Origin: Thioclava dalianensis
GTDB taxonomy: Bacteria > Pseudomonadota > Alphaproteobacteria > Rhodobacterales > Rhodobacteraceae
DNA length: 64,000 nucleotides
Reading direction: 5' to 3'
Assembly: GCF_000715505.1 (NCBI RefSeq)
Contig: NZ_JHEH01000002.1
Location: 124,001-188,000 of the forward strand
Below are positions 1-64,000 of the stretch, piece by piece; position 1 is the first letter of the stretch, and each line of letters begins with the position of its first letter. The position numbers were made by a program, and so were the translations under genes. The notes under the pieces are model-generated. The model was not told the origin of the DNA. It searched no databases and worked only from the letters and a program-made list of their open reading frames with translations.

Positions 1-40
1 GGCTCACGATCGCTGAAAGCCATGTTGTCCGGCCAATCAT
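1..40 (-). CDS. 5' end of a divergent gene cut by the window edge; probable exported protein
   Basis: Reading leftwards from 40, an ATG opens a frame of 13 codons (M-I-G-R-T-T-W-L-S-A-I-V-S) before the window ends. A good AAGGAG ribosome binding site lies at 47-52, six bases upstream of the ATG, which supports this start over the in-frame-unrelated ATG at 23. The short basic and then hydrophobic N-terminus looks like the start of a signal peptide. The gene is transcribed away from the Fur-family regulator at 165-602. In Rhodobacterales a Mur regulator is often divergent from the manganese transporter operon sitABCD, so a SitA-like binding protein is possible. That identity is inference; too little is visible to name it. 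Confidence 0.4.
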   Translation of the reverse strand, partial: MIGRTTWLSAIVS

Positions 41-86
41 CCTGCTCTCCTTTTCGTGTTTTCTTGTGACTGCATGTAGGAATGAT

Positions 87-120
87 TTGCAACTGTCAAG
101 CCAGTTGCAAGCCATTTGCA
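87..120. promoter_or_regulatory. Palindromic operator candidate between divergent genes (Fur/Mur-type site?)
   Basis: TTGCAACTG (87-95) and CAGTTGCAA (102-110) form a perfect 9-base inverted repeat with a 6-base spacer. A further TTTGCA follows at 115-120. The site sits between the edge gene and the Fur-family gene, where an autoregulatory operator would be expected. The match to a specific Fur, Mur or Zur consensus is not established here. Confidence 0.5.
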
Positions 121-164
121 TCTTGGGCTTGCCAGAGCGGGGAGATTTGCGCAAAAAAGAGCCG

Positions 165-602
165 ATGACACAGACAGATCGCCGCACCGAGAATCTCACC
201 ACCGCCCTGCGCCGCGCCGGCGTGCGGATCACCCGCCAGCGGGCGGCCCTTCTGGCGGTGCTGGCCGAGGCTGACGACCACCCCGAGGCTACGGAATTGC
301 AGCGCCGCGCCGAAGAGGTGGTGCCGGGGATCTCGCTCTCGACAGTGTACCGCACATTGACCGAGCTGGAGACCCAAGGCGTGATCCTGCGCCATCAGTT
401 CGAGGGCACGCCCGCGCGGTTCGAACATAGCGAGACACAGCACCACGACCACATGATCGACGTCGATAGCGGCGAGGTGGTCGAGTTTGCCAATGAGCGG
501 ATCGAACGGCTACAGGCCGAGATCGCCGAGGCGATGGGCTACGAGATCGTGCATCACCGGCTTGAGCTTTATGTACGCAAGAAAGTCGCGCGCGAGCCGT
601 GA
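165..602 (+). CDS. Fur-family metal-responsive repressor (Fur/Mur type)
   Basis: 145-residue DNA-binding repressor. The N-terminal winged helix (about residues 10-80) contains the typical helix ending in STVYRT. The dimerisation and metal region carries the HHDH motif around residue 94 followed by I-D-V-D-S-G-E-V-V-E-F, as in alphaproteobacterial Fur/Mur rather than Zur. The CxxC zinc site of many Fur proteins is absent, which is also common in rhizobial Mur. I chose ATG 165 because an upstream in-frame extension to 66 reads through the palindrome and has no family similarity; the ribosome site (AAGAG) is weak. The 3' end meets the convergent AEC gene with a 4-base gap. Whether the metal is iron or manganese cannot be decided from sequence alone. 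Confidence 0.85.
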   Translation: MTQTDRRTENLTTALRRAGVRITRQRAALLAVLAEADDHPEATELQRRAEEVVPGISLSTVYRTLTELETQGVILRHQFEGTPARFEHSETQHHDHMIDVDSGEVVEFANERIERLQAEIAEAMGYEIVHHRLELYVRKKVAREP

Positions 603-606
603 GGCC

Positions 607-1506
607 TCAGGCCAGCCCCAACAGCATCAACATCAGCGGCAATGTCGCCACCGAGGCCACGGTCTGCGCGGTCACGATCCCCGCCATGAAGGGGCCATCG
701 CCGCCCAGTTGCCGGGTCAGCACATAGGCGCTGGTCGCGGTGGGAATAGCGCAAAACACCACAAGTACAAGCGCGTCTGTCCCGGCCAAACCGAACAGAT
801 GGCCGATCCCCGCCGCCAGAAGCGGCATCGCGATCAGGCGCAGAGCGGCATTGCCCGCAAGCGGCCCCAGATCGCCGCGCAGCGCCGTGATCTGCAGTGC
901 AGCCCCCACGCAAAGCAGCCCCAGCGGCAGGCTCCCCCGGGCCAGAACCACCAGAAAATCATGCATCCCGAAGGGCAAACCCGCGCCCAGTGACGCCAGC
1001 GCAAGCCCCGCCACGCAGGCAAGGATCAACGGATTGCGCAGCATATTGCGCGCAATCGCGAGCGGCGACCGGGTCTCGCTCAGTGCAAGGATCGACAGGA
1101 CATTGACGAAGGGCACCGCCACCGCCAGCACCAAAGCCGCCCGCGACAGGCCTTCCGGCCCCGCGAGCCGCGCGGTCAGCGCGAGCCCCAGATAGGTATT
1201 GAACCGCACGGCCCCCTGAAGCGCCGGGCCGAAACGGCGCGCCGGCACGGACCACAGACGGCGCAGCGCATAAAGCAGCACGGCTGCCACCGCGATCGTC
1301 GCGAGCGCCGCGCCGCCCAGCCGCCAGATCGCGGGATCATGCACCGGAGCGTTAATCAGGCTTGAGACCAGAAGTGCCGGGAAGAGGACGAAATAATTGA
1401 GCCGCTCGGCGGCAGGCCAGAAGCCCTGTGCGGGAAATCCCGCACGGTTCAGCACGAAGCCCAAACAGATCAGCGCAAAGAGCGGCCAGATGGTGAAAAG
1501 CAGCAC
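607..1506 (-). CDS. AEC (auxin efflux carrier) family transporter
   Basis: 299-residue integral membrane protein, about ten hydrophobic segments, the usual size for the AEC/malonate-malate permease family. Typical features are the N-terminal segment with LNYFVLFPALL, the broken helix around residue 90-100 (V-R-F-N-T-Y-L-G) and the C-terminal half with the small-residue helix near FCAIPTATSAYVLTRQLGGD. The start is taken as GTG 1506, preceded by AAAGG about seven bases upstream. A longer frame exists upstream but is rich in Arg/Ser and not membrane-like. Substrate unknown; family members move carboxylates or indole acids. It ends 4 bases from the Fur-type gene on the other strand. Confidence 0.85.
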   Translation of the reverse strand: MLLFTIWPLFALICLGFVLNRAGFPAQGFWPAAERLNYFVLFPALLVSSLINAPVHDPAIWRLGGAALATIAVAAVLLYALRRLWSVPARRFGPALQGAVRFNTYLGLALTARLAGPEGLSRAALVLAVAVPFVNVLSILALSETRSPLAIARNMLRNPLILACVAGLALASLGAGLPFGMHDFLVVLARGSLPLGLLCVGAALQITALRGDLGPLAGNAALRLIAMPLLAAGIGHLFGLAGTDALVLVVFCAIPTATSAYVLTRQLGGDGPFMAGIVTAQTVASVATLPLMLMLLGLA

Positions 1507-1819
1507 GGTGGACCTTTGCGGCGGGACGGATCTGCGGCGGATATTTTCCCTTAGCACTGCCGGTGGTGGCTTTCCAGCACCCCTGCCATCTGCCCCAAAT
1601 CTACGCGCCGCGCGGAAAACTTGGGAACCATAGCGACGCCACGGGGTTCGAAAAACAATAAAACAGATAAGCACGAAGGCGAGACGCTGCGTGATGTGGC
1701 CGTGATCCACGAGACGCACGACGCCCGAACCCCCTGCGCAATGAGCCTGCCTCCAAGGGGCCAGTCCAGGGATCAAAGCTTCGGCTGGGGCCAAAGAGCA
1801 CCAACAGAAAGGGACAGCC
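1507..1819. other. Divergent intergenic region between the AEC and BCCT genes
   Basis: 313 bases with no supportable gene. It must hold both promoters of the divergent AEC and BCCT genes. The stretch around 1650-1670 is A-rich. I could not pick a convincing -35/-10 pair, nor any strong palindrome. Confidence 0.5.
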
Positions 1820-3475
1820 ATGCACGACAAGATGCCGCAAGAACGGCTATTTTTCTTCCCGAAGGTCCATCGCGCGGTCTTTCTGACCTCAGCAATCGTA
1901 ATCCTCGGTTTCATCATTTTCGGGGCGTTGTTCAGCGAAGAATCCTCGGCCCTGTTCACCGGGATGCAGAGCTGGCTGTCGGACACGCTCGGCTGGGCGC
2001 TGATCCTTGAGATCAACCTCTTTCTCTTTGCCACCGTCTATCTGGCCTTCGGACCGTTTGGCGATATCCGGCTGGGCCGGATGACCGACAAGCCCGATTA
2101 CGGGATCATCTCATGGACGGCGATGCTGTTTTCTGCGGGCATCGGCATCGGGCTGATCTATTGGGGGGTGGCCGAGCCGCTCTATCACTATTTCGCCCCG
2201 CCGATCGGCACCCCCGAAACCCAAGAAGCCGCGCGACAGGCGATGACGATCTCGTTCATGCATTGGGGGTTTCAGGGCTGGTCGGTCTATTCGATCGTGG
2301 CGCTGTCGCTGGCCTATTTCCACTTCCGCAAGGGGCTGCCTCTGACGATCCGCTCCGCGCTCTACCCGATCCTTGGCGAGAAGATCTGGGGACCGTGGGG
2401 GAGCGCTGTGGACATCCTCGCGGTGTTTGGCACGATGTTCGGCATCGTCACCTCGCTGGGGCTGGGGGCGATGCAGATCAATTCCGGTCTGGGCACGGTG
2501 TTTGGCATCGGCCAGTCCAGCACGGTGCAGATCCTGATCATTGCCTGCATCACCGCCGTCGCCACGATGTCGGTCATGGCGGGGCTTGATGGCGGGATCA
2601 AGCGGCTCTCGAACCTCAATATCGGGTTGAGCTTCGTCTTCCTCGTCCTGATGCTGATTGCCGGGCCCACGATCTTCATTCTTGATCTTTATGTTCAAAG
2701 TTATGGCGATTATCTCTCAAGCATCGTGAGCTGGACCTTCTGGACCGAAGCGTGGCAGCCCAATGACGACTGGCAGAACGCCTGGACCATCTTCTACTGG
2801 GCGTGGTGGATTTCCTGGTCGCCCTTTGTCGGCGTGTTCATAGCGCGGATCTCGAAGGGCCGCACAATCCGCGAATTCGTTCTGGGGGTGATGCTGCTGC
2901 CCACCTCGATCATGTTTTTCTGGTTCTGCACCTTCGGAGGCACGGCGCTGCATATCTCGCTGGCTGGCGACCCCTCGCTGGTCGAGGCTACGAAAAATTC
3001 CTATGGCGACGCGATGTTTGCCCTTCTCGGGCATTTCCCCGGATCGCAGATCATGTCGGGCTTTGCGATCATCCTGATCGTGATGTGGTTCGTGACCTCA
3101 TCGGATTCAGGTTCGTTCGTGATCGATATGCTGACAGCGGGGGGCGATGCCGATCCGCCCAAAGTGCAGCGGCTGTTCTGGGCGATCACCGAAGGGGCCG
3201 TGGCCTCGGTGCTGTTGCTGGCAGGCGGGCTGCAGGCCTTGCAGGCCGCAGCGGTGGTGGCGGGCTTTCCCTTCGCGATCGTGTGCCTGTTCATCCTGAT
3301 CGGGCTGATCAAGGCGCTCCGATGGGATCCGCTGATGGTCTATCGCCACAATCAGCGCTTCCGCAGCGACGAGGAAGCCGATCACGCGATGCCCAATGAG
3401 TTGCCCGGTGACCTTTACGGTGCGAACCCAACGCCGCCGCCGGGGCCGCCTGCCAAAACCCGGCCCGCCGAGTAA
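1820..3475 (+). CDS. BCCT family transporter (betaine/choline/carnitine type)
   Basis: 551-residue secondary transporter with 12 predicted membrane helices, the family's normal length. It has the diagnostic BCCT segment in the second half (Y-W-A-W-W-I-S-W-S-P-F-V-G followed by F-I-A-R-I-S-K-G-R-T-I-R), and the helix with GIGIGLIYWGVAEP near residue 110. BCCT proteins import quaternary ammonium compounds such as glycine betaine, choline, carnitine or DMSP, coupled to sodium or protons, for osmoprotection or catabolism. No choline-oxidation genes sit beside it, so the substrate is open. Start ATG 1820 has AAAGGG a few bases upstream. The proline-rich C-terminus is followed at once by a strong hairpin. 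Confidence 0.93.
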   Translation: MHDKMPQERLFFFPKVHRAVFLTSAIVILGFIIFGALFSEESSALFTGMQSWLSDTLGWALILEINLFLFATVYLAFGPFGDIRLGRMTDKPDYGIISWTAMLFSAGIGIGLIYWGVAEPLYHYFAPPIGTPETQEAARQAMTISFMHWGFQGWSVYSIVALSLAYFHFRKGLPLTIRSALYPILGEKIWGPWGSAVDILAVFGTMFGIVTSLGLGAMQINSGLGTVFGIGQSSTVQILIIACITAVATMSVMAGLDGGIKRLSNLNIGLSFVFLVLMLIAGPTIFILDLYVQSYGDYLSSIVSWTFWTEAWQPNDDWQNAWTIFYWAWWISWSPFVGVFIARISKGRTIREFVLGVMLLPTSIMFFWFCTFGGTALHISLAGDPSLVEATKNSYGDAMFALLGHFPGSQIMSGFAIILIVMWFVTSSDSGSFVIDMLTAGGDADPPKVQRLFWAITEGAVASVLLLAGGLQALQAAAVVAGFPFAIVCLFILIGLIKALRWDPLMVYRHNQRFRSDEEADHAMPNELPGDLYGANPTPPPGPPAKTRPAE

Positions 3476-3479
3476 AATC

Positions 3480-3513
3480 AGACAGAGCCGTGGCGCAGGC
3501 TGCGGCTCTGTCT
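3480..3513 (+). terminator. Hairpin terminator after the BCCT gene
   Basis: A perfect 11-base stem AGACAGAGCCG / CGGCTCTGTCT with a 12-base loop begins five bases after the BCCT stop. The T run is poor, so termination strength is uncertain, but the position is right. Confidence 0.65.
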
Positions 3514-3622
3514 CCTTGAGGCCCCGCCCGCCACCGCGGCGCGCCGCAGGCACCGCGCGGCACCAGACTTGATCTGCGAAGGCAAGCTGCTAACTAAGCG
3601 TCTCACAAACCCGGACCCTCGC

Positions 3623-5056
3623 ATGACCCACACCACTACTGCCGCGCCTCTGGAACCTGCGAAGAAGTGGGGCGCCGTGATCGTGTTGCTCACCGCGAAT
3701 TTCATGAACCTGATCGACATCACCATCGTGAATGTCGCGCTGCCCTCGATGCAATCCGAGCTGTCTGCGGCCCCCAATATGATCGAATGGATCGTCGCGG
3801 GCTACACGTTCTCCTTCGCGCTTTTGCTGCTGCCAGCGGGGCGGATGGGCGATCTGTTCGGGCGCAGACGGCTCTTTGCCTCCGGGATCGTGATTTTTAC
3901 GCTGGCCTCGCTGATCTGCGGCTTGGCACCGGCGATCGACACGCTGATCGCCGCCCGCGTGTTGCAAGGGCTGGGGGCGGCCATCATGACGCCGCAGACG
4001 CTGGCGCTGGTGCCCGCACTGTTCCCGCCCGAGCAGCGCGGCTCGGCCTTCGGGTTATTCGCGCTTACGGCGGGGCTGGCCTCGGTGACCGGCCCGATCC
4101 TTGGCGGTGTGCTGATCGGCGCGGATATCTTCGGGCTGACATGGCGGCCGATTTTTCTCGTGAATATCCCGATTGGGGTTCTGGCCCTGATCGGTGCGCT
4201 GACGCTGGTGCCCAAGGCCGAGGGCAATCGCAAGCTGGGTATCGACTTCGTAGGCATCGTGCTGGCGGCGCTGGCGATGCTGGCCGTGCTTGTGCCGCTG
4301 GTCGAGGCCCCCTCGCTCGGCTGGCAGCTTTGGATGGCACCGCTGCTGATCCTCGCGCTGCCGCTGGGCTGGGCCTTCGTGCGCTGGCAAATGTATCAAG
4401 AGGCGCGCAGCCGCCCGCAGCTTTTGCCGATGCGGCTGTTGCGGACCGGGCCCTTCCTGACGGGCAGCCTGCTCAACGCGGTGCTTTTTACCGCCGTGCC
4501 TAGCTATTTCTTTACGATCGCACTGTATCTGCAATCTGGCTACGGGCTGAGCGCGCTCGATTCCGGCCTGACGACGATCCCGTTTCCCTTAGGCGTGCTG
4601 GCCGCCTCGGCGGTGACGGGTTGGTTCGGCTCGCGCTGGGTGCGCTGGCGTGTGATGGGCGGCGCGGCCCTGTTGGGCATCGGGTTTCTCGGTCAGGGCT
4701 GGGCCGTCTGGGGTATGGGCGAGCAGATCAGCTGGCTGCGCATGGCGCCGTGGTTCTTCCTCGGCGGGCTTGGCTTGGGCAACACCGTCTCCCCGCTGTT
4801 CCAGATCGCGCTGTCTGCCGCCGACAGCAACGATAGCGGCTCGGCCTCGGGCGCGGTTCAGGCGATCCGCCAGCTTGGGATCTCCTTCGGGATCGCAATT
4901 GTCGGCGCGATCTTCTTCACGCTTCTGGGCGGGACGGCGGCAGGCGATAGCGAGACCTATCGGCGTGCGATGCTGGGCGCGATCACCTATTCAAGCCTCG
5001 TCGCAGGGGCGCTCGTCCTGTCGGCCTTGCTGATCCCGATCCGGTTGCAGCGCTAG
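3623..5056 (+). CDS. MFS transporter, DHA2 (EmrB/QacA) drug-exporter family
   Basis: 477-residue permease with about 14 hydrophobic helices, as in DHA2 proton antiporters. Motif A is visible as GRMGDLFGRRRLF near residue 75, and the antiporter motif C region as LASVTGPILGG near residue 155. TM1 has the family-typical M-N-L-I-D-I-T-I-V-N-V-A-L-P. These proteins export hydrophobic drugs or metabolites from the cytoplasm. ATG 3623 is used because the longer frame begins with TTG and reads non-conserved sequence; the ribosome site is weak. No TetR-type regulator or membrane-fusion partner is adjacent, so its substrate is unknown. Confidence 0.9.
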   Translation: MTHTTTAAPLEPAKKWGAVIVLLTANFMNLIDITIVNVALPSMQSELSAAPNMIEWIVAGYTFSFALLLLPAGRMGDLFGRRRLFASGIVIFTLASLICGLAPAIDTLIAARVLQGLGAAIMTPQTLALVPALFPPEQRGSAFGLFALTAGLASVTGPILGGVLIGADIFGLTWRPIFLVNIPIGVLALIGALTLVPKAEGNRKLGIDFVGIVLAALAMLAVLVPLVEAPSLGWQLWMAPLLILALPLGWAFVRWQMYQEARSRPQLLPMRLLRTGPFLTGSLLNAVLFTAVPSYFFTIALYLQSGYGLSALDSGLTTIPFPLGVLAASAVTGWFGSRWVRWRVMGGAALLGIGFLGQGWAVWGMGEQISWLRMAPWFFLGGLGLGNTVSPLFQIALSAADSNDSGSASGAVQAIRQLGISFGIAIVGAIFFTLLGGTAAGDSETYRRAMLGAITYSSLVAGALVLSALLIPIRLQR

Positions 5057-5088
5057 GCCGGTTCACGAGCCACCCCAACCGCGTCAAA

Positions 5089-5113
5089 CGGGCGTGCCGC
5101 TTTGGCGCGCCCG
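5089..5113 (+). terminator. Hairpin terminator after the MFS gene
   Basis: CGGGCGTGCC (5089-5098) pairs with GGCGCGCCCG (5104-5113) through one T-G wobble across a 5-base GCTTT loop. No T tract follows. Confidence 0.5.
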
Positions 5114-5236
5114 GCTCCAGATGTGATCTCCAGCCACAGCTCCCACGCCGCTAACACGCGCTCATATTTCCTTGACACGCCGTGAGTGGCGCTAAGTGAC
5201 TCTTATTGAAGACAAGTCTTGCTTTCGGAGATCCGC

Positions 5237-5605
5237 ATGAAAATTCAAGACCCAACCGACCGCCCCCGCACGATCCTGATCGTGATCGGCGGCGTGGCGG
5301 GCGCCGCAGTCGCGATTTATAATTACGTCACCCCGCTGACCGGGGTAAATGGCACCTCCGGGGCCGCCCTTGTGATCGCCACCTCGATCCTGATCGTTCT
5401 GGCCGCCATCGTGGTCCAGCTTCTGGCGGGCGGCTTTCTGCGCGCCCTGCTGCGTACCCTGATCGTGCTTGGGATCTTGGGCACCGCAGCGGCTGGCTAT
5501 TTCTTGCATGAATGGTGGCTCATGGGCGCGATGGCCGTCGCGTTGATCGGGGTCATCTTCGATGCCGCAGCCACCCGTGGATCAGCCAAAGGAGCCTATG
5601 CATGA
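5237..5605 (+). CDS. Small membrane subunit of a PQQ dehydrogenase (SldB-like)
   Basis: 122-residue protein with four hydrophobic helices and almost no soluble part. It overlaps the downstream PQQ dehydrogenase by four bases (ATGA), so translation is coupled. Size, topology and gene order match SldB of the acetic acid bacterial polyol dehydrogenase SldBA. There a small hydrophobic protein corresponds to the N-terminal membrane domain that is fused to the catalytic part in E. coli-type Gcd. Its likely role is to anchor the catalytic subunit and give access to ubiquinone. Start ATG 5237 has GGAG seven bases upstream. A TTGACA hexamer at 5172-5177 may be the -35 of the operon promoter, though the matching -10 is poor. 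Confidence 0.8.
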   Translation: MKIQDPTDRPRTILIVIGGVAGAAVAIYNYVTPLTGVNGTSGAALVIATSILIVLAAIVVQLLAGGFLRALLRTLIVLGILGTAAAGYFLHEWWLMGAMAVALIGVIFDAAATRGSAKGAYA

Positions 5606-7713
5606 CCCTCTCCCCCCGTATGCTCACGCTGGCCCTGATGATGGCATTCCCTGCGGCCGGCATGGCCCAGCAAAGCGACACACCCAGCGCAACCGCACCC
5701 GAAACCGCGGCCCCGCAAAGCCAAGCGGGCGATGCGCCCAAAGCAGAGGCTTCGGACGCAACGCCGAGCGCTTCTGCGCAATCGGCCCCGGACGCATATC
5801 CGGGCGTCGCCGATCCGATTTATGCAAGCGAGACGCGCAGCCGCAATGACATTCCGCTGGTGCCCAAAACGCCCGTCTGGGATGGCTTTCACGGCCAGCT
5901 CAACGCGCAGAAATATTCGCCGCTGACGCAGGTGACCCCGGAGAACGTGGGCAAGCTGCAAAAGGTCTGGGATTACCATACAGGCGATGTCTCGGATGGC
6001 TCGGGCGGCACGACCGCGACCGTGTGGTCCGCCACGCCGGTCTTTGCCAATGACACGCTTTATATCGGCACGCCCTTCTACCGGATCATCGCGCTCGATC
6101 CCGGCACCGGCAAGGAAAAATGGAGCTTTGACACCGACAGCACGCTGGAGCCACTGACCCAGCCCGCGCTCAAGAACCGGGGCGTGGCCTATTGGCAAAG
6201 CCCCAATCCGGTCGCAGGAAAGGCCTGCCAGAAGATCGTCTATATCGGGACGATGGATGCGCAGCTTTTCGCGGTGGATGCCGATACCGGCAAGCCCTGC
6301 ACCGATTTCGGGAATAACGGTGTGCTGGATGTGAACCAGTGGAACACGCTCAACGACCGCTTCCCCTTCTCGGTGCTGCAACCGCCGACCGTTGCAGGCA
6401 ATCACGTGATCCTCGGCTGGGCAGGCAAGGACTGGGCCTATGCCGAAGCCCCTCCCGGCGCGGTGTTCTCGGTCGATCCGCAGACCGGCAAGCTGCAATG
6501 GTCCTTTGACAGCCTGCCCGAAAAGATCCGCCGCAAGACCGGGACCGCGAATGTGTGGACGGCGATGTCGGTCGATCTGGGGCTGAACATGGTCTATCTG
6601 CCGGTGGCCTCGCCCTCGCCCAACTACTGGGGCGGCAACCGGACCGAAGAGATCCCCTATGCAACCTCGACCACGGCGCTTGATCTCGATACCGGCAAGG
6701 TCGTGTGGTCGCGGCAATGGGTGCATCACGATATCTGGGATTACGACATCAACTCGGCGCCCACGCTGATGGATATCACGGTGGACGGCAAAGAGATCCC
6801 GGCGTTGATGCAGGGCACGAAGATGGGCTTTTTGTTCGTCGTGAACCGCGCGACCGGCAAGGATGTCTGGCCCATCGAGGAGCGCAAGGTGCCGCAGGGC
6901 GACGGCTCTGTGAAAGGCGAATATTACGCCCCGACACAGCCCTTCCCGACCAAACCCGCGCCGCTGCTGGATCAGTCGAAGAAACCCGATGTGTGGAAGC
7001 TGGCCGATATCGTCTCGGGCGGGGAGTGCTCGAAGCTGTTCGACAGCCTGTCCTATGACGGGATGTATTCGCCCCCCACCACCAAGGGCGAAGGCGTTCT
7101 GGCCTATCCCGACAGTGCGGGCGGCGTGCAATGGGGAGGCGTGGCCTTCGATCCCGAGACCCAGATCGCGGTCGTGAACACCTCGCATATTGTGCAATAT
7201 ATCAAGCTCTATGCCCGCGAGGACTACAACAAGCAAAAGGGCGGGTCGGGCAATGAGAACGGGTTCTACCCGCAGGAAGGCGCGCCCTATGGCATGCGGC
7301 TGTCCAATGCGCTCAACTGGCTGGGCATGCCCTGCTGGAAGCCGCCCTTCGGCGAGTTGGTGGCCATCGACATGCATACCGGCGACGTGAAATGGCGCAG
7401 GCCGCTTGGCAACTCGCAAAAATTCGGCTTCTTCATGCCCGAAAGCATGGGCTCGCCCACGATCGGCGGACCTGCGGTGACCAAATCGGGGCTGATCTTC
7501 ATCGGCTCGACGATGGATGCCAAGGCACGGGCCTTTGACATGAAGACCGGGCGCGAGCTGTGGTCCGACCAGATGCAGGCACCGGTCGTCGCGAACCCCG
7601 CGATCTACGAGTATAAGGGGCGCGAATATGTGGCCTTCATCGGAGGCGGCAACTCGATCCTGAAACCTGCGGTCGGCGATCAGGTCGCCGTCTACGCCCT
7701 GCCCGAGAAATAA
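5602..7713 (+). CDS. Periplasmic PQQ-dependent membrane dehydrogenase, glucose/polyol (Gcd/SldA) family
   Basis: 703-residue precursor: signal peptide (about 1-23, ending A-G-M-A), an Ala/Pro/Gln-rich linker to about residue 70, then an eight-bladed PQQ propeller with Trp-docking repeats such as GTGKEKWSFD and TGKVVWS. The HHDIWDYD stretch (His375-His376, Asp380, Asp382) and Lys407 in T-K-M-G line up with the catalytic Asp and the quinone-linked Lys region of E. coli Gcd. Unlike Gcd it lacks the N-terminal membrane domain, which is supplied by the overlapping upstream gene, as in SldBA. The enzyme oxidises a sugar, polyol or cyclic acid in the periplasm and feeds electrons to ubiquinone. The exact substrate is unknown, and PQQ synthesis genes are not in the window. 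Confidence 0.9.
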   Translation: MTLSPRMLTLALMMAFPAAGMAQQSDTPSATAPETAAPQSQAGDAPKAEASDATPSASAQSAPDAYPGVADPIYASETRSRNDIPLVPKTPVWDGFHGQLNAQKYSPLTQVTPENVGKLQKVWDYHTGDVSDGSGGTTATVWSATPVFANDTLYIGTPFYRIIALDPGTGKEKWSFDTDSTLEPLTQPALKNRGVAYWQSPNPVAGKACQKIVYIGTMDAQLFAVDADTGKPCTDFGNNGVLDVNQWNTLNDRFPFSVLQPPTVAGNHVILGWAGKDWAYAEAPPGAVFSVDPQTGKLQWSFDSLPEKIRRKTGTANVWTAMSVDLGLNMVYLPVASPSPNYWGGNRTEEIPYATSTTALDLDTGKVVWSRQWVHHDIWDYDINSAPTLMDITVDGKEIPALMQGTKMGFLFVVNRATGKDVWPIEERKVPQGDGSVKGEYYAPTQPFPTKPAPLLDQSKKPDVWKLADIVSGGECSKLFDSLSYDGMYSPPTTKGEGVLAYPDSAGGVQWGGVAFDPETQIAVVNTSHIVQYIKLYAREDYNKQKGGSGNENGFYPQEGAPYGMRLSNALNWLGMPCWKPPFGELVAIDMHTGDVKWRRPLGNSQKFGFFMPESMGSPTIGGPAVTKSGLIFIGSTMDAKARAFDMKTGRELWSDQMQAPVVANPAIYEYKGREYVAFIGGGNSILKPAVGDQVAVYALPEK

Positions 7714-7731
7714 CGCAGGGCAGGACACAGC

Positions 7732-7772
7732 AAAGGGGGCGGGCGCACATAAGCGGCGCTCGCCCCTTTTTT
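7732..7772 (+). terminator. Rho-independent terminator of the PQQ dehydrogenase operon
   Basis: A GC-rich stem (AAAGGGGGCGGGCGC pairing with GCGCTCGCCCC with a bulge and a wobble) is followed by a run of six T. It starts 19 bases after the stop. Confidence 0.85.
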
Positions 7773-7908
7773 ATACCGCGACCCCAAGCTTCTCGCGTCG
7801 AAGAATGCACACAGGGGTTTCATCGGGGCGCGAATCCTGACAAGGGCGCAGAGGAGAGACCGAGCCGCCGGGCCGACCCTCCCCCAACCCCAATTTGAAG
7901 GACACGCC

Positions 7909-8685
7909 ATGCGCATTTTGATCGATGTCCTGATGCAATATCGGTTCGTTCAGGCCAACACCGTCACACTGGTGCTGGAAGCGGCACAAATGCCGGGCCA
8001 AGAGGTGGTGCACGCGGATCTTGATCTCGGTCCGGCGCAGATCTCGCGGATCGCGGGCGACAGCGATGTCGGGCAGAGGATCTGGGCGCGTGTCCCGGCA
8101 GGCGATATGCAGCTTCGCTACCGCGCTGAGGTGAATGTCACGCGCCAGAGCGTCCCGCTGAGCGGGCTGCGCGCGATGCAGCTGCATGAAATATGCGCCG
8201 AGGCCGCCCCCTATATCCGCCCCTCGCGCTACTGCCAGTCGGACAAATTCGTGGCCTTCGTCGACAAGCGCTTTGGCCATCTGGCGGGTGGCGACAAGGT
8301 TGCGGCGATCCGCGACTGGATCGAGGCGAACCTGTCCTATGTGCCCGGCAGTTCGGATTCCGATACCAATGTCCTTGAGACCTTTGCCGGTCGGCAGGGC
8401 GTGTGCCGCGACTATGCGCATCTGTTTTGCGCGATGGTGCGGGCCGCGCAAATCCCGGCCCGCGCGGTCTCGGCCTATGGCCCCGACGTGGTCCCGCAGG
8501 ATTTCCATGCGCTGGCCGAGGTGTGGCTTGAGGATGGCTGGCATCTCGTCGATCCGACCGGCATGTGCGCGCCCGACGCGGTGGCGGTGATCGCGGTGGG
8601 GCGCGACGCCTATGACATCGCCTTCATGGAATCGCAGGCCCCCGCCGGTTTCCTCTACCAGCAGGTCTATGTCACGCGCAGCTAG
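7909..8685 (+). CDS. Transglutaminase-like cysteine protease-fold protein
   Basis: 258 residues. The N-terminal beta region (about 1-100) is typical of bacterial transglutaminase-like proteins. The catalytic core follows: Cys in G-R-Q-G-V-C-R-D-Y-A-H, His in D-F-H-A-L-A-E-V-W, and Asp in W-H-L-V-D-P-T, the full Cys-His-Asp triad. There is no signal peptide or membrane helix, so it is probably cytoplasmic. Members act as proteases, deamidases or cross-linkers, and this one's substrate is unknown. Start ATG 7909 has GGA eight bases upstream. It ends 22 bases from the end of the opposing thiamine operon. Confidence 0.85.
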   Translation: MRILIDVLMQYRFVQANTVTLVLEAAQMPGQEVVHADLDLGPAQISRIAGDSDVGQRIWARVPAGDMQLRYRAEVNVTRQSVPLSGLRAMQLHEICAEAAPYIRPSRYCQSDKFVAFVDKRFGHLAGGDKVAAIRDWIEANLSYVPGSSDSDTNVLETFAGRQGVCRDYAHLFCAMVRAAQIPARAVSAYGPDVVPQDFHALAEVWLEDGWHLVDPTGMCAPDAVAVIAVGRDAYDIAFMESQAPAGFLYQQVYVTRS

Positions 8686-8706
8686 ACGCCTGCCCAGACC
8701 GCGCGA

Positions 8707-9441
8707 TCAGGCGGGCAAAGCCTGCGCCTGAAACCGGGCCAGAACGGCGAGGCGGGCCGCCTCGATTGCCGCGCACAGATCTTGACCGCCCGCCAGACCC
8801 ACGGCAATCGCGCTGGCCAGTTGGCATCCCGTGCCACGCAAGCTCCCCGACAGGCGGCGCGCGCGAAAGCACAGCGGGGCGGCCTTGGGCGTATAAAGCC
8901 AATCCTCACAAAAAGTCCCATCATCATGCCCGCCCTTCACCAGCACCGCGCCGCAGCCGCGCGCGAGCAGGGCCGAGGCCAGCCCTGCCACCGAAAGATC
9001 AGCCCCCATCCCCAGCGTGCCCCCAAGTGCGCGCAGCTCTGGCAGATTGGGTGTGATCACCTGCGCGCGCGGCACAACCCGGTCCAGCAGGAGCGCCACC
9101 CCGTCGGGCTCCAGCAGCACATGGCCCGAGCTGGAGACCAGCACCGGATCGAGCACGAGCGGCGCATCGGGCAGATGCCGCGCCACCTGCGCCACATGTA
9201 CTGCCGTGCCGAGCATTCCGATCTTGGCGGCCGAGACGCGCCCGGCCGCGACGATCTGCGCACCAAGCGTCTCGGGCGCGACCATCTGGACGCAATCAAC
9301 CGCATGGTCGGTCTGCGCGGTGACTGCCGTGACCGCGACCCGCGCCGCGATCCCAAAATCCTGCGCTGTGGCACAGTCGCGCAGCAGCCCCGCGCCTCCG
9401 CTGGAATCCATACCGCCGATAAAGAGCACGGGCCGGGTCAC
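8707..9441 (-). CDS. thiD: Hydroxymethylpyrimidine/phosphomethylpyrimidine kinase
   Basis: 244-residue ribokinase-fold enzyme that phosphorylates HMP and HMP-phosphate to give HMP-PP for thiamine synthesis. It shows the N-terminal G-G-M-D-S-S-G-G-A-G substrate loop, DPVLVSSSG in the centre and the C-terminal RGTGC motif forming the anion hole with the catalytic Cys. It is slightly shorter than E. coli ThiD (about 266). The GTG start at 9441 overlaps the thiF stop (GTGA). It is the last gene of the thiamine operon. Confidence 0.9.
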   Translation of the reverse strand: MTRPVLFIGGMDSSGGAGLLRDCATAQDFGIAARVAVTAVTAQTDHAVDCVQMVAPETLGAQIVAAGRVSAAKIGMLGTAVHVAQVARHLPDAPLVLDPVLVSSSGHVLLEPDGVALLLDRVVPRAQVITPNLPELRALGGTLGMGADLSVAGLASALLARGCGAVLVKGGHDDGTFCEDWLYTPKAAPLCFRARRLSGSLRGTGCQLASAIAVGLAGGQDLCAAIEAARLAVLARFQAQALPA

Positions 9442-10352
9442 TGCCCGTCTCCGATGATGGCCACACGCGAATGCCCCGCCGCGCTCAGCGCGCGGGCCGC
9501 CCGCCAAGCGCGCAGCCCCGTCGTGCAGCGAAACACCACGCGGCAGGTTGGATCGCGCAAATCTGATGGGGCCGGTCCGTCGCGCAGGTCGATCACCCGG
9601 TCCTGAGCCGTCACCTGTGCGGGCGCCAGCACCTCCGGGACACAGACTTCGGGCTCCTGCGCGGCATCAAAACGGAAACCCGCAATCCGCCAGCTTGCGC
9701 AATCCACGCTGAGCACCTGACCCAGTGGCGAGGGGGAATGGCCTAGCAGAACCGCAAGCGCCATCTGCGCCTGAAGCGCACCCAAAAGCGCCACCACCGG
9801 CCCCATCACGCCGCCCACGGCACAGCTTGGCATCTGTGCGGGCAGATCGGGAAACACCGCGCGCAAGCTGGGTGCGCCGCCGCAAAACCCACCCACATAG
9901 CCCTGCCGCGCGGCCACCGAGGCCGTGATCAGAGGCACGCTCCGCGCCTGACAGAGATCCGAGAGCGCATAGCTCGCCGCAAAGCTATCCGCCGCATCGA
10001 TCACCAGATCGACGCCCTCGATCTCGGCCCGCGCATTCAGCGGATCGCAGCGTGCACAGACCGGATCGATCCGGCAGTCAGGGTTGAGCGCGCGCAGGCC
10101 GCGGGCCGCCACCTCGGCCTTGAACGCCCCGAGATCGGCCATCCGGAACAGCGTCTGGCGATGCAGGTTGCTTTGCGCGACCCGGTCGGGATCGAAAAGC
10201 CGGATATACCCCACACCCGCACCCGCCAGCAGCGGCAGAAGGGCCGAACCCAGCCCGCCCGCACCGATCACCAGCACCCGCGCCGCCCCAAGCCGGGCCT
10301 GACCCTCCTGCCCGATTTCGGGCAGAACAATCTGGCGATCATAGCGGCTCAT
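9438..10352 (-). CDS. thiF: ThiF/MoeB-type adenylyltransferase fused to a rhodanese-like domain
   Basis: 304 residues. Residues 1-240 form an E1-like adenylating domain: RYDRQIVLPEIGQEGQ at the N-terminus, the nucleotide loop G-A-G-G-L-G-S, R-Q-T-L-F and D-A-A-D-S-F. Residues about 245-304 look like a short rhodanese domain with Cys in the active loop F-R-C-T-T-G-L-R. It should adenylate the ThiS C-terminus and may deliver sulfur itself, as MoeZ/MOCS3 fusions do. The Cys that in E. coli ThiF links to ThiS is kept in P-S-C-A-V-G-G. Both zinc-binding CxxC pairs are missing (S-L-R-A-V-F replaces the usual C-Y-R-C-L-F). ATG 10352 overlaps the thiE stop. Confidence 0.88.
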   Translation of the reverse strand: MSRYDRQIVLPEIGQEGQARLGAARVLVIGAGGLGSALLPLLAGAGVGYIRLFDPDRVAQSNLHRQTLFRMADLGAFKAEVAARGLRALNPDCRIDPVCARCDPLNARAEIEGVDLVIDAADSFAASYALSDLCQARSVPLITASVAARQGYVGGFCGGAPSLRAVFPDLPAQMPSCAVGGVMGPVVALLGALQAQMALAVLLGHSPSPLGQVLSVDCASWRIAGFRFDAAQEPEVCVPEVLAPAQVTAQDRVIDLRDGPAPSDLRDPTCRVVFRCTTGLRAWRAARALSAAGHSRVAIIGDGQ

Positions 10353-10954
10353 GCAGGCTCTCTCCGGGTGGTGGCGATCCATTCGCGGCAACGCGCCTCG
10401 GGATCGGCGGCGGTCTGGATATCGGTCACGACGGCGGCGCTGTCGGCACCTGCGGCAAACAGCCCCGGCAGGCGCTCGGGCGTCAGCCCGCCAATACCCA
10501 CGAGCGGCGTAGATCCGGCACGGCGCTTCCATGCGCGCAGCTTATCGAGCCCCTGAGGCGCCCATTTCATCTGCTTGAGCAGGGTCGGATAGACCGGCCC
10601 AAGCGCAACATAGGCGGGTCCCAGCGCCAGCGCGCGCTCCAGCTCGGCGCTGTCATGCGTGGAAAGGCCAAACCGTATCCCCGCCCGGCGCAAAGCATCG
10701 AAATCGGCGTGGTCCATGTCCTCCTGGCCCAGATGGACAAAGCCGCAGCGTAGCTCCAGCGCCAGCTCCCAGTGGTCATTCACCACCAACTGCGCGCCAT
10801 GCACCGCACAGAAATCACGCGCCCGGCGGATCTGGCGGCGTAGCTCGTGCTCGGGCAGATCCTTGAGACGGAGCTGCACCAGTTTCACGCCCTGCGGCAC
10901 CAGCAGTTCCAGCGCCGCGACATGACTGACAATCAGATAGAAAGGATCGAGCAT
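10349..10954 (-). CDS. thiE: Thiamine phosphate synthase
   Basis: 201-residue TIM-barrel enzyme that joins HMP-PP and carboxythiazole phosphate to make thiamine phosphate. Recognisable elements are Q-L-R-L-K-D (diphosphate contact), V-V-N-D-H near residue 60, H-L-G-Q-E-D, L-G-P-V-Y-P-T and the C-terminal phosphate loop G-I-G-G-L-T. ATG 10954 touches the thiG stop (TGATG); a GTG one codon earlier at 10957 would overlap it by four bases and is equally possible. It is coupled to thiF by ATGA at 10349-10352. Confidence 0.9.
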   Translation of the reverse strand: MLDPFYLIVSHVAALELLVPQGVKLVQLRLKDLPEHELRRQIRRARDFCAVHGAQLVVNDHWELALELRCGFVHLGQEDMDHADFDALRRAGIRFGLSTHDSAELERALALGPAYVALGPVYPTLLKQMKWAPQGLDKLRAWKRRAGSTPLVGIGGLTPERLPGLFAAGADSAAVVTDIQTAADPEARCREWIATTRREPA

Positions 10955-11712
10955 CACACCAACTCCGCCATGCCAAAGATCGGGGTCGAGGCCTGCGCCA
11001 TATCGCGCGGCGGCATCAGACCTGCAATATGGGCGAGCTGCCCCGCGCTCACCGCCTGCCCGAAGGCGCGCGCCATCGCCACCGGATCGAGCGCGCGGGC
11101 CACAGCGGTATTGAGCAAGACCGCATCAAAGCCCATCTCCATCGCGGCCATCGCCTGCGAAGGCGCGCCGATCCCCGCATCGATCACCAGCGGGATATCG
11201 GGAAAATGCGCCCGCATCGCCGCGAGTGCCGCCCGGTGCCGCAGCCCCTGCCCCGAGCCGATGGGCGCGCCCCAAGGCATCAAGACCCGGCAGCCCGCCT
11301 CGATCAGGCGCTCGCCCACGATCAGATCCTCGGTGGTATAGGGAAAAACCTTGAACCCCTCGGCGCTCAGGATGCGCGCAGCCTCCACCAGCGCGAAAGG
11401 ATCGGGCTGCAGGCTGTCGGCATGGCCGATCACCTCCAGCTTGATCCAGTCCGTCCCAAACAGCTCGCGGGCCATCTGCGCGGTGGTCACCGCTTCGCGC
11501 GCGCTGTGGCACCCGGCGGTATTGGGCAAGATGCGGCAGCCGCTCTGGGCCATGATCTCGCGAAATTCGCCCCCCGCCTGCCCCTCACGGCGCAGGCTGA
11601 CGGTGATCACCTGCGCGCCCGAGGCCGCAATCGCGGCCCGCAGCACGGAGGGCGAAGGGTATTGCGCGGTGCCCAGCATCAAACGGCTCGATAGCTCTGT
11701 GCCATAAAACAT
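10954..11712 (-). CDS. thiG: Thiazole synthase
   Basis: 252-residue TIM barrel that builds the thiazole phosphate from DXP, dehydroglycine and ThiS-thiocarboxylate. The Schiff-base lysine is Lys91 in W-I-K-L-E-V-I-G, and P-N-T-A-G-C near residue 65 and the D-A-G-I-G phosphate loop are conserved. It follows thiS by a few bases and works with the ThiS, ThiF and ThiO proteins of the same operon. Length is normal for the family. Confidence 0.95.
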
Positions 11713-11715
11713 CGC

Positions 11716-11902
11716 CTATCCTCCCTGCATCGGAGACAGCACTTCGATCTTGTCACTTGCGACAAGATCCGTCTGAGCACGCGCGGCCTGAGGCACAAAA
11801 GCCCCGTTGCGCGCGGTCGCGACGCTCGTGGCTTCAAATTCCTGCTCGGCAATCAGCTCGGCCAAAGTGGTGGCGCGGGTCTCGATCTGCGCGCCATTGA
11901 GT

Positions 11903-11913
<11 letters not shown>
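11716..11913 (-). CDS. thiS: ThiS sulfur-carrier protein
   Basis: 65-residue ubiquitin-fold carrier ending in the required Gly-Gly, which is adenylated by ThiF and converted to a thiocarboxylate for ThiG. The N-terminus M-Q-I-E-L-N-G and the sequence before the tail, I-E-V-L-S-P-M-Q-G-G, are typical. ATG 11913 overlaps the end of thiO by 11 bases. Confidence 0.92.
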
Positions 11914-14880
<2,967 letters not shown>

Positions 14881-14937
14881 GGGTCGGAGCATTGTGAATC
14901 CGCGCGGACATGTCAACAGGCCATCCGCGCGGTTTGA

Positions 14938-15864
14938 CTACTGCGCGCGGTGCTCTGCCACGGCGCGCGCGGCCATCTCAAGGATCGCAGCGCGGCTGTC
15001 GGCCACGGCGATGAACCGACCGTTGTGGCAGAATTTCGCGCCCGTCACACCGCAGGCGACCTCAAGCGCGGCATCGGTCAGCCCAGCCCAAGCCGCGGGC
15101 AGATCGGCGCGCGTGGCGAAAGTGTCGTCCCCGGTGCGGATCGTTGTGAGCGCCCAATCGTCGCCGCGCGGATGGACCACGAAGAGCAGGTGATCGGCGC
15201 CCGCCGCCTCAACGCCTGCACGAAACGGCATGCCCATCGGCAGCTCCAGCACCGCGCTCTCGCCCGCAGCCTCGATGGCCGCCAGCACCATGCCCTCGGC
15301 GCGCAGCTTGGCGGCCTTACTCCGGATCTGCGCCTCGACAAAGGCACGCGCGACCGACAGCGCGTCAAAGAACGCGCGATCGTCAGCGCCCTCACTGCGA
15401 TCATCGAAGGCAGGCTTGAGGGTCTCCAGCAGGACCGGCAGCGTGAGCCGCGCAAAGAGCGGGCCCGCCTCGGAGGGGTTCACCTTGCCATTATCGACCA
15501 GATCGACGGGCAGCACGAAGCCGCGATCCAGACTGCCATGGACTTCGTCAACATGCGCCTCAGGCACATCCATCGCCCGCAGATAGTCGCGCCCGAACGC
15601 CGCCCAGATCAGCCCGAAGGAGCTGTAGGGCTGGCCATCTTCGCGCAGCGGGCTGGGGCGTTGGTGGTGATCGAAAATCCGAAGATCCGGGTCGAACTGC
15701 CCGCCCACATCATAGATGATCCGGTCCTCGCCCGGCGTGATCCAAGCGCGATCGCGCGAGCGGATCAGCTGCGCTTGCGGGAAGAGCCGGGTGAGAATGA
15801 CCGACGACAACAGCTCGTCTGCATGAAAGCCGCCGGAATGGGTTACGAGATGGGAAATGGTCAT
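14938..15864 (-). CDS. MYG1/UPF0160 family metal-dependent hydrolase
   Basis: 308-residue DHH-related protein. The family signature is clear: H-S-G-G-F-H-A-D-E at residues 9-17 and D-V-G-G-Q-F-D-P ... F-D-H-H-Q-R near residue 55-70, providing metal ligands. The eukaryotic homologue MYG1 is described as an RNA exonuclease acting in nucleus and mitochondria; the bacterial role is unclear. ATG 15864 is preferred over a GTG two codons upstream because AAGG lies at usable spacing. It lies alone downstream of the thiC leader on the same strand. Confidence 0.85.
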   Translation of the reverse strand: MTISHLVTHSGGFHADELLSSVILTRLFPQAQLIRSRDRAWITPGEDRIIYDVGGQFDPDLRIFDHHQRPSPLREDGQPYSSFGLIWAAFGRDYLRAMDVPEAHVDEVHGSLDRGFVLPVDLVDNGKVNPSEAGPLFARLTLPVLLETLKPAFDDRSEGADDRAFFDALSVARAFVEAQIRSKAAKLRAEGMVLAAIEAAGESAVLELPMGMPFRAGVEAAGADHLLFVVHPRGDDWALTTIRTGDDTFATRADLPAAWAGLTDAALEVACGVTGAKFCHNGRFIAVADSRAAILEMAARAVAEHRAQ

Positions 15865-16374
15865 GGACACGCCTTAACTGAAACTGGCGACCGCCGGGCC
15901 GCCCTTAAGAATTGGCATGCAAGATCCGCGCCAGCAGCCCCCGATACCGGCGCCCGTTGCATCATATCTGCCCAGAACACTCAAGGCGATGCGTGACAGA
16001 GGACGGTCTGGCATGTTGCGGTACGGATCCATGCATTGATCGGCCGCACACGGATCGCAGCTCACCCGGTAATCGGCAGCCAGCCGATAAGGGGAGCGGC
16101 GGCCAGAGCCATCCGAATCCTGCGCTGCCGCGCGGCATCGCCCTTCACTGCCTCAAGAAGCAGCTCGGCGAGAACCACGGTGCCACGCGCGGTCGATTGG
16201 TTTTGTTGAGCTGTTTTCCGGCCATGGAGCGCCCTTGGGCCTGAAAGATCAATGCAGGGTCGCGGCTTGCCCCAAAGGATCAATATATAGAAAAGGCGCC
16301 CATTGGGCGCCCTATATGCAGATCTCGGGAAAACTTAGCCTTCGCTGGAAAAAACTCAGGTAAGTCTTACAGCC
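15865..16374. other. Intergenic region upstream of the MYG1 gene
   Basis: 510 bases without a convincing gene. It holds the terminator of the complex I subunit gene (16291-16312) and the presumed MYG1 promoter. Minus-strand frames at 16062-16283 (TTG start, 73 codons) and 15874-16065 lack a ribosome site and recognisable features. A small hairpin ATCGGC/GCCGAT is near 16067-16083. No tRNA or known small RNA was recognised. Confidence 0.5.
16291..16312 (-). terminator. Terminator after the complex I accessory subunit gene
   Basis: Perfect GGCGCCC / GGGCGCC stem with a 3-base loop; on the minus strand it is followed by TTTT, so it terminates leftward transcription from the gene ending at 16375. 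Confidence 0.8.
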
Positions 16375-16686
16375 TCAATGCGTCCAGTTTGCACGCCGGT
16401 CGGTCGCGAAATTCTCGCCGTATCCGCGCATGCGAACATTCGCATGGCGCTTTTGGGGTTCGCTCACGACGTAGTCGAGGCCCTTTTCCTTGGCAAAATC
16501 CTCAGCGGCTTCGCGGGTGGAAAAGCGCAGGCGCACTTGGGCTTGCGTATCATCCGAAGAGGTCCAGCCCATCAGCGGATCGATCTCTCGCGCATCGGCG
16601 GGAACGTAATCGAGAATCCAGTGCTTCGTCTTGGCAACGCCTGATTGCATGGCGTTCCGGGCCGGCTGATAGATGCGTGCGCGCAT
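16375..16686 (-). CDS. ETC complex I accessory subunit, NDUFS4 type
   Basis: 103-residue homologue of the mitochondrial 18-kDa complex I subunit NDUFS4. Recognisable features are the N-terminal [14 protein letters not shown], the central W-I-L-D-Y-V and [11 protein letters not shown], the stretch [15 protein letters not shown], and the basic C-terminus ending N-W-T-H. It is a peripheral, non-catalytic subunit of NADH:quinone oxidoreductase kept in alphaproteobacteria. AGGAG seven bases before ATG 16686 sets the start. It is transcribed alone, away from the nuo genes, with its own terminator. Confidence 0.92.
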
Positions 16687-17036
16687 GGGCAAACTCCTGT
16701 GCGATGCTTTGGTTATGTCTTAGTGCATCACCGCGAAATCGCAAGACCTCCCGATGTGGCGCGACCCGCTATCGGCACCGCATTTTTTGGCAAGAACAGC
16801 GTCTGTCGACCGGCAGGGGACAAGGGGTGGGGGTGATATGCCGGTCGACAGATCTATGCTGCTTGCCGGATCAGTATGCAAACCCCTCGCGACTTTCACA
16901 ACAGAAAATACCTCGCAATATTCTGATTTAAAAAGAAAATTAGAAAGAGTTGCTAAACGTCTTGTTAACCCGTTCCCGAACCCCTTGAATGCGAACGAAA
17001 AGAGGACAAATCTAGGGCCAGCGAAGAGAGGGCCGG
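16687..17036. other. Divergent intergenic region before uvrB
   Basis: 350 bases between the complex I subunit gene and uvrB. It holds the long inverted repeat at 16802-16852 and an AT-rich stretch (16895-16970) that is the likely uvrB promoter region. I looked for the alphaproteobacterial LexA box (GTTC-N7-GTTC or its complement) and did not find one. A 97-codon frame crossing this region has no supporting features. Confidence 0.5.
16802..16852. repeat. 14-base perfect inverted repeat with a G-rich loop
   Basis: TCTGTCGACCGGCA (16802-16815) is repeated exactly, inverted, at 16839-16852. The 23-base spacer between the arms contains GGGG, GGGG and GGGGG runs. It lies about 185 bases before uvrB. 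It is not followed by T runs, so it is not a standard terminator. It could be an operator, a recombination site or a cruciform. Confidence 0.75.
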
Positions 17037-19220
17037 ATGCCGCATAACACGACCGATCAGCCGCGCGAGCGGCCCGACGTACTCACCCGCCCCAAACTGG
17101 AAGGCGGCAAGCGCTTCGTGATGCATACCGAATATTCCGCGGCGGGCGACCAGCCCACGGCGATTGCAGAACTTTCGGGCGGGGTCGAAGAGGGCGAGCG
17201 CGATCAGGTGCTACTTGGGGCGACGGGGACGGGCAAAACCTTTACCATGGCGCGGGTAATCGAAGAGACCCAGCGCCCGGCGATCATCCTTGCGCCCAAC
17301 AAGACGCTGGCAGCCCAGCTATATGGCGAATTCAAGCATTTCTTCCCCGAGAACGCGGTGGAGTACTTCGTCTCCTACTACGATTACTACCAGCCCGAAG
17401 CCTATGTCGCGCGCTCCGACACCTATATCGAGAAAGAATCCCAGATCAACGAGCAGATCGACCGGATGCGGCACTCGGCCACGCGGGCGCTGCTGGAGCG
17501 CGACGATGTGATCATCGTGGCCTCGGTGAGCTGCATCTACGGCATCGGCTCGGTCGAGACCTATTCGGCGATGACCCAGGATCTCAAGATCGGCGAGTTG
17601 ATCGAGCAGCGGCAGTTTCTGGGCGAATTGGTAGCGCAGCAATATAAGCGCCTCGACGCGGCCTTCCAGCGCGGCTCCTTCCGCGTGAAAGGCGATACGG
17701 TCGATCTGTGGCCCGCCCACCTTGAGGATCGTGCATGGCGCTTCAGTTTCTTCGGTGAAGAACTTGAATCGATTACGGAATTTGATCCGCTCACCGGGCA
17801 TAAGACGAATTCGTTTGAACAGATCCGCATCTATGCCAACAGCCACTACGTGACGCCGCGCCCGACGCTTCAGCAAGCCACGAAAGGCATCCGCAAGGAG
17901 CTGACGCTTCGGCTGAAGCAATTGCAGGACGAGGGTAAGCTGCTGGAGGCGCAGCGGCTGGAACAGCGCACGAATTTCGATCTCGAGATGCTGGAGGCCA
18001 CCGGCGTGTGCAACGGGATCGAAAACTATTCGCGCTATCTCACGGGGCGCGCGCCGGGCGAGCCGCCGCCGACGCTGTTCGAGTTCATCCCGGACAATGC
18101 CATTGTTTTCGCAGATGAATCTCACGTCACCGTGCCGCAGATCGGCGGCATGTATCGCGGGGACTACCGGCGCAAATTCACGCTGGCCGAGCACGGCTTC
18201 CGCCTGCCCTCCTGCATGGATAACCGCCCGCTGAAATTCGAGGAATGGGACGCGATGCGCCCGCAATCGGTCTTCGTCTCGGCCACTCCCGCGAAATGGG
18301 AGCTTGAGCAGACCGGCGGTGTGTTCACCGAGCAGGTCATCCGCCCCACCGGTCTGATCGATCCGCTCATCGAGATCCGCCCCGTCGAGACGCAGGTCGA
18401 TGATGTGCTCGATGAAATTCGGCTGGTTTCGGCGAAGGGTTATCGCACTTTGGTCACGACCCTGACCAAACGCATGGCCGAAGATCTGACAGAATATCTA
18501 CATGAACAGGGCGTTCGCGTGCGGTATATGCACTCGGATATTGACACAATCGAACGTATCGAGATTTTGCGCGACCTGCGGCTGGGGGCCTTTGATGTGC
18601 TGATCGGGATCAACCTTCTGCGCGAGGGGCTCGACATTCCCGAATGCGGTCTTGTGGCCATTCTTGACGCCGACAAAGAGGGGTTCCTGCGCTCGGAAAC
18701 CTCGCTGATTCAGACGATTGGGCGGGCAGCTCGGAACGCCGAGGGTCGGGTGATCATGTATGCCGACCGGATCACTGGCTCGATGCAGCGCGCCATGGAT
18801 GAAACCGATCGCCGCCGGGCCAAGCAGATCGCCTATAACACCGAGCATGGCATCACGCCCGCCACGATCAAGAAGAATGTCGAAGACGTTCTTTCCGGCC
18901 TCTATCAGGGCGACACGGATATGTCCCGCGTCACCGCAAAAGTTGATAATGTGAAACCGGGCGCCAATCTTGAGGCGCATCTGGAGGATCTGAAGTCGAA
19001 AATGCGCAAGGCCGCGGAGAACCTTGAGTTCGAGGAAGCCGCCCGTCTGCGCGATGAGGTCAAGCGGCTGGAGGCGGTGGATCTGGTGCTTCACGACGAT
19101 CCGCTCGCACGTCAATCCGCGGTGGAGGCGGCGTCCGAAGCGGCGACCAAAGCCAAGGGACGCTCCACGGCGGGGCGCCCCGGCCAACGCGGCGGCGTGA
19201 AGCGGCGCAAAGGGCGCTAG
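17037..19220 (+). CDS. uvrB: Excinuclease ABC subunit B
   Basis: 727-residue nucleotide-excision-repair helicase-like subunit that takes damaged DNA from UvrA and presents it to UvrC. The Walker A motif G-A-T-G-T-G-K-T is near residue 60, the beta-hairpin [10 protein letters not shown] near 115, the DExH-like D-E-S-H-V near 360, the C-terminal helicase motif Q-T-I-G-R-A-A-R-N near 560, and the UVR domain for UvrC near 640-675. The Lys/Arg-rich tail is longer than in E. coli UvrB (673 residues). ATG 17037 is preceded by AGAGAGGG. Its stop overlaps the stop of the convergent NYN gene. Confidence 0.98.
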
Positions 19221-19741
19221 GCGCGCTTGCGCGCCACCAACTCGCGATTGAGCGTGAGCCTGCCCTTTTGCCACTCGCCCCGGACGAGCAACTCGCGGGA
19301 CTTGAGGATTGGATAGTCCGCAGTCCAATCGCGATATCGGTCATTCGTCACGATCCGCGCGCGAAGCCCGCTCGCGGCTTCGAGCAAGAGAGGATCGGCG
19401 GGCGTCCCTTTCGGTGCGATCAAGACACGGTCGCTCGCTATCCCAAGCGCACGCGCCAGTTCCGCATTATTCAGATAGCGACCGCGCAGAAGATAGCCTG
19501 CATTGGCGTCGAAATAGACCACAGGCTGGGCCTTCGCGGCTCGAATGCGCGCAATCACCGCCTTGACGGGTGCCAGATCCGGCTGGGAATTGCGCCAATA
19601 CATGACGTTTGACCCGTCGATGAGAACGAAGCGCCGGGCCGCACGCCCCGAAAGCCTGCGGCGCAGAAACAGAACGACGACAAGCAGGACGGCGACAACT
19701 AGAACTGCGAGCAAGGCGTGAGGATGTGCCGAAACAGTCAT
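19217..19741 (-). CDS. Membrane-anchored NYN/PIN-type ribonuclease-like protein
   Basis: 174 residues: one N-terminal membrane helix (about 9-27) followed by basic residues, then a Zc3h12a-like NYN (PIN-fold) domain. [12 protein letters not shown] carries the first acidic residue, and later acidic positions ([28 protein letters not shown]) fit the metal site. It is probably an inner-membrane-tethered endoribonuclease with its catalytic domain in the cytoplasm; the substrate is unknown. Convergent with uvrB, sharing three stop-codon bases. Confidence 0.8.
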
Positions 19742-19863
19742 GAAAATCCGGATCGAAATGGCGTCGTTTGTAATCCGGCGAGATTAGTCCAACCGGGAGC
19801 GAGCGCAAGATACGAGATCCCATGCCTCTTGCCCCGAATGCGAAACGCGGCTAGCTCGCGAGG

Positions 19864-20322
19864 ATGACTTGCGCATTCATTCTCGGGGCCGCTGTCTGGC
19901 CCGGCGGGCGGCCTTCGCCGACGCTGGAACGGCGCAGCCTGCATGCGGCGCAGATGTATCATGCCGGGCGGGTCTCGCGGATCATGTGCTGCGGCGGGCT
20001 GGGGCGCAACGCCCCCTCAGAGGCGGATGTCATGGTCGAAATACTGACCGGCGCAGGCGTCCCGCGAACAGCGATCTTGATTGAGGACCGCTCCACCACC
20101 ACCCGCGAGAACATCGCCTTCGGGCTGGAACGGCTTGGGATGTCAGACGAGATCGTTTTGGTCACGGATGGCTATCATGCGCCCCGTGCCCGCGCGATTG
20201 CCCGCAGCCTTGGCATAAGGTGCACAAGCGACAGCCCCGCACATAAAGCCCGCCCCCGCACGATCCTGCGCGAGAGCGGCGCTTGGCTGAAATTCCTGTG
20301 GCAGCGGATGCGCGGGATTTAG
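19864..20322 (+). CDS. YdcF family (DUF218) protein
   Basis: 152 residues covering a compact DUF218 domain: the N-terminal I-L-G-A-A-V-W-P-G-G, the R-I-M-C-C-G-G-L-G turn, I-E-D-R-S-T-T-T-R-E-N near residue 80 and L-V-T-D-G-Y-H-A-P-R-A near residue 100. Related proteins (SanA, ElyC, YdcF) are linked to envelope or peptidoglycan precursor metabolism. No membrane helix is evident here, so it is a minimal soluble version. Its stop overlaps the stop of the convergent small membrane protein. Confidence 0.8.
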   Translation: MTCAFILGAAVWPGGRPSPTLERRSLHAAQMYHAGRVSRIMCCGGLGRNAPSEADVMVEILTGAGVPRTAILIEDRSTTTRENIAFGLERLGMSDEIVLVTDGYHAPRARAIARSLGIRCTSDSPAHKARPRTILRESGAWLKFLWQRMRGI

Positions 20323-20591
20323 TCGAGGATCAGCTTGCCGATCACCAGCACAACAACTGCGCCCAGCACGGCCATTGCGAGGATCGCAAGCAGCCCGCCC
20401 GCCGCCAGCACCGCGCCGCCAAGAATTGCGACGATGAAGGGGGTGGCCAGCGCACCAAGAACCCCGATGGCGAGATAGGCCGCCTTATGACGCCCGCCGG
20501 TCACAAGGCTCGCGACCGCACCTGCGAGCAGACCTGCAATCACAAGCAAAATAAGCCCGATAGTCCCAATCGCCTGCAGAACGTCTTCCAT
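20319..20591 (-). CDS. Small glycine-rich membrane protein (GlsB/YeaQ-like)
   Basis: 90 residues, three hydrophobic helices rich in Gly and Ala, with the charged turn G-G-R-H-K-A between the first two. The pattern resembles the stress-induced GlsB/YeaQ/YmgE membrane proteins, but the match is weak. GGAGA lies at good spacing before ATG 20591. It follows the ABM-domain gene on the same strand and may be cotranscribed. Confidence 0.65.
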   Translation of the reverse strand: MEDVLQAIGTIGLILLVIAGLLAGAVASLVTGGRHKAAYLAIGVLGALATPFIVAILGGAVLAAGGLLAILAMAVLGAVVVLVIGKLILD

Positions 20592-20653
20592 CTCGTCTCT
20601 CCAGTATGTCTTCTGACATGGGAACGCGGCTGCGAGGCGCGAGGTTCCCGTGC

Positions 20654-20971
20654 TCAGTATGACGCTTCGATCTCGTACATCACTGGCTCGAAGCTGCGAC
20701 AGAGCGTGTAGATCACCCGGTTGCGCGCGATCATCTCGGGGCTGCGCAGCATCGCCTGATAATCGCCCCGCTCGCGCCATTTCGAATAGGTCGCGATCCG
20801 CGTATGCGCATCGTTCATATGCAGGCCCGCGCCCAGAAAGCCCGGCGCTTTCGAGATCAAATCGCGATACGCCTCCTGCAATCGCTCCATCAGCTCGGCG
20901 GCGGTCGCAGGTGTCATCTCGAATGTGCAGATCACGGTTTGTCCGCTGAAATCACTGGTAATTTCGGTCAT
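20654..20971 (-). CDS. Antibiotic biosynthesis monooxygenase (ABM) domain protein
   Basis: 105 residues forming a single ferredoxin-like ABM domain: F-E-M-T-P at the first strand, a helix with L-M-E-R-L-Q-E-A-Y, the turn A-P-G-F-L-G-A-G-L-H-M, and Y-S-K-W-R-E-R-G-D-Y. Such domains degrade quinone-like small molecules or haem, or act as sensors; no haem-degrading signature is clear. A full AGGAGG seven bases before the ATG fixes the start. It lies 57 bases after the TRAP large permease and probably belongs to that operon. Confidence 0.8.
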   Translation of the reverse strand: MTEITSDFSGQTVICTFEMTPATAAELMERLQEAYRDLISKAPGFLGAGLHMNDAHTRIATYSKWRERGDYQAMLRSPEMIARNRVIYTLCRSFEPVMYEIEASY

Positions 20972-21028
20972 GAGAAATCCTCCTTGCCCCATGCTCGCAC
21001 AGACGGCGCAAAAAATCACCGCTCCATT

Positions 21029-22351
21029 TCAACCAAACCAAAGCGGCAACAGGGTCAGCGCAGGCAACGCTAGGATCAGCGCGACGCGCAAAAGATCCGC
21101 TGCGACGAACCACACGACCGCACGCCATGTCTGCGGCGCAGGGGTCTCCCCCTCAATCGCGGCGATGACAAAGAGGTTGAGCCCCACTGGCGGCGTGATC
21201 AGCCCGACCTCGACCACGATGAGCACCAGGACGCCAAACCACAGCGCCAGCGCCTGCGGATCCATCCCGAAATCGAGCCCCACGACAATCGGCCAGAAGG
21301 TCGGCAAGGTCAGAAGGATCATCGAGAGACTGTCCATGAAACAGCCCAGCACGAGGTAGAGCACCAGCATCGCGCCCAGCACGAGCCACGGGCTGATCCC
21401 CTGCCCCACGATCAGTTCCGCGAGTTCCTGCGGCAGGCGCGCAAAGCCCAGAAACCCGTTATAGACGGCCGCGCCAAGGATGATGAAGAACACCATGCCG
21501 GTCGTCTGCGCGGTCTCGCGCAAAGCCGTGATCCACCCGCCATCGCGCAGCCCGCCCGAGGCCCAAGCGGCAAGTCCGGTCAGGGCGGCCCCGATGGCCG
21601 CGCCTTCGGTGGGCGAGAAGATCCCGCCATAGATGCCGCCCACAACCAGCGCGAAGATGGTCACGACGGGCCATGTCGCCCAGAGCGCCGCTCTGCGCGC
21701 AGACCACGGGCTTGCGGCGCGCGGGTGCCCGGCGGCACCGGGGTGACGCCACAGATAGACGCGCACGGCACAGCCATAGCCCGCCACCGCCAGCAAGCCC
21801 GGCAACAGAGCCGCGGCGAAGAGTGTCGCGATATTCTGCTCGGTCAGGATGGCAAAGATCACCAGCACGATGGAGGGCGGGATCAGGATGCCCAGCGTGC
21901 CGCCTGCGGCCAGCGCCGCCGTCGACAGCGCGCCCGAATAGCCCGCAGCTTTCATCTCGGGCAGCGCCACGCGGCTCATCGTGGCCGCAGTCGCAAGCGA
22001 GCTGCCGCAGATCGCACCGAACCCCGCACAGGCGCCGATGGCGGCCATCGCCACCCCGCCCCGCCGATGCCCGATCAACGCATCGGCGGCGCGAAACAGC
22101 GCCCGGCTCATCCCGCCCTGCGTGGCGAACTGCCCCATCAGCAGGAACATCGGGATCACCGACAGCTCGTAATTGGCAAATGTCGAGACGCCCTCATTCT
22201 TCATCTTGGCCAGCCAAAGCTGCGGGCTGCCGCTCAGCGCCCAAAGCCCGCCCGCGCCCAAAACCAGCATCGCAAGCCCAATCGGCGCGCGCAGAAAGAT
22301 CAGCAGCAACAACAGTGGAAAGGAGCCGAGCGCGAGGGCAAAATCACTCAT
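21029..22351 (-). CDS. TRAP transporter large permease (DctM type), system 1
   Basis: 440 residues with about 12 hydrophobic segments, the size of DctM. Conserved stretches include A-L-P-E-M-K-A-A-G-Y near residue 135, L-G-I-L-I-P-P-S-I-V near 160, the F-S-P-T-E-G-A-A-I-G region near 270 and L-I-T-P-P-V-G-L-N-L-F-V near 395. It forms the sodium-driven channel of the tripartite system with the DctQ and DctP genes just upstream. ATG 22351 overlaps the DctQ end by eight bases. Confidence 0.93.
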   Translation of the reverse strand: MSDFALALGSFPLLLLLIFLRAPIGLAMLVLGAGGLWALSGSPQLWLAKMKNEGVSTFANYELSVIPMFLLMGQFATQGGMSRALFRAADALIGHRRGGVAMAAIGACAGFGAICGSSLATAATMSRVALPEMKAAGYSGALSTAALAAGGTLGILIPPSIVLVIFAILTEQNIATLFAAALLPGLLAVAGYGCAVRVYLWRHPGAAGHPRAASPWSARRAALWATWPVVTIFALVVGGIYGGIFSPTEGAAIGAALTGLAAWASGGLRDGGWITALRETAQTTGMVFFIILGAAVYNGFLGFARLPQELAELIVGQGISPWLVLGAMLVLYLVLGCFMDSLSMILLTLPTFWPIVVGLDFGMDPQALALWFGVLVLIVVEVGLITPPVGLNLFVIAAIEGETPAPQTWRAVVWFVAADLLRVALILALPALTLLPLWFG

Positions 22352-22844
22352 GGGCGCTCCCCCCTTGCGCCGTCGTCCAGAGCGCCACAAGGGCCGCGCC
22401 CCACGCGCCGGGCAGGCAGGCGGCGTAGCCCCACCAGAGTGGCAAACCGAGCAGGAATGTCGTCTCGCCCGAACCAATCTTGCCCGCCATCCCGACCCCG
22501 ATGCGCCAGGCGATGATCCCGAAAAGAAGCGCCGCGAGCCCCTGCCAGATCCGATCCAACAGCCCCGCGATGGGCCCGCGCAGCAACGCGACCCGCGCAT
22601 GGGCATGGCGCAGCTGCACCAGCGGCAGCATCGCATAGACGATCCCCGGCAGGGTCAGCTCGACCAGCTCGAACCCCGCCTTATAGGGTCCAAGCCCCAG
22701 CGCGCCCGGCAGCCATCCTGCCTGTGCGCCTTTGAGGCCCAGCGCCCCCAGGCTCGAGATCGCGGTCATCGCAACCAGCGCCAGCAGCGCGAGGCCCGCA
22801 AGTAAAGCAAGCCCGTTTACCGCGCGCGCAATCGCAGCCTGCAC
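22344..22844 (-). CDS. TRAP transporter small permease (DctQ type), system 1
   Basis: 166 residues with four hydrophobic segments. It includes the DctQ-like F-E-L-V-E-L-T-L region near residue 58 and a helix-bounding stretch with R-H-A-H-A-R-V-A-L-L. The GTG start at 22844 is three bases after the DctP stop. It links the binding protein and the large permease. Confidence 0.88.
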   Translation of the reverse strand: MQAAIARAVNGLALLAGLALLALVAMTAISSLGALGLKGAQAGWLPGALGLGPYKAGFELVELTLPGIVYAMLPLVQLRHAHARVALLRGPIAGLLDRIWQGLAALLFGIIAWRIGVGMAGKIGSGETTFLLGLPLWWGYAACLPGAWGAALVALWTTAQGGSAHE

Positions 22845-22847
22845 GGA

Positions 22848-23888
22848 TCAGGCCGTATGCTGCGCGATCAGCGCCTGCGCCGCCTCAAGCAGCGCCGCGC
22901 CCTGCACGCCCCGCGCGTCCATCTCGCTCACCCAGGCCTCGATCACCGGCTGCGAGGCGGTTTTCCAAACAGGCGTCTCATCGGCGGAAATCGTGATGAT
23001 CTCATTGCCAAGATCGATCGCGGCCTGACGCGAAGGAATATCCTCGGCCTGTTGCGCCGCCCCCGCCGCGCGCGAAAACGCCGCGCCGGACACGCTGTCG
23101 ATGGCCGTTTTCAGATCATCGGGCAAGCTGGCATAGCGCCCCTTGTTCATCGCAAGAATAAAGCTCGCCGTGTAGATCGAAGCGCCTGCAAATTGCGTGT
23201 GATGATGCACCAGCTCGCCGATCTTGAGCGAGGCCGAGACCTCCCACGGCAGCAACGCGCCATCGATCGTGCCACGCGACAGAGCTTCGGGGACCGAGGG
23301 CACGGGCATGCCGACGGCCGTTGCGCCGAACTGCTCAAGAAGCTTCGTGGTCACCCGCGACGGCCCCCGCAGCTTGAGCCCTTCGAGATCGGCAATCTGA
23401 TGCACCGGCTTATTGGCATGGATCACGCCCGGGCCGTGCACCCATGTGCCCAGAAGATGCACATCGCGAAAATCCGTGTCGATCATATCCGACTGCGCAA
23501 GATCCCAGAGCGCCGCTGAGGCGGGGGCCGCATCCGCCACCATGAAGGGCAGCTCCATCACTTCGGTGCGCGGGAACCGCCCCGGCGTGTAGCCCGGCAG
23601 GGTCCAGATGATATCGACCACCCCGTCGGTGACCTGATCGACCAGATCCGAGGGCTTTCCGCCCAGCTGCATCGACGGGTAGTGCTGCACCTTGATGCGC
23701 CCGTTTGAGACCCGCTCCACCGCCTCGATCCAAGGCGTCAGGATATGGGCCGGTACAAAGCTCGTTTCGGGAAGAAACTGATGCAGACGCAGGGTCACCT
23801 CGGCGGAAGCAAATACCGGCGGCGCGGCCAGCGCAGTTGCGCCCGCAGCCAGAGCAAAGGTCTCGCGACGTGTGAACAGTCGACGCAT
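22848..23888 (-). CDS. TRAP transporter substrate-binding protein (DctP type), system 1
   Basis: 346-residue periplasmic binding protein. The N-terminus (R-R-E-T-F-A-L-A-A-G followed by an Ala-rich stretch to about residue 28) looks like a Tat signal. The mature part has the DctP pattern L-R-L-H-Q-F-L-P at its start, G-R-I-K-V-Q-H-Y-P-S-M-Q-L-G, and L-K-L-R-G-P-S-R near residue 165 where the family's carboxylate-binding Arg lies. AAGGAG precedes ATG 23888. First gene of the dctP-dctQ-dctM operon. The ligand is unknown, usually an organic acid. Confidence 0.92.
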   Translation of the reverse strand: MRRLFTRRETFALAAGATALAAPPVFASAEVTLRLHQFLPETSFVPAHILTPWIEAVERVSNGRIKVQHYPSMQLGGKPSDLVDQVTDGVVDIIWTLPGYTPGRFPRTEVMELPFMVADAAPASAALWDLAQSDMIDTDFRDVHLLGTWVHGPGVIHANKPVHQIADLEGLKLRGPSRVTTKLLEQFGATAVGMPVPSVPEALSRGTIDGALLPWEVSASLKIGELVHHHTQFAGASIYTASFILAMNKGRYASLPDDLKTAIDSVSGAAFSRAAGAAQQAEDIPSRQAAIDLGNEIITISADETPVWKTASQPVIEAWVSEMDARGVQGAALLEAAQALIAQHTA

Positions 23889-23960
23889 ACGGATCTCCTT
23901 CTCGCGCTTTCGTTACCCGCTTACCCCGGCGCGACCGTTGCGTCCAGTTCCCAAAACCTG

Positions 23961-24022
23961 CGAGGGGCGCCGCCCCCGTCCGCGCGCCGCGCGGCCTCCC
24001 CCGGGATATTGGAACGAAATCG
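23961..24022 (+). repeat. Dispersed intergenic hairpin repeat, copy 1
   Basis: A GGGGCGCCGCCCC hairpin at 23964-23976, a second GC hairpin (CGCGCGCCGCGCG), then CCCCCGGGATATT. This matches the layout of the other copies at 24048, 37574, 40610 and 48583: GC hairpin, spacer, CCCCG(A/G)GATATT tail. It faces copy 2 tail to tail. Confidence 0.6.
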
Positions 24023-24047
24023 AAAACATGACTCCCTCTTTTGAATT

Positions 24048-24103
24048 CGTCTAAATATCCCGGGGTGAATTGGCCGGAAGGCCAAGAGGGGCAGCGCCCC
24101 TAT
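24048..24103 (-). repeat. Dispersed intergenic hairpin repeat, copy 2
   Basis: Minus-strand order: TAGGGGCGCTGCCCCTC hairpin, TTGGCCTTCCGGCCAA hairpin, TTCACCCCGGGATATTT tail. The first two elements are almost identical to the copy at 48583-48634 (three differences over about 40 bases). The TAG at its start is the stop codon of the RpiR gene. Confidence 0.75.
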
Positions 24104-24972
24104 TTACCGCGCTGGAAGAATCGCGCGCGCTCATAAAGCCCTTCGAGCCGCTTCATCCGCGAGGCGGTTTCCTCCCATGTCAGCGACTGCACCGCCGCCA
24201 TCAGCGTCTCGACCAGCACCTGCAAGGCGACCGTGCTGTCCCAAGCGCTCGGCACCTCGATCTGAGCCGAAAACCGGTAGCGCGCGTGCCGGGCGGCGGG
24301 GCTGACCCAAGGGTCGGTGATCAAGATCACCTCGGCGCCCTGATCGGCAGCCATTTCGACAAGCTGGAGCACATTGTTTTCGTAGCGTCTGATATCGAAG
24401 ACCAGCAAGACGTCGCCCGCGCGCATCTCGAGCATCGCGGGAGGCCAGGCATTCGAGACCGGCTCGAGCAGTTCCACACCGGGGCGGATCACCTTCATAT
24501 GGGTCGTGAAATAGTCCGCGATGGGCAGGGTAATGCGCCCGCCGGTCGCAAATATGCGACGTTCGGGATCGGCCAGCAGTTCGGCGGTCGCATCGAACTG
24601 GGCGTGATCGATCTGCGCCAGTGTCGCCTGAAGATTGCCCAGCACCGCGTCCGCAAAGCGATTGAGCATATGGGTGTCCGGCGCGGCCTCCGCCCAGCGA
24701 TCATGTTTGGCCAGAGGCGAGACCAGCCGCGCCTCCAACTCTTCGCGCACCGCCTGTTGCAGACCCGGATAGCCGCCAAACCCCATCTTCTGCGCGAGCC
24801 GCACGACGGTGGGCGAGGACACCTCTGCCGCCTTGGCCAATTGGGTGACCGAGCCCAGCAGCGCGACCGGGTAATGACGCAGGATGTAGCTCGCCAATTG
24901 GCGCTCCGTGCGCGTCATGGTCTCGATCGCCTGTGCGATCTGATCTTCGATATTTTGCGTGACCGCTGCCAA
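24100..24972 (-). CDS. MurR/RpiR family transcriptional regulator
   Basis: About 290 residues: an N-terminal HTH (residues 1-80, with L-A-K-A-A-E-V-S-S-P-T-V-V-R-L-A-Q-K as recognition helix) and a C-terminal SIS sugar-isomerase-like sensor domain (about 125-260, with F-A-T-G-G-R-I-T and L-V-F-D-I-R-R). I chose the TTG start at 24972 because AAGGAG lies about eight bases upstream and the predicted length then fits the family. A longer frame to 25317 reads non-conserved sequence and would overlap the divergent gene. It is divergent from the amidohydrolase/TRAP/GS cluster and is its likely regulator. Confidence 0.88.
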   Translation of the reverse strand: MAAVTQNIEDQIAQAIETMTRTERQLASYILRHYPVALLGSVTQLAKAAEVSSPTVVRLAQKMGFGGYPGLQQAVREELEARLVSPLAKHDRWAEAAPDTHMLNRFADAVLGNLQATLAQIDHAQFDATAELLADPERRIFATGGRITLPIADYFTTHMKVIRPGVELLEPVSNAWPPAMLEMRAGDVLLVFDIRRYENNVLQLVEMAADQGAEVILITDPWVSPAARHARYRFSAQIEVPSAWDSTVALQVLVETLMAAVQSLTWEETASRMKRLEGLYERARFFQRGK

Positions 24973-25080
24973 ATTGAGCACTCCTTGCGTCTCATCACCG
25001 AACAGATCGTAACAGAGATAAAAACTCTGAAAATATCTTGACACAAACCATTCACGAAGACGAGCCTGCTCGTGAACGAG

Positions 25081-25875
25081 ATGCGGGAATCGATGGAGGC
25101 CGAGGTGCCGCAACACGAGACACCGATACGGATTGAAGGCGAATCCCGCGATGGCGCTTGCGTGATCATCTGTGAGCATGCCTCCAATGCGATGCCCGCG
25201 CCTTGGGGCGATCTTGGGCTCGATCCGGAGCAGCGGAAAGCGCATATCGCGTGGGATCCGGGCGCGCTTGGGCTCGCGCAGGCGCTGGCTGTGGCGCTTG
25301 ATGCGCCGCTCGCCCAAGCCTGTCAGTCACGGCTGATCTACGATCTCAACCGACCGCCGCAGCATCCGGGCGCGATGCCCGAGCGCTCCGAGACCACCGA
25401 CATTCCGGGCAATCGTGATCTTGATGGCGCGGATCGGTTGGCGCGGGTCGAGGCGCTCTACCTGCCCTTTCATGCGGAGATTCGCGCATTGATCGCGCGC
25501 CGGTTGGCACGGGGCCTCAGCCCGATCCTTGTGACCGTGCATTCCTTCACGCCGATTTATTTTGGCAAGCCGCGCGCGGTCGAGCTGGGAGTGATCCATG
25601 ATGCAGATGCGCGCCTCGCCGAGGCCATCGTGGCACAGGCAGACGCGCAGACTGATCTCGCCGTGCAGCTCAACGCCCCTTATTCCGCGCGCGATGGCGT
25701 GACCCATACGCTGGCGCTGCATGGTACCGCGATGGGACTGCCCAATGTCATGCTGGAGTTGCGCAACGATCTGATCGCGGACAGCCCCGCCCAAGAGGCG
25801 ATGGCGGCCCGGCTGGCGCCGGTGCTGCGGGCTGCCATGGACGACACGCGCGCCACCCCGAAGGAGACTGTCTGA
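25081..25875 (+). CDS. N-formylglutamate amidohydrolase family protein
   Basis: About 264 residues of the HutG-type FGase family (zinc amidohydrolase). Conserved elements are C-E-H-A-S-N near residue 32, W-D-P-G-A-L-G, R-L-I-Y-D-L-N-R-P near 80, V-T-V-H-S-F-T-P near 155 with a metal His, and N-A-P-Y-S. No histidine-utilisation genes are nearby. It opens a cluster with a glutamine-synthetase-like ligase, so it may instead release glutamate from a gamma-glutamyl or N-acyl-glutamyl intermediate (inference). The start is uncertain: GTG 25072, ATG 25081 and ATG 25093 are all in frame with weak ribosome sites. Its stop overlaps the DctQ start (TGATG). Confidence 0.85.
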   Translation: MRESMEAEVPQHETPIRIEGESRDGACVIICEHASNAMPAPWGDLGLDPEQRKAHIAWDPGALGLAQALAVALDAPLAQACQSRLIYDLNRPPQHPGAMPERSETTDIPGNRDLDGADRLARVEALYLPFHAEIRALIARRLARGLSPILVTVHSFTPIYFGKPRAVELGVIHDADARLAEAIVAQADAQTDLAVQLNAPYSARDGVTHTLALHGTAMGLPNVMLELRNDLIADSPAQEAMAARLAPVLRAAMDDTRATPKETV

Positions 25876-26381
25876 TGCCGGGATGGATCCGCAGCTATGT
25901 ACGCGTTGTCGAGGGCTTCAACCGGCGGCTGGGCAAGGTCGCGATGTACCTACTTTATGTGATCATGGGGATCATGCTGTTTTCCAGCATCACCAAGATC
26001 GCGCATATTCCCGCGCTCTGGACGCTGGAAATGGCCCAGTTCACGCTGGTGGCCTATTACATGCTGGGCGCACCATGGTCGCTGCAGGGCGACACCAATG
26101 TGCGCATGGACCTGCTTTACGCGCGCCGCTCGGAAAAGGGCAAGGCGTGGTGGGATGCGTTCACAGTGCTCGCGCTGATGTTCTACCTCGCGATCATGGT
26201 CTACTCGGCCTTCGACTCCACCGTCTATTCCTTCGAATATAACGAGCGCAACCCGAGCGCGTGGCGCCCCTATCTCTGGCCGATCAAGGTGATCATCACG
26301 GCGGGTTTCTTTCTGATGCTGCTGCAGGCGACGGTGCTTTTGATCCGCGACATCGCGACGATCCGCGGAGAGGACATCTGA
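25875..26381 (+). CDS. TRAP transporter small permease (DctQ type), system 2
   Basis: 168 residues, four hydrophobic segments, with the DctQ core around W-T-L-E-M-A-Q-F-T-L-V-A-Y-Y near residue 55 and D-T-N-V-R-M-D-L-L-Y near residue 75. Start and stop are both embedded in TGATG overlaps with neighbours, so amidohydrolase, dctQ and dctM are translationally coupled. Confidence 0.92.
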   Translation: MPGWIRSYVRVVEGFNRRLGKVAMYLLYVIMGIMLFSSITKIAHIPALWTLEMAQFTLVAYYMLGAPWSLQGDTNVRMDLLYARRSEKGKAWWDAFTVLALMFYLAIMVYSAFDSTVYSFEYNERNPSAWRPYLWPIKVIITAGFFLMLLQATVLLIRDIATIRGEDI

Positions 26382-27706
26382 TGGACCACAACACAATCGC
26401 CATTCTGATGTTCTCGACCATGCTGCTGATGATGCTCACAGGCCAGCGTGTCTTCGGCGCGATCGGCTTTGTCGCTGTGGTCACGGCGTTCTTCCTTTGG
26501 GGGCCGGGGGGCACGCAGATCAGCTTTGGCTCGGTCATGAAGCTGATGAAATGGACTCCGCTTCTGACGCTGCCGATGTTCGTCTATATGGGCTATGTGA
26601 TGTCCGAGAGCCGTCTGGCCGAAGACCTCTACCGGATGTTCCATGTCTGGTTCGGACCGCTGCCCGGGGGGCTCGCCATCGGGACGATCCTGCTGATGGT
26701 GATGATCTCGGTGATGAACGGGCTGTCGGTTGCGGGCATGGCCATCGGGGCCACGATCGCCCTGCCCGAGCTGTTGCGGCGCAATTACGACAAGCTGATG
26801 ATTTCGGGCGTGATTCAGGCGGGCTCCAGCCTCGGCATCCTGATCCCGCCTTCCGTGGTGCTGGTGCTGTTCTCGCTGATCGCGCGCCAGCCGGTCTCGG
26901 AGCTTTGGCTCGCGGGCGCAGTGCCGGGGCTGCTGATGGCCACGTTGTTCATCGCCTATATCGTCATCCGCTGCCGGTTGAACCCGGCGCTTGCGCCGCC
27001 GATGGACCCCGAGGAGTTGGCCCAGATCACGATGCGCGAGCGGCTGCGTCTTCTGCGTGCGGGCCTGCTGCCGGTCTTTATTTTCGTGGCGATGATGGTG
27101 CCCTTCCTCAAGGGCTGGGCGAGCCTGACGGAGGCCTCGGTGATTGGCGCGCTGGCCGCGGTCTTTGCCGCCGCGATCAAGCGCCGCTTCACTTGGGACG
27201 TCTTCCAGAAGGCCACCCGCCAGACCCTGCAGATCACCGTGATGTTCATGCTGATCATCACCGCGGCGCTCTCTTTCGGGGCGGTCTTCGACGGCTTGGG
27301 CGCGGGCCGCGCGATCGAGGATTTCTTCACCGAAAGTCTTGGGCTGGGACCGTGGCAGGTGCTGATCCTGATGCAGCTCAGCTTTCTGGTCATGGGGATG
27401 TTTCTCGATGACACGGCGATGCTGGTGATCGTGGCGCCGGTCTATGTCAGCCTCGCGCGGCATCTGGGCTTCGACATGATCTGGTACGGTGTCCTTTATA
27501 CTATCACCTGTCAGGTTGCCTATCTGACCCCACCCTTCGGCTATAACCTGTTTCTGATGAAGGCGATGGCACCGCCCGAGTTCACCCTGCCGGTGATCTA
27601 CCGCTCGGTCTTTCCCTTCGTGGGCGTGATGGTGCTGACGCTGATCCTCGTGATGATCTTCCCGCAACTGGCGCTGTGGCTGCCCCATGCGGTGCTTGGA
27701 CGATAA
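26381..27706 (+). CDS. TRAP transporter large permease (DctM type), system 2
   Basis: 441 residues with about 12 hydrophobic segments. It has M-N-G-L-S-V-A-G-M-A-I-G near residue 110, G-S-S-L-G-I-L-I-P-P-S-V-V near 150, the S-L-T-E-A-S-V-I-G region near 250 and Y-L-T-P-P-F-G-Y-N-L-F near 380. ATG 26381 overlaps the DctQ stop. The DctP gene follows after about 50 bases. Confidence 0.94.
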   Translation: MDHNTIAILMFSTMLLMMLTGQRVFGAIGFVAVVTAFFLWGPGGTQISFGSVMKLMKWTPLLTLPMFVYMGYVMSESRLAEDLYRMFHVWFGPLPGGLAIGTILLMVMISVMNGLSVAGMAIGATIALPELLRRNYDKLMISGVIQAGSSLGILIPPSVVLVLFSLIARQPVSELWLAGAVPGLLMATLFIAYIVIRCRLNPALAPPMDPEELAQITMRERLRLLRAGLLPVFIFVAMMVPFLKGWASLTEASVIGALAAVFAAAIKRRFTWDVFQKATRQTLQITVMFMLIITAALSFGAVFDGLGAGRAIEDFFTESLGLGPWQVLILMQLSFLVMGMFLDDTAMLVIVAPVYVSLARHLGFDMIWYGVLYTITCQVAYLTPPFGYNLFLMKAMAPPEFTLPVIYRSVFPFVGVMVLTLILVMIFPQLALWLPHAVLGR

Positions 27707-27755
27707 CCAGAGCTCGGAGAAACCGGGCCTCTTTATTCAACAAGGAGAGAGAGTG

Positions 27756-28793
27756 ATGACAACAAGACGTAAGTTTCTGACCACCGGTGCGGTGGGCGCG
27801 GCGGCGGCCGGTCTTGCCGCCCCCGCGATTGCCCAGACCAAGCCGATCAAATGGCGCATGCAGACCTATGCGGGGCCCGCGCTGGCCGAGCAGGTCGTGG
27901 ACAATTGCATCAAGACCTTCAACGAGATCGCCGATGGCCAGATGGAGATCGAGCTGTATTACGCAGACCAGCTCGTGCCGACGTCCGAGCTGTTCCGCGC
28001 GATGCAAGCAGGCACGATCGATGCGGTGCAATCGGATGATGACAGCATGGCCTCGCCCACGGAGGTGACGGTGTTCGGCGGCTATTTCCCGTTCGGGCTG
28101 CGCTATTCGCTCGACGTGCCGACGCTGTTCAACGAATGGGGCCTCAACGAGATCTGGGACGAGCAATATGCGGCGGTGGGCGTCAAGCACATCTCGGCTG
28201 GCTCTTGGGATCCGTGCAACTTCGCGATGAAAGAGCCAGTTAAATCGCTCGACGATCTCAACGGCAAGCGGGTCTTCACCTTCCCGACCGCCGGACGCTT
28301 CCTCGCGCAGTTCGGCGTCGTGCCGGTGACGATCCCGTGGGAGGATGTCGAGGTCGCGCTGCAAACCGGCGAGCTGGACGGTGTGGCATGGTCGGGCATC
28401 ACCGAGGATTACACATCCGGTTGGGGCAAAAACGCGCCCTATTTCCTGACCAACAACATCTCGGGCGCTTGGATCGGTCACTTCTTCGCGAATATGGATC
28501 GCTGGAACGAGGTGCCCGACAAGATGAAAACGCTGATGCGGACCTGTTTCGATCAGTCCCATTATCACCGCCAGTACTGGTACTGGTCGGGCGAGGCAAA
28601 GCTGCGTGTCGAGGGCACAGAGATGCAGCTGACCACGATCCCCGATGCCGAATGGCAAAAGGTCGAGGATGCCGCGCATAAATTCTGGGACGAGATCGCA
28701 GCCGAGAGCGAGCTGAAGGCGAAAGTCGTTGATATCTTCAAGAAATACAACGAGACCATGAAGAAAGCCGGACCGCCCTATCGCAACACCTGA
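27756..28793 (+). CDS. TRAP transporter substrate-binding protein (DctP type), system 2
   Basis: 345-residue binding protein with a Tat-like leader (T-T-R-R-K-F-L-T-T-G-A-V, cleavage after A-I-A-Q near residue 27). The mature protein shows the DctP layout: K-W-R-M-Q-T-Y at the first strand, L-Y-Y-A-D-Q-L-V-P-T-S-E-L-F near 70, and N-G-K-R-V-F-T-F-P-T-A-G-R near residue 168, where the ligand-contacting Arg normally sits. AAGGAG precedes the ATG. As the binding component it sets substrate specificity for the island. TRAP systems normally bind carboxylates, which constrains the substrate guess. Confidence 0.94.
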   Translation: MTTRRKFLTTGAVGAAAAGLAAPAIAQTKPIKWRMQTYAGPALAEQVVDNCIKTFNEIADGQMEIELYYADQLVPTSELFRAMQAGTIDAVQSDDDSMASPTEVTVFGGYFPFGLRYSLDVPTLFNEWGLNEIWDEQYAAVGVKHISAGSWDPCNFAMKEPVKSLDDLNGKRVFTFPTAGRFLAQFGVVPVTIPWEDVEVALQTGELDGVAWSGITEDYTSGWGKNAPYFLTNNISGAWIGHFFANMDRWNEVPDKMKTLMRTCFDQSHYHRQYWYWSGEAKLRVEGTEMQLTTIPDAEWQKVEDAAHKFWDEIAAESELKAKVVDIFKKYNETMKKAGPPYRNT

Positions 28794-28820
28794 TTGCGTC
28801 CGGTCACCGACCACAAACCA

Positions 28821-28853
28821 AAAGGCGCGCCGGGGCATTGTCCGGGCGCGCCT
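28821..28853 (+). terminator. Hairpin after the TRAP binding-protein gene
   Basis: AGGCGCGCC and GGCGCGCCT form a stem (with extra CCGG pairing and one bulge) 30 bases after the DctP stop. The following CTCTCTCCCC is not a T run, so it may only attenuate before the ligase gene. Confidence 0.55.
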
Positions 28854-28924
28854 CTCTCCCCCTCTTGCCCGGAACACGGCCACGCGGCACAGTCTCCGGA
28901 CCCGTCATTCCCCCGGAGGTTTCC

Positions 28925-30286
28925 ATGCCCGCCAAGTTCTCGTTCGATGCGCTCAAGAAGGCCGTGAAGGCCGGCGAGGTCGACACCGTCATTACCGCGT
29001 TGATCGACATGCAGGGCCGTTTGCAGGGCAAACGCTTCCACGCCGCGCATTTCATCGAGAGCGCTTGGCAAGAGACCCATTGCTGCAACTACCTGCTGGC
29101 CACCGATCTCGAGATGGAGACCGTGCAGGGCTACGCCGCGACGAGCTGGGAAAAGGGCTATGGCGATTATGTCATGAAGCCCGATATGGAAACGCTGCGC
29201 CTGATCCCGTGGGCGCCCGGCACGGCGCTGGTGCTCTGCGATCTGCTCGATCACCACGGCGCGCCTGTGCCCCATGCCCCGCGCACGATGCTGAAGTCGC
29301 AGATCGCGCGCGCCCGGGCGCTCGGCTTCGATCCGGTGATGGCGACGGAGCTGGAGTTTTTCCTCTTTGAGGAAAGCTATGTCGATCTTTTCGATGCGGG
29401 CTATCGCGACCCGACGCCGATGGCGCGCCACAATATCGACTACTCGATCCTCGGCAATGTGCGCACCGAACCTGCGCTGCGCGAGATCCGCAATGCGCTC
29501 TACGGGGCGGGCATCCCGGTCGAGTGCTCCAAGGGCGAGGCCGAGCGCGGTCAGGAAGAGCTGAATGTCAAATATGCGCCGGGGCTCGAGACCGCCGATA
29601 TGCATGTGCTGATCAAGCAATGCACCAAGGAGGTCGCGCAAAAGCACGGGATGTCCGCGACCTTCATGGCCAAGTATCACACCGACCGGGCCGGCTCTTC
29701 GAGCCATGTACACCAATCGCTTTGGTCGGGCGGCAAGAACGCCTTTTTCGACCCGGATGCGCCGCATGGCATGTCCGAGATGATGCGTCATTTCCTTGGC
29801 GGGCAGCTGAAACACGCCCGCGAGATCACATATTTCCTCGCCCCCTACACCAACAGCTACAAGCGGTTCTGCGAAGGGCTGTTTGCGCCGACGAAATCAG
29901 TCTGGTCGCTTGATAACCGCACCGCCGGATTTCGGATCTGCGGTGAGGGCACCAAGGGCGTGCGGGTCGAGTGCCGGATCGGTGGCTCGGATCTGAACCC
30001 CTATCTCGCCTGCGCAGCCCTTCTGGCCGCTGGTCTGGCTGGGATCGAGGGTCAGATTGACCCCGGCCCGCAAGCCGATGGCGATATCTACAAGGCAAGC
30101 GACGTGATCGAGATCCCCAAGACCCTCCCCGAGGCCGCCGATGCGCTCGAGGCCAGCGAGATGCTGCGCGCGGCCTTCGGTGACGAGGTGATGGCCCATT
30201 ATACCCATGCCGCCCGCTGGGAAATTCGCGAGCAAAATCGCGTCGTGACCGATTGGGAACGCCAGCGCGGCTTCGAACGCGCCTGA
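28925..30286 (+). CDS. Glutamine-synthetase-like gamma-glutamyl ligase
   Basis: 453-residue GS-fold enzyme. The N-terminal beta-grasp segment has T-A-L-I-D-M-Q-G-R-L-Q-G-K-R. The catalytic domain has the metal-binding T-E-L-E-F-F-L-F near residue 142, S-S-S-H-V-H-Q-S-L in place of the GS His motif, and a C-terminal R-V-E-C-R-I-G-G-S-D-L-N-P-Y-L-A. The sequence is of the PuuA/gamma-glutamylamide-synthetase type rather than GlnA, and it lacks the GlnA adenylylation loop. The predicted role is ATP-dependent attachment of glutamate to an amine. Its clustering with an alcohol dehydrogenase, an aldehyde dehydrogenase and an amidohydrolase supports a gamma-glutamylated intermediate. GGAGG sets ATG 28925. 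Confidence 0.88.
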   Translation: MPAKFSFDALKKAVKAGEVDTVITALIDMQGRLQGKRFHAAHFIESAWQETHCCNYLLATDLEMETVQGYAATSWEKGYGDYVMKPDMETLRLIPWAPGTALVLCDLLDHHGAPVPHAPRTMLKSQIARARALGFDPVMATELEFFLFEESYVDLFDAGYRDPTPMARHNIDYSILGNVRTEPALREIRNALYGAGIPVECSKGEAERGQEELNVKYAPGLETADMHVLIKQCTKEVAQKHGMSATFMAKYHTDRAGSSSHVHQSLWSGGKNAFFDPDAPHGMSEMMRHFLGGQLKHAREITYFLAPYTNSYKRFCEGLFAPTKSVWSLDNRTAGFRICGEGTKGVRVECRIGGSDLNPYLACAALLAAGLAGIEGQIDPGPQADGDIYKASDVIEIPKTLPEAADALEASEMLRAAFGDEVMAHYTHAARWEIREQNRVVTDWERQRGFERA

Positions 30287-30332
30287 GGGCTGAGCACAAC
30301 GATCGCGGAGAGACCTTCCGCAAGGAGACATC

Positions 30333-31721
30333 ATGTCAAAGACAATTCAATGCATCTCGCCCGTCGACGGGGCGGTTTATGCCGAACGCGAAGCGCTGAG
30401 CCATGTCGATGCGCAACGGGTGGCCGATCTGGCGCGGGCCGCCCAACCCTCTTGGGTCGCGCGCCCTCTGGCCGAGCGGATCGCGCTGGTGCAGGCCGGG
30501 ATCGCTGCGCTCAACGAGACCTCCGAGCAGGCCGTGGAGGAGCTCGCCTGGCAGATGGGCCGCCCAACCCGCTATGGCGGCGAATTCGGCGGCATGAATG
30601 AGCGCGCGGCCTATATGGCCGAGATCGCCGAGGCGGCGCTGGCCCCGATGGTGGTCGAGGATAACGACACGGTGCTGCGCCAGATCGCGCGCGAGCCGAT
30701 GGGTGTCGTTTTGATCATCGCGCCGTGGAATTATCCCTATATGACGGTGATCAACGCGCTGATCCCGGCGCTGATCGCGGGCAATACGGTCGTGCTCAAA
30801 CACGCAGCCCAGACGCTGCTGGTGGGCGAGCGGATCGCGCAGGCCTTCCACGCGGCGGGCGTTCCCGAAGAGGTGTTCCAGAATGTGTGTCTCACGCATG
30901 ACGTGACCGAGGCGCTGATCGGCGCACGCGCCTTTGATTTCATCAATTTCACTGGCTCTGTCGGCGGCGGGCGCGCGATCGAGAAAGCCGCGGCGGGCAC
31001 CTTTGTGGGGCTCGGGCTGGAGCTGGGCGGCAAGGATCCGGGCTATGTGGCCGAGGATGCCGATCTTGACGCGGCGGTGTCGGGGCTGATGGATGGGGCG
31101 CTCTTCAACTCGGGGCAGTGCTGCTGCGGGATCGAGCGGATTTACGTGCATCAAAGCCTCTATGAGAGCTTCGTGAACAAGGCCATCGACTGGGCCAGCG
31201 CGCTCAAGCTGGGAAATCCGTTCGAGCCCGAGACCACGCTGGGCCCGATGGCCCATACCCGCTTTGCCGAGGTGGTGCGCGGCCAGATTGCCGATGCAAT
31301 CAACGAAGGCGCGACGCCGCTTCTGGACCCGGCGATGTTCCCCGCCGATGATGGGGGCGCCTATCTCGCACCGCAGATCCTTGTCGATGTGAACCATGAG
31401 ATGCGGGTGATGCGCGAGGAAAGCTTCGGCCCGGTCGTGTGCATCATGGCCGTGAAAGATGACGAGGAAGCCATCGCCGCGATGAATGACTGCGATTACG
31501 GGCTGACCTGTTCGCTCTGGACGGCGGATGCGGGGCGCGCGCAAACCATCGCGGAACGTCTGCAAACCGGCACCGTCTTCATGAACCGCTGCGACTATCT
31601 CGACCCGGCACTGTGCTGGACCGGCTGCAAGGAGACCGGGCGCGGCGCCTCGCTCTCGGTACTGGGTTACCACGCGCTCACACGTCCGAAATCCTACCAC
31701 TTCAAGAAGGTGTCCAAATGA
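30333..31721 (+). CDS. Aldehyde dehydrogenase (NAD(P)+ dependent)
   Basis: 462-residue ALDH-superfamily enzyme. It has I-A-P-W-N-Y-P near residue 130 (cofactor contact), F-T-G-S-V-G-G-G-R near 208, the catalytic Glu in L-E-L-G-G-K-D-P and the nucleophile Cys264 in N-S-G-Q-C-C-C-G, plus E-E-S-F-G-P-V-V near 368. It is followed by the iron alcohol dehydrogenase through an ATGA overlap, so an alcohol is probably oxidised to an aldehyde and then to the acid. In this island the likely substrate is a gamma-glutamylamino aldehyde (inference). An AAGGAG site lies before ATG 30333. Confidence 0.93.
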   Translation: MSKTIQCISPVDGAVYAEREALSHVDAQRVADLARAAQPSWVARPLAERIALVQAGIAALNETSEQAVEELAWQMGRPTRYGGEFGGMNERAAYMAEIAEAALAPMVVEDNDTVLRQIAREPMGVVLIIAPWNYPYMTVINALIPALIAGNTVVLKHAAQTLLVGERIAQAFHAAGVPEEVFQNVCLTHDVTEALIGARAFDFINFTGSVGGGRAIEKAAAGTFVGLGLELGGKDPGYVAEDADLDAAVSGLMDGALFNSGQCCCGIERIYVHQSLYESFVNKAIDWASALKLGNPFEPETTLGPMAHTRFAEVVRGQIADAINEGATPLLDPAMFPADDGGAYLAPQILVDVNHEMRVMREESFGPVVCIMAVKDDEEAIAAMNDCDYGLTCSLWTADAGRAQTIAERLQTGTVFMNRCDYLDPALCWTGCKETGRGASLSVLGYHALTRPKSYHFKKVSK

Positions 31722-32872
31722 ACACGCCTGTTGCCAACTGGTCCTATCCCACGACGATCAAATTCGGTGCGGGCCGCATTTCAGAGCTGGCCGATCACTG
31801 CAAGGCCGCGGGCATGCGCGCGCCCCTTCTGGTGACCGACAAGGCGCTGGCGGCGCTGCCGATCACCGCGCAGGCGCTCGATATCCTCGATGCGGAGGGG
31901 CTTGGCCGCGCGGTGTTCTCGCAGGTCGATCCGAACCCGAACGAGGCCAATATGGCCGACGGGATCGCAGCCTTCAAATCGGGAAAGCATGACGGTGTGG
32001 TCTGTTTCGGCGGCGGCTCGGCGCTGGATCTGGGCAAGATGATTGCGCTGATGGCCGATCAAACGCCATCCCTAAGCGTCTGGGATCTTGAGGATATCGG
32101 CGATTGGTGGACCCGTGCGGACGGCGCCAAGATCGCGCCGATCGTAGCCGTGCCCACCACCGCTGGCACCGGCTCTGAGGTCGGGCGCGCAGGCGTTCTG
32201 ACCAATTCCGAGACCCATAAGAAAAAGATCATCTTCCACCCCAAGCTGCTCCCCACCGTGACGATCTGCGATCCGGAACTGACGGTCGGCATGCCCGCCT
32301 TCATCACCGCAGGCACCGGGATGGATTCGCTCGCCCATTGCCTTGAGGCCTATTGCTCGCCGCATTATCACCCGATGAGCCAAGGCATCGCGCTCGAAGG
32401 GATGCGGCTTGTATTCGAGAACCTTCCCAAGGCCTTTGCGACCCCCGGCGATCTGGTCGCCCGGGCCCATATGATGTCGGCGGCTGCGATGGGCGCTGTG
32501 GCATTTCAGAAAGGGCTGGGCGCGATCCATTCGCTCAGCCATCCGGTCGGCGCGGTCTATGGCACCCATCACGGCACGACCAACGCAGTCGTCATGCCGA
32601 TGGTGCTGGCGTTCAACCGCTCGGCCATCGAGGAACGGATCACCCGCGCGGCCGCCTATCTGGGGATCGCGGGCGGGTATGAGGGCTTTGTGGCCCGCAT
32701 CCTTGCGCTGCGCACCGAACTGGGCATCCCGGCCTCGCTTTCCGAGATGGGCGTCGCGGCAGACAGGCTTGATGAGCTGACCGAAATGGCGCTGGAAGAT
32801 CCGTCCTGCGGCGGCAATCCGATCGAGATGACGCGCGAAAATACCCGCGCGCTTTTCGAGACCTGCCTGTAA
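31718..32872 (+). CDS. Iron-containing alcohol dehydrogenase
   Basis: 384-residue group III alcohol dehydrogenase. The cofactor loop G-G-G-S-A-L-D-L-G-K is near residue 95, T-T-A-G-T-G-S-E-V near 145, and the metal ligands lie in G-M-D-S-L-A-H-C-L-E-A-Y and in the His-rich H-S-L-S-H-P-V-G-A ... H-H-G segment near 270-285. It should oxidise a primary alcohol, coupled to the upstream aldehyde dehydrogenase by a four-base overlap. It is the last gene of the island, which runs from the RpiR regulator to here. Confidence 0.93.
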   Translation: MNTPVANWSYPTTIKFGAGRISELADHCKAAGMRAPLLVTDKALAALPITAQALDILDAEGLGRAVFSQVDPNPNEANMADGIAAFKSGKHDGVVCFGGGSALDLGKMIALMADQTPSLSVWDLEDIGDWWTRADGAKIAPIVAVPTTAGTGSEVGRAGVLTNSETHKKKIIFHPKLLPTVTICDPELTVGMPAFITAGTGMDSLAHCLEAYCSPHYHPMSQGIALEGMRLVFENLPKAFATPGDLVARAHMMSAAAMGAVAFQKGLGAIHSLSHPVGAVYGTHHGTTNAVVMPMVLAFNRSAIEERITRAAAYLGIAGGYEGFVARILALRTELGIPASLSEMGVAADRLDELTEMALEDPSCGGNPIEMTRENTRALFETCL

Positions 32873-33028
32873 ACGCGCCTGAGTTCTCGCGCCCGAGGCG
32901 CGGCAAGGATGCAACCCTAGGCAACGAAATCGCCCTCGCGCCGCGCGCGGGGGCACTCCAAGCTCGCAAAGCCTACACTTCTTCGCTAGGAAGAGTGCAA
33001 AGAGACAAGACGGCTTTGGGGACAACGC

Positions 33029-35122
33029 ATGGAACGGATCACGGGCGGAGCAGCCATCGCAGCACTTCTTGCGGGAATGGGGTTTGCAGTGCCAGCAGGC
33101 GCCGAAGACCAGCTCGCGTGGAGCATCGGCACATTGGGCGCACCCGGTGCCATCGACACCCCCACCGCCGAAGCCTTCCGCGATGGCGAGCTGGTCGGCT
33201 CCGTCTCGGGCTATTCCGACAGCCAGCGCGGCAATTTCTCGTTTCAGGTCTTTCCGCGACTGACCGCCACGATGCGCTTCTCGCGTGAGAAGGGTCTGGG
33301 CGCGGGCGGCGATACGCTGAAGGATCGCAGCTTCGATCTTCACATGCTGGTGCTCAAAGAACGCGACTGGCAGCCCTCCTTCGCCATCGGCCTGCGCGAT
33401 ATGTTCGGAAATGCCCGCTATGGCTCGGAATATATCGTAGCCAGCAAGACACTCACACCGCGCCTGCGCGCCTCGCTCGGCTGGGGCTGGGGACGGCTGG
33501 GATCTGGTGGCTCGGGCGGCGGCACACGCCCCGCGCCGAATCTCGACGGCGGGCTCAACAACGACGCGTGGTTCAAGGGCCCCTCCGCGCCCTTCGCCTC
33601 GGTGATCTGGCAGGCGACCGACAAGATCCGGCTCAAGGCAGAATATAACGACGACGATTATGCCGCCGAGGCCGCCGCCAACGGGTTCGACAACAAGACA
33701 CCGCTGAATTTCGGGATCGATTATCAGATCAATTCGATGGCTTCGGTTTCGGGCTATGTGCTGCATGGCTCCAAGGTGGGCGTACAGTTTAACATCGCGC
33801 TCGATCCGCGCCAGCCCGCCGCCCCCTCGGGTCTTGAGCGCGCGCCGCTCCCCGTCAAGCCGCGCCCCTCGCGGGCGAGCGATCCCAGCGCCTATGCCAC
33901 CGATTGGGCCCAGGATCCGACCGCGCAACCCGCGATCCAGAAATCCATCGGTGATGCGCTCAAGAAGGACGGGCAGGTTCTTGAGGCGATGAAGCTGACC
34001 CCGCACAGCGCCGATCTGCGGATCTCGAACGAGACCTATCGCTCGAACCCGCAAGCTATCGGCCATGCCGCGCGGATCGCAAGCCGCGCGCTGCCCGCCT
34101 CCGTGGACACGATCAAGGTCACGCTGATGGAGGGCGGCATGCCCGCCTCGACCACGACGCTCAAGCGCTCGGATATCGAGCGGCTGGAGAACGGCCCCTC
34201 GACGAAGATCGCGGCCGTCGCGAAAATCGGCGAGGCCGAGCGCGGCAATCAGGGCTATGTGACCACGCCGGATGTCTATCCGCGTCTGCTCTGGGGCATC
34301 GCGCCCTATCTGGAGCTGTCGCCCTTCGATCCCGATAACAGCCTGCACGCCGATGTGGGCGTGACGCTGAGCGGGCGCTATGAATTTGCGCCGGGCCTCG
34401 TTGTGGCGGGCGCGCTGCGCCAAAAGGCCATCGGCAATCTCAAGGACAACCCGGAGCGCTCGACCTCGACCGCGCCGCATGTGCGCAGCGATATTTACGA
34501 GTATCAGCGCCATGGCGATCTGACCGTGCCCTACCTGACCTTCGCCTCCTACGGGCGGCCTGCACGCGATGTCTATTCGCGCGTCACGGTGGGTCTGCTG
34601 GAGCGGATGTATGGCGGCGCCTCGGGCGAACTGTTGTGGAAACCCGTCGACAGCCGTCTGGCGCTGGGGGCCGAGATGAACTGGGTCAAGCAACGTGACT
34701 TTGACCAGCGTTTCTCGTTCCGCGATTATGACACGGTCACGGGCTTCCTGTCGGCCTATTACGATTTCGGCAGCGGCCTGACGGGTGAGCTGGATGTGGG
34801 CCGCTATCTCGCCAAAGACTGGGGCGCCACGATCACGCTGGATCGCGAGCTGGCCAATGGCTGGAAAGTCGGCGCATGGGCCACCTTCACCGACATGTCG
34901 ACCAGCGAGTTCGGTCCGGGCAAGTTCGACAAGGGCATCCAGATCACGATCCCGCTTGGCTATGCCACCGGCATGCCGTCGCTCAAGGAATTCACCACCA
35001 CGCTGCGGCCCTATGTCGGCGATGGCGGCGCGCGGGTGAATGTGAACGGGCGGCTCTACGAGACGATCGAGGGAAGCCATCAGGGCGGACTCTACGAGGA
35101 CTGGGGGAGGTTCTGGCGATGA
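33029..35122 (+). CDS. YjbH-domain outer-membrane/exopolysaccharide protein
   Basis: 697-residue exported protein (signal peptide about 1-25, ending A-G-A). The pattern of aromatic-terminated amphipathic strands and the closing segment (G-G-L-Y-E-D-W-G-R-F-W) fits the YjbH/GfcD family of group 4 capsule and exopolysaccharide operons, predicted outer-membrane beta-barrel proteins. The Gly-rich G-S-G-G-S-G-G-G near residue 155 and the early substrate-like region also fit. It overlaps the YjbF-like lipoprotein gene by four bases. The order (yjbH before yjbF) is reversed compared with E. coli yjbEFGH, and no YjbG is present. Confidence 0.85.
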   Translation: MERITGGAAIAALLAGMGFAVPAGAEDQLAWSIGTLGAPGAIDTPTAEAFRDGELVGSVSGYSDSQRGNFSFQVFPRLTATMRFSREKGLGAGGDTLKDRSFDLHMLVLKERDWQPSFAIGLRDMFGNARYGSEYIVASKTLTPRLRASLGWGWGRLGSGGSGGGTRPAPNLDGGLNNDAWFKGPSAPFASVIWQATDKIRLKAEYNDDDYAAEAAANGFDNKTPLNFGIDYQINSMASVSGYVLHGSKVGVQFNIALDPRQPAAPSGLERAPLPVKPRPSRASDPSAYATDWAQDPTAQPAIQKSIGDALKKDGQVLEAMKLTPHSADLRISNETYRSNPQAIGHAARIASRALPASVDTIKVTLMEGGMPASTTTLKRSDIERLENGPSTKIAAVAKIGEAERGNQGYVTTPDVYPRLLWGIAPYLELSPFDPDNSLHADVGVTLSGRYEFAPGLVVAGALRQKAIGNLKDNPERSTSTAPHVRSDIYEYQRHGDLTVPYLTFASYGRPARDVYSRVTVGLLERMYGGASGELLWKPVDSRLALGAEMNWVKQRDFDQRFSFRDYDTVTGFLSAYYDFGSGLTGELDVGRYLAKDWGATITLDRELANGWKVGAWATFTDMSTSEFGPGKFDKGIQITIPLGYATGMPSLKEFTTTLRPYVGDGGARVNVNGRLYETIEGSHQGGLYEDWGRFWR

Positions 35123-35799
35123 ACCGGGGCATCCTGGGCACCGCCGCCCTCACCTTCCTTCTGGCCGCGTGCAGCCATGACAGCGCAGGTATCCAAGAGA
35201 AGAAATCCGGCGGTGTGAAGATGGTCACCTCGGCGCTTGGCAAAGTGCTTCCGGGCAAGAAGGAGACGGCCACACAAGCTGCGCCCTCCGATCCCAATGC
35301 GCTGGCCGCAGCCGCGCTGCAATCGCTCAAAGGCCCGGTCATCATGGTGACCTTCGAGGCCAACAAGACCCCGATGATCGGCGCGATGCGCGGCGAGAAC
35401 GGCACGATGCGGACGTATCAGACGCCCAGCAACCGGGCCTTCGTTATGCGCAACGGGTTGCTGGCCGGCACGCGCGGCTTTGGGCGCGATCTGATGTCGG
35501 CTGATACGCAGGCCGCAGATCGGCTGATCCGTAGCACCACCGCAGGCACCGCTCAGCGGGTCTACCGCTATCTCGATGGCGGCGGGGCCGAACGCCCCCT
35601 GCCCGTCTCCTGCACGATCACGCCCGGCGCGACCGTCGACATCGGTCCGGTCAAGGCACGGCAGGTGGCCGAGCATTGCGAGGGATCGGGCGCTCGCCTC
35701 GATATGAGCTATCTGGTGGCAGGCGGCACGATCTTGCAATCGCGCCAATGGGTCGGTCCCGGCCTTGGCTATGTGACGATCCAGCAATTGCGCAACTGA
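35119..35799 (+). CDS. YjbF/GfcB-like lipoprotein
   Basis: 226 residues with a lipoprotein signal: F-L-L-A-A-C with the acylated Cys at residue 19. The body (about 75-226) matches the YjbF family: P-V-I-M-V-T-F-E, R-T-Y-Q-T-P, then the segment with N-G-L-L-A-G-T-R-G-F-G-R-D-L-M and the closing W-V-G-P-G-L-G-Y-V. Partner proteins YjbF and YjbH act in export of group 4 capsule-like polysaccharide at the outer membrane. Coupled to yjbH by ATGA. Confidence 0.85.
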   Translation: MNRGILGTAALTFLLAACSHDSAGIQEKKSGGVKMVTSALGKVLPGKKETATQAAPSDPNALAAAALQSLKGPVIMVTFEANKTPMIGAMRGENGTMRTYQTPSNRAFVMRNGLLAGTRGFGRDLMSADTQAADRLIRSTTAGTAQRVYRYLDGGGAERPLPVSCTITPGATVDIGPVKARQVAEHCEGSGARLDMSYLVAGGTILQSRQWVGPGLGYVTIQQLRN

Positions 35800-35869
35800 C
35801 GGCACAGCTTGACTGCGCCCGCAGCCTCGCTCCTGTGAATGCAGGGCGGGGCCATTGGCTTGGCCAAAT

Positions 35870-35938
35870 GAGGCCTGCCCGGTCTGCGCGTGTTCAGAGA
35901 CATCGATCTGAGAACCACTGCCCGCCCCGGCAGGCCTC
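35870..35938. repeat. Long-spaced inverted repeat between yjbF and a convergent small gene
   Basis: GAGGCCTGCC (35870-35879) and GGCAGGCCTC (35929-35938) are exact inverses 49 bases apart. The spacer holds a smaller nested pair around TCAGA/TCTGA. This could fold as a transcript end structure for yjbF or encode a small structured RNA; no T run follows. Confidence 0.5.
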
Positions 35939-35987
35939 GCCGCGCACTCGGAGCGTTGGCGATTCGATAAGCTTCCCTGCGCGCATG

Positions 35988-36022
35988 AAAAAAGGCCGGA
36001 GCGTCTATACGCCCCGGCCTTC
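35988..36022 (-). terminator. Terminator of the small exported-protein gene
   Basis: On the minus strand AAGGCCGG-G-GCGT, loop ATAG, ACGC-T-CCGGCCTT is followed by TTTT, 25 bases after the stop. Strong Rho-independent form. Confidence 0.85.
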
Positions 36023-36046
36023 TTTAACTTTGCGTGTCGTCCGAAC

Positions 36047-36235
36047 TTAGTTGTTCGACGCGGCGACTGCGACTGCAACGAGCAGCAGAACCGGGATGAT
36101 GATCGCCGGGTTCGACGACGACGACTGCTGAACCACAACGGGCTCGGGCTCGACAACGGGAGCGACATAGCCGCCCGCGAATGCTGCGGAACCGGTGAGG
36201 CCGAGGGCCAGGGCGATGGTAGCGATCTTTTTCAT
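36047..36235 (-). CDS. Tiny exported protein with a C-terminal membrane segment
   Basis: 62 residues: signal peptide M-K-K-I-A-T-I-A-L-A-L-G cleaved near A-F-A-G, a Pro/Val/Glu stretch, a Ser/Gln patch, then a hydrophobic segment (about 46-58) and a short A-S-N-N tail. The stop, ribosome site (GGAG seven bases before ATG 36235) and its own terminator support a real gene. It converges on the yjbH-yjbF pair and may take the place of the small secreted YjbE there, but sequence similarity is not evident. Function unknown. Confidence 0.75.
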   Translation of the reverse strand: MKKIATIALALGLTGSAAFAGGYVAPVVEPEPVVVQQSSSSNPAIIIPVLLLVAVAVAASNN

Positions 36236-36620
36236 AGTAATCTCCGTCATTACCGATAGGAGCCGCCCAGGATTTGGCAGCATCGTGGTCGAGATTTGCA
36301 TAGGTTCACGATGTTGCAAAGAGTAAAACCAGAGCGCCCTCACGGGCAGCGCGTGACTGTTGCACTTTGGCATGCATGTGGCGGGAATGGCGCATCTTTC
36401 AGCCATTTTCCGAATGCAAGGAACCGCTTGCCGATTTGTGCGAGCGCGGATTCCTCTAAAGAAATCTGTCACTTCCCGCATCAGCCTGTCTGTGAGGGGT
36501 TCTAGCGAGAAGACTCACCAAACCCAAATCACGACAGACCGCTTTGCGATAACGATCCAGACAGAAGTCGCGCACAAAAAAGCGCCGCGCAGGGAACAAA
36601 CCTGCGCGGCGCGTCGAAGC
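36236..36620. other. Intergenic region between the tiny exported-protein gene and argF
   Basis: 385 bases. It holds the promoter of the small gene at 36047-36235 (reading left) and the argF terminator (36575-36612). No supportable gene is present; plus-strand frames here are the antisense of argF running out. Confidence 0.5.
36575..36612 (-). terminator. Terminator of argF
   Basis: A perfect 12-base stem GCGCCGCGCAGG / CCTGCGCGGCGC with a 7-base loop, followed on the minus strand by six T, just after the argF stop. Confidence 0.93.
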
Positions 36621-37547
36621 TTAAAGCCCCAGGCAATGGCGCATCACCGCCTTTTGGGCATGCAGCCGGTTTTCCGCCTCGTCGAAGATCACCGATTGCG
36701 GCCCGTCCATCACGGCGCTGGTGACCTCATCGTTGCGATGCGCGGGCAGGCAATGCATGAAGAGCGCATCGGGATTGGCATGCGACATCAGCTCTTCGTT
36801 GACCTGATAGCCACGCAGCTGATTGTGGCGCCGCTCCTTGGCCGATTCCGGGTCATGCATCGACACCCAAGTATCGGTGACCACCAGATCCGCGCCATGA
36901 ACGGCCTTGACCGGATCGCGTTCAATCGTGATCGGCCGCCCCCGCTCCTGCGCCAGATCCAGCCAGGCCCGCTCGGGGTCGAGCGGCGGCGGGCCGGTGA
37001 AGGTCAGATCGAAGCCGAATTGCAGGCTGGCATGAGCGAGGCTGGCAAAGACGTTGTTGCCATCGCCCGACCAGACGACTTTCTTGCCCGCGATCGGACC
37101 ATGCCGCTCCTCGAACGTCATCACATCCGCCATGATCTGGCAGGGATGGGTGCGGTTGGTCAGCCCGTTGATCACCGGCACAGAGGCGTATTCCGCCATC
37201 TCGAGGAGGGTTTCCTCTTCGAAAGTGCGGATCATGATCAGATCGACATAGCGCGACAGCACCCGTGCGGTATCGGCAATCGTCTCGCCATGGCCCAGCT
37301 GCATATCCGAGCCCGAGAGCACCATCGTCTGCCCGCCCATCTGGCGCACGCCCACATCGAAGCTGACGCGGGTCCGGGTCGAGGGTTTCTCAAAGATCAG
37401 CGCGACCATATGGCCCGCAAGCGGCTGCTCATCATCAGGCGCGCCTTTGGGCCGGGATTTGCGCGCGCGTTTCATCGCAATCCCCTGATCGATCATCGAG
37501 CGCAGGGCTTCGGGCGGGGTGGTGTGGATATCGAGGAAATGTGTCAT
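36621..37547 (-). CDS. argF: Ornithine carbamoyltransferase
   Basis: 308 residues. It makes citrulline from ornithine and carbamoyl phosphate. The carbamoyl-phosphate loop is E-K-P-S-T-R-T-R near residue 53, H-P-C-Q near 138 and the ornithine-binding H-C-L-P-A-H-R near 270. ATG 37547 gives the family length. It follows argD with a 76-base gap that contains a dispersed repeat, so the two form an arginine pair, possibly uncoupled by the repeat's hairpin. Confidence 0.95.
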
Positions 37548-37573
37548 CGTACAGGCTTTCAATGCGGATCGCC

Positions 37574-37622
37574 GGGGGCTGTCTGCCCCCGGACCCCCGA
37601 GGATATTTTCGTCAAGAGGAAG
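37574..37622 (+). repeat. Dispersed intergenic hairpin repeat, copy 3
   Basis: GGGGGCTGTCTGCCCCC hairpin (37574-37590), then GGACCCCCGAGGATATTT and a TCGTCAAGAGGAAG tail ending two bases before the argD stop codon. The hairpin and the whole tail are identical to copy 4 at 40610-40671. Confidence 0.85.
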
Positions 37623-37623
37623 A

Positions 37624-38796
37624 TCAGGTCTCGAGTTGCGTGGCTGCAGCATCGAGGCGCTGGACGGCCTCTGCGAGATCCGCCTCGGAGATGTTGAGCG
37701 CAGGCAGCAGGCGCAGGACATTGTCTGCCGCCGGGACCGTGAGCAAGGCCTGATCATAGGCGGCGGCCACCAGATCTGTGGGCGCACGCTTGCATTTGAG
37801 CCCGAGCATCAGGCCGGTCCCCCGCACGCTTTCGAACGTGTCGGGATGGGCCGCGATCAGTCCTTCGAGCTTCTGACGCAGGAAGCCCGCGCGAGCATTG
37901 ACCTGTTCGAGGAAGGCGGGATCGGTGACGATCTCCATGACCTTGCCGCCCACAGCGCAGCCCAGCGGGTTGCCGCCATAGGTCGAGCCATGGGTGCCCG
38001 CGACCATGCCGGAGGCCGCCTCTTCGGTGGCCAGCACCGCGCCCAGCGGGAAGCCCCCGCCGATGCCCTTGGCGACCATCATGATATCGGGGGTGATGCC
38101 CGACCATTCATGGGCAAACAGCTTGCCGGTACGCCCGACCCCGCATTGCACCTCGTCGAAGATCAAGAGCGCGCCGGTCCGCTCGCACAGATCGCGCAGC
38201 CCCTTGAGACATTGATCGGGCACCGGACGGATACCGCCCTCGCCCTGCACCGGCTCGATCAGGATCGCCGCGGTCTTGTCCGAGACAGCCGCGGTGAGCG
38301 CGTCGTGATCGGCCCAAGGCAATTGCGTGAAGCCGGGCAGCAGCGGGCCGAAACCCTTGACCATCTTTTCGGCATGGGGGACGGCCGAGATCGCGCCGGT
38401 CGAGCGGCCATGGAAGGCACCCTCGAAGGTGATGATCTCGGAGCGGTCCTCGCCCTTGGAGGACCAATATTTCCGCGCCATCTTGATTGCGAGCTCCGCC
38501 GCCTCGGTGCCCGAATTGGTGAAGAAAACGGTGTCGGCAAAGCTGTGCTCGACCAGCATCTCCGCCAGCTTCTCCTGCTGCGGGATCTGGTAGAGGTTGG
38601 AGACATGCCAGAGCCGTTGCGCCTGCTCGGTCAGGGTGGCCACCAGCTCGGGCGCTGCGTGGCCCAGCACGTTCACCGCAATGCCTGCGCCCATATCGAG
38701 AAATCGGCGGCCATCGGCGGTCTCCAACCAGGAACCTTCGCCTTTGACGAAAGCAAGCGGCGCGCGATTATATGTCGGCAGGACAGAGGGGATCAT
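37624..38796 (-). CDS. argD: Acetylornithine aminotransferase family protein
   Basis: 390-residue PLP class III aminotransferase converting N-acetylglutamate semialdehyde to acetylornithine. It has [14 protein letters not shown] near residue 95, F-H-G-R-S-T-G near 125, [11 protein letters not shown] near 210 and the PLP lysine in [10 protein letters not shown] near 240. GGAGA about eight bases before ATG 38796 supports the start. Adjacent argF supports the arginine role rather than GABA or succinylornithine transamination. Confidence 0.92.
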
Positions 38797-39036
38797 CTCT
38801 TGGGTCTCCGGGAAAAGGAAGGCCAAGGGGTGCAACAGGCCGCGTGTCCTGTCAACACTCATGGCCTTCGGTCAGCGATTTGGGAAAGTGGCTCAGGCCA
38901 CGGCAGATCGGACGTCAGGCGCGTGAGCGGCGGCGTCGGGGAGCTGTGATATATGCAGTCCGTGCGATCATGGCGGCAAGCATTAGCCGCGCGCCGGGGC
39001 TGTGTAAAGTCCCAATGCGCGCGGCTTTTGTGCAGA

Positions 39037-39831
39037 TCAGGCTTTCATCCGGTAGCCGATGCGCAGCCAGTACCAAGCCAGCGCCAGCACCAGAACGATT
39101 GCCGGGCCCACGACCGCCACACCATGCCAGGGCGAGCTGTCCGAGACACCCAGGAAGCCGTAGCGCGCGCCGTCGATCAGGTAGAAGACCGGGTTGTAAT
39201 GGGTCAGGATCTGAAAGCCCGGCGGCAGTGCTTTGGCCGAGTAGAACGTGCCCGAGAGGAACGACAGCGGGGTGATGATGAAGTTGGTGATCGCGGCCAT
39301 CTGGTCGAATTTCTCGGCGAAGACAGCGGCGAGGATGCCAAGCCCGCCCATGAAGGTCGCGCCCAGCACGACCCATGTGATTGCCCAGAACGGATGCGCA
39401 ATCCCCTGCCCCAATGCGAGAAAGAGACCAAGTGCGATCACCACCGCCACCAAGAGGGAGCGCGCGATGGCACCCACAAGATAGCCCACGAGGATCTCCC
39501 ACGGGGCCAGCGGCGGCATCAGAGTGTCGATGATATTGCCCTGCACCTTGGCAATCACGATCGAGCTGGAAGTGTTGGCGAAGGCGTTCTGGATCACCGT
39601 CATCATCAAGATGCCCGGCGCGATGAAATGCAGGAAGTCCACGCCCATCACGGGCGCACGCCCCTTGCCGAAGGCCAGAGCGAAGACCGTCAGAAACAGC
39701 CCCGCCGTGATCAGCGGCGCGAGCACCGTTTGTTGCCAGACCGCCATGAAGCGGCTGATTTCGCGCTGGCCGAGGCTGCGCATTCCAAGCCAGTTCACCG
39801 CTCCGAAGCGGCGTATTCCGATCTCTTGCAT
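39037..39831 (-). CDS. ABC-2 type transporter permease
   Basis: 264-residue membrane protein with six hydrophobic helices, similar to NodJ/YadH-type ABC-2 permeases. Typical features are the N-terminal amphipathic stretch, F-L-H-F-I-A-P-G-I-L-M-M near residue 65, I-A-K-V-Q-G-N-I-I-D-T-L-M-P-P-L near 95, the P-L-S-F-L-S-G-T-F-Y-S region and Y-N-P-V-F-Y-L-I-D-G-A-R-Y near 210. No ATPase gene lies beside it, so its partner is encoded elsewhere. Substrate unknown. Start ATG 39831; longer frames run through gcrA antisense. Confidence 0.88.
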   Translation of the reverse strand: MQEIGIRRFGAVNWLGMRSLGQREISRFMAVWQQTVLAPLITAGLFLTVFALAFGKGRAPVMGVDFLHFIAPGILMMTVIQNAFANTSSSIVIAKVQGNIIDTLMPPLAPWEILVGYLVGAIARSLLVAVVIALGLFLALGQGIAHPFWAITWVVLGATFMGGLGILAAVFAEKFDQMAAITNFIITPLSFLSGTFYSAKALPPGFQILTHYNPVFYLIDGARYGFLGVSDSSPWHGVAVVGPAIVLVLALAWYWLRIGYRMKA

Positions 39832-40003
39832 GAGTATCTCCCGTCCTTGAGGCGCATCTAGCACGCAATCTAGACCTGTCCAACGCGCGCGCCCTTGAAA
39901 ATCGTGGTCCGCGATTGTATCTGTGCGCCTTCGAGTTAAAATGCGATCAGCACGCATGTCAGGCGCCGCACAGGCGGAGCCCGAGAGAAATGAGAGGCAC
40001 CCC

Positions 40004-40597
40004 ATGTCCTGGACCGATGAACGCGTAGAGCTGCTCAAGAAGATGTGGTCCGAGGGCCAATCCGCGAGCCAGATCGCCAAGGAGTTGGGCGGGGTGACGC
40101 GCAACGCGGTGATCGGCAAGGTGCATCGCCTTGGCCTGTCCAACCGCGCAGGCGGTGCCGCCGAGCCTGCCAAGCCCGAGCCCAAGGCAAAGCCTGAAAA
40201 GGTCGAGACCAAGCCCGCAAGGCCGGCCGAGCCCAAGGTCGAGGAAAAGCCCGCCCCTGCAGCAGCCGCGACCGCCAAGCCCGAGCCCGCTCAGCCCGCG
40301 ACACCCTCGCCTGCCCGCCGCGCGATCATTCCCGCCGGTCAGCCACTGCCGCCGCAGCCTTCGGCCAATGAGATTGACCCGGCCGCGCTGGCCAAGGTCG
40401 GCGAGGTCGAGAAACACGCCAAGAAGCTTGGCCTGATGGAGCTGACGGAGCGCACCTGCAAATGGCCGATTGGCGATCCGGCCACCGAAGATTTCTGGTT
40501 CTGCGGTCTTCCGAGCCAATCGGGCAAGCCTTATTGCGAGGCGCATGTCGGCGTGGCCTTCCAGCCGATGAGTTCGCGCCGCGACCGCCGGCGCTAA
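40004..40597 (+). CDS. gcrA: GcrA cell-cycle regulator
   Basis: 197-residue alphaproteobacterial regulator that binds methylated GANTC promoters and sigma-70 RNA polymerase. The N-terminal HTH is W-T-D-E-R-V-E-L-L-K-K-M-W ... S-A-S-Q-I-A-K-E-L-G-G-V-T-R-N-A-V-I-G-K. A Pro/Lys/Glu/Ala-rich linker (about 48-110) follows, then the conserved C-terminal domain with C-K-W-P-I-G-D-P and F-W-F-C-G. ATG 40004 has AGAGG upstream. It is followed by repeat copy 4 and rimO. Confidence 0.93.
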   Translation: MSWTDERVELLKKMWSEGQSASQIAKELGGVTRNAVIGKVHRLGLSNRAGGAAEPAKPEPKAKPEKVETKPARPAEPKVEEKPAPAAAATAKPEPAQPATPSPARRAIIPAGQPLPPQPSANEIDPAALAKVGEVEKHAKKLGLMELTERTCKWPIGDPATEDFWFCGLPSQSGKPYCEAHVGVAFQPMSSRRDRRR

Positions 40598-40609
40598 GCG
40601 GTGGAGCGA

Positions 40610-40671
40610 GGGGGCTGTCTGCCCCCGGCGCTGACGCGCCTCCCCCCGAGGATATTTTCGTCAAGAGGAAG
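40610..40671 (+). repeat. Dispersed intergenic hairpin repeat, copy 4
   Basis: GGGGGCTGTCTGCCCCC (40610-40626), a short variable GC segment (GGCGCTGACGCGCCT), then CCCCCGAGGATATTTT and CGTCAAGAGGAAG. It matches copy 3 and sits between gcrA and rimO. Confidence 0.85.
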
Positions 40672-40716
40672 TGAGGGGCCGTGCGAGCGGGCAACCTCCA
40701 CACTGCGAGGCCTGCG

Positions 40717-42102
40717 ATGAGCACCAACCCACCCGACCTGCGCCCCGATCTGGCGCCCCGCGCGCGGATCGCGGATGCCCCCCGTCCCGGTCAGCCGGTG
40801 ATCGGGATGGTCTCGCTTGGCTGCCCCAAGGCGCTTGTCGATAGCGAGCGGATCCTGACGCGGCTGCGCGCCGAGGGCTATGCGATCTCGCCCGATTACG
40901 CGGGCGCCGATGCGGTGATCGTGAACACCTGCGGCTTTCTCGACAGCGCCAAGGCCGAGAGCCTTGAGGCGATTGGCGAAGCTCTGTCCGAAAATGGGCG
41001 GGTGATCGTGACCGGCTGTCTGGGGGCCGAGCCCGATTACATCACGGGCGCGCATCCCTCGGTGCTGGCGGTGACCGGACCGCATCAATATGAGCAGGTG
41101 CTCGATGCGGTGCATGGCGCGGTGCCGCCCGATCCCGACCCTTTCGTCGATCTTTTGCCCGCGACCGGCGTATCGCTGACGCCGCGCCATTACAGCTATC
41201 TCAAGATCTCCGAGGGCTGTAACCACAAATGCAAATTCTGCATCATTCCCGATATGCGCGGGCGGCTTGTGTCGCGCCCGGCCCATGCGGTGATCCGCGA
41301 GGCTGAAAAGCTGGTCGAGGCGGGTGTGCGCGAATTGCTGGTGATCAGCCAGGATACCTCGGCCTATGGCGTGGATATCAAGCATGCTACGGCGCGCGAC
41401 CATCGCGCCCATATCACCGATCTGGCGCGCGATCTGGGGTCTTTGGGCGCTTGGGTGCGGTTGCACTACGTCTATCCCTATCCGCATGTGCGCGACCTGA
41501 TCCCGCTGATGGCGGAGAGCCATGAAAACGGTGGCGGCGTGCTGCCCTATCTCGATATCCCGTTCCAGCACGCGCATCCCGATGTGCTCAAGCGGATGGC
41601 GCGGCCCGCGGCTTCGGCGCGCACGCTGGACGAGATCGCGGCGTGGCGGGCCACGTGCCCCGATATCACCCTGCGCTCGACCTTCATTGTGGGGTATCCC
41701 GGCGAAACCGAGGCCGAGTTCCAGTATCTGCTCGATTGGATGGATGAGGCGCAGCTCGACCGGGTCGGCTGTTTTCAGTATGAAAACGTGGACGGTGCGC
41801 GCTCCAACGCCCTGCCCGATCATGTGCCCGATGAGGTCAAGCAGGATCGCTGGGACCGTTTCATGCAAAAGGCGCAGGCGATCTCCGAGGCGAAGCTGCA
41901 AGCCAAGGTCGGCACACGCCAGCAGGTGATCGTGGATTCGGTGGATGCCGAGGGGGCGACCTGCCGCACCAAGGCCGATGCGCCCGAGATCGACGGCAAC
42001 CTCTTTATCGACGAAGGCTTCGAGGGGCTCGCACCGGGCGATCTCGTGGATGTCGAGGTTGACGAGGCCAGCGATTATGACCTTTGGGGGCGGTTGGTCT
42101 AG
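40717..42102 (+). CDS. rimO: Ribosomal protein uS12 methylthiotransferase
   Basis: 461-residue radical SAM enzyme that methylthiolates Asp88 of ribosomal protein S12. It has the N-terminal UPF0004 domain with Cys in S-L-G-C-P-K, N-T-C-G-F and T-G-C-L-G, the radical SAM motif C-N-H-K-C-K-F-C near residue 170, and the C-terminal TRAM domain (about 390-461). S-L-G-C-P-K and D-T-S-A-Y-G distinguish RimO from MiaB. ATG 40717 is chosen over an upstream frame start by family length. Confidence 0.95.
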
Positions 42103-42136
42103 GCCACCCCCTCCCCTCCGCGTCGCGTCGCGTCGA

Positions 42137-42898
42137 TCAGACGGCACCGTCGGTGTCGATATGCACCACCGTGCCGCAATGTTTGCAATGAACCGCGTCG
42201 GCGTCATGCAGGCTCAAGCCGCAGGTCTCGCATTCATGACGGATCTTGGTGGGCCGGAACAGCACCTGCGCGAGACGCAAAAACAGCGTCACGCCGAAGA
42301 TCATGATGAGAACCGCGAGCATCCGCCCCCATTCGCCTTTCGGGGTGATGTCGCCGAACCCGGTTGTCGTCAGCGTCGTCACGGTAAAATAGAGCGCATC
42401 CGAATAGTTGTCGATCTGGGGATTGATCCGCACCTGCGTCGCATAGATGAACCCGGTCATCACGAAGAGAAAAACGCACAGGTTAATCGCGGCCAGCACG
42501 ACCTCTTGGTTGCGGCGGAAAAAGGCAAAATCCGCACGCAGCCGCGCGACAAGCTGATAGGTGTGCAACAGCCGCAAGGTGCGCATGATCCGCAGAAAGC
42601 CAAGCCCTTCCCCGGCAATCGGCGCAAGAAACGAGGCGATAGCCACGAGATCCGCCAAAGTCGTCAACTGCGTCCAGAAGCGCCATTTCCCCTTGGTGAT
42701 CGCAAAGCGCGCGGCGAAATCGCATACGATCACCAAGCCGATCAGCGCATCCACCCATTCGATCCAGATTTGGCCCGGGAAGAACGAGCTGACGATCACG
42801 AAGCAGATCGTGATCAGATCGAAGCCCAGCAGCGCATAACGGAAGCGATGCGCCTCAGCGCGATCAGAGTCGTAGAGCGTTTTGAGAAGGTCGAGCAT
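42137..42898 (-). CDS. Voltage-gated-like potassium channel with a C-terminal zinc ribbon
   Basis: 253 residues: six membrane helices in the Kv order, an S4 helix with spaced Arg (L-R-I-M-R-T-L-R-L-L), the pore helix Y-F-T-V-T-T-L-T and selectivity filter T-T-G-F-G-D near residue 185, then S6. After about residue 215 the cytoplasmic tail holds C-E-T-C ... C-K-H-C, a four-Cys zinc ribbon. The channel should carry K+ across the inner membrane. The zinc ribbon in place of an RCK or cNMP domain is unusual and may sense metal or redox state. Confidence 0.88.
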   Translation of the reverse strand: MLDLLKTLYDSDRAEAHRFRYALLGFDLITICFVIVSSFFPGQIWIEWVDALIGLVIVCDFAARFAITKGKWRFWTQLTTLADLVAIASFLAPIAGEGLGFLRIMRTLRLLHTYQLVARLRADFAFFRRNQEVVLAAINLCVFLFVMTGFIYATQVRINPQIDNYSDALYFTVTTLTTTGFGDITPKGEWGRMLAVLIMIFGVTLFLRLAQVLFRPTKIRHECETCGLSLHDADAVHCKHCGTVVHIDTDGAV

Positions 42899-42996
42899 TG
42901 CAAATCCTATCGGTTTCTCGACCGATAGCTGGTTTGCCCGGCTCTGGCAAAGGCGGTGGAGAGCCGACCGGCAGCAAGCGCGTGGCCCTGAATCTA

Positions 42997-43025
42997 GAAA
43001 GCGGCCCCCGGGGGGGACCGCTTTT
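42997..43025 (-). terminator. Terminator after exported repeat protein A
   Basis: On the minus strand AAAGCGG-T-CCCCC pairs with GGGGG-CCGCTTT. The AAAGCGG arm sequence recurs in the terminator at 43854, consistent with duplication of the whole unit. Confidence 0.7.
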
Positions 43026-43098
43026 CGGGCGCGCTACACTCGGATCCAACGGGGAGCCGACGCTGCGCCAAGGCACTGGTTACTCGGTGTGAGCGCGA

Positions 43099-43593
43099 TC
43101 AGCTCGCAGTAGCGTTATCGATCACGTAGCTCACGTCAGTCATGTTGTCGTTTTGAGCCGACTGATTGATCCGCTCAAGCTGCGCTTGGGTGAAATCGGT
43201 CGGGTTCAGGTTCAACTCCTCAGCAAGCTGGGTTTTGCCCTGATTGGTTGCACCAACGCCGGGGCCACCGGGCAGACGGTTTTCGTGGTTGACGTAGAAG
43301 TTCACCTGCGAGATGTCGCCGTCGCGGGCGGCCCGGAGAATGTTTTGCAGCTCGTTCGCGCTGTAGCTGTCGGGGTTGATATTACCCAAACCTGCGAAGG
43401 TTTGCAGCTGAGCGGCCAGCTGGGTTTTGCCCTGATTGGTCGCGCCGAGCGTCGCGGTATCAGATGCAACCGAATGGACATACATGGGCGGAGCGATGAC
43501 GCCATACTGGCTCGTTTCGGCAGATGCCACGCCAGCGGTGCCAGCGGCCAGAGCGAAAGCCGCGAGAGCGGTGTAAACAGAATTGCGGGTCAT
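43099..43593 (-). CDS. Exported NQGK-module protein A (uncharacterised family)
   Basis: 164 residues: signal peptide (1-25, ending A-S-A), the shared G-V-I-A-P-P-M-Y stretch, then two copies of a module of about 60 residues. Each begins G-A-T-N-Q-G-K-T-Q-L-A (NQGK at 53-56 and 117-120) and continues through an (A/T)xxL helix to an aromatic-Val strand (F-Y-V-N-H, S-Y-V-I-D). It has no Cys and no catalytic motif I recognise. AAGGAGG lies before ATG 43593. It is the right-hand neighbour's paralogue, with its own promoter and terminator. Function unknown; probably periplasmic or secreted. Confidence 0.85.
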   Translation of the reverse strand: MTRNSVYTALAAFALAAGTAGVASAETSQYGVIAPPMYVHSVASDTATLGATNQGKTQLAAQLQTFAGLGNINPDSYSANELQNILRAARDGDISQVNFYVNHENRLPGGPGVGATNQGKTQLAEELNLNPTDFTQAQLERINQSAQNDNMTDVSYVIDNATAS

Positions 43594-43650
43594 GATGACC
43601 TCCTTGGGTGATAGTTAAAATCTCGGCGGCGCTTCGTCGCCAGTGATCCT

Positions 43651-43679
43651 GATATAGGACAACAATTTCGATAGATAAC
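43651..43679 (-). promoter_or_regulatory. Candidate promoter of exported protein A
   Basis: Minus strand: GTTATC, 17 bases, TATATC, about 57 bases before the start codon. The same arrangement with the same spacing is kept upstream of gene B, which argues that it is functional. The -35 hexamer does not match the housekeeping consensus well. Confidence 0.5.
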
Positions 43680-43853
43680 CGCAAAAATAAACCAGAACTT
43701 GTGCGATAATGCGCATATATTTTGGGAACCAAATCCGACAGACGATTTGCGCTAAACCTCTGAAACGGAGCGCATTATCAGGAAACATCTTCGTCACGTC
43801 CGCGGCTCTGCGGACGCGGAACGCCCACTGTGCAAGGTGCGATGCCAAATAGT

Positions 43854-43883
43854 AGAAAGCGGCCCCGGATGGGACCGCTTTTC
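43854..43883 (-). terminator. Terminator after exported repeat protein B
   Basis: Minus strand AAAGCGG-T-CCC, loop, GGG-GCCGCTTT followed by CT. It uses the same outer arm as the terminator of gene A. Confidence 0.7.
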
Positions 43884-43948
43884 TGGTATGCCGTGCGTGG
43901 ATCCGACAGGAGACGCAGGACATGTTTCGCTTGAGCTAGGCGCTACGA

Positions 43949-44440
43949 TCAGATCGCGTTATTGCCGGTGAGCGCATAGCTGGCATCCGTCAAGTTGCTA
44001 TGCATGGCCGAGTTATCTGCACGCCCGAGTTGGCTCATGGTGTAAGTCGTGGGCTGCAGTTTCATCTGATTCGCTAGCTGCGATTTGCCCTGATTGGTTC
44101 CACCGACACCGGGGCCACCGGGCAGACGGTCTTGATGCTGAACGTAGTAGCTCACTTGCGACGTATTCCCGACACGCGCAGCTTCCACGATGTTTTGCAG
44201 CTCGTTTGCGGTATAGTTGGCGGGATTGATGTTGCGCAGGCCCGGGAAGGTCTGAAGCTGTGCGGCAAGTTGGGTTTTGCCCTGATTGGTCCCGCCGAGC
44301 ACCGTATCGCTGGCGGCAACCGAGTGGGCATACATCGGCGGTGCGATAACACCGAGCTGATCACCGGCCGAAGCCATGCCAGCGGTACCAGCGGTGAGGA
44401 TGAAAGCGGCGAGAGCGGTATAAACGGAATTGCGGGTCAT
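43949..44440 (-). CDS. Exported NQGK-module protein B (uncharacterised family)
   Basis: 163 residues, a close paralogue of protein A. The first 20 residues differ at only two positions (M-T-R-N-S-V-Y-T-A-L-A-A-F at the start), and G-V-I-A-P-P-M-Y follows the signal cleavage. Modules carry NQGK at 52-55 and 116-119, joined by the same R-L-P-G-G-P-G-V-G linker. The second module is more diverged at its C-terminus. ATG 44440 has GAAGGAGG upstream; a longer frame reaches the next terminator and is not supported. It likely arose with A by tandem duplication. Confidence 0.85.
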   Translation of the reverse strand: MTRNSVYTALAAFILTAGTAGMASAGDQLGVIAPPMYAHSVAASDTVLGGTNQGKTQLAAQLQTFPGLRNINPANYTANELQNIVEAARVGNTSQVSYYVQHQDRLPGGPGVGGTNQGKSQLANQMKLQPTTYTMSQLGRADNSAMHSNLTDASYALTGNNAI

Positions 44441-44499
44441 GATGACCTCCTTCGCATGAAGAATAACTATCTCGGCGGCATTTCGTCGCCAGTGATCCA

Positions 44500-44528
44500 A
44501 ATATAGGCCTGCGATATCGGCAGATAAC
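44500..44528 (-). promoter_or_regulatory. Candidate promoter of exported protein B
   Basis: Minus strand: GTTATC, 17 bases, TATATT, matching the element upstream of gene A in sequence, spacing and distance to the gene. Confidence 0.5.
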
Positions 44529-44814
44529 TGCCAGAAATGCCTCCGAATTGCGCTTTGACGCACATATTTCCCGGGAACTATTTTTAAGATCATTTTTCCG
44601 AACAAACATCTGATAATAAACAACTTAATCGGAACATCGTTACATCAGAAACAAGCTCCCACCGGATCGCCAGCCGATTGTTTCAAAAATTTCTGCACCA
44701 GTCGCGCGAATGCGACAGACCGTGTGCGATGCGATACCGGAGAAATGGGTGCAGCTCCGTTGCTTCAACGCGCCGCTTGACCGCAACACCGCAAAACTGG
44801 CCCGCAGCAGACAT

Positions 44815-44845
44815 GGAAACGGCCCCCCGAAGGGAGCCGTTTCGT
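44815..44845 (-). terminator. Terminator after exported repeat protein C
   Basis: Minus strand GAAACGGCTCCC pairs with GGG-GGGCCGTTTC across a short TTC-containing loop, 26 bases after the stop. Confidence 0.7.
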
Positions 44846-44870
44846 GCGTATAGTGCGAGACCCGTCTGGA

Positions 44871-45209
44871 TCAGGCTTGCGAGCCGAGAACCGGCTGCGG
44901 AGCGACGTGAACCGGCACACGGTTGGTGTGGTTGATCACGTAGTTCGCCTCGGTGATGTTGTTGTTTTCAAGCGCACGCTGGATGCGGATCAATTCGGCT
45001 GCGGTGTAATCGGTCGCGTTCAGGCCGAGCTGAGCGGCGAGCTGCGATTTACCTTGGCTGGTTTGACCCAGACCCGCGCCTTCGCTGGGAGCCGAGATGG
45101 TGGCGTCCATCGACGGTGCGATCACGCCGAGCGCGTCGCTCGAAGAAGCGGCAGCAAACGAGGTGGACAGGGCAAGGGCAATGACGGAAGTCGTGATAAG
45201 CGTTTTCAT
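44871..45209 (-). CDS. Exported single NQGK-module protein C (uncharacterised family)
   Basis: 112 residues: signal peptide (M-K-T-L-I-T-T-S-V-I..., cleavage near F-A-A-A-S), the shared L-G-V-I-A-P-S-M stretch, then one module: G-Q-T-S-Q-G-K-S-Q-L-A-A-Q-L (SQGK at 51-54), Y-T-A-A-E-L-I-R-I-Q, and Y-V-I-N-H-T-N-R-V-P. It has the same architecture as A and B but a single module and a different leader, so it is an older paralogue. GGAGAG precedes ATG 45209. Function unknown. Confidence 0.85.
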   Translation of the reverse strand: MKTLITTSVIALALSTSFAAASSSDALGVIAPSMDATISAPSEGAGLGQTSQGKSQLAAQLGLNATDYTAAELIRIQRALENNNITEANYVINHTNRVPVHVAPQPVLGSQA

Positions 45210-45370
45210 ATTTTCTCTCCTAAGAACCATACTGGTTAAACTGTGCTGCAGGCGGTGCGCCGGGGGAGGAGCGCCGTTGCTGCGAAGCGTGATAATCATC
45301 TAGGTTCGTTCATGTGTGCAGAAAACGGCAGCTTTACACAGCTTACTGTGCGCCATCGCGCAAAGTTTTT

Positions 45371-45399
45371 TTGACAGTTTTGCGAAGGCCCGACGTAGG
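45371..45399 (+). promoter_or_regulatory. Candidate promoter of ettA
   Basis: A perfect TTGACA (45371-45376) with a 17-base spacer to CGTAGG. The -10 is poor, so only the -35 is convincing. About 85 bases remain to the start codon. Confidence 0.35.
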
Positions 45400-45483
45400 C
45401 GGTTCGCAGATGCGACGCCCCCTTTCCCTGAGCCCGCTTTCCTAATAGAAGGCGCCAAATCCCAAATTCCCATGAGGTGCACG

Positions 45484-47139
45484 ATGGCGTCCTATCAATA
45501 TGTCTATCACATGGATGGTGTCTCGAAGACCTATCCGGGCGGCAAGAAATGCTTTGAGAATATCCGCCTGAACTTCCTGCCCGGCGTCAAGATCGGCGTC
45601 GTCGGCGTCAACGGCGCAGGTAAATCGACGCTGCTGAAGATCATGGCCGGCATGGACAAGGATTTTCAGGGCGAGGCTTGGGCTGCCAAGGGTGCCAAGG
45701 TTGGCTATCTCGCGCAGGAGCCCGAACTGAACGACGACAAGACCGTGCGTGAAAACGTCATGGAAGGCGTGGCTGCGAAAACCGCCAAGCTGGAGCGCTA
45801 CAATGAGCTGGCGATGAACTACTCGGACGAGACCGCCGAGGAGATGGCCGCGCTGCAAGACGAGATCGACGCAGAAAACCTGTGGGATCTCGACAGCCAG
45901 GTCGATATCGCGCTGGAGGCTCTGCGCTGCCCGCCCGATGACGCCAATGTCGCCAATCTCTCGGGCGGTGAGCGTCGCCGCGTCGCGCTGTGCAAGCTGC
46001 TGCTGGAAGCGCCCGACATGCTGCTGCTGGATGAGCCGACCAACCACCTTGACGCCGAAACCATCGCTTGGCTGCAAAAGCACCTGATCGAGTATAAGGG
46101 CACGATCCTCTGCGTCACCCACGACCGCTACTTCCTCGACGATATCACCTCGTGGATCCTCGAGCTGGAGCGCGGCCGCGGCATCCCCTATGAGGGCAAC
46201 TACTCCGCATGGCTCGAGCAGAAAGCCAAGCGGATGGAGCAAGAGGCCCGCGAGGACAAGGCCAAGCAGAAAGTGCTCGAAAAAGAGCTCCAGTGGATCC
46301 GTGCCGGCGCCAAGGCCCGTCAGGCGAAATCCAAGGCCCGGATCGCGGCCTATGACAAGATGGCCGATGAGGGGGTCAAGGATCGCGTCGGCAAGGCGCA
46401 GATCATCATCCCGAACGGCCCGCGTCTGGGCTCCAAGGTGATCGAGGTCGAGAACCTGACCAAGCATATGGGCGACAAGCTGCTGATCGAGGGGCTGAGC
46501 TTCTCGCTGCCGCCGGGCGGCATTCTGGGCGTGATCGGCCCCAACGGCGCGGGCAAATCGACGCTGATCAAGATGATCACCGGCGATGAGGCCCCCGATA
46601 GCGGCACCATCACCGTGGGCGACACGGTCAAGCTGGCCTATGTCGATCAGTCACGCGACGCGCTTGGCGCCAATCACAACGTCTGGGAAGAGATCTCGGG
46701 CGGGGCGGAAATGATCGATCTGGGCGATGCGCAGGTTGCCAGCCGCGCCTATGTCGGTGCGTTCAACTTCAAAGGCGCCGATCAACAGAAGAAAGTCGGT
46801 CAGCTCTCGGGCGGTGAACGCAACCGCGTGCATATGGCCAAGCTGCTGAAATCCGGCGGCAACACGCTGCTGCTCGATGAGCCGACCAACGATCTGGACG
46901 TCGAGACCCTGCAGGCGCTGGAAGCGGCGATCGAAGATTTCGCGGGCTGTGCGGTGATCATCTCGCACGACCGCTTCTTCCTCGACCGGCTGTGCACCCA
47001 TATCCTCGCCTTCGAGGGCGATGCGCATGTGGAATTCTTCGAGGGCAACTTCGAGGATTACGAGGCCGACAAGATCCGCCGCCTCGGCCCTGATGCCGCC
47101 GAGCCCAAGCGCGTGAAGCACAAGAAATTCTCGCGCTAA
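45484..47139 (+). CDS. ettA: Energy-dependent translational throttle protein EttA (ABC-F ATPase)
   Basis: 551-residue ABC-F protein with two ATPase domains and no membrane part. Walker A motifs are G-V-N-G-A-G-K-S (near residue 40) and G-P-N-G-A-G-K-S (near 355), each with an L-S-G-G-E signature and L-L-L-D-E-P-T-N. The arm/linker between them (about 240-320, rich in Lys/Glu/Ala with W-I-R-A-G-A-K-A-R-Q-A-K-S-K-A-R) marks EttA. It binds the ribosomal E site and gates early elongation in response to the ATP/ADP ratio. ATG 45484 is used for family length. Confidence 0.96.
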   Translation: MASYQYVYHMDGVSKTYPGGKKCFENIRLNFLPGVKIGVVGVNGAGKSTLLKIMAGMDKDFQGEAWAAKGAKVGYLAQEPELNDDKTVRENVMEGVAAKTAKLERYNELAMNYSDETAEEMAALQDEIDAENLWDLDSQVDIALEALRCPPDDANVANLSGGERRRVALCKLLLEAPDMLLLDEPTNHLDAETIAWLQKHLIEYKGTILCVTHDRYFLDDITSWILELERGRGIPYEGNYSAWLEQKAKRMEQEAREDKAKQKVLEKELQWIRAGAKARQAKSKARIAAYDKMADEGVKDRVGKAQIIIPNGPRLGSKVIEVENLTKHMGDKLLIEGLSFSLPPGGILGVIGPNGAGKSTLIKMITGDEAPDSGTITVGDTVKLAYVDQSRDALGANHNVWEEISGGAEMIDLGDAQVASRAYVGAFNFKGADQQKKVGQLSGGERNRVHMAKLLKSGGNTLLLDEPTNDLDVETLQALEAAIEDFAGCAVIISHDRFFLDRLCTHILAFEGDAHVEFFEGNFEDYEADKIRRLGPDAAEPKRVKHKKFSR

Positions 47140-47158
47140 GACCGACCTGTTCGACACA

Positions 47159-47198
47159 AAAACGCCCCGCAGCCACGTCAGACGCTGCGGGGCGTTTT
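47159..47198. terminator. Bidirectional terminator between ettA and the deaminase gene
   Basis: AACGCCCCGCAG and CTGCGGGGCGTT form a perfect 12-base stem. T tracts on either side serve ettA (plus) and the converging 8-oxoguanine deaminase gene (minus). Confidence 0.93.
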
Positions 47199-47224
47199 CA
47201 TATGCGGGCCAGGCTGTTTTAGGC

Positions 47225-48565
47225 CTAACCCATCAGAGCCCGCGCCAACCGGGTCTGCTCTTCGATCACGCGCGGCAGATCAATCGTGGTGATCTGGCCA
47301 TCGCGCACGATCTGACGCCCCTCGACAAAGAGATCGCGCACGCGCGGCGGACCGCATAAAATCAAGGCGGCCACCGGATCCCAAGCGCCCGCCGCCTCCA
47401 GCCCCGAGATATCCCAGATCGCGATATCGGCGCGCTTGCCGGGCTCCAGCGTGCCGCAATCGGGCCGCCCGAGCACCTGCGCCCCGCCCAACGTCGCGAT
47501 CTCCAGCGCCTCGCGCGCGGCCATCGCATCGGCGCCGTTTTGCACCCGCTGCAACAACATCGCCTGCCGCGCCTCGCCGATCAGCGACCCGGCATCATTG
47601 CTGGCAGACCCATCGACGCCCAGAGCGACCCGCACCCCCGCATCGCGCATCGCACGCACCGGCGCAATCCCCGACCCCAGCCTGCAATTCGAGCACGGAC
47701 AATGCGCCACACCGGTTTTTGTCGCGGCAAAAAGATCGATCTCGACCGTATCGAGCTTGACGCAATGGGCGTGCCAGACGTCATCGCCCACCCAGCCCAG
47801 ATCGCGCGCATATTCTCCCGGACGACAGCCGAACTGCGCCAGAGAATAGGCCACATCCTCATCATTCTCGGCCAGATGCGTGTGCAACATCACGCCCTTA
47901 TCGCGTGCCAACAGGGCTGCATCACGCATCAACCCGCGCGAGACGGAAAACGGCGAGCACGGCGCCACGCCCACCCGGCACATCGACCCGTCCGAGGCAT
48001 CATGGAAGGCATCAACCACGCGGATGCAATCCTCAAGGATCGCAGCCTCCCGCTCGACCAGACTGTCAGGCGGAAGCCCCCCGTCGCTCTCGCCAATGCT
48101 CATCGCGCCGCGCGTCGGGTGAAACCGCAGACCCAGCTCAGCGGCGGCGTGGATCGTATCCTCCAGCCTTGCACCATTGGGGTACATATAGAGATGATCC
48201 GAACTCAGCGTGCAGCCAGACAGGGCCAGCTCCGCCAGCCCGACCTGTGCCGAGACACGGATCTCCGCCGGCCCCATGCGCGCCCAGATCGGATAGAGCG
48301 TTTTCAACCAGCCGAACAGCAACGCATCCTGCCCGCCCGGCACCGCGCGAGTCAGGGTCTGATACAGGTGATGATGGGTATTCACGAGGCCCGGCGTGAC
48401 GACACAGCCCGAAGCCTCGACGATCTCGCCCGCGCTCGCCAATCCGTGGCCCAGCTCAACGATCACACCATCGCGCATCCGCAGATCGGCCCCGGCCAAC
48501 TCGCGCCGCGCGCCATCCATGGTAACCAGCACATCCGCGCCCCGGATCAAAATCTCTCGCATCAT
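47225..48565 (-). CDS. 8-oxoguanine deaminase (amidohydrolase superfamily)
   Basis: 446-residue zinc/iron amidohydrolase. The family pattern is strong: V-T-P-G-L-V-N-T-H-H-H-L-Y-Q-T-L-T-R-A-V-P near residue 57, S-S-D-H-L-Y-M-Y-P-N-G near 120, H-T-H-L-A-E-N near 225, W-H-A-H-C-V near 262, T-G-V-A-H-C-P-C-S-N near 285 and G-V-D-G-S-A-S-N-D near 315, matching characterised 8-oxoguanine deaminases. It converts 8-oxoguanine to urate, removing an oxidised base from the nucleobase pool. Two adjacent ATG codons (48565, 48562) are possible starts; the ribosome site GAAGGGGG comes from the tail of repeat copy 5. Confidence 0.9.
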   Translation of the reverse strand: MMREILIRGADVLVTMDGARRELAGADLRMRDGVIVELGHGLASAGEIVEASGCVVTPGLVNTHHHLYQTLTRAVPGGQDALLFGWLKTLYPIWARMGPAEIRVSAQVGLAELALSGCTLSSDHLYMYPNGARLEDTIHAAAELGLRFHPTRGAMSIGESDGGLPPDSLVEREAAILEDCIRVVDAFHDASDGSMCRVGVAPCSPFSVSRGLMRDAALLARDKGVMLHTHLAENDEDVAYSLAQFGCRPGEYARDLGWVGDDVWHAHCVKLDTVEIDLFAATKTGVAHCPCSNCRLGSGIAPVRAMRDAGVRVALGVDGSASNDAGSLIGEARQAMLLQRVQNGADAMAAREALEIATLGGAQVLGRPDCGTLEPGKRADIAIWDISGLEAAGAWDPVAALILCGPPRVRDLFVEGRQIVRDGQITTIDLPRVIEEQTRLARALMG

Positions 48566-48582
48566 GCCCCCTTCATCTTGGC

Positions 48583-48634
48583 AAAAATACCTCGGGGTGA
48601 ATTGGCTGCAAGGCCAAGAGGGGCAGCGCCCCTA
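48583..48634 (-). repeat. Dispersed intergenic hairpin repeat, copy 5
   Basis: Minus strand: TAGGGGCGCTGCCCCTC hairpin, TTGGCCTT, GCA, GCCAATTCACCCCG, AGGTATTTTTGCC tail. It is nearly identical to copy 2. It lies between hisN and the deaminase gene; its first bases touch the hisN stop codon, and its tail leads into the deaminase ribosome site. Confidence 0.8.
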
Positions 48635-49450
48635 CCCTGCCAAAGCCGCCAATGCCTGCGCGTGAAGCTCAGGATTGGCCGCCGCCAAAACCTGCCCGCC
48701 ACGATGGCAAGGCCCGCCCTGCCAGTTGGTGACGATGCCGCCCGCCGCCTCGATCACCGCAATCGGTGCCGCAATGTCGTAAGGATAAAGCCCCGCCTCG
48801 ACGACCAGATCGATCTGACCTGCCGCCAGCAGCGCATAGGCATAGCAATCCATCCCGTAGCGCGTGAGCTGCACCTGCGCGGCGACGCGCCCAAAAGCTG
48901 TCCGCTCATCCGCAGAGCCCAGCTCGGGGAAGGTGGTGAACAAGGTGGCTTGGCCAAGCGTGGGCGTCGCGCGCGCGGCCAGCCTCCCTTTGCCCTGCGG
49001 TCCGCTCCAGTCGGCGCGCCCGAAGCCGCCCACGAAGCGCTCTCCGATATAGGGCTGGTCGATCACGCCCATCAGCGGCGCGCCCGGCCCGTCGGCCTCT
49101 TCATGGCACAGCCCGATCAGCACGCCCCATGTCGGTGTGCCCGACATATAGCCGCGCGTCCCATCAATCGGGTCAAGCACCCAAGTGAGCCCCGAGCTGC
49201 CCCGCGCAACACCGAATTCTTCGCCATAGATGCCATCTTGGGGACGCTTCGCCGTCAGGATCTCGCGCATTGCAGCCTCAGCGCCGCGATCTGCCTCGGT
49301 CACCGGATCAAAACCGCTCTCGAGCTTATTGGCCGCGCTGATCCCGCCCACGGGCCGGAAATGGCGCAGAGTGACCGCGCGCGCGGCATCGGCCAGTTCC
49401 TCGGCCAGAGTGAGCAATTCAAGGAATTGGGCTTGGTCAGGCGCGGACAT
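48632..49450 (-). CDS. hisN: Histidinol-phosphatase / inositol monophosphatase family protein
   Basis: 272-residue Mg-dependent phosphatase. Metal-binding motifs are G-E-E-F-G near residue 75, W-V-L-D-P-I-D-G-T-R near 90 and the C-terminal Y-P-Y-D-I-A-A-P near 215. Alphaproteobacteria use this fold for the L-histidinol-phosphate step, and the sequence G-Y-M-S-G after the DPIDGT block resembles those HisN proteins. No other his genes are adjacent, so an inositol or PAP phosphatase role remains possible. AGGAGG sets ATG 49450. Confidence 0.85.
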   Translation of the reverse strand: MSAPDQAQFLELLTLAEELADAARAVTLRHFRPVGGISAANKLESGFDPVTEADRGAEAAMREILTAKRPQDGIYGEEFGVARGSSGLTWVLDPIDGTRGYMSGTPTWGVLIGLCHEEADGPGAPLMGVIDQPYIGERFVGGFGRADWSGPQGKGRLAARATPTLGQATLFTTFPELGSADERTAFGRVAAQVQLTRYGMDCYAYALLAAGQIDLVVEAGLYPYDIAAPIAVIEAAGGIVTNWQGGPCHRGGQVLAAANPELHAQALAALAG

Positions 49451-49569
49451 GGCGGCCTCCTGTACTGCGCCCATCGCGGGCGATGCGTGGCGTCAATATG
49501 ACAAGGGAGCGGTTAACCGCCCCCTTCGACCGGGTCAAGCTGCCCGGTTGTCTGCGCTGCACCGCCGCA

Positions 49570-49932
49570 TCACGCCGCGCTGGACAACACCTTCGCCAAT
49601 TCGAACAGGCGACGACGCTGCGCCTCGGGAATGGAATAGTAGGAGCGAACCAGCGCGAGCGCCTCTTTGTCCGACAGAATATCTCCAGCAACCTCGGGTT
49701 GAGCAGCGCTGCCCTCGGCGAGACCCTCGAAGAAGAACGAAATCGGCACTTCCAGTGCATCAGCGACATCCCAAAGACGCGACGCGGAGACCCGGTTCAT
49801 CCCGGTTTCATACTTTTGGATCTGCTGAAATTTGATCCCAACATTCTCTGCAAGCTGCTGCTGGGTCATGCCAACCATCCAGCGCCGATGCCGAATGCGT
49901 TTTCCCACGTGTACGTCTACTGGATGTTTCAT
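49570..49932 (-). CDS. XRE-family transcriptional regulator
   Basis: 120 residues. The HTH (about 8-65) reads V-G-K-R-I-R-H-R-R-W-M-V-G-M-T-Q-Q-Q-L-A-E with recognition helix I-K-F-Q-Q-I-Q-K-Y-E-T-G, and ends at V-P-I-S-F-F-F. The C-terminal 45 residues are a helical extension common in alphaproteobacterial homologues. It is probably a dimeric repressor of unknown target. ATG 49932 begins M-K-H-P-V-D-V-H-V-G-K-R, the family's usual start. Confidence 0.88.
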   Translation of the reverse strand: MKHPVDVHVGKRIRHRRWMVGMTQQQLAENVGIKFQQIQKYETGMNRVSASRLWDVADALEVPISFFFEGLAEGSAAQPEVAGDILSDKEALALVRSYYSIPEAQRRRLFELAKVLSSAA

Positions 49933-50272
49933 CTTTCGCCCTTTATTTTCGTGTCCCCAAGCGAAACTACCATGTGGCGAAGGTGGGCTTCCTTGAAAAT
50001 CCGCAGACCTGTCCAAAAAGACAGGCTCGAAACCGGTCTCACTGACGTTTCCGTGAGCAATACGGCGATTTCACTGCTCTCCTTCTGCGTGTTTTTGCAT
50101 TTTGCAATGCAGAATGCGGATGCCGTAGGGTTAGCGTTTTCAGGACGCAACCGGTAGGTAGTGTGTTTTGATTCGTACTCGCCCATTGAATTGAACGCTG
50201 CGGCTGCACGCTCCTTCGCTGGATCGACGCCGCCTGAGACGCTATCAAGGGGGAAAGTACAGAGGATACCCG
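49933..50272. other. Divergent intergenic region between the XRE regulator and quinone oxidoreductase
   Basis: 340 bases with promoters for both divergent genes. No clear palindrome or gene was found; a minus-strand frame across it lacks a ribosome site and features. Confidence 0.45.
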
Positions 50273-51229
50273 ATGCGCGCATACCGACTTCCCGAGGCCG
50301 ACCGTCCCGCGGAGCTGACACAGATCCCGACCCCATCTCCCGCTTCGGGCGAATTGACGGTGGCGATCCGGGCCTGCGGTTTGAACTTCGCCGATCTGCT
50401 GATGATCGAGGGCAGCTATCAGGACACGCCCAAACGCCCTTTCACCTTAGGGATGGAATGGGCGGGCGAAGTGATGGCTGCGGACGATGGGAGCGATCTC
50501 GCGCCCGGAACGCGTGTGGCCGCCGTCACGGGTCAGGGTGGGCTGGCCGAGGCCATCACCCTGCGCGCAGATCGGTGCGTCGCTTTGCCGGAGTCGATGA
50601 GCTATGTGCAGGCGGCGGGCTTTCAGGTCGCCTATGGGACCAGCCACGTCGCCCTGAAGCATCGTGCAGCCCTGCGCCCCGGTGAGACCCTCGCGGTGCT
50701 GGGGGCCGCCGGTGGTGTCGGGCTGACAGCGGTCGAGATCGGCAAGGCGCTTGGGGCCCGGGTGATCGCCTGCGCGCGCGGCGCGGACAAGCTGGAGATC
50801 GCCCGCGCGGCTGGGGCCGATGAGGTGGTGGAGAGCGACACGCCAGACCTCAAGGCGGCGCTGCGCGCGCTTGGCGGGGCGGATGTCATCTATGATGCAG
50901 TGGGCGCCGAGGCCGGTGAAGCCGCGTTTCGCGCGCTCAAGCCCGGCGGGCGCTATCTGGCCATCGGATTTGCCGCCGGACGCCCGCCCAAGCTCCCGCT
51001 CAATCATGCGCTGGTCAAGAATATCTCGATCCACGGGGTCTATTGGGGCGGCTATGCAAAGCTTGACCCAGCGCTCCTGAGAGACTCGATGACAGAGTTG
51101 TTCACCTGGTTCGAGGCGGGGCGCCTGCATCCGCATATCGGCGCCACCTATCCGCTGGAGCAGGTCGAAACCGCGCTGGAGGATCTGCGCGCCCGGCGCG
51201 CCACCGGAAAGCTGGTGATCGAGATCTGA
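50273..51229 (+). CDS. NADPH:quinone oxidoreductase family protein (zinc-free MDR)
   Basis: 318-residue medium-chain dehydrogenase/reductase. The N-terminal GroES-like domain has C-G-L-N-F-A-D-L-L and the E-W-A-G-E-V turn. The Rossmann domain has the nucleotide loop V-L-G-A-A-G-G-V-G near residue 145. The structural and catalytic zinc Cys of alcohol dehydrogenases are absent, as in quinone oxidoreductases and crotonyl-CoA-type reductases. It probably reduces quinones or enones with NADPH. Divergent from the XRE regulator and convergent with the LysR gene. Confidence 0.88.
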   Translation: MRAYRLPEADRPAELTQIPTPSPASGELTVAIRACGLNFADLLMIEGSYQDTPKRPFTLGMEWAGEVMAADDGSDLAPGTRVAAVTGQGGLAEAITLRADRCVALPESMSYVQAAGFQVAYGTSHVALKHRAALRPGETLAVLGAAGGVGLTAVEIGKALGARVIACARGADKLEIARAAGADEVVESDTPDLKAALRALGGADVIYDAVGAEAGEAAFRALKPGGRYLAIGFAAGRPPKLPLNHALVKNISIHGVYWGGYAKLDPALLRDSMTELFTWFEAGRLHPHIGATYPLEQVETALEDLRARRATGKLVIEI

Positions 51230-51242
51230 GAGCGAGGCGCGC

Positions 51243-52094
51243 TTAACGATAGGCCGCGCGGAGCTTTTCGCGCAGCCCATCCACCGGCGCGCCGCGCAGC
51301 TGGCCCGTATCATAAAGACAGATCCGCGTGAGACCGAGCGGCGGCAGCCCGCTCTCGGGCCCCAGCACCTCGCAGCCCGGCGGCAGATCGCGCGACATGC
51401 GCACCGCAACCCCCATATCAGCGGCCACCGCGGCGCTCGCCATCTCGTCGGAGTTGCCGTCAAATGCGGGCTCAGAGACAATCCCTGCCTGCTTCAGCGC
51501 CTTGATCGCTGCCGCATGAAACGCGCAGCCCTCTTCAAGTGACAGCCGCAACGGGCGCTCGCGCAAGGCGCGCCCATCCTTCGCCCCGATCCAGACCAGT
51601 TGATCCTCGCTCAACACCTCAGCACCCGGGCCGGGCTGCTCCTCGGTGGTGAGCACCATGTCGAACTCGCCCGCCTCGAACATGCGGCGCAATGTGCCTG
51701 AGCGGCGCGAGGCCAGCTGCAACCGGACCATCGGCCAATGAATCGCCAATTCGCGCAAGAGCCGGGGCATCTGCGGGCGCACGAGATCATGCGGCAGGCC
51801 GAAGCGCACGTTTGTCACCGCTTCAGGGCCGGTCAGGCGTGCCAGCGCCTCGTCATTCTCGGAACAGATGCGGCGGGCATGTTCCAGCAAAACGCGACCC
51901 TCGGGCGTGGGCTGCATCTTCCGTGCCGCGCGGTCGAACAGCACCTTGTCCAACATCTCTTCAAGTCGGCGGATCTGCATCGAGACGGCCGATTGCGTGA
52001 GGTTGAGCAGATGCGCCGCGCGCGTGACCGATCCGGTCTCGGACACGGTCAGCACCGCGCGCAACGCGGCAATATCGAGATTACGGCTCGCCAT
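51243..52094 (-). CDS. LysR-family transcriptional regulator
   Basis: 283 residues. The N-terminal winged HTH (residues 5-65) is classic: A-L-R-A-V-L-T-V-S-E-T-G-S-V-T-R-A-A-H-L-L-N-L-T-Q-S-A-V-S-M-Q-I. An effector-binding domain follows from about 90. LysR proteins usually control a divergent neighbour; here that is the DUF1127 gene 111 bases away. The effector is unknown. Confidence 0.92.
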   Translation of the reverse strand: MASRNLDIAALRAVLTVSETGSVTRAAHLLNLTQSAVSMQIRRLEEMLDKVLFDRAARKMQPTPEGRVLLEHARRICSENDEALARLTGPEAVTNVRFGLPHDLVRPQMPRLLRELAIHWPMVRLQLASRRSGTLRRMFEAGEFDMVLTTEEQPGPGAEVLSEDQLVWIGAKDGRALRERPLRLSLEEGCAFHAAAIKALKQAGIVSEPAFDGNSDEMASAAVAADMGVAVRMSRDLPPGCEVLGPESGLPPLGLTRICLYDTGQLRGAPVDGLREKLRAAYR

Positions 52095-52205
52095 ATATCA
52101 CAATCCTTGATGCATAAGCGCACAATCATTCGTTTTCATTATCCCCGCGCTTCCCCCAAATTACAAGCATTGCTGATCGCGCACTGCCATCAAAGGAGGC
52201 TCAAA

Positions 52206-52439
52206 ATGTCAGATCGCTCTCTTTCCCGGCGCGGCATCTCGCATGCGTCACATCGCCGCCTCTTCGCCACCCTGAGCGCGCGGATCGCGACCGCGCTGGC
52301 GCTTCAGCGCTCCCGCCGCGACCTGCGCAAACTCGATGCAAAATTACTGCGGGACGTGGGCCTGAGCGAGACCGAGGCGCATTCAGAGGCCCGCAGGCGC
52401 GCATGGGATGCGCCCGCCCATTGGCGCCAACCGCACTAA
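52206..52439 (+). CDS. DUF1127 small Arg-rich protein
   Basis: 77 residues ending in a DUF1127 domain: R-R-D-L-R-K-L-D-A-K-L-L-R-D-V-G-L-S, then E-A-R-R-R-A-W. Small DUF1127 proteins in alphaproteobacteria have been linked to RNA turnover and phosphate or stress responses. An ideal AAAGGAGG seven bases before ATG 52206 supports expression. It is divergent from the LysR gene. Confidence 0.85.
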   Translation: MSDRSLSRRGISHASHRRLFATLSARIATALALQRSRRDLRKLDAKLLRDVGLSETEAHSEARRRAWDAPAHWRQPH

Positions 52440-52577
52440 TCCAGCTCGCATTCTGTGAAACCGGTGTGAAACCGTGCATTTCCGACCCGAAGCAATCTTG
52501 AATTATGCGTCCTCTCTGCCAATATCGAACACAAGACCGGCAGAGGGAACGCCGGGCGATTTTGTTGGAGGTTGCTG

Positions 52578-53336
52578 ATGGCTGATTTTGAAACGATGCG
52601 GACCCCGCGGGCGGGCACGCGTCAGGCGGTGATCGATGAGGGTCTTCGCGCACATATGAACAAGGTCTATGGCCTGATGTCGGTGGCGATGCTCGTCACA
52701 GGCGCAGTTGCCTGGGCGCTTGCGAATATGGCTGCGACCACCGGGCCGGATGGCCAGATGCAGCTGACCCAGCTCGGCGCCCTGATTTATCAAAGCCCGC
52801 TCAAATGGGTCATCATGTTCGCACCGCTCGCCGTTGTCTTTGGCTTCAGCGCGATGCTCAACAAGATGTCCACCTCGACGGCTCAGCTCGTCTTCTGGGT
52901 TTTCGCAGCCCTCATGGGGGCCTCGATCTCGTCGATCTTCCTCGTCTTCACCGGCGTGTCGATCGCGCAGACCTTCCTTGTGACGGCGATCTCCTTCGCG
53001 GGTCTGTCGCTTTACGGCTACACCACGAAGCGTGATCTCTCGGCGATGGGTTCGTTCCTGATGATGGGCCTGATCGGTCTGATCGTCGCCTCGATCGTGA
53101 ACATCTTCCTCGCCTCCTCGGCGCTGGCCTTCGCGATCTCGGTGATCGGCGTGCTGATCTTCGCAGGCCTCACGGCCTATGACACGCAGAACATCAAGAA
53201 CACCTATCTGGAACTGGCCGCACGCGGCGGGGACGACTTCCTCGGCAAGGCTGCCATCCTCGGGGCGCTGAAGCTCTATCTCGACTTCATCAACCTGTTC
53301 ATGTTCTTGCTGCAGTTCATGGGCGACCGCCGCTAA
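52578..53336 (+). CDS. Bax inhibitor-1/YccA family membrane protein
   Basis: 252 residues with seven hydrophobic helices. The BI-1 pattern is seen in H-M-N-K-V-Y-G-L-M-S at the first helix, G-Y-T-T-K-R-D-L near residue 150, the last loops with T-A-Y-D-T-Q near 205 and the closing A-L-K-L-Y-L-D-F-I-N-L-F. Bacterial homologues include YccA, an FtsH modulator, and the calcium-leak protein YetJ. ATG 52578 has GGAGG upstream. A strong terminator follows. Confidence 0.93.
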   Translation: MADFETMRTPRAGTRQAVIDEGLRAHMNKVYGLMSVAMLVTGAVAWALANMAATTGPDGQMQLTQLGALIYQSPLKWVIMFAPLAVVFGFSAMLNKMSTSTAQLVFWVFAALMGASISSIFLVFTGVSIAQTFLVTAISFAGLSLYGYTTKRDLSAMGSFLMMGLIGLIVASIVNIFLASSALAFAISVIGVLIFAGLTAYDTQNIKNTYLELAARGGDDFLGKAAILGALKLYLDFINLFMFLLQFMGDRR

Positions 53337-53357
53337 CGGCAAGCCCGGCACAGATTA

Positions 53358-53388
53358 AGAAAAGCCCCGCCATCGAGCGGGGCTTTTT
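53358..53388 (+). terminator. Terminator of the Bax inhibitor-like gene
   Basis: AAAAGCCCCGC, loop CATCGA, GCGGGGCTTTTT: a perfect GC stem with a T run, about 23 bases after the stop. Confidence 0.93.
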
Positions 53389-53418
53389 CATGGGCAGACG
53401 GCAGCTCAAGGGGAGAGC

Positions 53419-54390
53419 CTACATCCGGCAGGCCATATCGAGCATCCGGTTGGAAAAGCCCCATTCGTTGTCGTACCAGCCAAATACCCGGATCAGCCCA
53501 TGCGCTGTCGCGCGGGTCTCGGGCAGCGCCATCACCACGCTTTCGGGTCGGGCGCGCAGATCGGTCGACACGAGCGGCTTATCGGTTACCCCGATCACGC
53601 CCCCTGCCGCCTTGAGCACCGCATTCACCTGCTCGGGCGTCGCCGCACGCGCCACGGTCACGGCCAGATCCACAGCCGAAACGCTCGCGGTCGGCACCCG
53701 CACCGCCTGCGCCACCAGCCGTCCGGCAAGATCGGGCAGGACCTGCTCCATCAGCACGCCTGCAGAGGTGGTCGTAGGCACCATCGAGAGCGCGGCCGCG
53801 CGCGAGCGCTCCATCGGTCCGCGTGGCTTATCGACCGTCGGCTGCGAGCCGGTATAGCAATGCACCGTCGTCATCGAGCCGGTCACGATGCCAAACTCCG
53901 CATCGATCAAGCGCGCCAGAGGGGCCAGCGCATTTGTCGTGCAACTGGCATTCGACACCAGTCGCTGACCGTTGAGATCCGCATCATTTGCGCCAAGCAC
54001 GACGGTAATTTCGGCCGCTTTCGCAGGCCCGGAGATCAGCACGCGCCGCGCGCCGCCCGCCAGCCCCTGCCCCGCAATCTCGGGCGTATCGGCGCGCCCG
54101 GTGCATTCCATCACCAGATCCACATCCGACAGATCAAGCGCCGAGATATCGCGCGCCCGGTGCAGCGGAATGCGCCGACCGTTGATCACGAGCGCACCCG
54201 CCTCCAGCGCGACACTGCCGCGCCACGGGCCAAACACGCTGTCATATTCGAAAAGATAGGCCAACATATCAGGCGCTTCGATATCGTTGACACCGACCAC
54301 CTCAAGCCCCGGCCAACGTTCCGGCGTCTCTGCCCAGGCGCGCAGCACCGTCCGCCCGATCCGGCCAAATCCATTGATGAAAACGCGCAT
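53419..54390 (-). CDS. gap: Glyceraldehyde-3-phosphate dehydrogenase, type I
   Basis: 323-residue GAPDH. The NAD loop I-N-G-F-G-R-I-G-R is at residues 5-13, the catalytic Cys in S-N-A-S-C-T-T-N near residue 148, and W-Y-D-N-E-W-G-F-S near the C-terminus. Sequence identity looks lower than for the central glycolytic enzymes of this order, and it has no glycolysis genes beside it, so it may be a second GAPDH. AGGAGG precedes ATG 54390. Confidence 0.93.
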   Translation of the reverse strand: MRVFINGFGRIGRTVLRAWAETPERWPGLEVVGVNDIEAPDMLAYLFEYDSVFGPWRGSVALEAGALVINGRRIPLHRARDISALDLSDVDLVMECTGRADTPEIAGQGLAGGARRVLISGPAKAAEITVVLGANDADLNGQRLVSNASCTTNALAPLARLIDAEFGIVTGSMTTVHCYTGSQPTVDKPRGPMERSRAAALSMVPTTTSAGVLMEQVLPDLAGRLVAQAVRVPTASVSAVDLAVTVARAATPEQVNAVLKAAGGVIGVTDKPLVSTDLRARPESVVMALPETRATAHGLIRVFGWYDNEWGFSNRMLDMACRM

Positions 54391-54522
54391 AAGCACACCT
54401 CCTGAGAGGTCTCGGCTTACTGCGGCTGCGTCCCGAGGGGAAGAGCGCGATTGTCACCGATACGAAAGAGCGCGCCCGGGTCTCGGGGCCTCTCGCCCAA
54501 ACCCGCGCCCCGGCGTTGCGCC

Positions 54523-54747
54523 CTATTGCGGATCGGTCTCGTCATTGGCCGCACCGTCATCTGGCACGGGCTGGCCGGTATCGCGGGCAATGCGGCGGGC
54601 CTTAAGCCGTGCGCTTTGGGCATCGCGTTCCGATTTTGCATCATCGGTGATCTGGCGTGCGGCGGCGGCGGTTTTGTCGTGCAGGTTTGCGGGGCGCTTT
54701 GTGGCGCTGGTCGCAAACAGGTCGAGGTTCTCTTTGGTCTTGGTCAT
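54523..54747 (-). CDS. Small charged hypothetical protein
   Basis: 74 residues, highly charged, with no membrane segment: M-T-K-T-K-E-N-L-D-L-F-A-T-S-A and an Ala/Arg/Lys/Asp-rich helix, ending D-E-T-D-P-Q. A weak GAG precedes ATG. It fills the gap between gap and cspA on their strand, and its composition suggests an RNA- or protein-binding coil. I do not recognise the family. Confidence 0.6.
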   Translation of the reverse strand: MTKTKENLDLFATSATKRPANLHDKTAAAARQITDDAKSERDAQSARLKARRIARDTGQPVPDDGAANDETDPQ

Positions 54748-54783
54748 CTCAACTCTGCGTTATATGGCCCGACATGCGGGCAT

Positions 54784-54813
54784 GAAAAAGCCCGGTCGAA
54801 GACCGACCGGGCT
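54784..54813 (-). terminator. Terminator of cspA
   Basis: AGCCCGGT (54789-54796) and ACCGGGCT (54806-54813) form the stem; on the minus strand a TTTTT run follows, about 25 bases after the cspA stop. Confidence 0.9.
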
Positions 54814-54835
54814 AAACTGGACTAAGACCAGTGGA

Positions 54836-55042
54836 TCAAGCGAGAGCGAGATCGCGTGCGGACTGACGCCCGTCGCGGCCGGTCTCGAGCTCGAACGTCA
54901 CGGCTTGGCCGTCGTCGAGACGTGCAATACCGGCGCGCTCAACGGCCGAGATGTGCACGAAGATGTCTTTGCCGCCATCAGCCGGTGCGATGAAGCCAAA
55001 ACCTTTGGTGGGGTTGAACCATTTCACGGTGCCTTCAGCCAT
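54836..55042 (-). CDS. Cold-shock protein (CspA family)
   Basis: 68-residue cold-shock domain protein with both RNA-binding motifs: K-G-F-G-F-I (RNP1) and I-F-V-H-I (RNP2). It is an RNA/ssDNA-binding chaperone. AGGAG is about seven bases before ATG 55042. The leader of about 110 bases from the promoter at 55160-55188 is typical of cold-shock genes regulated by leader structure. Confidence 0.95.
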   Translation of the reverse strand: MAEGTVKWFNPTKGFGFIAPADGGKDIFVHISAVERAGIARLDDGQAVTFELETGRDGRQSARDLALA

Positions 55043-55159
55043 CGTGAGATCTCCTATAATAAGTCTGCCTGCGACATGCAGCAGTTCGGCTCAGTCAGTT
55101 CGTAAAAGCAGCTGAAGCCGTAAGGAGACAGTATGCGGTAGAAAAAACGTAGCATGTCC

Positions 55160-55188
55160 TTTATAGAGAACACCCCGCCATTTGGCAA
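55160..55188 (-). promoter_or_regulatory. Promoter of the cold-shock gene
   Basis: Minus strand TTGCCA (-35), 17-base spacer, TATAAA (-10): a near-consensus housekeeping promoter. Transcription should begin near 55153, leaving a leader of about 110 bases. Confidence 0.7.
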
Positions 55189-55243
55189 TCGTGCATTTTC
55201 GCACGCCAAGCGGGTCACTATGCCCCTCCGCGCACCCAGCTGT

Positions 55244-56242
55244 CTAGGGCTGCGCCGTGATTGAGGCCGCTTGATGCACATCGCCGGGCCCGAAGGCCGC
55301 GAAACGCTCTGATGCGATTCTATCGCGTGCGAGCAATTCCGCAAGCAGCTCCTTGGGAGCATCGCGCGCCTCATCGGTGAGCTGAAACGTGCCCCAGTGA
55401 ATGCCCAGTGCCTGGCGCGCGCCGATGTCGTGGAATATCTGCACGGAGTCCTCGGGCGCGACATGCTGGGCCGCCATGAACCAGCGTGGCTCATAGGCCC
55501 CGATCGGGATCAGGGCGATATCGGGGCTGCCGTGGCGCGCCCGAAGATCGTGAAAGATCGCGCCATCCCCATATCCAGTATCGCCCGCGAACCAGATCTG
55601 AGCCTGCGGGGCGTCAATCCAATAGCCGCACCACAGCGCCATTCTCCGATCGCGCAGCCCGCGCGATGACCAGTGATTTGCGCGCGTCAGCGACAGTCTG
55701 ACATCGAGCGAGAGCACAATCTGATCGTGCCAATCGCCGATTTCGATACGCGCATCGGGCACCGCCTTGCGCACGGTCGCATCGGTCCCAAGCGGCATCA
55801 CCATCCGTGGGGCATCGCGCCTATGCAGACGCTTGAGCGTCGCCAGATCCAGATGATCGTAGTGGTTATGGCTGAGCAGCACGGCATCAATCTCTGGCAG
55901 GTCATTGAACGCTATTCCGGGCGCGCTGACCCGCCGCGGTCCGGCAAAGGATAGCGGGCTTGCGCGCTCGGACCACACCGGATCGGTCAGCAGGTTGAGC
56001 CCCGCAATCTGGATCAGCACCGAGGCGTGCCCCACCATCGTCAGCCGCGCCGCCTGAGCGCGCGCAGGCGGTTTGACCTGCGTCACGGGCACGGTCTTGG
56101 GCCAGCGCGCCCGCGTGCCCGAACGGTGCCAACGCCAAAGATCGCGCAGACTGCGATCCGGTGCGGGCTGGCCCGGCGAATAAAACCGCACGCCATCAAA
56201 GTGATCGCTCAAGGGGCCAGTATAGTAGGGGTTCGAAGCCAT
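55244..56242 (-). CDS. MBL-fold metallohydrolase (NAPE-PLD/UlaG-like)
   Basis: 332-residue metallo-beta-lactamase-fold protein. The metal site is S-H-N-H-Y-D-H-L-D near residue 125, with additional His and Asp in W-F-A-G-D-T-G-Y-G-D and in G-I-H-W-G-T-F near 285. The N-terminal M-V-G-H-A-S-V-L-I-Q and the W-S-E-R-A-S-P stretch resemble NAPE-PLD/UlaG-type phosphodiesterases and lactonases. ATG 56242 has AGGA at usable spacing. Substrate unknown. Confidence 0.87.
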   Translation of the reverse strand: MASNPYYTGPLSDHFDGVRFYSPGQPAPDRSLRDLWRWHRSGTRARWPKTVPVTQVKPPARAQAARLTMVGHASVLIQIAGLNLLTDPVWSERASPLSFAGPRRVSAPGIAFNDLPEIDAVLLSHNHYDHLDLATLKRLHRRDAPRMVMPLGTDATVRKAVPDARIEIGDWHDQIVLSLDVRLSLTRANHWSSRGLRDRRMALWCGYWIDAPQAQIWFAGDTGYGDGAIFHDLRARHGSPDIALIPIGAYEPRWFMAAQHVAPEDSVQIFHDIGARQALGIHWGTFQLTDEARDAPKELLAELLARDRIASERFAAFGPGDVHQAASITAQP

Positions 56243-56466
56243 GCTCTGCATCCTTGCATGCGGGTAGTGCCGCGCCGTGAGGGCCTGTGTCAGAGCCAAA
56301 TAGGGCCTGCTCGCGAAGAGTACACATCCCAAAGGCCGTTTGCCGCACCGATCACACCTGAGTGAAAATATCAGGAATAGAGTTGCGGCCACGCGCCGCC
56401 GCTCCTAGGCCTATATCCGATAGTTTTACTCGAAATTAGCAGCAGCCCGAACTTCAGGACAGATCC

Positions 56467-58023
56467 ATGCTCCCCACCTTCATCATCGGATTGCGCGAAG
56501 GCCTCGAGGCCGCTTTGATCGTCGGATTGATCGCGGCCTTTTTGCGCCAACGCGGTCAGGGCCTCGCGATGATGTGGCTGGGGGTCTTGTCCGCAATTGC
56601 GCTCTCGATTGGCGTGGGCGTCGGGCTGAAACTGGTCGAGCAGGGCCTGCCGCAGGCCCGCCAAGAGGCGATGGAGACCGTGATCGGCACCATCGCCGTG
56701 ATCTTCGTGACCGGAATGATCGTCTGGATGACGCGGCACGCGCATCAGATGAAAAGCCAGATCCATGGAGATCTGGACGCGGCGCTTGGTCAGGGAAGCG
56801 GCATCGCGCTGGCGCTGATGGCGTTTTTGGCCGTGCTGCGCGAGGGGTTCGAAACGGCGGTGTTCCTGCTCGCCACGGTCTCGGCGGCGCAATCAGGCGC
56901 ACTGGCCGCACTCGGCGCGGGGCTCGGGCTCGCACTGGCTGTGATCATCGGCTGGGGGATCTATCTGGGCGGCGTTCGGCTGAATTTGGGCCGGTTCTTT
57001 CGCTGGACCGGCGCGTTCTTGATCCTCGTCGCGGCAGGGCTTGTGATGTCGGCCCTGCGCACCGCCCATGAGGCAGGCTGGCTTCTGGCAGGACAGCAAC
57101 AGGTGGCCGATCTAAGCTGGCTCGTGGCCCCCGGCTCGGTGCAATCGGCGCTGCTGACGGGCGTACTTGGGCTGCCCGCCAATCTTCATCTGATCGAGGC
57201 TTTGGGCTGGCTGGCCTATTTCGTGCCGGTCACGGCCTTTGTCTACTGGCCCAAGCGCTGGCGGGGCGGCGCGGATCAAGCGCGCCGGATCAAGCGGGCC
57301 TGCGCCGTGGCGCTGATCGCAGGCGCTGGCTTGCTGGCCGCGCTCTATCCACGTCCCAGCGCGAGCGTGCCGGACAAAGCGTCCCTGATCGAGGCCGATT
57401 CCGCAGGCACCGCTCTGCCCGGCGCCACGCTGAGCCTCAAGGACGACGCGGTGACCCTCACGCTTGCAGGTCAGACCCGGAGCCTGCCCTTGAGCGATAC
57501 GCGCCCGCAGCACGAGCGCCATGCCGGGCTCGCCGCCCAGCGCTACGAGCTGCGCCACGAGAGCACACCTGCAAACGCCTCCCAAACGCTCAGCTATGCG
57601 CAGCTTGCGCAGATCACCGGTGGGCGCCGCCTTGTCGGGCTTAGCCCGGCGCGCAACCCGGGCCCCTTCACCGCGCACTGGACCGCACTTGAGACGGCGA
57701 CGCTCTGGACGTCGCATGGCGCGCTGCTCGATGCGCAGGGGAAAGACAGCATGTTGCTGCGGCTATCGGGCGGCGGGCTGCAAACCTCGCGCAGCCTACG
57801 GCTTGCGCATGACCCGAGCGGCGGCCCCCTGCCCGATTGGCGCGTCAATCCCGCTCAGGTCACAGCCACCGCGCGGGCGCTGAGCACAGAGCGCCTTGCG
57901 CACATCGAGTTCCATTTCTGGGCGCGCAAGCTGCCGATCGTGATGCTGCTGGCCGCATTGGCCCTGCTGCTCTCGGGCGCACGCCTGCGGCCCCTCCTCA
58001 ATTTCAAAGCCCGGTCCATGTGA
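56467..58023 (+). CDS. efeU: EfeU-type iron permease (FTR1 family) with a long C-terminal extension
   Basis: 518 residues. The first 280 are the FTR1 permease with seven helices and both iron-binding motifs, L-R-E-G-L-E-A near residue 9 and L-R-E-G-F-E-T near 122. From about residue 300 comes a periplasmic domain of roughly 190 residues (rich in Leu/Thr/Ala, with a two-step repeat pattern) and a final membrane helix near 490-510. E. coli EfeU has only about 276 residues, so the extension is extra. It imports ferric iron handled by EfeO and EfeB, encoded just downstream. ATG 56467 is chosen for the N-terminal REGLE motif. Confidence 0.9.
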   Translation: MLPTFIIGLREGLEAALIVGLIAAFLRQRGQGLAMMWLGVLSAIALSIGVGVGLKLVEQGLPQARQEAMETVIGTIAVIFVTGMIVWMTRHAHQMKSQIHGDLDAALGQGSGIALALMAFLAVLREGFETAVFLLATVSAAQSGALAALGAGLGLALAVIIGWGIYLGGVRLNLGRFFRWTGAFLILVAAGLVMSALRTAHEAGWLLAGQQQVADLSWLVAPGSVQSALLTGVLGLPANLHLIEALGWLAYFVPVTAFVYWPKRWRGGADQARRIKRACAVALIAGAGLLAALYPRPSASVPDKASLIEADSAGTALPGATLSLKDDAVTLTLAGQTRSLPLSDTRPQHERHAGLAAQRYELRHESTPANASQTLSYAQLAQITGGRRLVGLSPARNPGPFTAHWTALETATLWTSHGALLDAQGKDSMLLRLSGGGLQTSRSLRLAHDPSGGPLPDWRVNPAQVTATARALSTERLAHIEFHFWARKLPIVMLLAALALLLSGARLRPLLNFKARSM

Positions 58024-58067
58024 CCCAGCCACCGTCCCAACGCAAAACCATCAAAAGGAGAGTGACG

Positions 58068-59270
58068 ATGCTGCGTTCCAACACATCCCGGATCTGGGGG
58101 CCGCAAACCGCCCTTGCCCTCACCCTAGTCTGCGCAACAGGCGCTGCCGCCGATCCCGCACCCATCACCAATGGCGTGTCACAGATTGCCGTCACCCTGA
58201 CAGGCGAAAACGGCGGCGCCTGTGTGCTCGATCATGACAGCGCCAAGGCGGGGCCGGTGACCTTCACCGTCACCAACACCTCAGCCCCCGCAATCTCGGA
58301 GCTGGAGCTGCAAAGCGACAACCGGATCCTCGGCGAGAAGGAAAACCTCGCCCCCGGCCTTCCGGCGTCGAAATTCACTGTCACGTTGGATGGCGGCAGC
58401 TACCAGATCTACTGCCCCAATGCCGCGCAAGACACTGTCGCCTTCACCGTGACGGGGACGGCCAAGCGGGCCAGTGGATCGACGGCGGATCTGCTGAAGG
58501 AAGGCACGCAGGGCTACGCGAAATATGTCGATGGCACCGTCGATGCGATGCTGGTCGCCACGAAGCGGCTGCAAGCGGCAATCGATGCAGGCGATCTGGA
58601 AACCGCGCAGGCCGATTATGCCAAGGCCCGCCCCTTCTACGAGCGCATTGAATCGGATGTCGAAGGCTTTGTGCTGCCCGGTTTCGCGCCGACCGACAAT
58701 GCGGGCAATCTCGATTACCTGATCGACATGCGCGCCTCCAATCTTGATCCCGATATCGGCTGGCATGGCTTCCACGCAATCGAGCGCGACCTGTTCCAGC
58801 GCCAGAGCATCGGCTCGGACACGCAAAAGCGCGCAGCAGAGTTGACGGCCAATGTCACCAAGCTCGACGCGCTGGCCAAGGGGCTGCATTACGCGCCCGA
58901 GGATCTCGCCAATGGGGCAGCAGGCCTTCTCGAAGAAGTCCAGAGCGGCAAGATCACCGGCGAAGAAGAGGCCTTCAGCCATATCGATCTGGTGGATTTC
59001 GCGGCGAATATCGAAGGGGCGCAGCAGGCCTTTGCCTTTCTTGAGCCGGGAATGATGCAGATCGACCCTGATCTGACCCGTACGATCAATGCACGGTTTG
59101 CCACGGTCGAGGGGATGCTCAAGGACTACCGCGATCCCAAAGCGCTTGGCGGCTATGTCACCTACACGCCCGAGCGGCGCAAAGCGGATGCGCGCAAGCT
59201 CAGCCAAGCGATCCAGAGCCTGCAAGAACCCCTCGCCCAGATCGCGGAAAAAGTCGCGACCGCAGGGTAA
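58068..59270 (+). CDS. efeO: EfeO periplasmic iron-uptake protein
   Basis: 400 residues: signal peptide (about 1-28), an N-terminal cupredoxin-like domain (about 35-125, with G-A-C-V-L-D-H-D and the Y-Q-I-Y-C-P-N strand), and a C-terminal M75/imelysin-type domain with the H-x-x-E motif in G-F-H-A-I-E-R-D-L-F near 240. EfeO captures iron and passes it to the EfeU permease. AAAAGGAG sets ATG 58068. Middle gene of efeUOB. Confidence 0.93.
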   Translation: MLRSNTSRIWGPQTALALTLVCATGAAADPAPITNGVSQIAVTLTGENGGACVLDHDSAKAGPVTFTVTNTSAPAISELELQSDNRILGEKENLAPGLPASKFTVTLDGGSYQIYCPNAAQDTVAFTVTGTAKRASGSTADLLKEGTQGYAKYVDGTVDAMLVATKRLQAAIDAGDLETAQADYAKARPFYERIESDVEGFVLPGFAPTDNAGNLDYLIDMRASNLDPDIGWHGFHAIERDLFQRQSIGSDTQKRAAELTANVTKLDALAKGLHYAPEDLANGAAGLLEEVQSGKITGEEEAFSHIDLVDFAANIEGAQQAFAFLEPGMMQIDPDLTRTINARFATVEGMLKDYRDPKALGGYVTYTPERRKADARKLSQAIQSLQEPLAQIAEKVATAG

Positions 59271-59290
59271 TCAGCCAGAAGAGACCCACC

Positions 59291-60598
59291 ATGAAAAAGA
59301 CCCTTTTCCCCCCGCCCTCAAAACCTGCAGCCAAAGCCTCCGCGCTCACCCGACGGGGGCTGATGATGGGGGCCGCAGCCGGGGGGATGGGGGCGGCGCT
59401 TCGCCCCGCTGCGGCTCAGGCCGACGAGGCCATGCCGCCCGCGCCCGATCCGATGAGCGATGCGGCCAATCCCGCGATGCATGTGAGCTACCCGTTCTAT
59501 CGCAGCGCCGGTGGCCCCCGCGCGCAGGCCGGGATCGCAACCCCGCCGCAGCGCTACACGATGTTCATGAGCTTCGATCTGAGTACGCAGGACCCGCGCG
59601 TTTTGCAGGTTCTGCTCGCGCGCTGGTCGGCGGCGATCGGACTGTTGATGCAGGGCGAGACGGTGGGCGCGGTCGAGCCCTCCCGCCCCGAGGCGCGCGG
59701 GCTCGACACCGGCGAGGCGCTCGATCTGGGACCTGCGGGGCTAACGGTCACGATCGGCTTTGGTCCCGGCCTGTTCCGCCCGGAGCTTGGGCTGAGCGCG
59801 CATCGCCCTGCCCTTTTGGAAGACCTGCCGGTGCTACCGTCAGACGCGTTTTCGCCCATTTTCACCGGCGGGGATCTGTCGCTGCAAGCCTGCGCAGAGG
59901 ATCCGCAGGTGGCCTATCACGCGATCCGCGACCTCGCACGCATTGCCAAACGGACCGGAGCCGCAGTGACGCGCTGGACCCAGATGGGCTTTGGGCGCGC
60001 CTCGGCGGGCAAGGGGCAGGTCACGCCACGCAACCTCTTTGGCTTTCGCGACGGCACCCGCAATCTGCGCGAGCAGACCGAGTTCGACCGATATGTCTGG
60101 GTCAATGACGGCCCGGACTGGCAACGCGGCGGGAGCTATCAGGTCGTGCGCAAGATCGAGATGCGGATCGAGAATTGGGACAATGACCAGATCTCAGATC
60201 AAAACGCCGTCTTTGGCCGCCATAAAGCGTCCGGCGCGCCGCTCACAGGGACTGCGGAGTTCGACACGCCCGATTTTCACAAGACCGGGCCGGACGGTGC
60301 CTTCGTCATTCCCGACAATGCCCATATTCGGATGATGTCGCATGAGATGAATGACGGGGTTCGCATCCTGCGCCGCTCCTACAACTACACGGACGGGCTT
60401 GATCCGGTGGGACGGCTCGATGCCGGGCTGCTCTTTGTGAGCTACCAGAACGACCCGGCCCATTTCATCCGCCTGCAGCGCAAGATGGGCACGGCGGATG
60501 CGCTGGGGGAATATGTCTCGCATATCGGCTCGGGGATCTTTTTCACGCCCCCCGCCCCACGCGAGGGCTCGTATATCGGCGCAGAGATGTTTGCGTGA
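59291..60598 (+). CDS. efeB: EfeB deferrochelatase/peroxidase (DyP type)
   Basis: 435-residue Tat-exported DyP peroxidase. The leader carries T-R-R-G-L-M-M-G-A-A-A-G-G, cleaved near residue 45. The DyP signature G-F-R-D-G-T is at 251-256, with the haem His and the I-P-D-N-A-H-I-R-M segment further on. EfeB oxidises ferrous iron or releases iron from haem in the periplasm for EfeO/EfeU. It is the last gene of the operon. Confidence 0.95.
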   Translation: MKKTLFPPPSKPAAKASALTRRGLMMGAAAGGMGAALRPAAAQADEAMPPAPDPMSDAANPAMHVSYPFYRSAGGPRAQAGIATPPQRYTMFMSFDLSTQDPRVLQVLLARWSAAIGLLMQGETVGAVEPSRPEARGLDTGEALDLGPAGLTVTIGFGPGLFRPELGLSAHRPALLEDLPVLPSDAFSPIFTGGDLSLQACAEDPQVAYHAIRDLARIAKRTGAAVTRWTQMGFGRASAGKGQVTPRNLFGFRDGTRNLREQTEFDRYVWVNDGPDWQRGGSYQVVRKIEMRIENWDNDQISDQNAVFGRHKASGAPLTGTAEFDTPDFHKTGPDGAFVIPDNAHIRMMSHEMNDGVRILRRSYNYTDGLDPVGRLDAGLLFVSYQNDPAHFIRLQRKMGTADALGEYVSHIGSGIFFTPPAPREGSYIGAEMFA

Positions 60599-60652
60599 AG
60601 CGCGGGCGGGCAAGGCGGGCGGGCCTGCACCGACCCGACCCGCTTACGGAGC

Positions 60653-61768
60653 TTATCGCGCGGATGCGGCCCAAGGGTGGCTGTCGATAGAGACGGCCTG
60701 CCCGGTTGCGATGGAGCGCTGGACGGCTTGACCGATGGCGACCGCCGCCCAGCCATCCGCAAGAGTGACCTCGGGCGCGGCCACCGCGCCGCGCACCAAC
60801 GCGAGGAACCCCTCATGCTGGTGAAAGGTCGAGCCGTTATGGTCGCCCGCCGCGAGCAGTTCGGGCGGCACGGGCAAGGCGCGCTCGACCGGGCCTTGCG
60901 GATGGCGCGGCGAGATCACGAGTTTCGGCACGGGCGGTGCGCCCAGATGATCGGGCCAGAAGCGCGTGGGTCCGGGCACCAGAGCCTCGATCTTGCCCTT
61001 GGGACCAACGGCGCTGACCTCTTCCTGATAACGCGAACCCTCGGCATACATGCACAGCTCCAGCATCGCGCGGGCGCCAGAGGCAAACTCTACAATCGCA
61101 TAGCCCGCATCCAGAATATCGGGCGCGCCCGCCTCTTCGACATGGTTATGCGCAGGCGGTGCCGAGGCCATGACTCGCACCGGCTCAGAGCCCAAAGCCA
61201 AGCGCATCAGATCGAAGAAATGGCAGCATTTCTCGACAAATGTGCCGCCCGTGTAGCGGTTGAAACGGTTCCAGTTGCCGACCTTGGTCAGGAACGGGAA
61301 GCGATGCTCGCGGATGGTGAGCATAGTGGCGCCGCCTGTTGCGGCCTCAATCTCGTCGAGGAAGGCCGCAATCGGCGGCATGTAGCGATATTCCATCGCG
61401 ACCCAGACAGGCGCTGCGTAGCTGTCGCGAAAGGCCGCCAGACGCGCGGCATCCTCGGGCGCGGTGAATAGCGGCTTTTCCACCAGCACCGGCAGCGGGC
61501 GCGTGGCGCCAATCTCTTCAAGCTGTTCGAGATGACGGAAATTCGGGCTGGTGATCACCAGACAATCGAGCGGCGCGCTCTCCAGCAGTTCCGCGATCGA
61601 GCCCACCAGCCGAGCCTGCGGCGCAAGGCTCAGCGCCTTCGCGGCCATCTCGGGATCGGGCTCAAAGATCACGCGGACCTCGGCCCCCTCCAGAAGTGCG
61701 ATATTGCGCAGGTGCTCCTGCCCCATCATGCCGCATCCGATCATCCCGTAGCAGATCGTTTTGCTCAT
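60653..61768 (-). CDS. Gfo/Idh/MocA family sugar oxidoreductase
   Basis: 371-residue NAD(P)-dependent dehydrogenase. The nucleotide loop G-M-I-G-C-G-M-M-G is near residue 8, V-E-K-P-L-F in the conserved catalytic-lysine position near 100, and W-N-R-F-N-R-Y-T-G-G-T-F-V-E-K near 180. It probably oxidises or reduces a sugar or inositol. ATG 61768 is set by AAGGAT seven bases upstream. It follows the GntR gene by 11 bases on the same strand and is divergent from the flavin monooxygenase. Confidence 0.9.
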   Translation of the reverse strand: MSKTICYGMIGCGMMGQEHLRNIALLEGAEVRVIFEPDPEMAAKALSLAPQARLVGSIAELLESAPLDCLVITSPNFRHLEQLEEIGATRPLPVLVEKPLFTAPEDAARLAAFRDSYAAPVWVAMEYRYMPPIAAFLDEIEAATGGATMLTIREHRFPFLTKVGNWNRFNRYTGGTFVEKCCHFFDLMRLALGSEPVRVMASAPPAHNHVEEAGAPDILDAGYAIVEFASGARAMLELCMYAEGSRYQEEVSAVGPKGKIEALVPGPTRFWPDHLGAPPVPKLVISPRHPQGPVERALPVPPELLAAGDHNGSTFHQHEGFLALVRGAVAAPEVTLADGWAAVAIGQAVQRSIATGQAVSIDSHPWAASAR

Positions 61769-61779
61769 CGGCTTATCCT

Positions 61780-62493
61780 TCATCTCATGCGTTGAACGTA
61801 ATGCGCCTGGCTCGTGTCGAACCATGTGCGCGAAAATTCGACCGGGGCTGCGCGATCGGCCCAGCTAAAACGCTCGATATACCCCGCGATCTCGCCGGGC
61901 TTGCAGGCAAGCTCGGGCGGCGCCCAATCCGGCACCGGCGCAAAGCTCACACGGTCCTCAGCCGAGACGATCCAGAAATTGAGCTGGCGCTTGTAATATT
62001 CATAGAGCGAGTCCTCGAGACCCTCGGCGTGGACCTTGCCCATCGACCCGTCGAGCCAGATTTCTTCGGCAGCAACCGGTGTGTCATCGAGCCTGCGCAG
62101 GCGGCGGATCCGGCTGGCCCGGCGCGAGATGCCAAAGCGTGGTAGATCGTCAGGCTTGTCGCAAAGATCGACACTCAGGATCTGCGCATGCGGGAAGCCG
62201 CCGCCTGCCAACAGCTCAAGCCGGAACATCGCGTAGAAATGCTCGCGCAGTTCAGAGGTGCGGATGTAATTGCCCGAGCCCTGCACCCGCTCCAGCAGCC
62301 TCTTTGTCTCAAGATCTGCCAGCGCACGGCGCAAGGTGCCAACGGCAATCCCAAGCTGCGCGGCCATCGCGCGTTCCGGCGGCAGGCGCTCGCCATCGGA
62401 CAGCCGCCCGGCTGCGATGTCGCGAATCAGCATCTCCGAGATCTGCTGGTAAATCGGCAATCCGGTGCGTGTGGCCCCCTGATTTCCCTGCAT
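61780..62493 (-). CDS. GntR-family regulator, HutC/UTRA type
   Basis: 237 residues: winged HTH (about 10-80) with P-P-E-R-A-M-A-A-Q-L-G-I-A-V-G-T-L-R-R-A, then a UTRA effector domain. It is the first gene of the pair with the Gfo/Idh protein and is divergent from the SsuD-like gene at 62587, so it likely controls both directions through the intervening 93 bases. Confidence 0.9.
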   Translation of the reverse strand: MQGNQGATRTGLPIYQQISEMLIRDIAAGRLSDGERLPPERAMAAQLGIAVGTLRRALADLETKRLLERVQGSGNYIRTSELREHFYAMFRLELLAGGGFPHAQILSVDLCDKPDDLPRFGISRRASRIRRLRRLDDTPVAAEEIWLDGSMGKVHAEGLEDSLYEYYKRQLNFWIVSAEDRVSFAPVPDWAPPELACKPGEIAGYIERFSWADRAAPVEFSRTWFDTSQAHYVQRMR

Positions 62494-62586
62494 GTTCTGG
62501 CAGCCTCGAAAATTGATACAACATTGATTTATATCATGGCGACTGCTAAGTGAAGGGAAATCGAACGGATTCGTCAGGAGCTCCCA

Positions 62587-63741
62587 ATGACTGTTGTGCC
62601 GGTAAAATCGCAGGATCTCGATGCCGCGGAGGTGTCGTGGTTTTCGGCCCTCTGCTCGGATGATTATCGCCATCTGGGCGTGCCGGAGGGCGATCTGCGC
62701 TCAAGCTGGGCGCATTGTTCGGATATCGTGCGCGAGGCCGAGCGGCAGGGCTTTCGCAACATCCTGTGCCCGTCGAGCTATCAGGTCGGGCAGGACACGC
62801 TGAGCTTCGTCGCCGGGGCCTCGCAGGTCACCAACCGGATCAATTTCCTCGCCGCCGTGCGCTGTGGCGAGATGCAGCCGATCATGCTGGCGCGCACCAT
62901 CGCGACGCTCGATCACATGCTTGAGGGGCGGTTGACGGTCAATATCATCTCCTCCGACTTCCCCGGGCAGAGCGAACCCAGTGAGTATCGCTACCAGCGC
63001 TCGCGCGAGGTCGTTGAGATCCTCAAACAGGCATGGACCCGCGACGAGATCAATTTCGAGGGCGAGATCTACAATTTCAAAGGGCTCACCACCGACCCGG
63101 CCAAGCCCTACCAGACCGGCGGGCCGCTGTTGTATTTCGGCGGCTATTCTCCGGCGGCGGTCGAGCTGTGCGCCGAGCATTGCGATGTCTATCTGATGTG
63201 GCCCGAACCCCGCGAGGATCTCGCCGCCCGGATGCAGACCGTCCATGCCGCCGCCGAGCGCTACGGGCGTGTGCTCGATTACGGGCTGCGAGTGCATGTG
63301 ATCGTGCGCGACACCGAGGCCGAAGCGAAAGAATACGCCGACCATCTCGTCTCACAGCTTGACGATGAGGAAGGCCGCAAGATCCGCGAGCGCGCCCATG
63401 ACGCAGCCTCGCTGGGCGTCTCGCGACAGGCCCGCAACCGCGACCTCGCGGATCAGAGCGGCTATGTCGAACCCAACCTTTGGACCGGCGTGGGCCGTGC
63501 GCGCTCGGGCTGTGGTGCGGCGCTGGTGGGGTCCGCCGATCAGGTGCTCTCCAAGCTGGAGGATTACCGCAAGATGGGCATTCGCTCCTTCATCCTGTCG
63601 GGGTATCCGCATATCGACGAGGCGCGCCAGTTCGGGCGGCTCGTGATGCCGCATCTCGACACGGTGTCCCTCCCCGAGGTCTATGGCCGAGCGCCGATGG
63701 GCCCGCCCGCAACCCCTCTGGCCGCAGGAGAGCGCCGCTGA
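62587..63741 (+). CDS. LLM-class FMN-dependent monooxygenase (SsuD-like)
   Basis: 384-residue bacterial-luciferase-fold monooxygenase of the alkanesulfonate monooxygenase branch: N-terminal R-E-A-E-R-Q-G-F-R-N-I-L region, R-I-N-F-L-A-A-V-R, L-T-V-N-I-I-S-S-D near residue 118 and S-R-E-V-V-E-I-L-K-Q-A-W-T near 140. SsuD enzymes cleave C-S bonds of sulfonates with FMNH2 and O2; the related SmoC releases sulfite from sulfoquinovose. The aldo/keto reductase that follows (TGATG overlap) resembles the SmoB role. No flavin reductase or ABC genes are seen, but the window ends. AGGAG sets ATG 62587. Confidence 0.88.
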   Translation: MTVVPVKSQDLDAAEVSWFSALCSDDYRHLGVPEGDLRSSWAHCSDIVREAERQGFRNILCPSSYQVGQDTLSFVAGASQVTNRINFLAAVRCGEMQPIMLARTIATLDHMLEGRLTVNIISSDFPGQSEPSEYRYQRSREVVEILKQAWTRDEINFEGEIYNFKGLTTDPAKPYQTGGPLLYFGGYSPAAVELCAEHCDVYLMWPEPREDLAARMQTVHAAAERYGRVLDYGLRVHVIVRDTEAEAKEYADHLVSQLDDEEGRKIRERAHDAASLGVSRQARNRDLADQSGYVEPNLWTGVGRARSGCGAALVGSADQVLSKLEDYRKMGIRSFILSGYPHIDEARQFGRLVMPHLDTVSLPEVYGRAPMGPPATPLAAGERR

Positions 63742-64000
63742 TGGATAAGATTTCGCTAACCGAAACGCTCGCACTGAGCCGCATCGTCTACGGGATGTGG
63801 CGGCTGGGCGATGATGCCGACACCTCGCCTGCCCATGTACGCGCCAAGATCGATGCCTGCCTTGACCAGGGTATTACCAGCTTCGATCATGCCGATATTT
63901 ATGGCGATTACGGCGCGGAGGGCATTTTCGGCACCGCCATGCGCGAGGCGGCCCCTTCGCTGCGCGATCAGATCGAGATCGTCACGAAATGCGATATCGT
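63741..64000 (+). CDS. Aldo/keto reductase, 3' part cut by the window edge
   Basis: First 86 codons of an aldo/keto reductase: V-Y-G-M-W-R-L-G-D-D at the first strand, D-Q-G-I-T-S-F-D-H-A-D-I-Y-G with the catalytic Asp and Tyr, and E-I-V-T-K-C-D with the catalytic Lys. The N-terminus resembles the YdhF-type branch. ATG 63741 overlaps the preceding stop, so it is coupled to the SsuD-like monooxygenase. In sulfo-SMO the equivalent enzyme reduces 6-oxoglucose to glucose; that role here is inference. Confidence 0.88.
   Translation, partial: MDKISLTETLALSRIVYGMWRLGDDADTSPAHVRAKIDACLDQGITSFDHADIYGDYGAEGIFGTAMREAAPSLRDQIEIVTKCDI

Follow-up and report, generated by a model that had tools for sequence, protein, structure and literature searches.

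An array of predicted exported repeat proteins in Rhodobacteraceae, with a candidate operator and a candidate LysR-type regulator

The array and its flanks

The window (the whole 64,000-nt stretch of Thioclava dalianensis DNA that was analysed) carries three adjacent minus-strand genes for predicted exported proteins: gene 1 (43099..43593; P0001, 164 aa, two modules), identified from its ORF and an AlphaFold2 model; gene 2 (43949..44440; P0002, 163 aa, two modules), identified as a tandem paralogue from its ORF and its 66% identity to P0001; and gene 3 (44871..45209; P0003, 112 aa, one module), identified from its ORF and profile score. Each protein has a signal-peptide-like start, followed by G-V-I-A-P and one or two copies of the module, and no Cys is present in the three sequences. 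The ORFs and the alignment of the modules thus bear out the initial annotation, made from the letters alone, which had reported three minus-strand genes with such starts, G-V-I-A-P, five modules and no Cys. Genes 1 and 2 represent a tandem duplication, the repeated unit spanning about 850 bp and taking in promoter and terminator as well; the dN/dS between P0001 and P0002 is 0.25.

A purine-rich, ribosome-binding-like stretch precedes each gene, and a terminator-like hairpin lies 3' of each on the minus strand, at 42998..43024 for gene 1 (-21.7 kcal/mol, z -1.9, with 9 of 200 shuffles as good), 43854..43884 for gene 2 (-21.0 kcal/mol, z -4.4) and 44816..44843 for gene 3 (-23.7 kcal/mol, z -4.2). 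A simple terminator scan listed the hairpin of gene 2 and not those of genes 1 and 3. The proposal that each gene has its own promoter and terminator holds in that the genes form separate transcription units with a hairpin after each, although the scan returned one terminator of the three.

The array is flanked by ettA (45478..47139, plus strand, NCBIfam match), a conserved neighbour of this site that stands outside the mechanism proposed below, and on the opposite side by an ion channel gene (42137..42898, minus strand, Ion_trans_2 domain), which matches NCBIfam potassium-channel models below their cut-off; both are given as context only. The same site (ettA, one to three family genes, the channel gene and mostly rimO) was found in 7 of the 11 same-genus stretches fetched, the other 4 being further family copies at other places, and in a different genus (G046) ettA, two family copies and rimO occur in that order. 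Outside the array site, family members are scattered. In the genome of T. dalianensis itself, only the five modules of the array were found with the module profile (E <= 5).

Several arrangements of family genes elsewhere are worth recording. In genome G035, three dispersed units (L099, L100 and L101), each with one family gene and its promoter, are 98.4–99.6% identical over 0.93–1.07 kb, and no terminal repeats were seen in their alignment. Two contig starts of genome G007 (L145:68-83 and L146:68-83) hold copies of a family promoter, which suggests that additional repeats of family genes have been collapsed. Two Thioclava plasmid records (L121:9929-12905 and L122:8013-10989) show a family gene immediately 5' of katG and in the same orientation.

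The module and its protein family

The five window modules align with nine invariant columns, among them Q-G-K, Q-L-A and one later L. The initial annotation had proposed a module of about 60 residues; the module is real, but its conserved core spans about 46 residues, with a median repeat spacing of 55.5. In the collected set of 68 distinct proteins (69–212 residues, 142 modules), the strongest columns are L24 (96%), Q7 (94%) and A9 (91%), and Y/F/L-[ST]-x-x-[EQT], which presumably represents something like a helix-capping box, is conserved in 136 of the 142 modules (loose pattern). No conserved catalytic set was seen in the module columns, in agreement with the first reading, and the conserved residues look structural rather than catalytic.

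AlphaFold modelling of P0001 (38 aligned sequences) gave two groups of three helices, with block pLDDT mostly 62–79 in the helix groups and below 50 in the leader (pTM 0.39), while a three-module relative (23 sequences) showed the same three-helix modules with block pLDDT mostly 82–97 (pTM 0.37). In these models the modules are firm and the arrangement between them is not fixed, each module being predicted to consist of three short helices. The initial annotation had suggested structure prediction and expected a helix followed by an aromatic-Val strand; the helical modules were predicted, but the strand was not, its place being taken by the third helix. None of the solved structures in the PDB was convincingly like the module.

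No family in Pfam, NCBIfam or the PDB matched the window proteins, whose best scores were 16.3 bits against a cut-off of 35 in NCBIfam and 12.7 against 29.4 in Pfam. Among the listed matches, no Pfam family (searched with 23 and with 38 members) and no NCBIfam family (23 members) was hit by more than two members; the single-member matches include an IS110 transposase model (7.6e-5 in NCBIfam, 1.8e-4 in Pfam). The description of the module as undescribed and without a known domain therefore stands, as no Pfam or NCBIfam score over a curated cut-off is common to the members. In PHROGs, phrog_21387 (57 positions, no assigned function) gave a weak match in 6 of 38 members (best 2.7e-5; P0001 0.09), which falls on the second module of the protein encoded at 43099-43593.

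A survey of relatives, also suggested at the outset, did find homologues. With a 39-module profile (E <= 0.001), 29 of the 198 genomes sampled within the taxonomic family of T. dalianensis proved to have these proteins; the profile also found them in 13 of 16 genomes of the genus and in 2 of 240 class-wide genomes, one of the two being the T. dalianensis genome and the other giving a weak match. A profile built from other genera only scored P0003 at 50.8, P0001 at 51.7 and P0002 at 34.4 bits, and although the selection was partly circular, as the modules of the other genera had been picked up initially by a profile of the five in the window, these scores indicate that the similarity is more than chance. 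The window module belongs to a broader repeat family, of which it forms one branch; the 68 collected proteins carry one (16), two (31), three (20) or four (1) modules.

The export call rests on a simple rule of charge and hydrophobicity, which recognises a signal peptide in 66 of the 68 members; the other two miss only a K/R near the start. The mature part contains Cys in 1 of the 68 and is acidic (median pI 4.8). Divergence between genera is strong, and dN/dS ranges from 0.01 to 0.47 in 13 coding pairs of orthologues and paralogues, values below 0.5 that point to constraint. Sequence comparison thus defines a family of proteins with signal-peptide-like starts and one to four predicted three-helix modules, so far seen in one bacterial family, the Rhodobacteraceae. 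Several same-genus proteins and that of G046 have a conserved, proline-containing C-terminal tail ending in G-R-D-S/A, e.g. the one-module proteins at L068:1360-1692 and L069:1447-1779, and also L006:1267-1683; the C-terminus of P0003 differs and ends in G-S-Q-A.

A palindrome upstream of many family genes

The palindrome TGTGC-N6-GCACA was first noticed by reading the upstream regions of family genes. In the window, consensus and weight matrix mark three candidate operators on the minus strand: W1 (43700..43715, TGCGC-N6-GCACA), W2 (44549..44564, TGTGC-N6-GCGCA) and W3 (45347..45362, TGCGC-N6-GCACA), which end 106, 108 and 137 nt before the start codons of genes 1, 2 and 3, respectively, and each agree with the consensus at 9 of 10 positions. 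Sites with 9 or 10 matching positions occur within 200 nt in 29 of the 68 family promoters and within 260 nt in 35, whereas the remaining 33 have no site of at least 9/10 within 260 nt. For those 29 promoters, 0–3.5% of 200 dinucleotide shuffles scored as well. Next to katG, the sites of the family copies are weak (8/10 and 7/10). An exact TGTGC-N6-GCACA also lies about 150–180 nt before genes read as the propionyl-CoA carboxylase beta subunit in two genera (L144:2286 and L153:2167).

A weight matrix was made from 16 promoters of other genera, excluding the genus of the window, regulator-adjacent promoters and sites below 9/10. With this matrix W1, W2 and W3 were the three best sites in the 64-kb window (20.2, 17.6 and 13.8; next best 12.2). 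By sequence, the array genes share one predicted operator, present once per gene, and the separate tuning of the three genes initially suggested is not supported. In the aligned sites, an A precedes the palindrome, A/T-rich blocks lie about 18–23 and 29–32 nt after its centre, and TA is found at 53–54. This column pattern would fit a -10 element with the palindrome centre near -60 to -65 relative to inferred start sites; from reading and column conservation, the putative -10 elements on the minus strand are TATATC (43651..43656) for gene 1, TATATT (44500..44505) for gene 2 and TAGATG (45297..45302) for gene 3.

A sequence-only promoter profile of 28 promoters was run over 20 genomes. The training list had left out 5 of the 35 operator sites, two more were dropped at alignment, and the relatives in the promoter set had been found with window-derived profiles, so that selection was partly circular; moreover, 5 of the 28 training promoters adjoin the regulator gene described below, a circularity that the other-genera matrix was made to avoid. 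At E <= 1 there were 58 matches, 33 of them at E < 0.05: 30 before listed family genes, one before a new member and two at contig ends without a visible gene. Thirteen of the 33 had not been used in training, namely 10 ahead of family genes already known, that of the new member and the two at contig ends. The new member, in genome G221, is an 87-residue predicted exported protein that scores 40.6 bits (E 4e-11) with the 39-module profile and was absent from the listing of the earlier five-module profile; the promoter profile predicted it before the protein search showed it.

The 25 matches at E 0.05–1 comprise 6 family promoters (in two cases the opposite strand of a site matched before), 5 regulator promoters and 14 elsewhere, the last figure being close to the chance expectation for 20 genomes. 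In three same-genus genomes that lack the family, all matches were at E >= 0.19. Among the weaker matches, the recurrent one was the promoter of a conserved LysR-type gene.

A conserved LysR-type regulator

The product of this gene in T. dalianensis, P0004, has HTH_1 and LysR_substrate domains, and a match to it (E <= 1e-60) was found in 35 of 36 genomes, once in each except G007, which has two. The promoter profile matches the regulator promoter at E 0.05–0.77 in 5 of 10 same-genus genomes, with all matches abutting the LysR gene and pointing away from it; as they are weak singly, they count by recurrence alone. With the other-genera matrix, the upstream region (within 120 nt) scored at least 8 in 18 of 29 regulator loci, compared with 2.8% of 2000 random stretches, a conservative control since the stretches were drawn from loci that include family promoters; one further locus of the 30 (L251) was not parsed. 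Seven of the nine genomes lacking the protein family fall within the 18, and the 11 regions scoring below 8 include three that adjoin family genes (L248, L252 and L259). In T. dalianensis, a near-identical site lies just upstream of P0004, at the edge of the matrix scan and visible in other scans. A frequent form upstream of the regulator is TGTTC-N6-GCACA, mostly 15–50 nt before the start.

In several other genera the LysR-type gene is a neighbour of family genes, often with a gene read as ffh on the other side of these; T. dalianensis also has this LysR–ffh site, and there an azoreductase-like gene separates the two. The divergent partner of the regulator in the 29 loci is the azoreductase-like gene in 16, a family gene in 6 and neither in 7; a seventh genus with a family gene as partner (G226) falls outside this count. 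In the six family-partner loci, the sequence stretches examined around the regulator contain no azoreductase-like gene. The azoreductase-like partner has a Flavodoxin_2 domain over the cut-off and matches NCBIfam azoreductase models below their curated cut-offs.

The matches at regulator promoters and the divergent partners link operator, regulator and family without use of the window. That the operator is the binding site of the conserved LysR-type regulator (P0004 here) is well supported by these sequence data, and regulation of the family genes by it is probable. The regulator also occurs where the family is absent and is therefore not dedicated to the family. P0004 lacks Cys, so it is hardly a thiol switch; 10 of the 29 regulator orthologues have one to four.

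Possible function and alternatives

The three anonymous hypothetical proteins now represent a defined family with a candidate regulator and operator. Our best explanation, though we put it at somewhat below an even chance, is that they are exported modular proteins, with modules independent of one another, that are controlled by the LysR-type regulator and perhaps form the envelope arm of a response to quinones or electrophiles. Their job outside the cytoplasm, deduced from export, module form and the partner gene, is held a shade more loosely still. Rhodobacteraceae meet algal and plant quinones. The suggestion of quinones or electrophiles is made because azoreductases belong with quinone reductases, as given in the available part of PMC4051601. 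The regulator would respond to a small ligand, possibly a quinone or another electrophile, and would occupy the operators, activate the family genes from about -60 to -65 and also activate the azoreductase-like gene. The exported modules would act in the envelope as binding or shielding proteins, the counterpart there of the cytoplasmic reductase, and family copy number would change by gene duplication. LysR-type activators usually have a site near -65.

A more specific form of this proposal, which we consider doubtful, is an undescribed chemical-stress regulon of Rhodobacteraceae. The regulator of a cytoplasmic quinone/azo reductase would also command dispersed, duplicating exported proteins of three-helix modules, whose role in the envelope would be to sequester the same compounds or to shield against them. 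In six genera or more, the position beside the regulator that elsewhere belongs to the reductase is taken by the exported protein. If this is true, an exported repeat-protein arm of a chemical stress system would apparently be new for these bacteria.

Alternatively, the products could be surface or matrix proteins whose modules serve as adhesive beads for biofilm or particle contact, the LysR link merely switching them on. Bead-like repeats of variable number, models of good local but low overall confidence (pTM 0.39 and 0.37), the acidic mature parts and the strong divergence between genera would all suit such a role. However, no anchor or secretion-system signal was noticed on reading the sequences, the dN/dS values of the 13 pairs indicate constraint, and the pairing of the regulator with an azoreductase-like gene gives a hint of a chemical signal, so that we regard adhesive beads as rather unlikely. 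A role as helical, chaperone-like proteins in the periplasm, akin to Spy/CpxP and induced when the envelope is stressed, is less likely again: such proteins too would be small, exported and, by prediction, all-helical, with stress-type regulation inferred, but Spy/CpxP is absent among the listed Pfam matches at E <= 0.1 (23 and 38 members) and NCBIfam matches (23 members), and a bead architecture differs from the cradle shape of Spy/CpxP proteins.

The palindrome, which we take to equal the core of the Agrobacterium tra box, could instead be bound by a quorum regulator of the LuxR/TraR type, since its distance from the start is as in class I TraR promoters and proteins with a LuxR autoinducer-binding domain are present in the T. 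dalianensis genome. All 28 genomes searched have this domain, whether or not they carry the family, so it does not discriminate; moreover, a scan of 14 luxR stretches (4 own, 10 from relatives) gave one 9/10 site, inside a frame read as luxI, and it is the LysR promoter at which matches of the promoter profile recur. We therefore think such a regulator improbable. A nucleotide-binding P-loop, suggested by a Walker A-like GxxxxGK(T/S) seen on reading all five window modules, is contradicted by the fact that only 19 of the 142 family modules carry the motif, in 14 proteins that all belong to this genus, and by all-helical models that lack the strand a P-loop follows, and we give it hardly any credence.

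Comparison with known systems

The preferred reading, exported modular proteins under a LysR-type regulator, resembles several known systems in part. The predicted modules may be comparable to the three-helix domains of staphylococcal protein A. FMN-dependent azoreductases belong with the NAD(P)H quinone oxidoreductases (PMC4051601, in the part available); the regulator's divergent partner is like them in its Flavodoxin_2 domain and its below-cut-off matches to azoreductase models, but they are unrelated to the exported module proteins. According to the available part of PMC3907764, the tra box of class I promoters is found about 65 nt ahead of the start, and its six central bases have no interaction with TraR. 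The inverted repeat near -65 and the six free central bases are alike here, whereas the regulator is more likely of the LysR type. LysR-type regulators divergent from a target gene include GcvA, MetR and IlvY, and their classic recognition motif is T-N11-A (both from the part of PMC5002191 available). The present system shares with them the HTH_1 and LysR_substrate domains, the divergent orientation and a shared intergenic site near the regulator's own start. It differs in its even-spaced TGTGC-N6-GCACA, which reads as T-N10-A rather than T-N11-A, and in its proposed trans targets, a family of exported proteins that is dispersed and duplicating.
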